Of a stretch of 38,073 nucleotides of DNA, positions 1 through 38,073 are shown one piece after another (position 1 is the first letter of the stretch; every line of letters begins with the position of its first letter). Source of the stretch: Thermodesulfobacteriota bacterium (GTDB lineage Bacteria; Desulfobacterota; Thermodesulfobacteria; Thermodesulfobacteriales; Thermodesulfobacteriaceae); the NCBI GenBank assembly GCA_030578315.1, contig JAUQQL010000012.1:1-38073 (forward strand). The letters are read 5' to 3'. A program made the translations under genes and the position numbers. The notes under the pieces were generated by a model, which saw only the letters and a program-made list of their open reading frames with translations, made no database searches and was not told the DNA's origin.

Positions 1-2
1 GA

Positions 3-71
3 GCTCTTTTAAACTTTAGAGAAACTCTGATACCTGGTCCTAAAAGCACTGAAAAGTGTGTAATTTTTTAA
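3..71 (+). CDS. C-terminal tail of an upstream gene (partial)
   Basis: An open frame enters from the left edge and runs for 22 codons to a TAA at 69-71, ending in ...GPKSTEKCVIF. The other two forward frames are closed within the first 30 bases. It stops 9 bases before the histidine kinase start, so it may be the first part of the same operon. Only the tail is present and I do not recognise the family; it could also be a chance open stretch. Confidence 0.3.
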   Translation, partial: ALLNFRETLIPGPKSTEKCVIF

Positions 72-80
72 AAAATTTTT

Positions 81-1319
81 ATGAAAATTCGCCTTATTTT
101 GTGGATATTGGTAATCTTTTCTTCCTCAATTTTAATTATAAGCTCGGCTTTAAGCTACAGAAACTTCAAATTACTCATGGAAAAGTCTTTACAAATGCAA
201 ACTACTGCTATAAGTATTACTTTAGAGAGTTTTCTTCCCAATTTAAACCTAGAAAAACTTTCCTCCGAAAGGTCTTCTTTTCTTTCGGAGTTAATCTTAA
301 ATGAAAAGTGGGAAGGTGTGGCCTTTGTAGCACTTTACGATACGGAAGGAAACATAGTTTTACACTCTAATCCCGAACTAATAGGAAAAAAAGAAAATTT
401 ATCTCGGGAGGGAAACTTTCCATCTTTTAAGTATTTAAGATTACAAACTTTGGAGAAAGTTTTTGTGGAAGATACCCTTATTGAGGTCTCTGGGAAAACT
501 TATATTTTAAGAGTAGCTTTACACATTGCTCCAGTAGAAGAAAATTTGAAAACAGCTAGAGTTCATTCTATTTTAGAATTTTTTTTAGCTTGGTTTATAC
601 TTTTTCTTGGGGCAGTTGCTCACTTACTTTTAAATCGTATAGAAAAGATTCAGCTAAAAGTTAAAGAGCTTGAAAGTATGGCTTTTTTATCTCAAATTCT
701 TTCTCACGAAATAAGAAATCCTTTGGGAAGCATTAAAGGCTTTTCTCAATATTTAAAATCCAAAATTGAAAATCCAGTTTTTAAGGAATATCTTCAGCTT
801 ATAGAGAAAGAAAGTCTAAGAATTGAAAAGCTTATGAAAGAACTTTCAGTTTTTAGTGGATTTCCTAAGTTAAAATTTTCAGAATTTGATTTAAGACTTT
901 TGTTAGAAGAGATAATACTTTCGTTTAAAAATACTTACTTTGAAATTATATTTAATGTAGAAATTCCTGAAGAAGAAGTTTTAATTTATAGTGACGAAGA
1001 CAAACTTAAACAGATCGTGGAAAATTTATTTAAAAATGCAGTTGATGCAGTTTTAGAAAGTGAAAAGAAGTTAAAAAAGGTAGAAGTAAAACTTTTTAGA
1101 AAAAACAGTTTTTGGATTTTAAGTATAGAGGATAACGGAAAGGGGATGGAACCTGAAGTTTTAAAGAAGTTAGGAGAACCTTTTTTTACTACTAAAGCTA
1201 AGGGAATTGGGCTTGGATTTTTTGTGGCTAAAAAGCTTTGTGAAGAATTAAAAATTAAGCTCAAATTAGAAAGTAAGGTAGGTGAGGGAACAAGAGTATG
1301 TCTAATTTTTTCAGAATAG
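81..1319 (+). CDS. Membrane sensor histidine kinase, ZraS/NtrB-like
   Basis: This is the sensor of a two-component pair. A first membrane helix spans about residues 5-27 and a second about 164-184. Between them lies a periplasmic domain of about 135 residues, probably the signal-sensing part. The HisKA H-box carries the phospho-accepting His209 (SQILSHEIRNPLGSIKG). The ATPase domain shows the N-box (NLFKNAVDAV), a G1 box (DNGKGM), an F-box (EPFFTTKAKG) and a G2 box (GIGLGFF), so the kinase looks intact. There is no clear HAMP or PAS domain. The last 22 bases overlap the response regulator gene, implying translational coupling. No clear Shine-Dalgarno precedes the ATG at 81. The partner regulator and the nearby ZraP-like genes suggest it senses envelope or metal stress; the actual ligand is unknown. 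Confidence 0.9.
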   Translation: MKIRLILWILVIFSSSILIISSALSYRNFKLLMEKSLQMQTTAISITLESFLPNLNLEKLSSERSSFLSELILNEKWEGVAFVALYDTEGNIVLHSNPELIGKKENLSREGNFPSFKYLRLQTLEKVFVEDTLIEVSGKTYILRVALHIAPVEENLKTARVHSILEFFLAWFILFLGAVAHLLLNRIEKIQLKVKELESMAFLSQILSHEIRNPLGSIKGFSQYLKSKIENPVFKEYLQLIEKESLRIEKLMKELSVFSGFPKLKFSEFDLRLLLEEIILSFKNTYFEIIFNVEIPEEEVLIYSDEDKLKQIVENLFKNAVDAVLESEKKLKKVEVKLFRKNSFWILSIEDNGKGMEPEVLKKLGEPFFTTKAKGIGLGFFVAKKLCEELKIKLKLESKVGEGTRVCLIFSE

Positions 1320-2617
1320 CGGTAGTGGAAGACGATACCTCATTTGCCTATTTTTTGAAGGTTATTTTAGAGGAAAGGGGCTACGAGGTAAGAGTTTATT
1401 TAGATCCAGAAGAAGCTCTAAAGGGATTGTTTTTTTTTAAACCTCATTTAATTTTGACGGACTTGAAGATGCCTAAAATGGATGGAATAACCTTTATGGA
1501 GAAAGCTAAAAGATTTTGTTTTGATACAGATTTTCTTATTATTACTGCTTTTGGAAGTATTTCTTCGGCAGTTGAGGCTGTTAAAAAAGGGGCAGTGGAT
1601 TATATTACCAAACCTCTTCCGAGTCCAGAGGAATTTTTAAATTTGATAGAAAAACTTCTTAAAAAAAAGTCTTTAGAAAAACAAATAGCTTTGGAAGAAG
1701 AACTAGCTCCCTTTGATATCCTTTTTGCAGGAATGGAAGAAGTTTATGAAAAGGTTTTAAGGGTCTCTCCTACAGATGTGACAGTAATCATTTATGGAGA
1801 AACCGGAGTCGGAAAAACAGTTATAGCTAAAGCTATCCATAATTTAAGTGGGAGGAAAGGAAGTTTTATTGAAATAAATTGCGCTTCTTTACCTGAGACT
1901 CTTATAGAAGCTGAACTTTTTGGATACGAAAAAGGAGCTTTTACAGGGGCACTAAAGTCCAAACCTGGGAAAATAGAACTGGCTAAGGATGGAACTCTTT
2001 TTCTAGATGAAATAGCGGAAATGAGTTTAAGTATGCAAGCAAAATTTTTGAAGGTTCTTCAGGATAAGACTTTTGAACGTTTGGGAGGATTAGAATCTAT
2101 AAAAACTAATGCCCGATTTATTATTGCTACTAATAAAAATCTTAAGGAACTTGTTTCTCAGGGAAAATTTAGACAAGATTTATATTTTAGAATTAATGTT
2201 TTTCCTCTTTACTTACCTCCTTTAAGGGAACGTAAGAAAGCTATTTTAAAGATCGCTGAGTTTTTGATAGAAAAGATAGCCAAAAAACTTAAGACCGAAA
2301 AAAAGAGTTTAAGTAATAAAGCAAAAGAACTTATTTTAAATTATTCTTGGCCTGGTAATGTTCGAGAACTTGAGAATGTTCTTGAGAGAAGTTTTATTCT
2401 AAGTGAAGGAGAAGAACTTGAGTTGTTTATAGAAGAGTCTGTCCAGGATAGAGTATTTTTGAGCAAAGAGCAAAAACCTCTGGACTTAAAAACTCTGGAA
2501 AAAGAGGCTATTTTAGAAGCTTTGAAAAAAACTGGAGGAAATAAAAGAAAGGCTTCTGAGCTTTTAGGTATTCCTTTAAGAACTCTTTATCACAAACTTA
2601 AGGAATACGGCCTTTAG
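1298..2617 (+). CDS. NtrC-family sigma54-dependent response regulator, ZraR-like
   Basis: Three domains follow the usual NtrC order. The receiver domain (about 1-120) has the acidic pocket E11/D12/D13, phospho-acceptor Asp55 and Lys105. The AAA+ domain (about 140-370) has a Walker A GETGVGKT at 167-174, the sigma54-contacting loop GAFTGA at 213-218 and a Walker B LFLDE at 234-238. A Fis-type helix-turn-helix sits at the end (about 410-438, NKRKASELLGIPLRTLYHKL). All residues needed for ATP-driven activation of RNA polymerase-sigma54 are present. The gene overlaps its kinase by 22 bases. A likely target is the convergent ZraP-like operon, which has a sigma54-type promoter at 3946-3961. The 439-residue length is normal for the family. 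Confidence 0.94.
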   Translation: MSNFFRIAVVEDDTSFAYFLKVILEERGYEVRVYLDPEEALKGLFFFKPHLILTDLKMPKMDGITFMEKAKRFCFDTDFLIITAFGSISSAVEAVKKGAVDYITKPLPSPEEFLNLIEKLLKKKSLEKQIALEEELAPFDILFAGMEEVYEKVLRVSPTDVTVIIYGETGVGKTVIAKAIHNLSGRKGSFIEINCASLPETLIEAELFGYEKGAFTGALKSKPGKIELAKDGTLFLDEIAEMSLSMQAKFLKVLQDKTFERLGGLESIKTNARFIIATNKNLKELVSQGKFRQDLYFRINVFPLYLPPLRERKKAILKIAEFLIEKIAKKLKTEKKSLSNKAKELILNYSWPGNVRELENVLERSFILSEGEELELFIEESVQDRVFLSKEQKPLDLKTLEKEAILEALKKTGGNKRKASELLGIPLRTLYHKLKEYGL

Positions 2618-3098
2618 GCATTCCTTTTCTCGCAGGTGCGCTAGGGCCTCTTCTCCAGCAGGGTCTTAAAAATTCATCTCTAAAAAAAAACTTTTTTTTA
2701 GTTCTCAGATTTTCTAAAGTTTTAGCCAAAATCAAAAAACTTCCATCTGGAGCGAAAAATTTAGAACCTTTAATAATAACTTCATCCTGATAGTCAACTT
2801 CTATGTGATTTTCTATAATAAACCATTTAGGAGCTAAAACTACTTGGTAAACTTTTTCCTGTTTTTTAACCCCAATAATTACTGGTCTTCTTGGAGTTAT
2901 CCAAATTTCAACTACCTTACCTTGAAGAGTTATTTCTGTGTTAGGATCATATCTTTCAAAAATTTCCTCTTGAGCAAAAATACCGGGAACTTTTAAAAAA
3001 GAGAAAAATAAAATAATGATTACTTTTAAAATAACTCCCCATAAAGGGGAGGAGGAGGGAAACCAGGGGTTGGGGGTATGGGTTAATTTACCAACCAC
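2598..3098 (-). CDS. Secreted OB-fold-like periplasmic protein with an odd N-terminus
   Basis: A hydrophobic signal segment (VILKVIIILFFSFLKVPGIFAQ, ending near residue 43; cleavage probably after FAQ) is followed by a beta-rich domain. That domain has the pattern ITLQGKVVEIW...VVLAPKWFI...IIKGSKFF, which resembles small periplasmic OB-fold proteins found beside ZraP/CpxP-like genes. The tail is Arg/Gly/Pro-rich. The only in-frame start is a GTG at 3098, which overlaps the upstream gene by 11 bases. It lacks a good ribosome binding site and puts about 22 non-signal-like residues (HTPNPWFPSSSPLWG) ahead of the signal. Those residues are encoded by a GC-rich repeat-like sequence, so the original start may have been displaced. 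The last 20 bases overlap the 3' end of the convergent regulator gene. The fold is inferred from pattern only; the function is unknown. Confidence 0.65.
   Translation of the reverse strand: MVGKLTHTPNPWFPSSSPLWGVILKVIIILFFSFLKVPGIFAQEEIFERYDPNTEITLQGKVVEIWITPRRPVIIGVKKQEKVYQVVLAPKWFIIENHIEVDYQDEVIIKGSKFFAPDGSFLILAKTLENLRTKKKFFFRDEFLRPCWRRGPSAPARKGMPKGRIP
3035..3082. repeat. GC-rich palindromic repeat-like element inside a gene
   Basis: This stretch is strikingly G/C-rich within an AT-rich genome. It contains a perfect inverted repeat CTCCCC-ataaa-GGGGAG at 3035-3051, followed by purine-rich GGAGGAGGGAAA and then GGGGTTGGGGG. Read on the minus strand it encodes TPNPWFPSSSPLWG, very like the peptides made when dispersed intergenic palindromic repeats are read as protein. 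It lies exactly between the start codon and the signal sequence of the minus-strand gene. I infer an inserted dispersed repeat; only one copy is in this window. Confidence 0.5.
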
Positions 3099-3444
3099 AG
3101 AGTCTTCTAAGATTTAAAGCTCCTCTTCCGGTTGGAGCATAAGGCAATCCCATTTCATAAGCTTTTTTGTGAATTTCAATTCTTATTTTCGCTCTTTCAG
3201 TTTCTTTTTGCAAAATAGCTTCCCAATCCGGAGGAGTCTTTGACCAAAAAGTTAAAAGTTCTCCCCTTATTTGTATTTCTTTTTGCCAGAGAGGTTGGAC
3301 TTCTTGACAGAAAGCTTGAGCTTTGGACGGGTCAATCTGAGAAGGTATTGGTCCTCCTCTATAAGATTTTTGAGCCAAAGCTAAACTTGAAGTAGCTAAC
3401 ACTAAAATACCTACTGTTGCCACAAATTTTTTCCGGTTTTTCAT
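3088..3444 (-). CDS. ZraP/CpxP-like periplasmic protein (second paralogue)
   Basis: A signal peptide (MKNRKKFVATVGILVLATSS...LALAQ) leads a helical domain with the LWQKEIQIRGELLTFW...PDWEAILQKETE pattern. That domain aligns by eye with the neighbouring ZraP-like protein (RGEL...PDW...I...EI.K). Such Metal_resist/CpxP-type proteins are periplasmic and act as metal-binding chaperones or stress sensors. I chose the ATG at 3444 rather than the GTG at 3456 because the GGAGG ribosome binding site lies inside the longer version, 5-6 bases ahead of this ATG. The gene is 52 bases downstream of its paralogue with no terminator visible between them. It lacks a His-rich metal motif, so metal binding is not shown. 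It overlaps the next gene by 11 bases. Confidence 0.75.
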   Translation of the reverse strand: MKNRKKFVATVGILVLATSSLALAQKSYRGGPIPSQIDPSKAQAFCQEVQPLWQKEIQIRGELLTFWSKTPPDWEAILQKETERAKIRIEIHKKAYEMGLPYAPTGRGALNLRRLCGW

Positions 3445-3496
3445 TTTTTCCTCCACTTGTGTTTTAAGTATAAATTTTAAGAAAAAATTTTAAAGT

Positions 3497-3904
3497 TTAC
3501 CACCAGGGGCCTCCCCATCCCCCCTTCATCCCTCCTCTAAAAGCTCCCGGTCCAAAATAGGAAAGTCCATAATTTCTGGCTCTTTTTTGTATTTCAGTTT
3601 GAATAGTAGCTATTTCTTGACGCTTTTTAGCAATTGCATTCCAGTCAGGATTAGGCTGAGCATAAAGCTGCATAAGTTCTCCTCTTAGTTGAAGAAGTTT
3701 TTGTCTGAAAGGTAAAGTCTCGTTTAAGAAATTTTGAAACTTTTGTAACTGTTGAGGATCTTGTTGAGTCCAAGCTAAAGGATAATATCCTCCACATGGT
3801 CCCATTCCTAGTCCCATGCCCGTTCCTCTCCAAGCCCAAACAGAACTAGTTAAAGTAACTAAACCTGCAAAAACTCCTAAAATCTTAATTACTTTTCTTT
3901 TCAT
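3497..3904 (-). CDS. ZraP-like periplasmic stress protein
   Basis: The protein has a signal peptide (about 1-24, ending SSVWA), then a Gly/Met-rich stretch with one Cys (GTGMGLGMGPCGG). The helical core LPFRQKLLQLRGELMQLY...PDWNAIAKKRQEIATIQTEI is typical of ZraP/Metal_resist proteins, and the tail is Gly/Trp-rich (GGMKGGWGGPWW). In ZraSR systems this kind of protein binds metal in the periplasm, chaperones envelope proteins and restrains the kinase. Here the usual His-rich ends are replaced by Gly/Met/Trp, so zinc specificity should not be assumed. It is first in a three-gene operon with a good ribosome binding site (AAGGAGGG). A sigma54-type promoter lies just upstream, matching the convergent NtrC-type regulator. 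Confidence 0.82.
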   Translation of the reverse strand: MKRKVIKILGVFAGLVTLTSSVWAWRGTGMGLGMGPCGGYYPLAWTQQDPQQLQKFQNFLNETLPFRQKLLQLRGELMQLYAQPNPDWNAIAKKRQEIATIQTEIQKRARNYGLSYFGPGAFRGGMKGGWGGPWW

Positions 3905-3945
3905 TACTTTTCCCTCCTTTTAGATAAGTTTTTTAAAATTTTATA

Positions 3946-3961
3946 CTCAAAAACTATGCCT
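3946..3961 (-). promoter_or_regulatory. Candidate sigma54 promoter for the ZraP-like operon
   Basis: On the minus strand the sequence AGGCATAGTTTTTGAG matches the sigma54 pattern TGGCAC-N5-TTGC at the -24 GG and most other positions. The final GC is GA, and the GG-to-GA spacing is the standard 10 bases. It predicts a transcript start near 3936, about 30 bases ahead of the ATG at 3904 and leaving room for the GGAGGG ribosome binding site. The divergent use of an NtrC-type activator next door makes this plausible. The -12 mismatch keeps confidence moderate. Confidence 0.45.
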
Positions 3962-4067
3962 ACTTTTTCTTAGTAGAAATAAGCGAGTAGCAATTTTGGT
4001 AAGAGTATAAAAAATTGTAAACCTGGCATAGATTTGCAAATTTTGCAAAACTTTTTAAATTTAAGCT

Positions 4068-5072
4068 ATGCCAAGGAAGAAACTTCTTTACATAGGCATA
4101 TTGTGGCTTTTTTTACTTTTATTTGGGGGAACGGCAGGCTATATGTTTATTGAGTCTGCAAGTTTTCTAGATGCTCTGTTTATGACCGTTATTACGATTA
4201 CTACTATAGGCTATAGTGAGCATGTACCACTTTCTGAAAAGGGAAGAATTTTTACTATATTTTTGGCTTTAGGAGGAGCTGGTTATTTTTTTTATGTATT
4301 GGCTTTAATTAGTGAGTTTATAGTTAGTCAAACTGTAGAAAATCTTTGGGGGAAAAAGATGGAAAAAGAGATAGCTAATCTTAGGAATCATTGCATTTTG
4401 TGTGGTTTTGGAAGAATTGGAAAAAATATTTATGAATTTATTAAAACTGAAATTCCAGTGGTAGTAGTAGAAAAGCATCCAGAGGTTATTAAAGAATTGC
4501 AGGGAAAAAAGATTCTTTTTGTAGAAGGAGATGCTACTTTAGAAGAAACCCTTATAAAAGCTGGTATTGAAAGAGCAAAAGCTTTAATTGCAGCCTTAGG
4601 AGAAGATGCAGAAAATGTTTATATAACTATTACTGCTAGAAATCTTAATTCTAATCTTTACATTTTAAGTCGGGCTGACAATCCCAAAGTAGAAAAGAAG
4701 CTTTATCAGGTAGGAGCTGATAAGGTAGTTTCTCCTTACATAATCGGGGCTAGAAAAATGGCTCTAGCCCTACTTAAGCCTAATGTTATGGACTTTTTAG
4801 AGGTTGCTTCTCCTGAACTTAAACTTAGCCTTCAAATGGAAGAAGTTATAGTGAGTCCAAAATCGTTTTTAGCAGGCAAGACTCTGGCTCAGAGTAAAAT
4901 AAGAGATCTAACCGAGGCTATAATTTTAGCTATAAAAAGGGCAGATGGAACTATGATATTTAATCCTTCTCCCTCTACAGTAATAGAGGAATATGATATA
5001 CTGATAGCTTTAGGAGAAAAAGATAAACTTGATACTTTAGATAAATTGGCTAAAGGTAAGTTAAGTTTATGA
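4068..5072 (+). CDS. Two-TM RCK-gated potassium channel (TrkA domains)
   Basis: One transmembrane helix (about 6-28), a pore loop and a second helix (about 60-86) make an ion-channel half. They are followed by a cytoplasmic RCK domain with a Rossmann nucleotide-binding motif (LCGFGRIGKN, 111-120) and a C-terminal TrkA_C regulatory domain (from about 245). This is the architecture of MthK-type prokaryotic K+ channels, where ligand binding to an RCK ring opens the pore. The selectivity filter reads TIGYSE (46-51) instead of the usual TVGYGD; the second glycine is a serine. No Shine-Dalgarno is visible. A weak TTTGCA-N17-TAAATT pair would start the transcript at about the ATG. The sequence TGGCATAGATTTGCA at 4024-4038 looks sigma54-like but its spacing is one base short. 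Confidence 0.88.
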   Translation: MPRKKLLYIGILWLFLLLFGGTAGYMFIESASFLDALFMTVITITTIGYSEHVPLSEKGRIFTIFLALGGAGYFFYVLALISEFIVSQTVENLWGKKMEKEIANLRNHCILCGFGRIGKNIYEFIKTEIPVVVVEKHPEVIKELQGKKILFVEGDATLEETLIKAGIERAKALIAALGEDAENVYITITARNLNSNLYILSRADNPKVEKKLYQVGADKVVSPYIIGARKMALALLKPNVMDFLEVASPELKLSLQMEEVIVSPKSFLAGKTLAQSKIRDLTEAIILAIKRADGTMIFNPSPSTVIEEYDILIALGEKDKLDTLDKLAKGKLSL

Positions 5073-5177
5073 AAGCTTTTAAAATATGGATTTGTTTTTT
5101 AAATTAGATATAGGGTTGTAAAAAAAAATAAGTTATATTAATTTAGTGTTTGAGAACTGTAAAAGGGGCGTTTAGTA

Positions 5178-6506
5178 GTGTTTGAAGGACTTAGTCAGAG
5201 ACTGGAAGCGGCTTTAAATAAGTTTAAGGAAAAAGGAAAACTCTCTGAAGAAGATATAAAAAAAGGTTTAAGAGAAATTCGCTTAGCACTTTTGGAAGGC
5301 GATGTTAACTATAAAGTAGTAAAGGACTTTATAGCAAGAGTGGAACAGAGAGCTCTTTCTTTTGAGGTAATAGAGAGTTTAACTCCTTTTCAACAGATAG
5401 TGAAGATTGTTTATGAAGAACTGGTACGCACTTTAGGAGGTGAAACAAAGGGGTTAAACCTTTCTGGAGCCAAGCCGGTTTCTATTCTTTTAGCAGGGCT
5501 CCAGGGTTCAGGTAAAACTACTACTGCAGCAAAACTGGCTCGTTTTTTAAAAAAAAGAGGACATCATCCTCTTTTGGTGTCTGCGGATATTTATCGTCCA
5601 GCAGCTATAGAACAGCTTAAAATATTAGCTCAAAAAGTTGAAGTTCCTTTTTATGAACCTACTCCTTCTGAAAAACCTTTAGAAATAGTACAAAAAGCTT
5701 TAAAAAAAGCTAAAGAAGAAGGAAGAGATGTAGTGATAGTTGATACAGCTGGAAGACTTCACATTGATGAAGTTTTGATGGAAGAGCTAATTGAAATTAA
5801 AGAGAGTATAAAGCCATCTGAAGTTTTACTAGTTGCTGATGCTATGATGGGACAAGATGCAGTTAATGTAGCTAAAATTTTTAACGAAAGGGTAGGGATT
5901 ACGGGAATAATTTTAACCAAAATAGAAGGTGATGCTAGAGGTGGGGCTGCTCTTTCTATTAAAGAAGTTACGGGATGTCCTATAAAATTTTTAGGAGTAG
6001 GGGAAAAAATTGATGCTTTAGAAGTTTTTTATCCTGAAAGATTAGCTAGTAGAATTCTGGGTATGGGGGATGTACTAACTCTTATTGAAAAAGCTCAGGA
6101 AGCTTTTGACCTGAAAAAAACTCAGGAGTTAGAAAAGAAACTTAAAAAACTTGAATTTACTTTAGAAGATTTGAGAGAACAAATTCAACAAATGAAAAAG
6201 TTAGGTTCTATAAAAGATGTTTTAAGTTTAGTACCAGGTATAGGAAAAAAAATTAACGAATTGCCTTTTGACGAAAAAGAGCTGGTGAAGGTAGAAGCTA
6301 TTATTAATTCTATGACTAAGGAGGAAAGAAATAATCCGAGGATAATCAATGCTAGCAGAAAGAGGCGTATTGCTAGAGGAAGTGGAACCACGGTTCAAGA
6401 TGTAAACAAACTTTTAAAAAGCTATGAGGAAATGTTAAAAGTATTAAAGCAAGTAAAAAAAGGGCATAGATTGGAAAGCTTTTTAAGAAGATTTTTAAGA
6501 GTTTAA
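5178..6506 (+). CDS. ffh: Signal recognition particle protein Ffh (SRP54)
   Basis: Ffh binds 4.5S RNA and signal sequences of nascent membrane proteins and docks with FtsY at the membrane. The N-domain helices (1-90) precede the GTPase domain with the P-loop GLQGSGKTT (107-115), DTAGR near 190 and a TKIEGDARGG element. The methionine-bearing M domain (from about 320) contains the RNA-binding helix region RIARGSGTTVQDVNKLL. The GTG start at 5178 is preceded by AAAAGGGG. The protein ends 442 residues in, which is complete. It sits ahead of the rpsP operon, as in many bacteria, but that operon has its own strong promoter. Confidence 0.97.
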   Translation: MFEGLSQRLEAALNKFKEKGKLSEEDIKKGLREIRLALLEGDVNYKVVKDFIARVEQRALSFEVIESLTPFQQIVKIVYEELVRTLGGETKGLNLSGAKPVSILLAGLQGSGKTTTAAKLARFLKKRGHHPLLVSADIYRPAAIEQLKILAQKVEVPFYEPTPSEKPLEIVQKALKKAKEEGRDVVIVDTAGRLHIDEVLMEELIEIKESIKPSEVLLVADAMMGQDAVNVAKIFNERVGITGIILTKIEGDARGGAALSIKEVTGCPIKFLGVGEKIDALEVFYPERLASRILGMGDVLTLIEKAQEAFDLKKTQELEKKLKKLEFTLEDLREQIQQMKKLGSIKDVLSLVPGIGKKINELPFDEKELVKVEAIINSMTKEERNNPRIINASRKRRIARGSGTTVQDVNKLLKSYEEMLKVLKQVKKGHRLESFLRRFLRV

Positions 6507-6515
6507 GTTAAAAAA

Positions 6516-6543
6516 TTGTCAAAATTTAAAGAAGTGTTAGAAT
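6516..6543 (+). promoter_or_regulatory. Sigma70-type promoter of the rpsP operon
   Basis: TTGTCA (6516-6521) and TAGAAT (6538-6543) are separated by 16 bases, each one mismatch from consensus. The predicted start is near 6550, leaving a leader of about 28 bases with the ribosome binding site TAGGAGG before the GTG at 6578. The same hexamer pair and spacing occur upstream of dnaX. Confidence 0.65.
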
Positions 6544-6577
6544 AGATTAGAAATTTTTCTTAGGAGGTAGAACAAAA

Positions 6578-6853
6578 GTGCCGGTAAGAATAAGACTTAT
6601 GAGGTTTGGTAGAAAAAAAAGACCTTTTTACAGAATTGTGGCTGCAGATAGTAGAGCTCCTAGAGATGGAAAATTTTTAGATATTTTGGGGTATTATGAC
6701 CCCTTGAAAGAGCCTTTTGAAGTTAAGATAGATGAACAGAAAGTTAGAAGTTGGTTAGAAAGAGGGGCTGAACCTACCGAAACAGTAAGAGCCCTTCTTA
6801 AAAAAATAGGATTTAAATTAGGACAGTCTTTTCATTCTCAAAAAGATTCTTAA
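6578..6853 (+). CDS. rpsP: 30S ribosomal protein bS16
   Basis: Small-subunit ribosomal protein that binds 16S rRNA early in assembly. The N-terminus [19 protein letters not shown] and the segment [12 protein letters not shown] are diagnostic for bS16. The 91-residue length is normal. It starts with GTG after a strong TAGGAGG ribosome binding site and is the first gene of rpsP-khpA-rimM-trmD. Confidence 0.97.
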
Positions 6854-6873
6854 TCAAGGGCAAGGAGGCAGAA

Positions 6874-7113
6874 ATGAGCAAGCTAAAGGAATTGGTGGAG
6901 CAAATTACTAAGGTACTGGTTGATAAGCCTGAAGCAGTTCAAATTAACGAAATAGAAGGTGAACAAACTTCGGTAATTGAACTTAAGGTGGCTAAAGAGG
7001 ATTTGGGAAAAGTTATAGGGAAAGAAGGGAGAACCGCTAAAGCTATTAGAACTATTTTAGGCGCTGCTGGAAGTAAACTTCGTAAAAGGGTAGTTTTAGA
7101 AATAATAGAATAG
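6874..7113 (+). CDS. khpA: KH-domain RNA-binding protein KhpA
   Basis: A single-domain KH protein of 79 residues with the RNA-binding GKEG loop ([16 protein letters not shown], about 47-62). KhpA partners with KhpB in some bacteria and affects RNA stability and cell shape. Its place between rpsP and rimM is the conserved bacterial order. It has a GGAGG ribosome binding site and lies 20 bases after rpsP. Confidence 0.93.
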
Positions 7114-7120
7114 AAAAAGT

Positions 7121-7639
7121 GTGTTAATCCCTGTTGCCAAAGTTTTAGGTCTTCATGGACTTAAAGGAGAGGTGCGCATCTCTTCTTTAAGTTTTTTTCA
7201 TGAATTTTTATACCAAATAAAGAGATTTTATTTAAAACCTCCTTCTGAAAGAGTTCTTGAGGTTGAGTCCTTTCGTAAAGGACCAGGCTATAGAATTTTT
7301 TTAGTTAAATTTAAAGACTTAGATTACGAAAACGCTAAAGAACTTATTAATGAAGAACTTTACATAAGAGTTGAAGACCTTCCGTCCCTTGAAGAAGGAG
7401 AATTTTATTTTTATCAATTAATTGGGTTAGAAGTAAAAGAGAAAATAGGAGAGGAAGAAAAATTTTGGGGAAAAGTGGTTGAAATTATGCCTGTAGGTGA
7501 GTATGAATTAGTTTTGATTAAAAAAGGAGGAGAAAGCTTTTACTTTCCTCTAGTAGAAGAATATGTGGAGAAATTGGATTTAGATAAGGGCGTTCTTTGG
7601 GTTAAGAACCTAAAATTTCTAGTAGATATACAGAAGTAA
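7121..7639 (+). CDS. rimM: Ribosome maturation factor RimM
   Basis: RimM helps assemble the head of the 30S subunit and binds ribosomal protein uS19. The N-terminal RimM beta-barrel begins VAKVLGLHGLKGEVRI, a family signature, and the C-terminal half (from about 95, FYFYQLIGLEV) is the PRC-barrel. The 172-residue length is normal. The GTG start lies 7 bases after khpA, so translation is probably coupled. Confidence 0.95.
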   Translation: MLIPVAKVLGLHGLKGEVRISSLSFFHEFLYQIKRFYLKPPSERVLEVESFRKGPGYRIFLVKFKDLDYENAKELINEELYIRVEDLPSLEEGEFYFYQLIGLEVKEKIGEEEKFWGKVVEIMPVGEYELVLIKKGGESFYFPLVEEYVEKLDLDKGVLWVKNLKFLVDIQK

Positions 7640-7658
7640 AATATTTCTTCTTAATTTT

Positions 7659-8966
7659 ATGCAGTTTGACATCTTAACTATATTTCCAGAATACTTTGCT
7701 TCTCCTCTTAAAGTAAGTCTTTTAGGAAAGGCTATAGAAAAGGGAGTTATTAAGGTAAAGATTTATAACTTAAGAGACTTCACTGAAGACAAACACAAGG
7801 TGGTTGACGATGTTCCCTATGGCGGCGGAGAAGGAATGGTTTTAAAACCTGAGCCTCTTTATAGAGCAATTTCTTTTATCAAGAAAGAAAACCCAGAAGC
7901 TTATGTTATTTACCTTTCCCCTCAAGGAAAGCTTTTAACTCAGAAACTAGCTGAAAAACTTTTAAAGAAAAAACATTTAGTTTTAATTTGCGGAAGATAC
8001 GAAGGAATTGACGAGAGAATAAGAGTTAATTTTGTAGAGGAAGAAATTTCTATAGGAGATTATGTAGTATTTGGGGGGGAGGTGGCATCTCTTGTACTTA
8101 TAGAAGTTATAAGTAGACTTATTCCGGGAGTGGTTGCTAAGAGAGACTCTGTAGAAAAGGAATCTTTTACAGCAGGACTTTTAAAGTATCCAGCCTATAC
8201 CCGACCAAGAGAATTTATGGGTTTTAAAGTTCCTGAAGTCCTTTTAAGTGGAAACCATGCTGAAATAAAAAAGTATAGAAAAAAACTTTCTCTAGAGTTG
8301 ACCTTGAAAAAAAGACCTTATCTTTTGGCTTCTCTTTCTTTAAGTAAAGAAGATTGGTTTATTTTAAGAGAACTTTTAGAAAGACAAAGACTTTATATTT
8401 TTTTAGTTCATTATCCAGTTTTTAATAAAAAAGGAGAAGTTATAGCCTCGGCTATAACTAATCTTGATCTACATGACCTTGCGCGTCTTGGTAGAACCTA
8501 TGGAGTTAAAGGAGTTTATGTAATACAGCCTCTTGATGACCAAAGAGAACTTGGAGAAAAATTACTCAGTTACTGGTTAGAAGGAAAAGGAGCCGAATAT
8601 AATCCCTTAAGAAAGGAAGCTATGAAACTTTTGAGATTTTTTAAAAATTTAGAAGAAGGTGTGAAAGAAGTTGAAAAAATAGAAGGAGAAAAACCTCTTC
8701 TTTTGGGGACAGATGCTTCTCCAAAACGAGAATTTATAACCTATGAAAAAGTAAGAGAGCTTTTATGGGAAAAACCTGTGGTCATAGTCCTTGGGACTGC
8801 CTGGGGATTAACTGAGGAAGTTATCAAAAAATGCGACTATTTTTTGGAACCTATTTGGGGTCGTTTAGACCCTTATAATCATCTTTCTGTTCGCAGTGCA
8901 GCTTCTATTTTGATAGACCGAATTTTAGGAATTTATAGCTTCTGTAAGAAAATTTTAAAAAATTAA
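7659..8966 (+). CDS. trmD: TrmD tRNA (m1G37) methyltransferase fused to a second SPOUT methyltransferase domain
   Basis: Residues 1 to about 225 are TrmD, which methylates N1 of G37 in tRNAs using SAM and prevents frameshifting. Signatures are DDVPYGGGEGM (50-60), YLSPQG (85-90), CGRYEGIDER (111-120), SIGDYVVFGGE (131-141), the trefoil knot region RLIPGV (153-158) and LLSGNHAEI (195-203). From about 243 a second domain begins (YIFLVHYPVFNKKGEVI...DLARLGRTYGVKGVYVIQP), and it continues with VIVLGTAWGLTEEV and NHLSVRSAASILIDRILG. This matches the RNA methyltransferase family (Methyltrn_RNA_4 type) normally encoded as a separate gene next to trmD in related bacteria. The residue aligned with the catalytic aspartate of E. 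coli TrmD (the D in EDSF) is Glu168 here. It lies 19 bases after rimM and has no clear ribosome binding site. Confidence 0.93.
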   Translation: MQFDILTIFPEYFASPLKVSLLGKAIEKGVIKVKIYNLRDFTEDKHKVVDDVPYGGGEGMVLKPEPLYRAISFIKKENPEAYVIYLSPQGKLLTQKLAEKLLKKKHLVLICGRYEGIDERIRVNFVEEEISIGDYVVFGGEVASLVLIEVISRLIPGVVAKRDSVEKESFTAGLLKYPAYTRPREFMGFKVPEVLLSGNHAEIKKYRKKLSLELTLKKRPYLLASLSLSKEDWFILRELLERQRLYIFLVHYPVFNKKGEVIASAITNLDLHDLARLGRTYGVKGVYVIQPLDDQRELGEKLLSYWLEGKGAEYNPLRKEAMKLLRFFKNLEEGVKEVEKIEGEKPLLLGTDASPKREFITYEKVRELLWEKPVVIVLGTAWGLTEEVIKKCDYFLEPIWGRLDPYNHLSVRSAASILIDRILGIYSFCKKILKN

Positions 8967-8988
8967 TAAGTTTTTTTTATTCTTAACC

Positions 8989-9017
8989 TTGTCTTTTTTA
9001 AGTGAGCTAATTATAAT
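8989..9017 (+). promoter_or_regulatory. Promoter of the glycogen cassette; predicts a near-leaderless transcript
   Basis: TTGTCT (8989-8994) and a perfect TATAAT (9012-9017) are 17 bases apart. The transcript should begin near 9024, only about 3 bases ahead of the ATG at 9027. No Shine-Dalgarno is present, consistent with leaderless translation. The region 8967-9026 holds nothing else. Confidence 0.65.
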
Positions 9018-9026
9018 TAAAATTAG

Positions 9027-10976
9027 ATGTTAACTCAACTTTTTAACCAATTTACACCTTATGAATGGGTAATAAGTAACAAAAAAGGTGGTTACGCCTT
9101 TGGAAGTGCCTTTCTTGGAAACTATCGTAAGTATCACGGCCTTCTTATTGCGGGAAAGGATACCGGAAAAAAAATTCATTTAGTAAGTAGTTTAGAAGAA
9201 AAAGTAATTTTTCCCTCAGGTTCAGAATATTTTTTAGATACTAATTTTTACAAAGATATAATTTATCCTGAAGGTTATAAGCTTATTAAACAGTTTTTTT
9301 ATCAGCCTTATCCTAAATTTTACTATATTTGTCCTGAAAAAGGGGATTTTTTTCTCAAAAAATCTATTAGAATGAACGAAAATAAGAATATCCTATTGCT
9401 CAGTTATAAAAACCTAGGTTCTTATCCTTTTAAACTTTTTTTAAGACCTAAACTTAGTTTTAGAGACCATCACAAGGTAGGATGTGTTTCTGACTGGGAG
9501 AGGGCTTTTACTCATATAGAAATTTATAAAGATTCTGCTTTAGTTATAAAAGAGGAAGAAAGTCTTTTTACTTATATTTCTAAGGGAAACCTTTTTGAAG
9601 AACCTGTTTTTTACTATCAGGTTTATTATCCCTTAGAAGCTGTAAGAGGGTATCCTGCTTACGAAGACCTTTTTTCTCCATTTTTTATAGAAGTGGAGCT
9701 AAGTGGAGGCGAGACTTTTCATCTTATTTTTAGTGAAGTCCTTCTTAAGGACTTTAAAGCCGAGGTAAAAAAGGTGGAAAATCGTTACCGGGGGTATCCT
9801 GAGCTTAAACTTAAGAAAAACCCTCAATATTCCTACAAAGAGTATTTAAAGATTTTAGAATTGAGTTTAAGAAATTTTCTTTTGGAAGAGGATGTGGTAG
9901 CTGGATTTCCTTGGTTTCATACTTGGGGAAGGGATACTTTCATAGGCCTTCCAGCTCTTTTTTATTTAGAAGAAGGTTTTGAACTATGTTTTAAAATTTT
10001 TAAGCACTATCAGAAACTTATTAAAAATGGTCTTATACCTAATGTAGCTGGACCTAGAGAAGAAATTAACTATAATTCTGTAGATGCAACTCTGTGGTAT
10101 GTTTTGCGTATTTTTCAATTTTTAGAATTTTTTAAAGATAAAATTTCTTTATCTCAAAAATCGGAACTTTTAAATACTGTAGAACTTATTATAAAAGAAT
10201 TTCTGAGTAACCCGTTACTTCCTTTTAAAGTAGATTTAGAAGATGGACTTATTGAAATTCCTGAAACTACAGGTTTAGCCTTAACTTGGATGGATGTGAT
10301 GATTGATGGTATTCCCATTACTCCTCGTTATGGGAAACCAATAGAAATTTCAGCTTTGTGGTTTAATGTGCTAAGTTTAGCTTTAAAGTATTTAGAAGGG
10401 AAAATTCAATTTGACTTAATTTCTTTAGTTGAGAAACAGAGGATAAATTTAAAAAGGTATTTTAATGGAGAACTTTGGGCAGATAGAATTTATAAGGGAG
10501 AACCTATTTTTGAGATTCGTCCAAACTTTGTAATAGCTTTGTCTTTGCCTGTAAATTTTGCAGATGCCTTTTCTTTGGGAAAGGCTGTTGAAATAACTAA
10601 AAAGGAACTTTTAACTTCTTATGGCCTTAGGTCTCTTTCTCCTAGACATTCTCATTTTAGAAAAAAATATTTTGGAACTCAATATATGAGAGATTTGGCT
10701 TATCATAACGGAACTGTTTGGGTTTGGTTACTTTATCCATATGCAGAACTTTTGAAAAAAGTTTTACCTAAAGAAAAGCTCCTAAGTGAGTTAGATTCTT
10801 TAGTAAAAGTTTTTAGAGAATATTTTATCAAGGGCAAGTTAAGCAGTATCCCAGAACTATACGATGGTGAAAATCCTTACTATCCTAAAGGAGCTCCTGC
10901 ACAGTTTTGGTCAGTAGCTGCAGTGTTTTTGATTGAAAAAGAGATTGAAAAGTTAAAAAAGGAGGTAACTTTATGA
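9027..10976 (+). CDS. Glycogen debranching enzyme (amylo-alpha-1,6-glucosidase type)
   Basis: The protein removes alpha-1,6 branches from glycogen-like glucan. The N-terminal domain (about 1-235) begins with the archaeal/bacterial GDE pattern GGYAFGSAFLGNYRKYHGLL. The C-terminal (alpha/alpha)6 barrel (about 270-640) contains GFPWFHTWGRDTFIGLPAL (292-310), with the acidic residue of WGRDTF typical of the GH133/GDE_C family. The 649-residue length fits the short single-activity form found in thermophiles. It is the first gene of a four-gene glucan operon and overlaps the next by 4 bases (ATGA). Its own promoter predicts a leaderless message. Confidence 0.9.
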   Translation: MLTQLFNQFTPYEWVISNKKGGYAFGSAFLGNYRKYHGLLIAGKDTGKKIHLVSSLEEKVIFPSGSEYFLDTNFYKDIIYPEGYKLIKQFFYQPYPKFYYICPEKGDFFLKKSIRMNENKNILLLSYKNLGSYPFKLFLRPKLSFRDHHKVGCVSDWERAFTHIEIYKDSALVIKEEESLFTYISKGNLFEEPVFYYQVYYPLEAVRGYPAYEDLFSPFFIEVELSGGETFHLIFSEVLLKDFKAEVKKVENRYRGYPELKLKKNPQYSYKEYLKILELSLRNFLLEEDVVAGFPWFHTWGRDTFIGLPALFYLEEGFELCFKIFKHYQKLIKNGLIPNVAGPREEINYNSVDATLWYVLRIFQFLEFFKDKISLSQKSELLNTVELIIKEFLSNPLLPFKVDLEDGLIEIPETTGLALTWMDVMIDGIPITPRYGKPIEISALWFNVLSLALKYLEGKIQFDLISLVEKQRINLKRYFNGELWADRIYKGEPIFEIRPNFVIALSLPVNFADAFSLGKAVEITKKELLTSYGLRSLSPRHSHFRKKYFGTQYMRDLAYHNGTVWVWLLYPYAELLKKVLPKEKLLSELDSLVKVFREYFIKGKLSSIPELYDGENPYYPKGAPAQFWSVAAVFLIEKEIEKLKKEVTL

Positions 10977-12259
10977 AAGTTTTAATGTTAACTTGGGAAT
11001 ATCCTCCTTTTATTGTAGGAGGATTGGGGATGGCTTGTTATGGACTTTTTAAAGCTCTTTCGGAGTTGGGAATAACTTTATATATGATTTTACCTACTAA
11101 GGAAAAAGTTTTTTTTGAAATAGACTCTCCCTTTGCTGCGGATTATCCTGCAGCTAAAACTTGGGAGAAAAAGCAAATGGCTCCTTTACCTCTTAAATTT
11201 TATCATTTTCATTATTTAGAACCTGAAGGTGGATACCTAATTTTTAAAGAAGGATTAATTAAGGAAAAGAAAGAATATAAAGAAGGACTTCAATTTTTTC
11301 CAACTCCTCGGGAAGTATTAAAAAGAATAGAATTTAATTTATCTCAGGAAAATTCAATTTTAAGTAAGGTAAGACTCTACACAGAAAATGTTTTAGAAAT
11401 AGCTGAAAATCTTGATTTTGACTTAGTTCACGCTCATGATTGGTTAACTTATCCTGCAGGGCTTTTTTTAAAAAACACAAAAAAAATTCCTCTAATTTCT
11501 CATATTCATGCCACAGAGTTTGACAGGGCTTTAGGTTACGGACATCCTTTAATTCACGAAATAGAATATTTGGGTTTGAATTACTCAGAAAAAGTAATAG
11601 CTGTTTCTAACTATACAGCAGATATTATAAAAGAACATTACTATATACCGAAGGAAAAAATAGAAGTGGTTCACAATGCTTTTACAGCGTTTACTGAAAA
11701 ACCTTTTAAGGTTAAAAAATTTAAAGAACCTGTAGTTTTATTTCTTGGAAGGTTGACACCTCAGAAGGGACCTAAAATTTTCTTGGAAATAGCTAAGAAA
11801 GTTTTGGAAAAGGAAAGTAAAGTGCGTTTTTTAATTGCAGGCACAGGAGAGATGGAACGAGAGTTAATGTTAGAAGCTGCAAGTTTGGGTATAGGAACCC
11901 ACATATTATTTACAGGGTTTCTTACCAGAAAGGAAGTGGAAGCAGCTTTAAGTATGTCGGAAATAGTAGTTATGCCTTCTGTATCAGAACCATTTGGAAT
12001 AGTTGCTTTAGAAGCTATGTATTTTGGATGTGCTCTTATTATTTCTAAACAGTCGGGAGTTGCAGAAGTAATAGAGAACGCTTACAAGGTTGATTTCTGG
12101 GATGTAGATAAAATGGTAGAAATAATTATAGAACTTTTACAAAATCCTGATAAAATAGAAAAGTTAAAATTAAGAGCTAGAGAGGAAGTTAAAAAGTTTT
12201 CTTGGAGAGATAGAGCAGAAAAGGTTTTACAGATCTATCGTGAACTTTTAATTAACTGA
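10973..12259 (+). CDS. GT4/GT5-type glycosyltransferase, probable glycogen synthase
   Basis: A GT-B fold retaining glycosyltransferase, probably extending alpha-1,4-glucan from a nucleotide sugar. The N-terminus MLTWEYPPFIVGGLGM carries the Gly-Gly-Leu loop of glycogen/starch synthases, though the lysine usual in the KxGGL motif of bacterial GlgA is absent (IVGGL here). The C-terminal domain has FLGRLTPQKGP and the E-x7-E motif SEPFGIVALEAM. At 428 residues it is shorter than E. coli GlgA and closer to archaeal-type enzymes. It sits between debranching enzyme and GH57 genes, which supports a glycogen role. Another GT4 function cannot be excluded from sequence alone. Confidence 0.82.
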   Translation: MKVLMLTWEYPPFIVGGLGMACYGLFKALSELGITLYMILPTKEKVFFEIDSPFAADYPAAKTWEKKQMAPLPLKFYHFHYLEPEGGYLIFKEGLIKEKKEYKEGLQFFPTPREVLKRIEFNLSQENSILSKVRLYTENVLEIAENLDFDLVHAHDWLTYPAGLFLKNTKKIPLISHIHATEFDRALGYGHPLIHEIEYLGLNYSEKVIAVSNYTADIIKEHYYIPKEKIEVVHNAFTAFTEKPFKVKKFKEPVVLFLGRLTPQKGPKIFLEIAKKVLEKESKVRFLIAGTGEMERELMLEAASLGIGTHILFTGFLTRKEVEAALSMSEIVVMPSVSEPFGIVALEAMYFGCALIISKQSGVAEVIENAYKVDFWDVDKMVEIIIELLQNPDKIEKLKLRAREEVKKFSWRDRAEKVLQIYRELLIN

Positions 12260-12269
12260 AGTTTTAAGT

Positions 12270-13472
12270 ATGCTTTATGTAATTTTTTACTTTCAAGTTC
12301 ACCAACCTTACAGAATAAGAAATTTTTCTATTTTTGAAGTAGGTGGACCAAACAATTATTTTGACGAGGAACTTAACCGTTATATTATTCACAAGGTAGC
12401 TGAAAAGTGTTATCTTCCTGCGAACAATTTGTTTAAAAACCTTATAGAAAGTTCTGAAGGAAGGTTTAAGATTTCTTACAGTATTACAGGTACTTTTTTG
12501 GAGCAGGTTAAAAAGTATAAACCTGAGGTATTAGATTCTTTTTTAGAACTTGCTAAGACTGGAGCTGTAGAGTTTATAAACGAAACTTACTATCATTCTT
12601 TAGCATCTATTTTTGATGTTGAGGAATTTTTAGAACAAGTGGAAGAACACTTTGAAATTATAAAAAATGAATTTGGATTTTTGTCTACTACTTTTAGAAA
12701 TACGGAGTTAATTTACTTTGATAAGCTTTCGGATATTTTATTAAACTTTCCTTATATTAAAACCATTTTAATAGAAGGAGCAGACCATATACTTAAAGGT
12801 GAACTTCCTGTTTATCCTCGGCTTTCTTATAATCATGCTCATCTTCTTCTTTTAAAACATTACAAACTTTCGGATGACATAGCTTTTCGTTTTAGTAACA
12901 CAAGATGGGAAGAATATCCTCTTACTGCAGAAAAGTATGTTCAGTGGATAAAGGACTTAAGGTTAGTAGAAAAGGAAGGAAAAAACCTTTATTTAAATCT
13001 GTTTATGGATTACGAAACCTTTGGAGAACATCAATGGAAGGAAACAGGGATTTTTGAATTTATTAAAAAATTAGTTGAGTTAATCTTAGAAGACCAGGAA
13101 ATTTGTTTTCTTTGGCCTTCTGAGGTAAGACAAACTTTAAATTATACTCCGCAAGTTCTTTCTGTTCCTAATCCTACTTCTTGGGCGGATACAGAAAGAG
13201 ATCTTTCTGCCTGGTTGTCCAATCCTCTTCAGTGGAATGCAATGAAAACTTGTTTTGAATTTTTAAAAAAAGCTAAACAAAAGGGCAAAAGAGATCTTAT
13301 TTTTAATCTTAAAAAACTTACCACTTCAGACCACTTTTATTATATGTGTATAAAATATTTTCAAGACGGAGATGTCCATAAGTATTTTTCTCCCTATCCT
13401 TCTCCTGAGCATGCTTATAGGTATTATATAAATATTTTAACTGATATAGAAGAAAGATTAGAGGGAGAATAA
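12270..13472 (+). CDS. GH57 glycoside hydrolase, alpha-amylase-like
   Basis: The five conserved GH57 regions are visible: HQP at 11-13; EFINETYYHSL near 101-111; the nucleophile Glu146 in FRNTELIY; the acid/base Asp247 in FMDYETFGEH; and WADTERDLSAWL near the C-terminus. Both catalytic residues are present, so it should be active on alpha-glucans. The 400-residue length fits alpha-amylase-like GH57 members better than the longer GH57 branching enzymes or amylopullulanases. It follows the synthase by 10 bases without a clear ribosome binding site. It may trim or disproportionate glycogen chains; the exact bond and product are inferred. Confidence 0.87.
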   Translation: MLYVIFYFQVHQPYRIRNFSIFEVGGPNNYFDEELNRYIIHKVAEKCYLPANNLFKNLIESSEGRFKISYSITGTFLEQVKKYKPEVLDSFLELAKTGAVEFINETYYHSLASIFDVEEFLEQVEEHFEIIKNEFGFLSTTFRNTELIYFDKLSDILLNFPYIKTILIEGADHILKGELPVYPRLSYNHAHLLLLKHYKLSDDIAFRFSNTRWEEYPLTAEKYVQWIKDLRLVEKEGKNLYLNLFMDYETFGEHQWKETGIFEFIKKLVELILEDQEICFLWPSEVRQTLNYTPQVLSVPNPTSWADTERDLSAWLSNPLQWNAMKTCFEFLKKAKQKGKRDLIFNLKKLTTSDHFYYMCIKYFQDGDVHKYFSPYPSPEHAYRYYINILTDIEERLEGE

Positions 13473-13474
13473 AG

Positions 13475-16036
13475 ATGGAATTTAAAAAATTTTTCGTTTA
13501 TCCTAAAATTCCAAAGGAATTGGAAAAGTGGTTAACTATTTCCAATAATTTGTGGTTTAGCTGGGATTATAGAGCTCTTTCTCTTTTTTATAAGATAGAT
13601 GCCAATCTTTTTAGACTAGTTGAGAGAAATCCAGTTAAATTTATTCACTTTCTTCCTAAGGGTAGATTAGAATCTTTAGCAGAGGATAAAAGATTCTTAA
13701 TGGATTTAGAAGAGGTCTGGGAAAGATTTGAGGATTATAAAAAAAGAGAGTCTATTTTAAAAGACTATTTAAATTTTTCTTCAGACGATTACATAGCTTA
13801 TTTTTGTACGGAATTTGCTTTTCATGAAGCTATACCTATTTATGCAGGAGGGTTAGGGGTTCTAGCTAGTGACATAATTATAGGAGCCTCGGACTTAGAT
13901 TTACCTATAGTTGCTGTAGGGCTATTTTATAAGTATGGATATTTTAAACAAGTCATAGAACCTTCAAAGATGCAGTTAGAGGAGCCTGAAAATATAGATA
14001 AGTTTTTAAATTTAACTAAAGAAGTAAGAGACTCTCAAGGCAATCCTATTTTAATAGAAGTTAAAATTTTGGGACAACCTGTAAAAGTAAAAATTTGGCG
14101 TATAGATATAGGTAAAAGATTATGTCTTCTTTTAGATACAGACCTACCCGAAAATCCTCCCGAGTCTAGAGAGATCTTAAATTATCTTTACGCTGGTGAA
14201 CCTGAAAGAAGAATAAAACAAGAAATTATTTTGGGTATAGGAGGTTATAAGGCTTTAAAAGCAGTTTTTGGCAAGGAACCCAAGATATACCATTTAAATG
14301 AAGGTCACTCGGCTTTCGTAATACTTTCTCGTCTCAAAGAATTGGTTAAGGAAAAGGGACTTAGTTTTGAAGAAGCTAAAATGTTGATTAAAGAAAGCAC
14401 TGTGTTTACTACTCATACTCCGGTTATTTCTGGAAATGAACATTTTGATATTCAGTTAGTAAGTAAGTATTTAGCTCCAGAGGTTGAAGAATTGGGTATT
14501 AAGTTAGAGGATTTTTTGAATGAGGGATGTTTGCCGGGGGATAAAACTATTTTTTGGTTACCGGCTTTAGCAATTCGTTATGCTAATCATATTAATGCTG
14601 TTTCAAAAATGCACCAAAACACTACAAAAAAAATGTGGCACCCTTTATTTAAAGAACTTCTGTTAGAGGAAGTTCCTATAGATTATATTACCAATGGAGT
14701 TCATTGGAGGTGGTTGAGCGAACCTTTTTACGATGTGTTGGAAAAATACCTAGGTCCTTATTTTATATACCTTTCTTCTGAAGATAAAGCTTGGGAAGAA
14801 ATTTTTAAAATCCCGGATGAAGAAATATGGGAGGCTCACAGAAGAAATAAGTACCGTTTAATTAATTACATTAAAAGATTTACAGAAGAAAGGTTGAGGA
14901 AAAAGGGTTTTTATAAAACTAAAACCGAAATCGGTCCCAAACTTTTAAAAGCTCATAATCTGATTATTTCCTGTGCCAGAAGAATTACGGGGTATAAAAG
15001 AAATACTTTAATTCTTTTCGACGAAGAAAGATTGAGCGAGATTTTAAAAAATTCTACTAAACCGGTTATTCTTATTTTTGCTGGTAAAGCTCATCCTAGA
15101 GACTTAGAAGGAAAAAAAATGATACAAAGAATTCTAGAATTTAGAGAAAAATACGACCTAGAAGATAATATTTTGTTTTTAGAAAATTACGATATTCACT
15201 TAGCTAGATACCTTATTTGGGGTTCAGATGTGTGGCTTAATACCCCTCTAAGACCTATGGAAGCAAGTGGGACTTCTGGTATGAAGGCAGGTTTAAACGG
15301 GGTTTTACATTTGAGTGTGATGGATGGATGGTGGATAGAAGGATTTACTGGAGAAAATGGATGGCCTATATATCCGAAGGAAGGACTTCCTCCCTATAAT
15401 TATTACGAAGCTAATCAGATCTATAATCTTTTGGAAAATGAAATAGTAGACCTTTTTTATGAGAGAGACGAAGAGGGAATTCCACGAGAATGGGTAAGAA
15501 GAATGAAACAAGCTATATATAATGCTTGTAAGTATTATAGTATTAACAGAGTACTTTTAGAATATGTTCAAAAATTTTACAAACCAGCTACTGAAAGTAT
15601 TAACTTTCTTACGGAAAATAATTACGAAAATTTGCGAAAAATTGAAAATGAAAGAAAAATATTGTTAGAGAGATGGGCAGGTATAAATATTTTGAATATA
15701 TATGACAATATAAAAAAAGAAGAAGTTTGGGAAGGTTCAGAGTTAGAAATTGTAGTAGAAGTAGATTTAAACGGTTTACCACAAGAATTAATAGAAGTTG
15801 AACTGGTATGTATCAATGAAATAATATGTATAAAAGAAACAGTAGAGGAAGAAGAAACAATTACTAAAGTAGAATTTTATCCTATTGCTTTTGAAAAGTA
15901 TGAGAATAATAAAGCTATTTTTAAAACTAGTTTTCCACTAATAGGACATGGTTTGAGAAAATACAATGTAAGAATTGTTCCTAAAAATAGATTTATAAGA
16001 AAATCCTATCCTGATTTAGTAAAGTGGAAAAGTTGA
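13475..16036 (+). CDS. glgP: Alpha-glucan (glycogen/maltodextrin) phosphorylase, DUF3417 type
   Basis: The enzyme releases glucose-1-phosphate from alpha-1,4-glucan using phosphate and pyridoxal phosphate. An N-terminal DUF3417 domain (about 1-105, WLTISNNLWFSWDYRALSLF) precedes the GT35 catalytic core. The core shows YFCTEFAFHE, IYHLNEGHSAF, FTTHTPV and the PLP site EASGTSGMKAGLNG, with the Schiff-base Lys604. The last 100 or so residues form a beta-rich extension seen in this AlgP-like subfamily. At 853 residues it is complete. It starts 2 bases after GH57. Downstream DNA (16037-16098) is nearly pure A/T, including an 18-bp palindrome AAAAAATAATTATTTTTT. Confidence 0.95.
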   Translation: MEFKKFFVYPKIPKELEKWLTISNNLWFSWDYRALSLFYKIDANLFRLVERNPVKFIHFLPKGRLESLAEDKRFLMDLEEVWERFEDYKKRESILKDYLNFSSDDYIAYFCTEFAFHEAIPIYAGGLGVLASDIIIGASDLDLPIVAVGLFYKYGYFKQVIEPSKMQLEEPENIDKFLNLTKEVRDSQGNPILIEVKILGQPVKVKIWRIDIGKRLCLLLDTDLPENPPESREILNYLYAGEPERRIKQEIILGIGGYKALKAVFGKEPKIYHLNEGHSAFVILSRLKELVKEKGLSFEEAKMLIKESTVFTTHTPVISGNEHFDIQLVSKYLAPEVEELGIKLEDFLNEGCLPGDKTIFWLPALAIRYANHINAVSKMHQNTTKKMWHPLFKELLLEEVPIDYITNGVHWRWLSEPFYDVLEKYLGPYFIYLSSEDKAWEEIFKIPDEEIWEAHRRNKYRLINYIKRFTEERLRKKGFYKTKTEIGPKLLKAHNLIISCARRITGYKRNTLILFDEERLSEILKNSTKPVILIFAGKAHPRDLEGKKMIQRILEFREKYDLEDNILFLENYDIHLARYLIWGSDVWLNTPLRPMEASGTSGMKAGLNGVLHLSVMDGWWIEGFTGENGWPIYPKEGLPPYNYYEANQIYNLLENEIVDLFYERDEEGIPREWVRRMKQAIYNACKYYSINRVLLEYVQKFYKPATESINFLTENNYENLRKIENERKILLERWAGINILNIYDNIKKEEVWEGSELEIVVEVDLNGLPQELIEVELVCINEIICIKETVEEEETITKVEFYPIAFEKYENNKAIFKTSFPLIGHGLRKYNVRIVPKNRFIRKSYPDLVKWKS

Positions 16037-16098
16037 AAAAATAAAAAAAATAATTATTTTTTAAAAAATAACTAATTAAAAAATAAAAAGGAGAGATT

Positions 16099-16671
16099 AT
16101 GGAAACTTTAATTTTTGTTTTAATAATTTTAGCTTTAATTTTAATTGGTTTTTTAATTTATTTAGCTTTTAAAGTAAACAAAGTAATAGATGAACTTCAT
16201 GAAAATTTATCTTATTTACCTTTAATACTGGAAGAATTTAAAGGAACTTCAGGAAAAATTAATGAAAATTTAGATACTTTTAAGTCTACTGTGGAGAATA
16301 TTAACAATTTAGTTTTAGACTTAAAAGTCCTGCCCAAAATATTAGAAGAAATAGGAGAAAGTGTAAAAGATTTTAAAGCTTTTTTAAAAGGTCAAATAGA
16401 AAGTGTTAGCGATGAATTAAAGTTTTTTATTGAAGATTTTAAGGATACAGCTCACAATGTAAAAGAAGTTTCAGATAAAATTAGAGTAGCTGTTAAAAGT
16501 GTAGACCCTTTGATTGAAGTGGTAAGAGAAACTACTCAAACTTCTTCCACAGTTTTAACTTCTTTGAATAAAGAATTAAAGAAGATTTATATAGAAATTT
16601 CTGCTTTAATCTCAGGTATTGTAGAGTTTAGTAAAACTTTAAAAGATGTTTTAAAACTGTGGAAAAAATAA
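16099..16671 (+). CDS. Membrane-anchored coiled-coil protein, DUF948-like
   Basis: An N-terminal membrane helix (about 4-27, LIFVLIILALILIGFLIYLAF) is followed by a long, mostly helical charged region with heptad character. Repeated segments such as INENLDTFKSTVENINNLV and LDLKVLPKILEEIGE resemble DUF948-type proteins. The function is not known; such proteins are often found with YtxH-type genes, as here. A strong AAGGAG ribosome binding site precedes the ATG. It probably forms an operon with the next gene, 21 bases away. Confidence 0.75.
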   Translation: METLIFVLIILALILIGFLIYLAFKVNKVIDELHENLSYLPLILEEFKGTSGKINENLDTFKSTVENINNLVLDLKVLPKILEEIGESVKDFKAFLKGQIESVSDELKFFIEDFKDTAHNVKEVSDKIRVAVKSVDPLIEVVRETTQTSSTVLTSLNKELKKIYIEISALISGIVEFSKTLKDVLKLWKK

Positions 16672-16692
16672 AATAAACAAAGGAGGGTACAG

Positions 16693-17016
16693 ATGGAAGA
16701 AAGAAATTTTAAAATTGCTTTAGCATTTTTATTAGGGGTTATTGTAGGAGGAGCTATAACTTTGTTTTTAACTCCTGTTAGTGGACCAGAACTTAGAAGG
16801 AAGGTTAAAGATGAGTTAGAGGATGTTACTCGAAAGGTGAAGGAAGAAGCTCAAGGTTTAAAAAGCAAGGCTGAAGAGCTTTCAGCAAAAGCTAAAGAAA
16901 TTTTAGAAGTGAAAAAAGAAGCCTTAAAAGAAGCTATAGAAAAGAGTAAAGAAACTATACAAGAGAAAAAAGAAGAACTAGCTTCTAAACTGTTTAAAAA
17001 GGAAGAGGAAGTTTAA
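16693..17016 (+). CDS. YtxH-domain small membrane protein
   Basis: The N-terminal Gly-rich membrane segment FKIALAFLLGVIVGGAITLF followed by LTPVSGPELRRK is the YtxH signature (membrane helix, then 'P-SG-ELR'). The remaining 70 residues are a Lys/Glu-rich helical tail, probably coiled coil. YtxH proteins are linked to general stress in Gram-positive bacteria; the role here is unknown. It has a good AGGAGG ribosome binding site. The gene ends 20 bases from the convergent nadK. The repeated AAAAATTTTT blocks there may form a weak AT hairpin serving both strands. Confidence 0.8.
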   Translation: MEERNFKIALAFLLGVIVGGAITLFLTPVSGPELRRKVKDELEDVTRKVKEEAQGLKSKAEELSAKAKEILEVKKEALKEAIEKSKETIQEKKEELASKLFKKEEEV

Positions 17017-17036
17017 AAATTTTTAGATAAAAATTT

Positions 17037-17831
17037 TTACCAATTAAATTTTTCTTTTAAAATTTGTAAATAGCTTTTGTTTAAAGCAGGAAGTAGTTTT
17101 ATAGGTTTTTCTGCTTTGCAAAACCTGACAGGTACATGAGGTTCAATATTTATGTTTTTTTGACCATCTATAATAAGAGACAAATTTTTATTAGGATTGG
17201 TTATAGTAATTTCCACCACTGATGAATCAGGAATGATAAAAGGTTTTATGTTAAATTTAAAAGTACATACAGGGGTTATAGTAATAACAGAAGCCTTAGG
17301 ATGAATAATAGGTCCTCCTGCAGATACATTATAAGCTGTAGAACCTGTAGGGGTAGATACAATGATTCCATCTCCGGAAACAACAGTAAGTGGAAAGGAA
17401 TCTATTTTTACTTCTAGGTAAACTAATTTTTCAGGACATTTTCTACAAACTACCCCTTCATTTAAGGCAATAAAATTTTTTTCTCTATAAGAGATTTTTA
17501 AAGCTGTTCTTTCTTCAAGTTTTACCTTTCCTTCTTCAAAAAGTTTTAAAATTCTTTCCAAGTCTTCTAGATAATTCTCGGTTAAAAATCCAAATTTTCC
17601 TTTGTTTATTCCAATAAGAGGAAGATCATATTTATAGGCTAAAGGAACAGCTTTAAGAAAAGTTCCATCTCCTCCTAGAATCAAAATACCTTTTATTCTT
17701 TGTTTCTCCTCCTTAGAAAGAGATAAAAACTCTTCAGGAGAGAGAAGTTCAACTTTTTTGTCTTTTTTAAAAGTTTTTAAAATTGAAGGAAGAGGAAGTT
17801 CTTTTTTTTTAAAAAACACAAAAGATAGCAT
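17037..17831 (-). CDS. nadK: NAD kinase
   Basis: NAD kinase phosphorylates NAD to NADP in the cytoplasm. The catalytic GGDG motif (53-56, ILGGDGTFLKA), the nearby LPLIGINKGKFGFL and the substrate-binding TPTGSTAYNVSAGGP segment are all present. At 264 residues it is a normal short bacterial form. The ATG at 17831 has no Shine-Dalgarno; the promoter just upstream predicts a leaderless mRNA. It converges with the YtxH gene. Confidence 0.95.
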   Translation of the reverse strand: MLSFVFFKKKELPLPSILKTFKKDKKVELLSPEEFLSLSKEEKQRIKGILILGGDGTFLKAVPLAYKYDLPLIGINKGKFGFLTENYLEDLERILKLFEEGKVKLEERTALKISYREKNFIALNEGVVCRKCPEKLVYLEVKIDSFPLTVVSGDGIIVSTPTGSTAYNVSAGGPIIHPKASVITITPVCTFKFNIKPFIIPDSSVVEITITNPNKNLSLIIDGQKNINIEPHVPVRFCKAEKPIKLLPALNKSYLQILKEKFNW

Positions 17832-17838
17832 AAATTTA

Positions 17839-17867
17839 ATTTTAATTTAAAAATTTAAAAAAGACAA
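17839..17867 (-). promoter_or_regulatory. nadK promoter; predicts a leaderless transcript
   Basis: On the minus strand TTGTCT (17867-17862) and TAAAAT (17844-17839) are separated by 17 bases. The transcript start falls at about 17832, one base before the ATG at 17831. The arrangement is nearly identical to the glycogen-cassette promoter, which has the same TTGTCT box and spacing. Confidence 0.55.
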
Positions 17868-17988
17868 AAATAAAGTCTTTAGTTGATAGAGTTTAGTTAA
17901 AGCCTGTTAGTGTTTTAACCAAGTCTTTACATAAAAGAAAAAGCTACCAAGCAAAAATTGTTTTTTAAAAAAATTTTTCTTTTATTTC

Positions 17989-18030
17989 TTGACTTAAATC
18001 AAAGAATTTTTAAAATTTTTAGTTTATTTT
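17989..18030 (+). promoter_or_regulatory. CRP/FNR-type operator and promoter of the cupin-hcp operon
   Basis: TTGACTTAAATCAA (17989-18002) is a near-perfect match to the TTGAT-N4-ATCAA dyad bound by FNR/DNR-family regulators. Its centre lies at 17995.5. A -10-like TATTTT at 18025-18030 predicts a start near 18037, which puts the dyad at -41.5, the classic class II activator position. The rest of 17832-18061 (230 bases) is AT-rich with no gene. Confidence 0.55.
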
Positions 18031-18061
18031 AAATTTTGAACTAAAAAATCGTAGGTTAAAA

Positions 18062-18382
18062 GTGGGAGACCTGAAAGGACAAATTTTAAATCTTAAGGAA
18101 TCAATTGGATATCAACAAGGAGCTATTGTGAGTAAAAACATAATCAACAAGCCTTCAGGTACGGTAACCCTTTTTTCATTTGATAAAAACCAAGGATTAA
18201 GTGAACATACTGCTCCCTTTGAGGTTTTAATTATAGTTTTAGAAGGTGAGGCTGAGATTAGTCTTTCTGAAAAAATTTTCAAACTAAGACCAGGAGAGGC
18301 TTTTCTTATACCCACCAACGAACTCCACAAACTTAAAGCTCTTACAGAATTTAAAATGCTTTTAATAATGATTAAAGCTTAA
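18062..18382 (+). CDS. Small cupin-domain protein
   Basis: A single cupin barrel of 106 residues. The core HTAPFEVLIIVLEGEAEISL and the second motif LRPGEAFLIPTNELHKL are typical of conserved cupins. One metal-site His (HTAPFE) and the later ELHKL His are present, so it may bind metal. The GTG start at 18062 has only a weak ribosome binding site. It is 24 bases ahead of hcp and shares its upstream FNR-type site, which suggests a role in nitrosative or redox stress; its biochemical activity is unknown. Confidence 0.85.
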   Translation: MGDLKGQILNLKESIGYQQGAIVSKNIINKPSGTVTLFSFDKNQGLSEHTAPFEVLIIVLEGEAEISLSEKIFKLRPGEAFLIPTNELHKLKALTEFKMLLIMIKA

Positions 18383-18406
18383 AATACATAAATAAGGAGG
18401 GAGCTT

Positions 18407-19993
18407 ATGTTTTGTCATCAATGTGAACAAACAGCAAAAGGTATTGCCTGCACAACCAAAGGAGTTTGTGGAAAAGAACATTCTACAGATGTTTTGCAAG
18501 ATTTTTTAATTTATACTTTAGCTGACCTTGCAGAAAATATTTTAGAGACAGAAAGAAAGGGGCAAAAAAATTTAGAATTAGACCGCTTCCTCATGGAGGC
18601 TATGTTTAGCACTCTAACCAATGTAAATTTTGACCCTGAAAGAATTAAAATTTATATCGAAAAAGCAGCCAACTACTTTGTCCCCAAGGTTGAACCTGCA
18701 AAGGACTTAGAAAGTTTGATTAAACAAGCTGAAACTTATGAGATAAAACCAGAATTTTTTGCAGGAGAAAGTGAAGAGGTTATTTCTCTGAAGTTTGCCA
18801 TTCTATACGCCTTAAAAGGAATAGCAGCTTATGCTTATCATGCTTATAAACTAGGTGAAGAAAATGAAGAAATTTATAAGGCTTTTAAAGAACTTTTAGT
18901 TCAAATTTACAAAGATTCTACTTCTGATTTAGAAACTTGGATGAAAAGAACTTTAGAGACTGGGAAGCTTAATCTGATGGTAATGGAACTTCTTGACAAA
19001 GCCAATACCTCTAATTTTGGAGACCCTATTCCTACCAAAGTTCCCTTAGGAGTAAAAGCTGGTAAAGCTATTTTGGTTTCGGGTCACGATTTAAAAGACC
19101 TTTACGAACTTCTTAGGCAAACAGAAGGAAAGGGAATATATGTTTATACTCATGGAGAGATGCTTCCTGCTCACGGATATCCTGAGCTTAAAAAATTTAC
19201 TCATCTTTATGGACATTATGGAACAGCTTGGCAAAATCAACAAAAAGAATTTTCACAATTTCCAGGACCGATTGTAATGACTACTAATTGTCTCATGCCT
19301 CCCAAAGACTCTTACAGGGATAGAGTTTTCACTCTTGGACCAGTAGGATATCCTGGATTAAAGCATATTTCTGATGAAGACTTTTCTCCAGTTATTGAAA
19401 TGGCACTTCAGATGGAAGGTTTTAAAGAAGACCACTCTGGAGGAGAGGTCATAACTGGATTTGCAAAAAAGGCTGTTTTTTCAGTTTCTGATAAAATAAT
19501 TGAAGCTGTAAAGAAGGAGAAAATAAAACACTTTTTCTTAGTAGGAGGATGTGATGGAGCTAAACCTGGAAGAAGTTATTACACTGAATTTGTAGAAAAA
19601 GCACCTAAGGATACTATAATTCTCACCTTAGCTTGTGGAAAATTTAGATTCTTTGACAAAGACTTAGGAAATATAGAAGGAATTCCAAGACTTATAGATG
19701 TTGGACAGTGTAACGATGCTTATTCAGCTATTCAAATTGCTTTAGCTCTAAGTAAAGCTTTTAATGTAGAAGTAAACAAACTTCCTCTTTCTCTCATCCT
19801 TTCTTGGTATGAACAAAAAGCTATAGCTATTCTCTTAACCCTTCTTTACTTAAATATTCAAAATATAAGACTTGGTCCAAGTATGCCTGCCTTTTTAAGC
19901 AAAAACATTTTAGAACTTATATCTAAACAGTTTAATCTCAAACCTATTACCACTCCGGACGAAGACTTAAAGGCTATACTGAACCTTACTTAA
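18407..19993 (+). CDS. hcp: Hybrid-cluster protein (hydroxylamine reductase)
   Basis: Hcp carries a [4Fe-4S] cluster and an unusual Fe-S-O hybrid cluster, and reduces NO or hydroxylamine. The N-terminal Cys3-Cys6-Cys15-Cys21 (CHQCEQTAKGIACTTKGVCG) is the closely spaced motif of strict-anaerobe Hcp proteins. Hybrid-cluster ligand regions are visible: SGHDLKDLYELL, TNCLMPP, VGGCDGAKPGRSYY, LACGKFRF, GQCNDAYSA and WYEQKAIA. The 528-residue length is complete. A strong AAGGAGGG ribosome binding site precedes the ATG. It is transcribed with the upstream cupin gene, probably under a CRP/FNR-type activator. Confidence 0.96.
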   Translation: MFCHQCEQTAKGIACTTKGVCGKEHSTDVLQDFLIYTLADLAENILETERKGQKNLELDRFLMEAMFSTLTNVNFDPERIKIYIEKAANYFVPKVEPAKDLESLIKQAETYEIKPEFFAGESEEVISLKFAILYALKGIAAYAYHAYKLGEENEEIYKAFKELLVQIYKDSTSDLETWMKRTLETGKLNLMVMELLDKANTSNFGDPIPTKVPLGVKAGKAILVSGHDLKDLYELLRQTEGKGIYVYTHGEMLPAHGYPELKKFTHLYGHYGTAWQNQQKEFSQFPGPIVMTTNCLMPPKDSYRDRVFTLGPVGYPGLKHISDEDFSPVIEMALQMEGFKEDHSGGEVITGFAKKAVFSVSDKIIEAVKKEKIKHFFLVGGCDGAKPGRSYYTEFVEKAPKDTIILTLACGKFRFFDKDLGNIEGIPRLIDVGQCNDAYSAIQIALALSKAFNVEVNKLPLSLILSWYEQKAIAILLTLLYLNIQNIRLGPSMPAFLSKNILELISKQFNLKPITTPDEDLKAILNLT

Positions 19994-20315
19994 AAGGAAA
20001 AAACTCTTGTCCTGCATAAGGTCTGTTGCTTTTTAGAAAACAACAAATGTGATAAAGTGGAAGTTTAAAATTATGTAGAAAGCTTCAACTAATCCCGAGA
20101 AAGACTTCACCCTGCTTAAAAAACTTGAAATCCTCAAAAATGCTTCAAAAAGAGGTGAAGTTACCTTGAGAGTAAAGATAATTAAGTACTTGTCAAAAAA
20201 GTAAGAGCTTGTTAGTGTTTTAATTATAGGGCGAGAGCTTATAGAGTTTATGAAGTATTAAGGACTAATCACTGAATGTATAGAAATCTCTTGACACACA
20301 TATAGATTAACTCGT
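19994..20315 (+). other. Non-coding or decayed DNA between hcp and the TnpB remnant
   Basis: No intact gene. A short open stretch at about 20086-20203 (ending ...LRVKIIKYLSKK) reads like the tail of a broken gene but I cannot identify it. A consensus TTGACA at 20291-20296 with TATGCA 18 bases later could be the relic promoter of the transposon gene. A 17-base sequence at 20207-20223 nearly repeats one at 17902-17918. Confidence 0.4.
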
Positions 20316-21003
20316 ATGCAAAAAATTATTAAGAAGGGTTTGCTTTTTTCTTTAAACTTTGCAAATACAGGTAAACTTTCTTTTCTTGAAGCTCTTTGGC
20401 AGGAATATCAAAAAGTTGGATATGTCTTAAAAGCAGGCAAAGGCAATTCTTAAAAGTCTCTTCTTAAAACTCAAAAAAGGTAAAAACCCTCAAAAGCCAA
20501 AAATAAAAAAATCCAGTTCTAAAGTTAGACAATAGGTTTTACAAAATTGAAAGTGGTAAAAATTCTTTTAACTTTTGGCTTTTCCTTTTAAAAGCTATGA
20601 GTATGCTAATAACTATTTTAGAGATTGAAAGCTGTGTTCTAAAGGAATAGATATAGGATATAGAAAACTAATTGCTACATCAGAAGGAGAGGTTTTTTGA
20701 AAGAAAGGTAAGGAAGATAATAAAGAAGAAGATAGAACTTAAAAAACAAGGTTCAAAAAACTTAAAAAAGCAATAGATGGAAGTTTTTTTCCTGTTATAG
20801 AAAAGTTAAAGAATTTAAAGAAAAGTAAGAAGGGAAAATGGAATGGTCAGCGAATAGAAAATTTAATCATTGGATATATGCTTATGTTCTGAAAAGGATA
20901 AGGGAGCTAATGTGAGGTAGCTGGCGTTCAGTGGCACATAGTTTTCCCAGTTTATACGAGCAGGACTTGTCCTTGTCCTATAGAATATTTTTCTATAGAA
21001 TGA
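20316..21003 (+). pseudogene. Degenerate IS200/IS605-type TnpB (OrfB) gene
   Basis: Pieces of TnpB are recognisable in more than one frame. An N-terminal part begins at the ATG at 20316 (LSFLEALWQEYQKV) and stops after about 45 codons. A middle part near 20530 reads NRFYKIESGKNSFNFWLFLL. The RuvC-I motif GIDIGYRKLIATSEGEVF (20644-20697) ends in a stop. A late segment AGVQWHIVFPVYTSRTCP (20920 on) matches the start of the TnpB zinc-ribbon region. At least three stops and several frameshifts separate them, the second zinc-ribbon pair is missing, and no TnpA gene is nearby. It is therefore a dead element. A hairpin CTATAGAA-N5-TTCTATAG lies at 20978-20998. Confidence 0.85.
20978..20998. repeat. 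Short perfect inverted repeat at the 3' end of the TnpB remnant
   Basis: Eight-base arms CTATAGAA and TTCTATAG flank a 5-base TATTT loop. IS200/IS605 elements carry hairpins near their ends and the 3' end also encodes the guide RNA, so this may be a relic of the right end. It could be chance in AT-rich DNA. The rest of 21004-21109 shows only the ribosome binding site (AAGGAGG) of the next gene. Confidence 0.4.
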
Positions 21004-21109
21004 GGAACTATGAATTCGTACAAAATCTTGCTTTTACTATAAATTGGTATTAACTTTTAAAAAAGTATCTTAGTTTTAAAAGCCAAACTTTCGTAAGGAG
21101 GATAAAGCT

Positions 21110-22249
21110 ATGTTGGAATTTGTTTTTTATAATCCTACCAAAATTGTTTTTGGAAAAGACCAGACTTACAGAATAGGAGAATTTATAAAAGAAAAAAAGT
21201 GTCTTTTTCTTTACGGTGGTGGAAGCATTTTTAAAAACGGAATTTATGAAAAGGTAGTAAATTCTTTAAAAGTTGCTGGAAAGGAATGGATAGAGAAAGG
21301 AGGAGTTAAACCTAATCCAGTCTTAAGTTTTGTTTACGAAGCTATAGAAGTTGCTAGAAAAGAAAAAGTTGAATGTATTTTAGCAGTAGGAGGAGGAAGT
21401 GTTATAGATACTGCTAAAACTGTAGCAGCAGGTTACTTTTATGAAGGAGATGTTTGGGATTTTTTTATTAAAAAAGCAGAAATTCAAGAAGCTTTACCTG
21501 TATATGTAGTTCTTACTCTTGCAGCTACAGGTACAGAAATGAACAGATATGCAGTTATAACTAATGAAAAAACTAGACAAAAGTTTAATATAGATTCCGA
21601 TAAAGTGTATCCCAAAGTTTCTATTCTTGATCCAGTTAACACCTACACTGTTCCTAAAGAACAAGTAGCTTATGGATGTGTAGATGCTATGTTACATCTT
21701 TTAGAGGGTTATTTTACCCAGTCCTATCCTAACACCCCTATTCAAGACGGTTTTGTAGAAACTTTAGTTAAGGTTCTTATAGAGACTACTCAAAGAATTT
21801 TTGAAAATCCTCAAGATTACGATGCAAGAGCTAACTTTATGTGGGCTACTACTTTAGCTTTAAACGGTTTAACTACAGCAGGTATTGGGAGTTTTGGTTT
21901 TCCAAATCACATAATAGCTCATTCTCTTTCAGCTTTTTACGACCTTCCTCACGGAGCAACTCTTGCTATCATTTTTCCTGCGTGGTTAAGGTATAAATTT
22001 CCAGAAAAGAGTTACAGGATTTCTAAATTGGGAATGGCTATTTTTAATGATGGAGAGCCTGAAAAGGTAATAGAAAAATTAGAAAACTTTTATTCCTCCA
22101 TAGGGGTTCCAACTAGACTTTCTCAGGTTAAAGTTCCAGAAGAAGATTTACCAGCTCTTGCTGAAAATGCTTACGGATTTGCAAAGATTAGAGATTTAGC
22201 TGACTATACTCCAGAGGTGATTATTGAAATTTTAAAACTTGCAAAATAA
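21110..22249 (+). CDS. Iron-containing alcohol dehydrogenase (butanol dehydrogenase-like)
   Basis: A group III Fe-dependent alcohol dehydrogenase that interconverts alcohols and aldehydes with NAD(P)H. The N-terminal dinucleotide-binding half has GGGSVIDTAKTVAAGY near residues 95-110. The C-terminal half has the metal ligands in VDAMLHLLEGYF (Asp, His) and HIIAHSLSAFYDLPHG (two His). The opening FVFYNPTKIVFGKDQ resembles the BdhA/YqhD subgroup, suggesting preference for longer-chain or reactive aldehydes and NADPH. It starts after a perfect AAGGAGG ribosome binding site and lies 22 bases ahead of a DUF2148 gene. The physiological substrate is unknown. Confidence 0.92.
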   Translation: MLEFVFYNPTKIVFGKDQTYRIGEFIKEKKCLFLYGGGSIFKNGIYEKVVNSLKVAGKEWIEKGGVKPNPVLSFVYEAIEVARKEKVECILAVGGGSVIDTAKTVAAGYFYEGDVWDFFIKKAEIQEALPVYVVLTLAATGTEMNRYAVITNEKTRQKFNIDSDKVYPKVSILDPVNTYTVPKEQVAYGCVDAMLHLLEGYFTQSYPNTPIQDGFVETLVKVLIETTQRIFENPQDYDARANFMWATTLALNGLTTAGIGSFGFPNHIIAHSLSAFYDLPHGATLAIIFPAWLRYKFPEKSYRISKLGMAIFNDGEPEKVIEKLENFYSSIGVPTRLSQVKVPEEDLPALAENAYGFAKIRDLADYTPEVIIEILKLAK

Positions 22250-22271
22250 GTTTTTATAAAAGGAGGAGGAT

Positions 22272-22814
22272 ATGAAAATAAATATTGAAAAGGAAATTAT
22301 TGAGGAACTTGCGAAACAAATTTTGGTATGTGCCAGAACTGCTCCTAAAGCAAAGGGAGAAGATGATCTTGTTTTAGGAATTGTAGAAGAACATGAAAAA
22401 GAACTTCTAGCTCAAGAAATGGAAAAAATTGCAGAAAGAGGTGAAACTTTTAAATTTTTTAAAAGGGACGCGGAAAATGTAAGGAATTCTGAAGCCATAA
22501 TTCTTATAGCTCTTGACTTTAAAAAACCTTTGGGGTTAAATTGTGGAGCTTGTGGTTTTAATTGCGAAACTATTTTAAAACAAAAAAAACTTGATCTAGA
22601 TTTTGACGGACCAGTTTGTGCTCTTAAACTTTTAGACCTTGGAATAGCTATAGGCTCTGCAGTGTACAAGGCTAAAGACCTTTGTATAGACAATCGCGTA
22701 ATGTATAGCATAGGAGTAGCAGCTAAAAGATTAAAGCTTATTCCAGGACAAATAGTAATCGGGATACCCCTAAGTGTCAAAGGTAAAAACATCTTTTTTG
22801 ATAGGAAATTTTAG
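22272..22814 (+). CDS. DUF2148 ferredoxin-like domain protein
   Basis: A 180-residue cytoplasmic protein with a cysteine cluster LNCGACGFNC (C-x2-C-x4-C type) and a later single Cys in DGPVCALKLLDLGIAIGSA, as in the DUF2148 family of putative iron-sulfur proteins. The N-terminal ARTAPKAKGEDDLVLGIV is also typical. These are common in anaerobes; no reaction has been assigned that I know of. It has an excellent AGGAGGA ribosome binding site and lies between the alcohol dehydrogenase and trpF, so a redox role is possible but not shown. Confidence 0.8.
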   Translation: MKINIEKEIIEELAKQILVCARTAPKAKGEDDLVLGIVEEHEKELLAQEMEKIAERGETFKFFKRDAENVRNSEAIILIALDFKKPLGLNCGACGFNCETILKQKKLDLDFDGPVCALKLLDLGIAIGSAVYKAKDLCIDNRVMYSIGVAAKRLKLIPGQIVIGIPLSVKGKNIFFDRKF

Positions 22815-22822
22815 AAGTTAAA

Positions 22823-23437
22823 ATGGTTAAGATTAAAATTTGTGGTTTAAAATACCCGGAAGATTTAAAGTTTATAGACGAACTTTCTGTGGATTATGTA
22901 GGTTTTGTAAAATATCCTAAGTCTCCAAGATATGTAGAAAACTTAAAAGACCTTTTGGGATTAATAAAAAATGCTAAAAAAGTAGCTGTTTTTGTTAATC
23001 CTTCATATGAAGAAATAAAAGAAGTCCTTGATTTAGGAATAGATTTAATTCAGCTTCACGGAGACGAAAGTCCAGAGCTAGGAGTTAAAGTAGGTTTTGA
23101 AAAGATTATAAAAGCTTTTAGAGTAAAAGATAGTTTTTTAAATTTAGAAGTTTTTAAATTTTGGAATAAATGTTATGCCTTTTTACTCGATACTTATAAG
23201 CCAGGAATACCTGGAGGTACTGGAGAGAGTTTTGATTGGAATATAGCTAAAAAGGTTGTGTCTGCCGGGTATAGAATTTTTTTAGCAGGTGGGCTTAATT
23301 CCGAAAATATAACTGTAGCTATAGAAAAAGTAAAACCCTATGCACTTGATGTTTCCTCTGGAGTTGAACTCTACCCTGGTAAAAAAGACTTCCAAAAAGT
23401 TAAAACTTTAGTAGAAAAAGTTAAAAAATATAGATGA
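22823..23437 (+). CDS. trpF: Phosphoribosylanthranilate isomerase
   Basis: TrpF converts phosphoribosylanthranilate to CdRP in tryptophan synthesis. The catalytic cysteine is in KICGLKYPEDL near the N-terminus. IQLHGDES, LLDTYKPGIPGGTGESFDW and the phosphate-binding end LAGGLNSENI...ALDVSSGVE are all family signatures. At 204 residues it is a complete single-domain enzyme. No other trp gene is in this window. It overlaps the next gene by 4 bases. Confidence 0.95.
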   Translation: MVKIKICGLKYPEDLKFIDELSVDYVGFVKYPKSPRYVENLKDLLGLIKNAKKVAVFVNPSYEEIKEVLDLGIDLIQLHGDESPELGVKVGFEKIIKAFRVKDSFLNLEVFKFWNKCYAFLLDTYKPGIPGGTGESFDWNIAKKVVSAGYRIFLAGGLNSENITVAIEKVKPYALDVSSGVELYPGKKDFQKVKTLVEKVKKYR

Positions 23438-24180
23438 TAGAAAAAAATATTTACATCGGAACTTCTGGCTGGAATTATTATTCTTTTAAAGAAATTTTTT
23501 ATCCCTTGCATCTTAAGCCCAAAGACTGGCTATCCTTTTATGCTGAACACTTTAATACTGTAGAAGTAAATGCTACTTTTTATAGGTTACCTACTTTAAA
23601 AACCTTTGAAAAGTGGTATAGCGAGACTCCTGAAAATTTTGTGTTTTCTTTAAAAGTTCCTAAAGTAATAACTCACATTAAAAGACTAAAGGAAGTTGAA
23701 CAAGAATTAAAAGAGTTTTTAGCTTGTATCTCAGGTTTAAAGGAAAAAGCTGAGGTTTTACTTTTTCAGCTTCCTCCTTCTTTAAAATATGAACCAGAAG
23801 TCTGGGAGAAATTTTCTAAAATTTTACCCGAGAATTATCTCAAGGTAATTGAAGTAAGAAACCGAAGTTTTCATCAGGAAGAATTTATAAATTTTCTTAA
23901 AAAACATAATTTGTGTCTTTGTTTTTCTGATTGTGCTGGAAAATATCCTTCTTGGTATGAAGTGCAAACTGCTGATTTTCTTTATTTCAGAATGCATGGT
24001 TCAAAAAAACTTTATGTATCTAACTATGAAGAAGAGGAATTAAAGGAACTAGTTCAAAAAATAAACTTTTATTCAGTAAAAAAAGTTTTTGTCTACTTTG
24101 ATAATACTTCCTTGGGATATGCTGTTTTAAATGCTAAAAGACTTAAGGAACTTATAGAGGAGGTGAAAAGAAAGTTATGA
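23434..24180 (+). CDS. DUF72 (YecE-like) TIM-barrel protein
   Basis: The start YIGTSGWNYYSFKEIFYP, then FNTVEVNATFYRLP and FSLKVPKVITHIKRL, followed by LLFQLPPSL and FRMHGSKKLY, is the characteristic run of DUF72 proteins. They are predicted TIM barrels of uncertain function. The 248-residue length is typical. The gene overlaps trpF and the next gene by 4 bases each, so the three are translationally coupled. Confidence 0.9.
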   Translation: MIEKNIYIGTSGWNYYSFKEIFYPLHLKPKDWLSFYAEHFNTVEVNATFYRLPTLKTFEKWYSETPENFVFSLKVPKVITHIKRLKEVEQELKEFLACISGLKEKAEVLLFQLPPSLKYEPEVWEKFSKILPENYLKVIEVRNRSFHQEEFINFLKKHNLCLCFSDCAGKYPSWYEVQTADFLYFRMHGSKKLYVSNYEEEELKELVQKINFYSVKKVFVYFDNTSLGYAVLNAKRLKELIEEVKRKL

Positions 24181-24401
24181 ATGAAATTTCTGGTTTTGGG
24201 AAATTTTTAATTATTTTAGGAGCTGTAATTATAGCTTTGGGAGTTTTGTTAACTTTTCTTCCAAAAGTTCCCTATATAGGAAAACTTCCTGGAGATATTT
24301 ACATAAAAAAAGGTAATTTTACTTTTTATTTTCCTTTGGCTACTTCTATTTTAGTAAGTATTATTTTAACCATAATTCTGAATTTATTATTCAGAAAATA
24401 A
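24177..24401 (+). CDS. DUF2905 small membrane protein
   Basis: Seventy-four residues with two membrane helices (about 8-28 and 50-71) and the family signature LPGDIYIKKGNFTFYFPLATS between them. This matches DUF2905, a widespread family with no known function. The ATG overlaps the DUF72 stop (ATGA) and a GGAGG lies just upstream inside that gene. Confidence 0.88.
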   Translation: MNEISGFGKFLIILGAVIIALGVLLTFLPKVPYIGKLPGDIYIKKGNFTFYFPLATSILVSIILTIILNLLFRK

Positions 24402-24483
24402 AAAATTTCCAAAAGTATTGCTAAAACTTAAAAAGATAATATTTTTAAAAAAATTTTTAAACTGTAAAAAGGAGAAAAGGGGG

Positions 24484-25551
24484 ATGGAGATAGAAATTAA
24501 TCTTGCACCTGAAGAATTTAAAAGAACCTCTGAGCTTAAATTTCTTCCTTTTGGTAAAATTTTTACTCCTCATATGTTTATAATGAAGTACGATGAAGAT
24601 AAAGGCTGGCATTCTCCCAAAATTTGCCCTTTTTCTAATATAGAACTTCATCCAGCGGCTATAGTGCTTCACTATGCTCAGACAGTTTTTGAGGGACTTA
24701 AAGCTTATTGGGGGGTGGATGGTAAGATAAGGCTTTTTAGAGTTTGGGACCATATTAACCGGCTTAATTGTTCTGCAGAAAGAATGTGTATTCCTACTTT
24801 GGAACCCAAGCTTGTTTTTGAAGCTATTAAAACTTTGGTTTTAATAGATAAAAACTGGATTCCTAGAGAAAAGGGTTCAGCACTTTACATAAGGCCTTTT
24901 ATTTTTGCTACTGAAGGAACTCTAGGTTTAAAGGTCAGTCGAGAATATCTTTTTGTAATTATTGCTTCTCCTGTGGGAGCGTATTATAAAGAAGGTTTTA
25001 ACCCTATAAAAATTTATGTTACTGAACAGTACATTAGAGCTTGTCCAGGAGGAACCGGAGAGGTAAAAACTGGTGGAAATTATGCAGCAAGTCTCAAAGC
25101 CCAAGAGATAGCGCAGAATAAAGGATATACTCAAGTCTTATGGCTTGATGCTATAGAAAGAAGGTATGTTGAAGAAGTGGGGAGTATGAACATATTTTTT
25201 TATTTTGAAAACGAACTTACAACCCCTATGCTTAGTGGTTCAATTTTGCCAGGTATAACTAGAGATTCGGTTCTTAAGCTAGCTTCTGTTTTAGGTTTTT
25301 CTGTCACAGAAAGAAAAATAGCTATAGAAGAGGTTATAGAGGGAATTGAAAAGGGAACTTTAAAAGAATGTTTTGGAACTGGAACTGCAGCAGTAATTAC
25401 TCCTGTGGGGAAGATTTTTTATAGAAACAAAGATTATACGATTAACCGTGGAGAAACAGGAGAGGTAACGAAACTTTTTTTTGAACGTATTACAGGTATT
25501 CAATACGGAGAAACGGAAGACCTTTTTAATTGGACTACTCTTTTGGAGTAA
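24484..25551 (+). CDS. ilvE: Branched-chain amino acid aminotransferase
   Basis: A fold-type IV PLP enzyme that makes or degrades Leu, Ile and Val by transamination with glutamate. Signatures include HYAQTVFEGLKAYWG, RLFRVWDHINRL, the PLP-lysine region GEVKTGGNYAASLKAQEIA and VLWLDAIERRYVEEVGSMN. I chose the ATG at 24484, which follows GGAGAAAAGGGGG, over an upstream TTG at 24418 that would add 22 unlikely residues. This gives 355 residues, normal for the long BCAT subtype. The 82 bases between DUF2905 and this ATG hold no other gene. Confidence 0.93.
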   Translation: MEIEINLAPEEFKRTSELKFLPFGKIFTPHMFIMKYDEDKGWHSPKICPFSNIELHPAAIVLHYAQTVFEGLKAYWGVDGKIRLFRVWDHINRLNCSAERMCIPTLEPKLVFEAIKTLVLIDKNWIPREKGSALYIRPFIFATEGTLGLKVSREYLFVIIASPVGAYYKEGFNPIKIYVTEQYIRACPGGTGEVKTGGNYAASLKAQEIAQNKGYTQVLWLDAIERRYVEEVGSMNIFFYFENELTTPMLSGSILPGITRDSVLKLASVLGFSVTERKIAIEEVIEGIEKGTLKECFGTGTAAVITPVGKIFYRNKDYTINRGETGEVTKLFFERITGIQYGETEDLFNWTTLLE

Positions 25552-25580
25552 AAAGAATTAAAATAAAGAATTAAAATGAT

Positions 25581-26027
25581 TTAAAAATCTACAATCTTTT
25601 TAGCTTTAGCAAGTTCTCGATAAAGAGAAACTGCTTTGTCAAGTTCTAAATCAGCTGCTTCTTCCAACCCCTTATCTCTTAAAACCTGGCTTCTTGCCAT
25701 GTAAGAAGCGGTATAAGTAGGGTCAAGTTCTATGGCTCTGGTAAAGAGTTCTAAAGCTTGGTCTAAGTCTTTTTTGCGATAATAAACTTGCCCAAGTCTG
25801 TAATAAAGTCTTGCATTTTCAGGTTCTAAATTTAAGGCTAATTTTAAATCTTTCTCTGCTAGTTCTATTTCCCCTTTTTGTAAATAAATTACAGCTCTAG
25901 CTTCCAAAGCTTTAATATGTTGAGGTTTCAAAGAAAGCACTTGATTAAAAAATTCCAAAGCTTTATCAAAATTTTTTAAAGTTAAAAGTCTTGCTCCTTC
26001 TAAAAAAAGTTCCTCTATTTCGTTCAA
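25581..26027 (-). CDS. Tetratricopeptide (TPR) repeat protein
   Basis: About four TPR units are visible, with the usual small and large residue pattern (ALEFFNQVLSLKPQHIKALEA, LALNLEPENARLYYRLGQVY and ALELFTRAIELDPTYTASYM). TPRs are protein-binding scaffolds; there is no signal peptide, so it is probably cytoplasmic. I chose the TTG at 26027 because a GAGGTGA ribosome binding site lies at the right distance; the nearer ATG at 26034 is out of frame. The partner is unknown. It is divergent from pgi. Confidence 0.85.
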   Translation of the reverse strand: MNEIEELFLEGARLLTLKNFDKALEFFNQVLSLKPQHIKALEARAVIYLQKGEIELAEKDLKLALNLEPENARLYYRLGQVYYRKKDLDQALELFTRAIELDPTYTASYMARSQVLRDKGLEEAADLELDKAVSLYRELAKAKKIVDF

Positions 26028-26078
26028 AGTCCATCACCTCATCTTTTATTTTTATTTATTTTACTTCAAATTTTGAGG

Positions 26079-26107
26079 TTGTGAAGAGAAAGTCTCTGTG
26101 CTATAAT
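26079..26107 (+). promoter_or_regulatory. Promoter of the pgi-hemB-rlpA-rnc-era run
   Basis: TTGTGA (26079-26084) and a perfect TATAAT (26102-26107) are separated by 17 bases. The start near 26114 gives a 35-base leader with the ribosome binding site AAAAGGGG before the ATG at 26149. Confidence 0.6.
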
Positions 26108-26148
26108 GAAATTTAAATTTTTTTAAATAAATCTAAAAGGGGAAACGC

Positions 26149-27864
26149 ATGGAAAGGCCTCCGATTATAAAAAAGGTGATTAAAACTTTTGGTAGGATAA
26201 AAAGACCTTCTTCTTTGTCTTCTGAAGAAAAACAAAAGATTTTAACGAGACTTTTTCAAAAGGATGCTTCTATTTTTTCTTCAGACCAGGAGATCCAGGA
26301 AAAAATTAAAAAAAGGCTTGACTGGATAGATGGTCCTAAGTATATTAAGCCTAAACTTATAGAATTTCAAAATTTTGCTGAGGAGGTTAAAAAAAATTTT
26401 TCTCATATAGTCTGGTGTGGAATGGGAGGCTCTGCCCTTTTTCCTTTGGTTCTTTCTCAAGTCCTTGGGTCAAGAGAAGATTATCCTTCTTTTTTTGTGT
26501 TAGATACTAATGATCCTGAGATTATAAGTAAAGTTGAAAAGTTTCCTTTAGAAAAAACTTTGTTTTTTATAGTTTCTAAGTCAGGAACTACAGTAGAAAC
26601 CCTTTCCCATCTAAAATATTTTTGGAAAAAAGTTTCTGAGATAAAAAAATATCCTGGAGAAAATTTTTGTGCCTTAACTGACCCCGGTTCTCCTCTAGAA
26701 GAAGAGGCTAAAAAACTTGGTTTTAGAAAAATTTTTGCTCATCCTCCTTTTGTAGGAGGGCGTTACGCTGCTCTAACGGAGATAGGGTTTTTACCAGCTG
26801 CTCTCTTAGGTTTAGATCTTTTTAAAGCTATAAAGTATGCAGAAAATATGTATATTTCTTGTACTCCGGATATTCATTGGGACTATAATTTAGCTTCAAG
26901 CTTAGCAGAATTTTTAATAGAAAACTACATTCAAGGAAAGGACAAGCTTACTTTTATTACTGACCCACTTTTGTCTCCTTTTTCTATGTGGCTGGAGCAA
27001 CTTGTGGCAGAAAGTTTAGGAAAGGAACTCACAGGAATAGTTCCAATAGTGGCTGAATCTCCAGGTTCCCCTACAGTTTATGGTACAGATAGGTGCTTTG
27101 TATATTTCACTTTAAGAGGAAGAGAAAGAATTTATCAAAGATTGATAACTGAACTTAAAGAAAACGGTTTTCCAGTAAAAAGTTTCTTTTTTGAGGACCG
27201 GTATGAAATTTTTGCTGAAGCTTTTAGATGGATGGTAGCTGTTGCTCTTTGTGGATATTTTTTGAGTTTAAACCCTTTTGACGAGCCAGATGTGGTTCTA
27301 TCTAAACAGAAAACCAAAGAACTTTTGGAAAAATTTTCTCAAACTCAAGATTTTGGAATAGAATTTTACTTAGATGAAGAAACAGAAATAGGATTTTACT
27401 ATCAAGAACCGGTTAAACTTGAATATCCAAGGTTTTCTGCGCTTCTTAAAAAACACTTAAGTGACCTTTCTCCGTGGAGTTATGTAGGTTTTTTAGCTTA
27501 TCTTCCTGAAGATCCCGAAGTTAAGGAATTTTTTAGAGATTTAAGAACCTTGGTTAGAGAAAAGAAAAACTGTAGTACTGTTTTTGGTTTTGGTCCAAGG
27601 TATCTTCATTCTACAGGACAACTTTTTAAAGGTGGTCCAATTTTGGCACGTTTTTTGATTTTTACTCGTAGAGGAAGAAAAGAGGAACAAGTGATTCCTG
27701 GTGAAAAGTACACTTTTTGGGACCAGCAGTTTGCTCAGGCTTACGGAGACTTTAAAGCCCTTTGTGAAAGGGGAAAACCTACTATTATGATTCACTTAAC
27801 TGAAAACTATAAGGAAGATCTTAAAAAGTTTTACTTGCTTTTAGAGAAAGCTTTAATTTTTTAA
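26149..27864 (+). CDS. pgi: Glucose-6-phosphate isomerase (TAL-PGI-related type)
   Basis: The enzyme interconverts glucose-6-phosphate and fructose-6-phosphate. Two SIS domains are present: the first has [12 protein letters not shown] and the phosphate-binding [34 protein letters not shown] and [13 protein letters not shown] follow in the second. The C-terminal part carries [17 protein letters not shown], which is typical of the isomerase half of bifunctional transaldolase-isomerase proteins. The transaldolase half is absent here. At 571 residues it is a free-standing version of that subtype. It links the glycogen cassette upstream to glycolysis in function. It is the first gene of a long forward run. 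Confidence 0.88.
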
Positions 27865-27883
27865 AAAGGAGAGCTACAAGGTT

Positions 27884-28867
27884 ATGCTTTTTCCTGAATA
27901 TCGTGCTAGAAGACTTAGAAGAACAGAAAATTTGAGGTCCTTGGTTAGAGAGACTCACCTTACGGTTGATGATTTAATCTACCCTCTTTTTATATGTGAG
28001 GGAGAAAAAGTAAAACAAGAAGTAAAGTCTATGCCAGGAGTTTATCGGTTTTCTTTAGATACTCTCATTGATGAAGTAATCTCAGTTTTGGAACTTGGGA
28101 TTAAAGCTGTTCTTCTTTTTGGAATACCTTCTAAAAAGGATGAAATAGGAGGTTCAGCTTTTGCAAGTGATGGAATTATTCAAAGGGCAGTAAAAACTCT
28201 TAAAGAAAAATTCCCTGAGCTTGTAGTGATAACTGATGTTTGTTTATGTGAATATACTTCTCACGGACACTGTGGCATTGTTAGAAATGGTGAAATAGAT
28301 AACGACTTAACGCTTGAGCAGTTGGCAAGGATTGCGGTATCTCATGCCAAGGCAGGAGCAGATATAGTAGCTCCTTCTGACATGATGGATGGAAGAGTTG
28401 CAAGAATTAGAGAAGCTCTTGATGAAGCTGGATTTGTACAAGTAGCTATTATGAGCTATGCAGTAAAGTACTGCTCAGCTTTTTATGGACCTTTTAGAGA
28501 AGCTGTTGATTCAGCTCCTAAGTTTGGAGACAGAAAGTCTTATCAAATGGACCCAGCAAACAGTCGCGAAGCTTTAAGAGAAGCTTATTTAGATATTGAA
28601 GAAGGAGCAGATATCATTATGGTAAAACCTGCCCTTCCATATCTAGATATAGTTAAAATGTTAAGAGAAGAATTTAACTATCCTATTGCAGTTTATCAAG
28701 TAAGTGGAGAATACGCTATGATAAAAGCTGCTTCTCAAATGGGCTGGCTTGACGAAGAAAAAGTTATTTGGGAAACTTTGCTTTCTATTAAAAGAGCTGG
28801 AGCTGACCTTATAATTACTTACTTTGCCAAAAAAGCTGCAGAATTGATTTTGAAAAGGGGGAAATGA
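27884..28867 (+). CDS. hemB: Delta-aminolevulinic acid dehydratase (porphobilinogen synthase)
   Basis: HemB condenses two aminolevulinates into porphobilinogen in tetrapyrrole synthesis. The zinc-binding cysteines are in [14 protein letters not shown]. The two active-site lysines are in [19 protein letters not shown] and [14 protein letters not shown]. The N-terminal [17 protein letters not shown] and the end [15 protein letters not shown] are also typical. At 327 residues it is complete, and is the zinc-dependent type. The stop overlaps the rlpA start by 4 bases (ATGA). Confidence 0.97.
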
Positions 28868-29598
28868 AAAAAAACTTTTTAATTTTTTGGGGGATTTTTT
28901 TATTTGTAAGTTGTGCAAGGCCTGTAAAAGAAGTAAGTTCTATTTCTACTCCTGTTCCTGGGTGGCTTAAACCATACACTATAAATGGAAAAACTTACTA
29001 TCCCTTACCTTCAGCTGAAGGATATGAAGAAACATGTATAGCTTCTTGGTACGGACCTGGTTTTCACGGAAAAGAGGCAGCAAGTGGAGATATTTACAAT
29101 ATGTATGAGTATACTGCAGCTCATAAAATTTTACCTATTGGAACATATATTTTGGTAACCAATTTAGAAAATGGAAAACAGTTAGTGGTGAGAATTAACG
29201 ACCGTGGTCCTTTTGTGGAAGACCGGTGTATAGATTTAAGTTACGCATCTGCTAAAGCTCTTGGTATGATAGGAAAAGGACTAACTCGAGTAAAGATTGT
29301 AGCTCTTAGTGAGGGAGAAAGAATAGGGGATCAAATTGTTTATCGTAATAAGCCTAATATAAAATTTAACAACTTTTATCTTCAAGTAGGAGCTTTTAAA
29401 TATTATAGTAATGCTTTAAGTTTAAAAATGAAATTAGAAAAGGAATTTGAAAGAGTGGAAATAGAACCTTATTATAAAAACGGAACCACTTTTTACCGAG
29501 TGCAGGTTTATTTAACAAATGAATTGAATTTAGCTTTTAAACTTGCCGAAAACTTAAAAAGCTACAAGTTTAAAAGAGCTTTTTTAGTAGCTAAATAA
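28864..29598 (+). CDS. rlpA: RlpA-like lipoprotein with DPBB and SPOR domains
   Basis: A lipoprotein signal with a lipobox ending at Cys17 (FVSC) targets it to the envelope. The double-psi beta-barrel domain (about 55-150) has [19 protein letters not shown], the catalytic-type Asp in [10 protein letters not shown] and the segment [13 protein letters not shown]. The C-terminal SPOR domain (about 170-244, [20 protein letters not shown]) binds denuded peptidoglycan at the division septum. RlpA proteins cleave or bind such glycan strands. It is coupled to hemB by a 4-base overlap. Confidence 0.93.
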
Positions 29599-29604
29599 AA
29601 AGTC

Positions 29605-30309
29605 ATGGAAAAAGATCTTTCCGAATTTGAAAGTCTTTTAGGGATTTCTTTTAAAAACAAAGAGCTTTTAAAGACTGCCCTTACTCATCGGTCTTATCGT
29701 GTAAGTCATAAAAGTGAGGTTAAGGAGGATAATGAAAGACTTGAATTTTTGGGGGATGCGGTCTTAAACCTTTGTAGTTCCATTTGGGTTTTTTCCAAGT
29801 ATCCTTTAGAGTCCGAAGGAGAACTAAGTAAGAAAAGAGCGTATCTTGTATGTAAAGAAACTTTAATAAAAATAGCTGAAAGATTGAAACTTATGAATTA
29901 TATTTTTTTAGGAAAAAGAGAAGAGAAACTAGATCTAAAAAGCAAATATAATATAGCAGGGAGAACTGTTGAAGCTTTAATTGGAGCCATTTTTCTTGAA
30001 AGAGGTTTTGAAGAAACTTGTGAAAAAATTAAAACTTGGTTTAAACCTTATCTTGTTCAACTTTCAAAAAGGTCCTTTAAGGACTATAAAACTCAGCTTC
30101 AGGAATGGAGTCAAAAAGAACTAGGGATAAGTCCTTTTTATAAAGTATTAAAGATTAGTGGCCCTCCTCATAAGCCATGTTTTGAGGTTGAAGTGTGGTT
30201 AGGAGAAGAAGTTTTAGCCAGAGCAAGAGGAAATTCTAAAAAAGATGCTGAAACTCTCGCAGCTAAAAAAGCTTTGAAGATTGTGAAAAAAAATGGAAAA
30301 AGAAGCTAG
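29605..30309 (+). CDS. rnc: Ribonuclease III
   Basis: RNase III cuts double-stranded RNA, including rRNA precursors. The signature NERLEFLGDAVL (43-54) supplies catalytic acidic residues, and the second acidic cluster lies in VEALIGAIFLERG (about 113-125). The C-terminal dsRNA-binding domain (from about 155) includes YKTQLQEWSQKELG and the final SKKDAETLAAKKAL. The 234-residue length is normal. No clear ribosome binding site is visible. It overlaps era by 17 bases, the classical rnc-era pairing. Confidence 0.96.
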   Translation: MEKDLSEFESLLGISFKNKELLKTALTHRSYRVSHKSEVKEDNERLEFLGDAVLNLCSSIWVFSKYPLESEGELSKKRAYLVCKETLIKIAERLKLMNYIFLGKREEKLDLKSKYNIAGRTVEALIGAIFLERGFEETCEKIKTWFKPYLVQLSKRSFKDYKTQLQEWSQKELGISPFYKVLKISGPPHKPCFEVEVWLGEEVLARARGNSKKDAETLAAKKALKIVKKNGKRS

Positions 30310-31222
30310 AAAAGAAGGTGAACCTAAGACTAAAGCAGGGTTTGTAGCTATAATAGGTCTTCCTAATGTTGGAAAGTCAACTCTTTTGAATCAAATTATT
30401 GGCACCAAAGTAAGTATTGTAAGCCCTAAACCTCAAACTACTTGGTTTAATGTAAAAGGGGTTTTAACCAGAAATAATTGTCAAATTATTTTCGTAGACA
30501 CTCCAGGAATTCACGATGCTAAGTCTTTGTTTAATCAACTTATGGTGGAATCAGCTTTGAAAGCTTTACAAGAGGTAGATATAGTATTGTGGGTTATGGA
30601 TGTGACTCATCGTCCAAAAGAAGAAGAAAAAATATTAGAAATTATTAAAAAAACTAACAAACCTACTATTTTAGTTTTAAACAAAATTGACCTTATAAAA
30701 AAATCTGAACTTTTACCTCTTATAGATTACTTTTCTAAACTTCATGAATTTCAAGCTATTATTCCTATATCTGCTTTAAAAAGAGATGGACTTGAGTTGG
30801 TAGTAGAAGAAATTATTAAACTTTTACCTGAAGGTCCTTTTTATTATGACCCTTCTCAAATTACCGATTTACCTTTAAGACTTCTGATAGCAGAAATTAT
30901 AAGGGAAAAGATCTTTTTAAATACTTATCAAGAAGTACCTTATTCGGCAACAGTAAAATTAGAAGAATTAAGAGAAGAACCGGAAAAGAATCTTATCTTT
31001 GTTCAAGCAACTATTTTTATCGAAAGAGAATCTCAAAAAGGTATTATTATTGGAAAAGGCGGAAGAATGCTTAAAAAAATTGGAACTCTTGCTCGTGAAG
31101 AACTTGAATTTTTGCTCGGAAAAAAGGTTTACTTAGAGCTTTGGGTTAAGTCCCTTAAAGGTTGGAAGGAAAGCGAGACTTCTCTCAAAAAAGTAGGTTT
31201 TCCTGTTTTTGAAAAAGTTTAA
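30293..31222 (+). CDS. era: GTPase Era
   Basis: Era binds the 3' end of 16S rRNA and helps mature the 30S subunit. The G1 motif GLPNVGKS (22-29), G3 DTPG (about 72-75) and G4 NKID (about 137-140) are intact. The C-terminal KH domain carries GIIIGKGGRMLKKIG. At 309 residues it is complete, with a few extra charged residues at the N-terminus. It is the last gene of the forward run and converges with dprA; I see no strong terminator in the 22 bases between them. Confidence 0.96.
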   Translation: MEKEARKEGEPKTKAGFVAIIGLPNVGKSTLLNQIIGTKVSIVSPKPQTTWFNVKGVLTRNNCQIIFVDTPGIHDAKSLFNQLMVESALKALQEVDIVLWVMDVTHRPKEEEKILEIIKKTNKPTILVLNKIDLIKKSELLPLIDYFSKLHEFQAIIPISALKRDGLELVVEEIIKLLPEGPFYYDPSQITDLPLRLLIAEIIREKIFLNTYQEVPYSATVKLEELREEPEKNLIFVQATIFIERESQKGIIIGKGGRMLKKIGTLAREELEFLLGKKVYLELWVKSLKGWKESETSLKKVGFPVFEKV

Positions 31223-31244
31223 AAACTTTAATTTAGATAGTTTC

Positions 31245-32303
31245 TTAAGTAGGGATTTTATTAACTTGATAGTACTTTCCAGGAAGACTTTTAATAAGTC
31301 CCTTTAGTTCCAGGTCAGTAAGGATAGAAAGAATTTCAAAAAGAGGAAGAGGGACTTCAGAAGTTAATTCCTCTAGGTTTTTAGGGGAGGAAGAAATCAA
31401 CTTTAAAATTTCTTTTTCTTTGGGGGAAAGCTTTACTTCAAAAATTTCACAAACTTGACTTGCTTTTTCATACTTCCATCCCAGACATTCCATAAGTTCT
31501 TGAGGGGAAGTCACTAGAGTTGCTCCCTCTTTTAAAAGGAAATGAGTCCCCTCACTTTGAGAAGAAAAAATACTTCCTGGAACAGCAAAAACTTCAATAC
31601 CTTGAGCTAAAGCCCACTTAGCAGTAATTATAGTTCCACTTTTTCTACCTGCTTCAATAATTAAAACGCCCTTACTTAGTCCACTTATTATTCTATTTCT
31701 GCGAGGAAAATTTTCTGGTCTAGGTTTAGTTCCGAAGGGATATTCAGAAATAAGTGCTCCTCCTTTTTCTACGATCTCAGTATATAGCCATCGGTTTTCA
31801 GCTGGATAAACTACATCAAGTCCACATCCAAGAACCCCTATAGTATAACCCTTTACTTCTAAACAACTTTTGTGAACAATAGTATCTATTCCACGAGCCA
31901 ATCCAGAAACTATTCCTATTCCATTTTTTCCTAAAAAACTTGTAAACTGACAAGCTACTTCTTTACCATAAGAAGTAGGTTTTCTTGAACCTACTATAGC
32001 TAAAAAAGGCTTTGAAAGGTCAAGATTTCCTTTTACATAAAGAAATAAAGGAGGATAAGGAATGTTTCTTAAAGCTACAGGAAATTCTGAGTCGTAATAA
32101 AATAAAATTTTAATTTTTTCTTTTTTAGCCTTTTTTATTTCTTCTTCTGCTATCTTTACAAGCTCTTCAGATTTTAATTTTTTCTCTTCTAAAATTTTAA
32201 GAATTTCCGTCTTATTTTCCCAGAATTTAAGCAATTTCAAGAAATTTGGTTCTTTAAGGTAAAGACCTAACCAAAGTAATTTTTCATTCCTAGAATTATT
32301 CAT
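31245..32303 (-). CDS. dprA: DNA processing protein DprA
   Basis: DprA (DNA-protecting protein A/Smf) binds incoming single-stranded DNA and loads RecA during natural transformation. The Rossmann-like core contains FLAIVGSRKPTSYGKEV, IVSGLARGIDT, GVLGCGLDVVYPAEN and FPRRNRIISGLSKGVLIIEA. A C-terminal winged-helix (DML1-like) follows from about residue 290. It overlaps the upstream kinase-like gene by 8 bases and is the last gene in the dnaX-ybaB-recR run. The protein appears complete. Confidence 0.95.
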   Translation of the reverse strand: MNNSRNEKLLWLGLYLKEPNFLKLLKFWENKTEILKILEEKKLKSEELVKIAEEEIKKAKKEKIKILFYYDSEFPVALRNIPYPPLFLYVKGNLDLSKPFLAIVGSRKPTSYGKEVACQFTSFLGKNGIGIVSGLARGIDTIVHKSCLEVKGYTIGVLGCGLDVVYPAENRWLYTEIVEKGGALISEYPFGTKPRPENFPRRNRIISGLSKGVLIIEAGRKSGTIITAKWALAQGIEVFAVPGSIFSSQSEGTHFLLKEGATLVTSPQELMECLGWKYEKASQVCEIFEVKLSPKEKEILKLISSSPKNLEELTSEVPLPLFEILSILTDLELKGLIKSLPGKYYQVNKIPT

Positions 32304-32895
32304 AGAAATCTATGCTAATTTTGGTATTTTCTATTTTTAATTTTACCCAATTCTTAAAAAATCTGGAAAGTTTTTGAAGTCTTTTTTTAACTTCCTTTTC
32401 TAAATTTTTGTTTAAAATAATAACTATCCGAGGATAAGGATTTTTATTTAATAAAAATTTTAAATTAGTTTCCTCTTTAAGGGAGGGAAAAATTTCGTAA
32501 GCTATATTACATAAAATACCTCTTAAGAGATTAAGAGGAATTTTTACTTTTAAGTCACTTTTTAAGAGTTTTATTTCTTTGTTTACTTTGTGTTTGAAAG
32601 GTAAAAAATTTTCCCAGAAAAGAAGTTCTTCTTCCAATACTTCTTTTAAATCCCAAGGACCTTCTCGTTCTTCTTTTATTCTATCTAAAACTCCTTTAAC
32701 CTGTTTTTGAATTTTTTGTAAAATTAAAAAAGCTTTATCTATGTGACTGGAAATTTCTTCGGAGCTGATAAAGGCCTTTTTTAGGTATAAAAGTTGAAGG
32801 TGAAACGAAAGAGTTTGCAAGTTCCCATTTAGATTGTGGAAACATCCCTGAATTAATCCTCCTAGAGCTAATCTTTTACAAAAGTCCTTATTCAA
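32296..32895 (-). CDS. Histidine-kinase-like protein without a recognisable ATP-binding domain
   Basis: A 199-residue protein that I do not recognise as a named family. Its N-terminus LIQGCFHNLNGNLQTLSFHL looks like a HisKA-type H-box helix with His20 in the phospho-acceptor position. It continues in a helical hairpin to about residue 75. A later helix LLRGILCNIAYEIFPSL resembles the N-box of HATPase domains. None of the glycine-rich G1/G2 boxes needed for ATP binding follows. It may be a phosphotransfer or inhibitor-type relic. It sits tightly between recR (3-base gap) and dprA (8-base overlap), so it is certainly co-transcribed with these DNA-handling genes. Confidence 0.75.
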   Translation of the reverse strand: MNKDFCKRLALGGLIQGCFHNLNGNLQTLSFHLQLLYLKKAFISSEEISSHIDKAFLILQKIQKQVKGVLDRIKEEREGPWDLKEVLEEELLFWENFLPFKHKVNKEIKLLKSDLKVKIPLNLLRGILCNIAYEIFPSLKEETNLKFLLNKNPYPRIVIILNKNLEKEVKKRLQKLSRFFKNWVKLKIENTKISIDFYE

Positions 32896-32898
32896 TTT

Positions 32899-33498
32899 TT
32901 ATTTTCCTTGTAAAATTTCTCTTCCTTGTAAGGCTTTTTTAAGGGTTAAAGGATCAACAAACTGTAAGTCCATTCCCATAGGGATACCACAAGCAATTTT
33001 AGTTACTTTTACAGGAATATTTTTAAGGTTTTCTAGAATATAAGAAGCTGTAATTTCTCCATTTACCGTAGGAGATAAGGCAATTATAACTTCCTTTACA
33101 TCTTTAACTTTAATCAAATAAAAAAGAAAATCTAACCCCAATTCTTTTGGACCAATTCCTTCTTTAGGGGATAGCAAGTAATGCAAAACGAAGTAAAGTC
33201 CGTTATAAATCTTTAAACTTTCTATGTTAAAAACACTTATAGGATTTTCAACTATACACAGTATTTCCCTGTTTCTAGAGGAGTCTTTACAAATAAAGCA
33301 AAATTCATCTTCCGAAAGATTTCTGCACAATTTACATAGTTTTAACTTAAAAGGTAACTCTTTTATCAGTTCGCTTAATGTTTCGCAAAGTTCTGGTTTA
33401 GAAAGAAGAAACATACAAATTCTAGTAGCGCTCTTTTCTCCAAGACCAGGAAGTTGAGCAAGAGTTTGAATTAACTTCTTAAGAATTAATGGATACAT
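32899..33498 (-). CDS. recR: Recombination protein RecR
   Basis: RecR works with RecO and RecF to load RecA at gaps. The helix-hairpin-helix LAQLPGLGEKSATRI (13-27), the C4 zinc finger (Cys55, Cys58, Cys67, Cys70) and the Toprim domain (LCIVENPISVFNIE, ALSPTVNGEITASYI) are all in order. The last residues include KVTKIACGIPMGMDLQFVDP, a family signature. It follows ybaB by 7 bases, the conserved dnaX-ybaB-recR order. Confidence 0.96.
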   Translation of the reverse strand: MYPLILKKLIQTLAQLPGLGEKSATRICMFLLSKPELCETLSELIKELPFKLKLCKLCRNLSEDEFCFICKDSSRNREILCIVENPISVFNIESLKIYNGLYFVLHYLLSPKEGIGPKELGLDFLFYLIKVKDVKEVIIALSPTVNGEITASYILENLKNIPVKVTKIACGIPMGMDLQFVDPLTLKKALQGREILQGK

Positions 33499-33505
33499 AA
33501 AGTAT

Positions 33506-33841
33506 TTAGAAACCTGGAAATTTTAGTCCTCCAGGTAATTTTAATCCCCCTGTCATTTTAGAAAGTTCTTCTTCAATCATTTCTCTAGCTCTTTTTAGAG
33601 CTTCGTTTACTCCTGCAACTATTAAATCTTGTAGCATTTCTTTTTCTTCTGGATTAATAATTTCCTTTTCAATTTCAATAGAAATAATTTCTTGTCTTCC
33701 ATTAGCAGTAACACTAACCATTCCTCCACCTACTTGAACTGTAACTGTTTTTTCTTCCAATTCCTTTTGAGTTTCTTCTAATTTTTTCTGAATTTTTTGC
33801 ATTTCTTTTAAAAACTGGTGAAGTTGAGGCGGTATAGCCAT
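33506..33841 (-). CDS. ybaB: YbaB/EbfC nucleoid-associated protein
   Basis: A 111-residue DNA-binding protein. The core VQVGGGMVSVTANGRQEIISIEI and the following EKEMLQDLIVAGVNEALKRA are the family hallmark. YbaB/EbfC dimers bind DNA and shape the nucleoid. It lies 4 bases after dnaX with a GGAG ribosome binding site inside the dnaX end. Confidence 0.95.
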   Translation of the reverse strand: MAIPPQLHQFLKEMQKIQKKLEETQKELEEKTVTVQVGGGMVSVTANGRQEIISIEIEKEIINPEEKEMLQDLIVAGVNEALKRAREMIEEELSKMTGGLKLPGGLKFPGF

Positions 33842-33845
33842 AATT

Positions 33846-35375
33846 TTACTCCTTTAAAGGTTGTAGGTAATTTATTTTTGCTGAAAAGACTTTTAATATA
33901 CTTTTAACTTCAGCTCGTTCTTTAACCTCTTCTACTGTACTTTTTTTGGGTTCTTCTAGGAGTTCCCATTTACATTTTCTTTTAAAAAAAACTTCTATTT
34001 TTTCCTTTACAGAAGAAAGATAAGGGGAATTAAGAAAAAGATGATTAGAGGGGATCTTTATAGAAATCTCTTCGGGAGTAATTTGTGGTTTAGGAAGAGC
34101 GGAAGCCACTGTATAAATGGAAGGATTTTCCTTTTTTAAAAATTCTAAAAAGCCTTCCCAGTCTAAACTTCCTTTTTCTGAAGTAATATTTGAAGACTTA
34201 GACATTTCTTCAAACTGAACCAAATTAGAAGAAAAGCTTCCTAAATGATTTTGCTGAATTAGATTATCTAGCTTCTGAACAATTTCTTTTAAAGATACCA
34301 ATTTTTCTAGTTCGCATATTTTTGCTAAAGTAAGTTCAAATTGTAATTGAGGATATTGACTTTTTCTTAAGATTTCTAGGTCTTTTAAAAGAATTTGAAA
34401 GATAATAAGAATTTCCTCAACTTCGCTTTCTAAAACCAATTTCCTTAATCCAGATGTCTGAAAATCAAAACGACTTTCTTGAGGGAAGGTTTTAATTATC
34501 AAAAGTTCTCTAAAAAATTCAGTTAATTTTTCCATAAGATAAATTATATCTATACCTTCTTGATAAACTTTTTGAGCAAGTTTGAGGGCTTCTTTGAAGT
34601 TTTTTTCTAAAAGAATACTAGCTAATTCTTCTACTAAAGTAACTTCGTGCCATCCGAAGGCTAAAATCAGTTCTTCCTTTGTTCTTACTCCATAAGCCAT
34701 AGCCTGGTCTAAAAGAGAAAGGGCATCTCTTATACTTCCTTGGGCTTCCTTAGCAAGAACTTCAAGAGCTGAAATTTCTATTTCGTAATTTTCTTTTTGA
34801 CAAATTTCCAATAAATATCTAGCAATAAGAGCAGTGTCAAGTCTTTTAAATTCGTATCTCTGACAACGTGAAAGTATGGTAGGAAGTAATTTATTAGGTT
34901 CTGTAGTTGCTAAGATAAAATACACATGAGAAGGGGGCTCTTCTAAAGACTTAAGAAGAGCATTAGAGGCTTCTTTGGTTAACATGTGAGCTTCGTCTAT
35001 GATGTAGACCTTAGCTTTTCCTTTAGCAGGAGAATATTTTATATTTTCTATAAGGTCTCTAATTTGGTCTATTCCACGATTAGAAGCAGCGTCAATTTCT
35101 ATTACATCTACATGAATCCCTTTATTTATTTCTATACAGTTTAAACATTCATTACAAGGTTCATATTGGTTTTGTAAGTTTTTGCAATTTAACGCCTTTG
35201 CCACAATGCGTGCTACTGTTGTTTTTCCAGTTCCTTTAATTCCAGAAAAAAGCAAGGCGTGACTTAGTTTTCCTTGTTTTAAAGCATTAGTTAGAGTCTT
35301 AACTACATGAAACTGACCTACAACTTCTTTAAAATTTTTAGGACGATATCTTCTAGCTAAAACTAAGTATGACAT
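33846..35375 (-). CDS. dnaX: DNA polymerase III subunit gamma/tau
   Basis: DnaX is the ATPase that loads the sliding clamp and ties the replisome together. Walker A GIKGTGKTT (45-53), four zinc-binding cysteines (64, 74, 77, 80), the Walker B IIDEAHML, the sensor LATTEPNKL and the SRC-type arginine finger region TILSRCQRYEF are present. The full product is 509 residues with domains III to V abbreviated compared with E. coli. A slip heptamer A-AAA-AAG at codons 413-415 would give a 428-residue shorter form. The ATG at 35375 has no ribosome binding site, and the promoter predicts a leaderless mRNA. Confidence 0.96.
   Translation of the reverse strand: MSYLVLARRYRPKNFKEVVGQFHVVKTLTNALKQGKLSHALLFSGIKGTGKTTVARIVAKALNCKNLQNQYEPCNECLNCIEINKGIHVDVIEIDAASNRGIDQIRDLIENIKYSPAKGKAKVYIIDEAHMLTKEASNALLKSLEEPPSHVYFILATTEPNKLLPTILSRCQRYEFKRLDTALIARYLLEICQKENYEIEISALEVLAKEAQGSIRDALSLLDQAMAYGVRTKEELILAFGWHEVTLVEELASILLEKNFKEALKLAQKVYQEGIDIIYLMEKLTEFFRELLIIKTFPQESRFDFQTSGLRKLVLESEVEEILIIFQILLKDLEILRKSQYPQLQFELTLAKICELEKLVSLKEIVQKLDNLIQQNHLGSFSSNLVQFEEMSKSSNITSEKGSLDWEGFLEFLKKENPSIYTVASALPKPQITPEEISIKIPSNHLFLNSPYLSSVKEKIEVFFKRKCKWELLEEPKKSTVEEVKERAEVKSILKVFSAKINYLQPLKE
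34131..34137 (-). promoter_or_regulatory. Candidate programmed -1 frameshift site in dnaX
   Basis: The minus strand reads TTA AAA AAG in frame, giving the heptamer A-AAA-AAG, the same sequence used by E. coli dnaX. A slip of -1 here leads to 13 further codons and a TAA, giving 428 residues; the E. coli gamma form is 431. A purine-rich GGGAAGG lies 14 bases upstream in the mRNA and could act as a stimulator. Confidence 0.5.
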
Positions 35376-35382
35376 CTCTATT

Positions 35383-35410
35383 ATTCTAAAACCTTTTTAA
35401 AACTTGACAA
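35383..35410 (-). promoter_or_regulatory. dnaX promoter; predicts a leaderless transcript
   Basis: On the minus strand TTGTCA (35410-35405) and TAGAAT (35388-35383) are 16 bases apart, identical in both hexamers and spacing to the rpsP promoter. The predicted start is near 35376, one base before the dnaX ATG. Its -35 box overlaps the tRNA-Pro -35 box on the other strand. Confidence 0.6.
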
Positions 35411-35432
35411 GCTTAACTTTTAAAGTTAAGAT
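35404..35432 (+). promoter_or_regulatory. Promoter of tRNA-Pro with a palindrome in the spacer
   Basis: A perfect TTGACA (35404-35409) and TAAGAT (35427-35432) are separated by 17 bases, predicting a start near 35439, 23 bases before the tRNA. The spacer and -10 box contain the 19-bp palindrome CTTAACTTTTAAAGTTAAG (35412-35430), followed by a run of T. It could be an operator or, read as a hairpin, a weak terminator. Confidence 0.55.
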
Positions 35433-35461
35433 TTTTTAAATAAAGTTTTTGGATAACATAT

Positions 35462-35535
35462 CGGGGCGTAGCTCAGCCTGGTAGAGCACCGGCTTCGGGA
35501 GTCGGGTGTCGCAGGTTCAAATCCTGTCGCCCCGA
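35462..35535 (+). tRNA. tRNA-Pro, anticodon CGG
   Basis: A full cloverleaf can be drawn: acceptor stem CGGGGCG/CGCCCCG, D-arm with GCTCAGCCTGGTAGAGC, anticodon loop CTTCGGGAG with CGG, and T-arm GCAGG-TTCAAAT-CCTGT (a T-loop of the TTCAAAT form). The discriminator base is A and CCA is not encoded. It reads CCG codons. It lies 17 bases from the end of the convergent TonB receptor gene. Confidence 0.95.
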
Positions 35536-35552
35536 GTTGATCTTTTAAACTT

Positions 35553-37328
35553 CTAAAATCGAAATTCTAAATCTAAACCAAACCATTGAGGAGAACCTTT
35601 AACTCCTGAGATTTCTTCATAGTCTTCGTCTAAAAAATTCTCAGCCCAGAAGCTTACTTTTACTTTTTTGGAAAATAGCTTGCTCACTTTAAAAGACAAC
35701 AGCCATACTTTATCCATTTGATGCCTTTCTTGAAAATTTGCTAAAACTGCTGCCTCTATCTGATAAGGAAGTCTAATAAGAGTTCCCAATACTAACTTGT
35801 GTCTTAAATAAAATCCTTGATAATAGGAACTTTTAAGCTTTTTAGAAACTTGATTCAAATAAGTATAACTGTAAAAAAGGGAAAATTTGTTTAAATTTAT
35901 TTTTCCATCTAGTGTAAAACCTAAAGTTTTAACTTGGTCTAAGTTTTCAGCTTTTCTAAATTTCTGATAAATTACCCAATCTATTATATCTTTGCCTTGT
36001 CTGTAAAAAACTGTAACAGAACTTTTAAAAAGATTGTTTTCGTAATCTAACCCCGCTTCTAACTGATAAGACTTCTCAGGAGATAAATAGGGATTTCCCT
36101 TAATATTAGGTGAATCATAATAAAGTTCGGTAAAACTAGGAATTCTGTAAGAAAATCCAAAGGAAGTTCGCCACTTTAGTTCCGTCTTTATAAGGTAAGC
36201 TAGTCCAAAATTGTAAGAAAATAAGTCTTTATTATTAGTTATGTTGTCGTATCTTATACCAAAACTTGGGAAAAACTTGTTACTTAATTTAGGATAAAAC
36301 CAAAAAAATAAAGCAAAAGCTTGTCTTAAGTGGTCGCCCAGTCTTGAACTCTTAAGTTTTTCAGAAGAAAGCTCTGTTCCCAGGATATAATCCGCTTTAA
36401 TAGTTTCGTATCTAAAAGGTAAATTGAGTCTTAAAACTTGAGACTTATGGTGATTTTTATAAAAATATGGATTTTTTCTATTTAATAAGTAAGTATCATA
36501 ATGAATTCGGTATAAGATCCCGGGCTCTAAAAACCAGTTTTGACCGTAAAAAATATTTTTAAAAAGAAAAAGATGAGTTTTAACGGTTTCCCATTCAGTA
36601 GCATACCTACTAGTATAAAAATTTCTTGCCCCAAAATCTCTTTCTTGGAAACCATAAAAAAAGATTTTTTTGTCATCCTTAGTATAAAAATTAAAAGTTC
36701 TTATATCAAAATCCCGATTCCAGATAAACCCTTGAGCTTTTTTCTGAGAAAAGATTAATTTTAAAGGATAAAAAAATTCACTAAAACACAAACTTCCGTA
36801 GCTTTCTTTATAGTCATAACTTCCATATCTAGCTAAAAATTCAATTCCTGGTTGAGGAATTTTAAGATTAAAGTTGAGTACTCCTCCAAAACCTCCTGGA
36901 CCATAAAGAGCACTTGCTCCTCCAGGAAGGACTTCTACACTTTCTAAAATTTTATTTTCCCAAGGAAGGTTCATTAGATGGTGTCCAGTTTGGGGATCGG
37001 AAATTCTTATCCCTTCTAAAGTTACTAGATTTTGTTCAAAAGTTGTTCCTCTAAGAGAAATATCTTGCTGAACTCCAAAACCTCCTCTCTCTCTTAAATC
37101 CAATCCAGAATAAACTTCAGGGCCAAAATTTATTAACTCGACACTTTTTATAATCTTAACTTCTTGAGCTATTTTCTCTAATTTTTCTTTTTTTACAGGA
37201 GCAACAACTTTTACTTCTTCTAGAAGATAAAAAGGTTCTTCTTGAGCTGAACTATTTTGTATCCCTATAAAAAGAACAAAAAGTATAATTTTTAAAACAA
37301 GTTTTTTGTAAAAAAAGAGTTTTTTCAT
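35553..37328 (-). CDS. TonB-dependent outer-membrane receptor (BtuB/vitamin- or siderophore-receptor type)
   Basis: A signal peptide (about 1-28, ending NSSAQ) precedes a plug domain with SLRGTTFEQNLVTLEGIRI, NKILESVEVLPGGASALYG and GGFGGVLNF, the standard plug motifs. A beta-barrel of about 440 residues follows, ending in an aromatic residue (GLDLEFRF), needed for outer-membrane insertion. The barrel segment PSFTELYYDSPNIKGNPYLSPEKS is typical of the family. At 591 residues it is on the short, BtuB-like side. No cobalamin riboswitch fits in the short leader, so the substrate is unknown. It is a single gene with a strong promoter overlapping a large palindrome. Confidence 0.92.
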   Translation of the reverse strand: MKKLFFYKKLVLKIILFVLFIGIQNSSAQEEPFYLLEEVKVVAPVKKEKLEKIAQEVKIIKSVELINFGPEVYSGLDLRERGGFGVQQDISLRGTTFEQNLVTLEGIRISDPQTGHHLMNLPWENKILESVEVLPGGASALYGPGGFGGVLNFNLKIPQPGIEFLARYGSYDYKESYGSLCFSEFFYPLKLIFSQKKAQGFIWNRDFDIRTFNFYTKDDKKIFFYGFQERDFGARNFYTSRYATEWETVKTHLFLFKNIFYGQNWFLEPGILYRIHYDTYLLNRKNPYFYKNHHKSQVLRLNLPFRYETIKADYILGTELSSEKLKSSRLGDHLRQAFALFFWFYPKLSNKFFPSFGIRYDNITNNKDLFSYNFGLAYLIKTELKWRTSFGFSYRIPSFTELYYDSPNIKGNPYLSPEKSYQLEAGLDYENNLFKSSVTVFYRQGKDIIDWVIYQKFRKAENLDQVKTLGFTLDGKINLNKFSLFYSYTYLNQVSKKLKSSYYQGFYLRHKLVLGTLIRLPYQIEAAVLANFQERHQMDKVWLLSFKVSKLFSKKVKVSFWAENFLDEDYEEISGVKGSPQWFGLDLEFRF

Positions 37329-37361
37329 ATTTCCCTTCTTTTCAGATAAAATATTTTTAAA

Positions 37362-37389
37362 AGTATATAAAAGTAAAAACCTTTGTCAA
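37362..37389 (-). promoter_or_regulatory. Promoter of the TonB receptor gene
   Basis: On the minus strand a perfect TTGACA (37389-37384) and TATACT (37367-37362, one mismatch) are 16 bases apart. The start near 37355 leaves a 27-base leader with GGGAA ahead of the ATG. The -35 box lies inside one arm of the palindrome at 37382-37415, so a protein bound there would block this promoter. Confidence 0.65.
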
Positions 37390-37415
37390 CCATTTTTTAA
37401 AAAATGGTTGACAAA
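37382..37415. repeat. Perfect 34-bp palindrome between divergent promoters
   Basis: The arm TTTGTCAACCATTTTTT is followed directly by its exact reverse complement. Each end contains a TTGACA -35 box facing outward. It is centred at 37398.5 and looks like an operator for a dimeric or tetrameric repressor of the TonB receptor. As RNA it would also form a 15-bp or longer hairpin. Confidence 0.75.
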
Positions 37416-37437
37416 TTTTAAACAAAAAAATTTAGTA
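37409..37437 (+). promoter_or_regulatory. Candidate rightward promoter opposite the TonB receptor promoter
   Basis: TTGACA (37409-37414) and TTTAGT (37432-37437) are 17 bases apart. The predicted start near 37444 leads into 37445-37691, where no credible protein gene exists; the longest open frame runs into the tRNA. The transcript could be a small RNA or a long leader for tRNA-Lys. Another TTGACA at 37621-37626 is closer to the tRNA but has a poor -10 box. Confidence 0.35.
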
Positions 37438-37691
37438 ACATGGGTTTTTTGGAAGAAAATTTTTTTAAGTAAATTTTAACAGTCTTTAGAGAGAGATTAT
37501 AAAAATTTTTTAGGAACTTTTTAAATAAATTTTTTTTTAGTGTGACTACGAAACCAATTTTTATAGACTTATTTTTAAAAATTCAAGCAAGTCTAATATC
37601 ATATGGACTTATACACTATCTTGACAAATTTTTAACGGTATATTACTTTTTATTATGTCTTAAAAAAATTTTGGAATTATATAATTTTGGG

Positions 37692-37764
37692 GGGCCGCTA
37701 GCTCAAGTGGTAGAGCAATGGACTCTTAATCCATAGGTTGGAGGTTCGAGTCCTCCGCGGCCCA
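37692..37764 (+). tRNA. tRNA-Lys, anticodon CTT
   Basis: Acceptor stem GGGCCGC/GCGGCCC, D-arm GCTCAAGTGGTAGAGC, anticodon stem ATGGA/TCCAT with loop CTCTTAA (anticodon CTT), and T-arm GGAGG-TTCGAGT-CCTCC all pair well. Discriminator A, no encoded CCA. It reads AAG codons. An overlapping open frame ending PLAQVVEQWTLNP is only the tRNA read as protein. Confidence 0.95.
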
Positions 37765-38073
37765 CTAGTCGTTTAATTTTTAGATATTTCTTTTAGGTTG
37801 CTTTACTTACTATATTAAAATTTTGTTCTCTTTAATAAGAGGTTAAAAAGTTTTTTTGGAAATAAAGAGAAAATTTTTGTTTTTTAAGTAGATAGAGGGC
37901 TGAAAGTGGGGTAGAGGATATAAAGGATTTGAGAGTATTTAGTTGGTGTAATTATTTTAAGAAGTTTTTTAGAACACCCTTTCAGTATCTTGACAAATAT
38001 TAAGTTTGTTTTAATATATGTTTTTAATATACAAAATTAAAAATTTAATTTTTTAATCTTTTTTAAAAAATCG
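37765..38073. other. Gene-free AT-rich tail with an outward promoter
   Basis: No coding frame of substance is seen. A perfect TTGACA at 37990-37995 with TAATAT 16 bases later (38012-38017) predicts a rightward start near 38024 for a gene beyond the window. The sequence TATCTTGACAAAT here also occurs at 37617-37629, ahead of tRNA-Lys. Confidence 0.4.

Follow-up and report, generated by a model that had tools for sequence, protein, structure and literature searches.

A predicted BirA operator at the promoter of a TonB-dependent receptor, a putative outer-membrane importer of biotin in Thermodesulfobacteriota

A perfect palindrome of 34 bp in the genome of a Thermodesulfobacteriota bacterium is, we consider highly probable, an operator of the biotin repressor BirA; in its biotin-charged form BirA would repress the adjacent gene of a TonB-dependent receptor, and this receptor would import biotin, a close vitamer or a biotin-bearing peptide. 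We infer BirA binding, the repression and the transported molecule from the match of the site to known operators, its conservation, the genome context and the presence and absence of genes. The predicted operator belongs to a known kind, and a TonB receptor under BirA control is apparently undescribed within the literature searched. A search of full-text literature, with most subscription papers outside its coverage, found no TonB receptor for biotin, and a published prediction may exist. The available parts of sources on vitamin transport and regulons assign biotin to BioY, YigM or BioYMN and mention no receptor for it in the outer membrane (PMC6593275, PMC5343134). TonB receptors with riboswitches have been described for B12 and thiamine, the thiamine receptor being proposed in Caldithrix and Bacteroides (PMC5317091, in the part available). 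The receptor described here has in common with these vitamin receptors a vitamin-responsive switch, predicted here, ahead of the gene; it differs from them in that the predicted switch is a protein, BirA, and from BtuB and the proposed thiamine receptor in that its predicted cargo is biotin.

The features discussed below lie near the right end of the window, by which we mean the whole stretch of 38,073 nucleotides that was analysed:

35553..37328, minus strand: TonB-dependent outer-membrane receptor of 591 aa, predicted for biotin or a biotin vitamer
37362..37389, minus strand: predicted receptor promoter TTGACA-16-TATACT, found by promoter scan (11/12 consensus positions)
37382..37415, 34 bp: perfect palindrome TTTGTCAACCATTTTTTAAAAAATGGTTGACAAA, the predicted BirA (biotin repressor) operator
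37383-37391 and 37406-37414: two 9-bp half-sites with 14 bp between them
37408..37413, plus strand: right-hand outward TTGACA, part of a half-site, with no matching -10 and probably not a promoter

The palindrome and the receptor promoter

The preliminary description of this DNA was accurate as to the element itself: at 37382-37415 each arm of the perfect inverted repeat has 17 bases, with zero loop, and a TTGACA points outward in both arms (37389-37384 on the minus strand, 37408-37413 on the plus strand). The runner-up among the loop-free perfect palindromes of the window has arms of 9 bases only, and judging from base composition about 2e-5 palindromes of the 34-bp kind are expected across a stretch of this length. 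The genome-wide search for the arm sequence that the description had proposed identified the palindrome as the sole occurrence in 1.67 Mb, with no second place for the pattern TTGTCAA-N0-30-TTGACAA.

The two TTGACA boxes had been read as the -35 elements of divergent promoters that one bound regulator would shut together. The leftward half of this reading stands, since the scan returned the receptor promoter and its -35 box sits within the left arm of the operator, the position that had been claimed. The rightward half is not supported: the scan gave no plus-strand promoter using the rightward TTGACA, the best -10 for which reaches about 4/6 by eye, and right of the palindrome there is no convincing gene apart from a tRNA-Lys at 37692, roughly 275 bp off. 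A pair of divergent promoters was rejected on these grounds, and the joint shutdown has no support. The outward TTGACA boxes are present because they are built into the BirA half-site GGTTGACAA.

Match to published BirA operators

The consensus published for BirA sites is TTGTAAACC-[N14/15]-GGTTTACAA (PMC545781, in the part available). Eight of the nine sites in Table 1 of that paper, from Geobacter, Desulfuromonas and Desulfovibrio and with the weakest omitted, were made into a BirA matrix, and the top score in 2 Mb of random sequence, 14.7, served as the threshold for counting sites. The arrangement TTGTCAACC-N14-GGTTGACAA of the palindrome has the highest score that the matrix allows, 32.75, and the second-best place in the 38 kb scores 8.4. 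The palindrome is an inverted repeat of the form TTGTnAACC-N14/15-GGTTnACAA and the only match in the whole genome to the relaxed pattern TGTHAACY-N13-16-RGTTDACA. With the published operators it has in common the half-sites, the 14-bp spacing and the position at a promoter, and its arms are nearly identical to those of the Geobacter and Desulfuromonas bio-gene sites; Geobacter bioF, for example, is preceded by TTGTcAACC-[N14]-GGTTgACgA (PMC545781, Table 1). It differs from the published operators in being the sole site found in its genome and in standing ahead of a TonB receptor rather than bio genes.

The palindrome is very probably a BirA binding site. The preliminary description had found it unlike a Fur box or a NikR site, as we do by eye, and had left its regulator and nutrient unnamed while expecting that they could be identified together. 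The fit to the BirA matrix now supplies a candidate regulator, the joint identification has come about as foreseen, and this makes biotin, in place of Fe, Ni, Co or B12, the nutrient to examine.

The receptor protein

The receptor combines a Plug domain (PF07715, 3.5e-11) with a beta-barrel (PF00593, 9e-23) in Pfam, an architecture that it has in common with the B12 receptor BtuB and the proposed thiamine receptor. Characterised TonB receptors mostly carry iron chelates or B12, which speaks for a site of some other regulator (Fur, NikR or another) that controls metal or B12 uptake, and so do the solved chains nearest to the receptor by sequence, which are those of BtuB and count against the biotin reading. 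However, the palindrome has the maximum score against published BirA sites, the receptor is found together with the BirA DNA-binding domain, and birA, bio genes and BioY are neighbours of receptor homologues. Against the BtuB family TIGR01779 the receptor scores 84.1 bits, where the cut-off is 599.7, and an Rfam scan of the 38-kb stretch gave two tRNAs only, with no B12 riboswitch or other match at the locus. A cobalamin riboswitch is absent from some btuB genes as well. With Rfam, the TIGR01779 score and the BirA matrix all against it, a metal or B12 switch was rejected as very unlikely.

Conservation of the site in relatives

In the upstream regions of orthologues, taken from 60 related genomes that were searched, a common element GTTAACC-N14-GGTTAAC was found, and one of the orthologues follows a BioY-like gene; it was this combination that led us to suspect BirA. 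The receptor occurs in 19 of the 30 genomes of the bacterial family (G000-G029; E < 1e-100). One of them, G014, was left out of the site count since its contig ends 20 bases upstream of the receptor, and in 16 of the 18 testable orthologues a BirA-like site scoring above 14.7 stands ahead of the receptor or its operon; the other two score 14.5, just under the threshold (G008), and 11.2, which is at chance level (G028). A profile of 17 orthologues, run against 395 genomes of the phylum, identified 18 genomes at E < 1e-40, 8 of them outside the bacterial family, and at five of these eight homologues a site likewise passes 14.7. The other three, which are the most distant (family f14), show no BirA-like site, a point against the biotin reading. 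The preliminary description had made its proposal depend on conservation in relatives, and by these counts, which come from related genomes and are not independent, the element is conserved.

By the same threshold none of 10 other TonB-receptor loci and one of 400 random 4.7-kb stretches had a site, and the positive control, bioB loci of the phylum, gave six in 30, all directly ahead of bioB. The arms of the bioB site at L098 are identical to those of 37382-37415. Sites above 14.7 were also found at 1/30 BirA loci and at 4/19 BioY loci, and a further three of the latter have weaker ones (3 mismatches); with strong sites at so few of them, BioY appears often to be outside BirA control in these bacteria.

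Relatives keep the outer half-sites, and the inner 14 bases, which are palindromic in the genome studied here, vary and need not pair. This bears on the reading of the palindrome as an intrinsic terminator or a cruciform rather than an operator: a terminator scan does flag the palindrome on the minus strand, with 1 hit where 0.2 would be expected, but the pattern in relatives speaks against it, as does the absence, within the contig, of a minus-strand gene that reads into the palindrome from the right. Given this context and the relatives, a terminator was rejected and we hold this reading to be extremely improbable.

Two further matches were noted within coding sequence. A second BirA-like site lies just within the start of the receptor gene at L013:75-106 (G004:C55), and a match scoring 20.1 lies inside a coding frame at L171:2464-2495 (G013:C1) and also in G001 and G006, where it is probably a chance match retained via coding conservation.

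Biotin genes and the BirA DNA-binding domain

The genome that harbours the palindrome (assembly 99.98% complete, 5.17% contamination) encodes a BirA that possesses the DNA-binding domain (G000:C21; L120:1483-2427), with HTH_11 (5.8e-13), ligase and BPL_C domains, as well as TonB (PF03544 at G000:C55, 3.0e-19). A homology search found no BioY in it, and neither bioB nor bioD was found above cut-off, with one 23-bit match to bioD below it. Possessing TonB and lacking bioB, bioD and BioY, this bacterium should rely on outside biotin. Among the genomes of the bacterial family bioB is above cut-off in 1/19 with the receptor versus 7/11 others, and bioD in 0/14 receptor genomes examined. The exception is G001, where bioB and the receptor are both present, which counts against the biotin reading; the contig with bioB could be a contaminant. 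At this locus (L091, G001:C30) bioB is found without a bioD match, as if dethiobiotin were salvaged.

The receptor is distributed together with the DNA-binding domain of BirA. Of the 30 family genomes 27 have a readable BirA (G003, G011 and G015, with a paralogue or fragments only, were excluded). By comparison with the BirA of the palindrome's source genome, 19 of these have the domain and 8 lack it; Pfam backs all eight absences, one presence and, in addition, the presence in the source genome. The receptor occurs in 18/19 genomes with the domain and 0/8 without it (p = 4e-6 by Fisher's test, for related genomes that are not independent and with relatedness uncorrected). The sole genome with the domain but without the receptor, G029, is 72% complete, and G007 (same genus, 99% complete) is without both receptor and domain. 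The loci at which BirA has no DNA-binding domain, the receptor being absent too, are L136 (G007), L127, L134, L141, L142, L178, L180 and L182.

BioY, of the ECF family, is the usual inner-membrane transporter of biotin. Its predicted substrate is the same as the receptor's, and in some genomes a BirA-like site stands ahead of it; it differs in working at the inner membrane and in being absent from the source genome of the palindrome. In all, BioY is missing in 6/19 receptor genomes, that genome included, which counts against the biotin reading. Biotin is also small enough to pass porins, so that it is not obvious why a receptor should be needed, a further point against that reading.

Gene neighbourhood of receptor homologues

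In three genomes (G077, G112 and G198) the receptor homologue lies directly behind birA. The run in G112 consists of birA, the receptor, bioF, bioD, bioA, an alpha/beta hydrolase and a methyltransferase whose best match is BioC, under the curated cut-off of that family, with two BirA-like sites. A bioD/bioA piece comes after the receptor in G222, with bioD recognised by eye and a class-III aminotransferase by Pfam. Taken with the operator over the -35 box, the occurrence of receptor homologues in bio operons or with BioY is in keeping with a role in biotin supply, and the receptor beside the palindrome is very probably an importer of biotin (vitamin B7).

A different cargo under the same control is conceivable: BirA may govern a receptor for a precursor (dethiobiotin, DAPA, KAPA or pimelate) or for biotinylated peptides such as biocytin. 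Such a precursor might be used in G112, where the receptor stands within a bioF-bioD-bioA-bioC operon, and the bioB without bioD of G001 would fit the salvage of dethiobiotin. The source genome and most receptor genomes, however, have neither bioB nor bioD, so that a precursor would not suffice for them by itself, although biotinylated peptides are a possible cargo in all receptor genomes. We consider this alternative unlikely.

Within the bacterial family, the single-contig genome G005 has a continuous open frame of 797 codons (L170:2820-5210, G005:C1) that runs through BioY, a signal-peptide-like stretch and the receptor. It lies behind a BirA-like site scoring 20.6, and an in-frame TTG stands ahead of the signal-like stretch by eye; the frame may give one protein, a precursor that is cut, or two coupled genes. 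In G205 (L168:104-3518, G205:C123) a site scoring 17.2 stands ahead of a sodium:solute symporter that is followed by the receptor homologue. These symporters share their superfamily with SMVT, the human biotin transporter. As a general inner-membrane partner the symporter was rejected, since a search of 31 relatives, the palindrome's source genome included, run without a positive control, returned none of its homologues at E 1e-20. In G008 and G012 the BirA-like site stands ahead of a small gene that lies upstream of the receptor and runs into it; in G008 (L169:2876-3238, G008:C2) Pfam assigns this gene to DUF1284, and a gene so placed between site and receptor is possibly a new member of the biotin regulon.

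A broader proposal is that a biotin-dedicated family of TonB receptors extends beyond this bacterial family and forms the outer-membrane half of BirA-controlled uptake of free or peptide-bound biotin, making with BioY a line across the whole envelope, in one species as a single frame that is maybe cut on export. The case for and against this proposal is, in our judgement, evenly balanced.

Regulatory model and significance

In other bacteria BirA charged with biotinyl-AMP forms a dimer on the operator and represses the genes; when unbiotinylated carrier protein is abundant it acts as a ligase and the genes are on. We apply this mechanism to the receptor by homology. When biotin is plentiful, BirA carrying biotinyl-5'-AMP would dimerise on both half-sites, cover the -35 box and shut the receptor promoter. 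When biotin is scarce, BirA would be spent as a ligase and be off the DNA, and the receptor would be made; energised by TonB, it would carry biotin, a closely related vitamer or a peptide bearing biotin over the outer membrane into a cell predicted to be unable to make biotin. With the operator over the -35 box and this logic of BirA, the receptor would be a biotin-starvation gene.

The biotin regulon of this genome would then have shrunk to one outer-membrane gene, and the survival of the DNA-binding domain of BirA would be tied to the receptor gene. The absence of BioY in six receptor genomes sharpens the question of how biotin takes the inner-membrane step. If the proposed function is true, a receptor family that is so far unannotated gains an assignment ready for the bench, and biotin would join the few vitamins that TonB receptors import.
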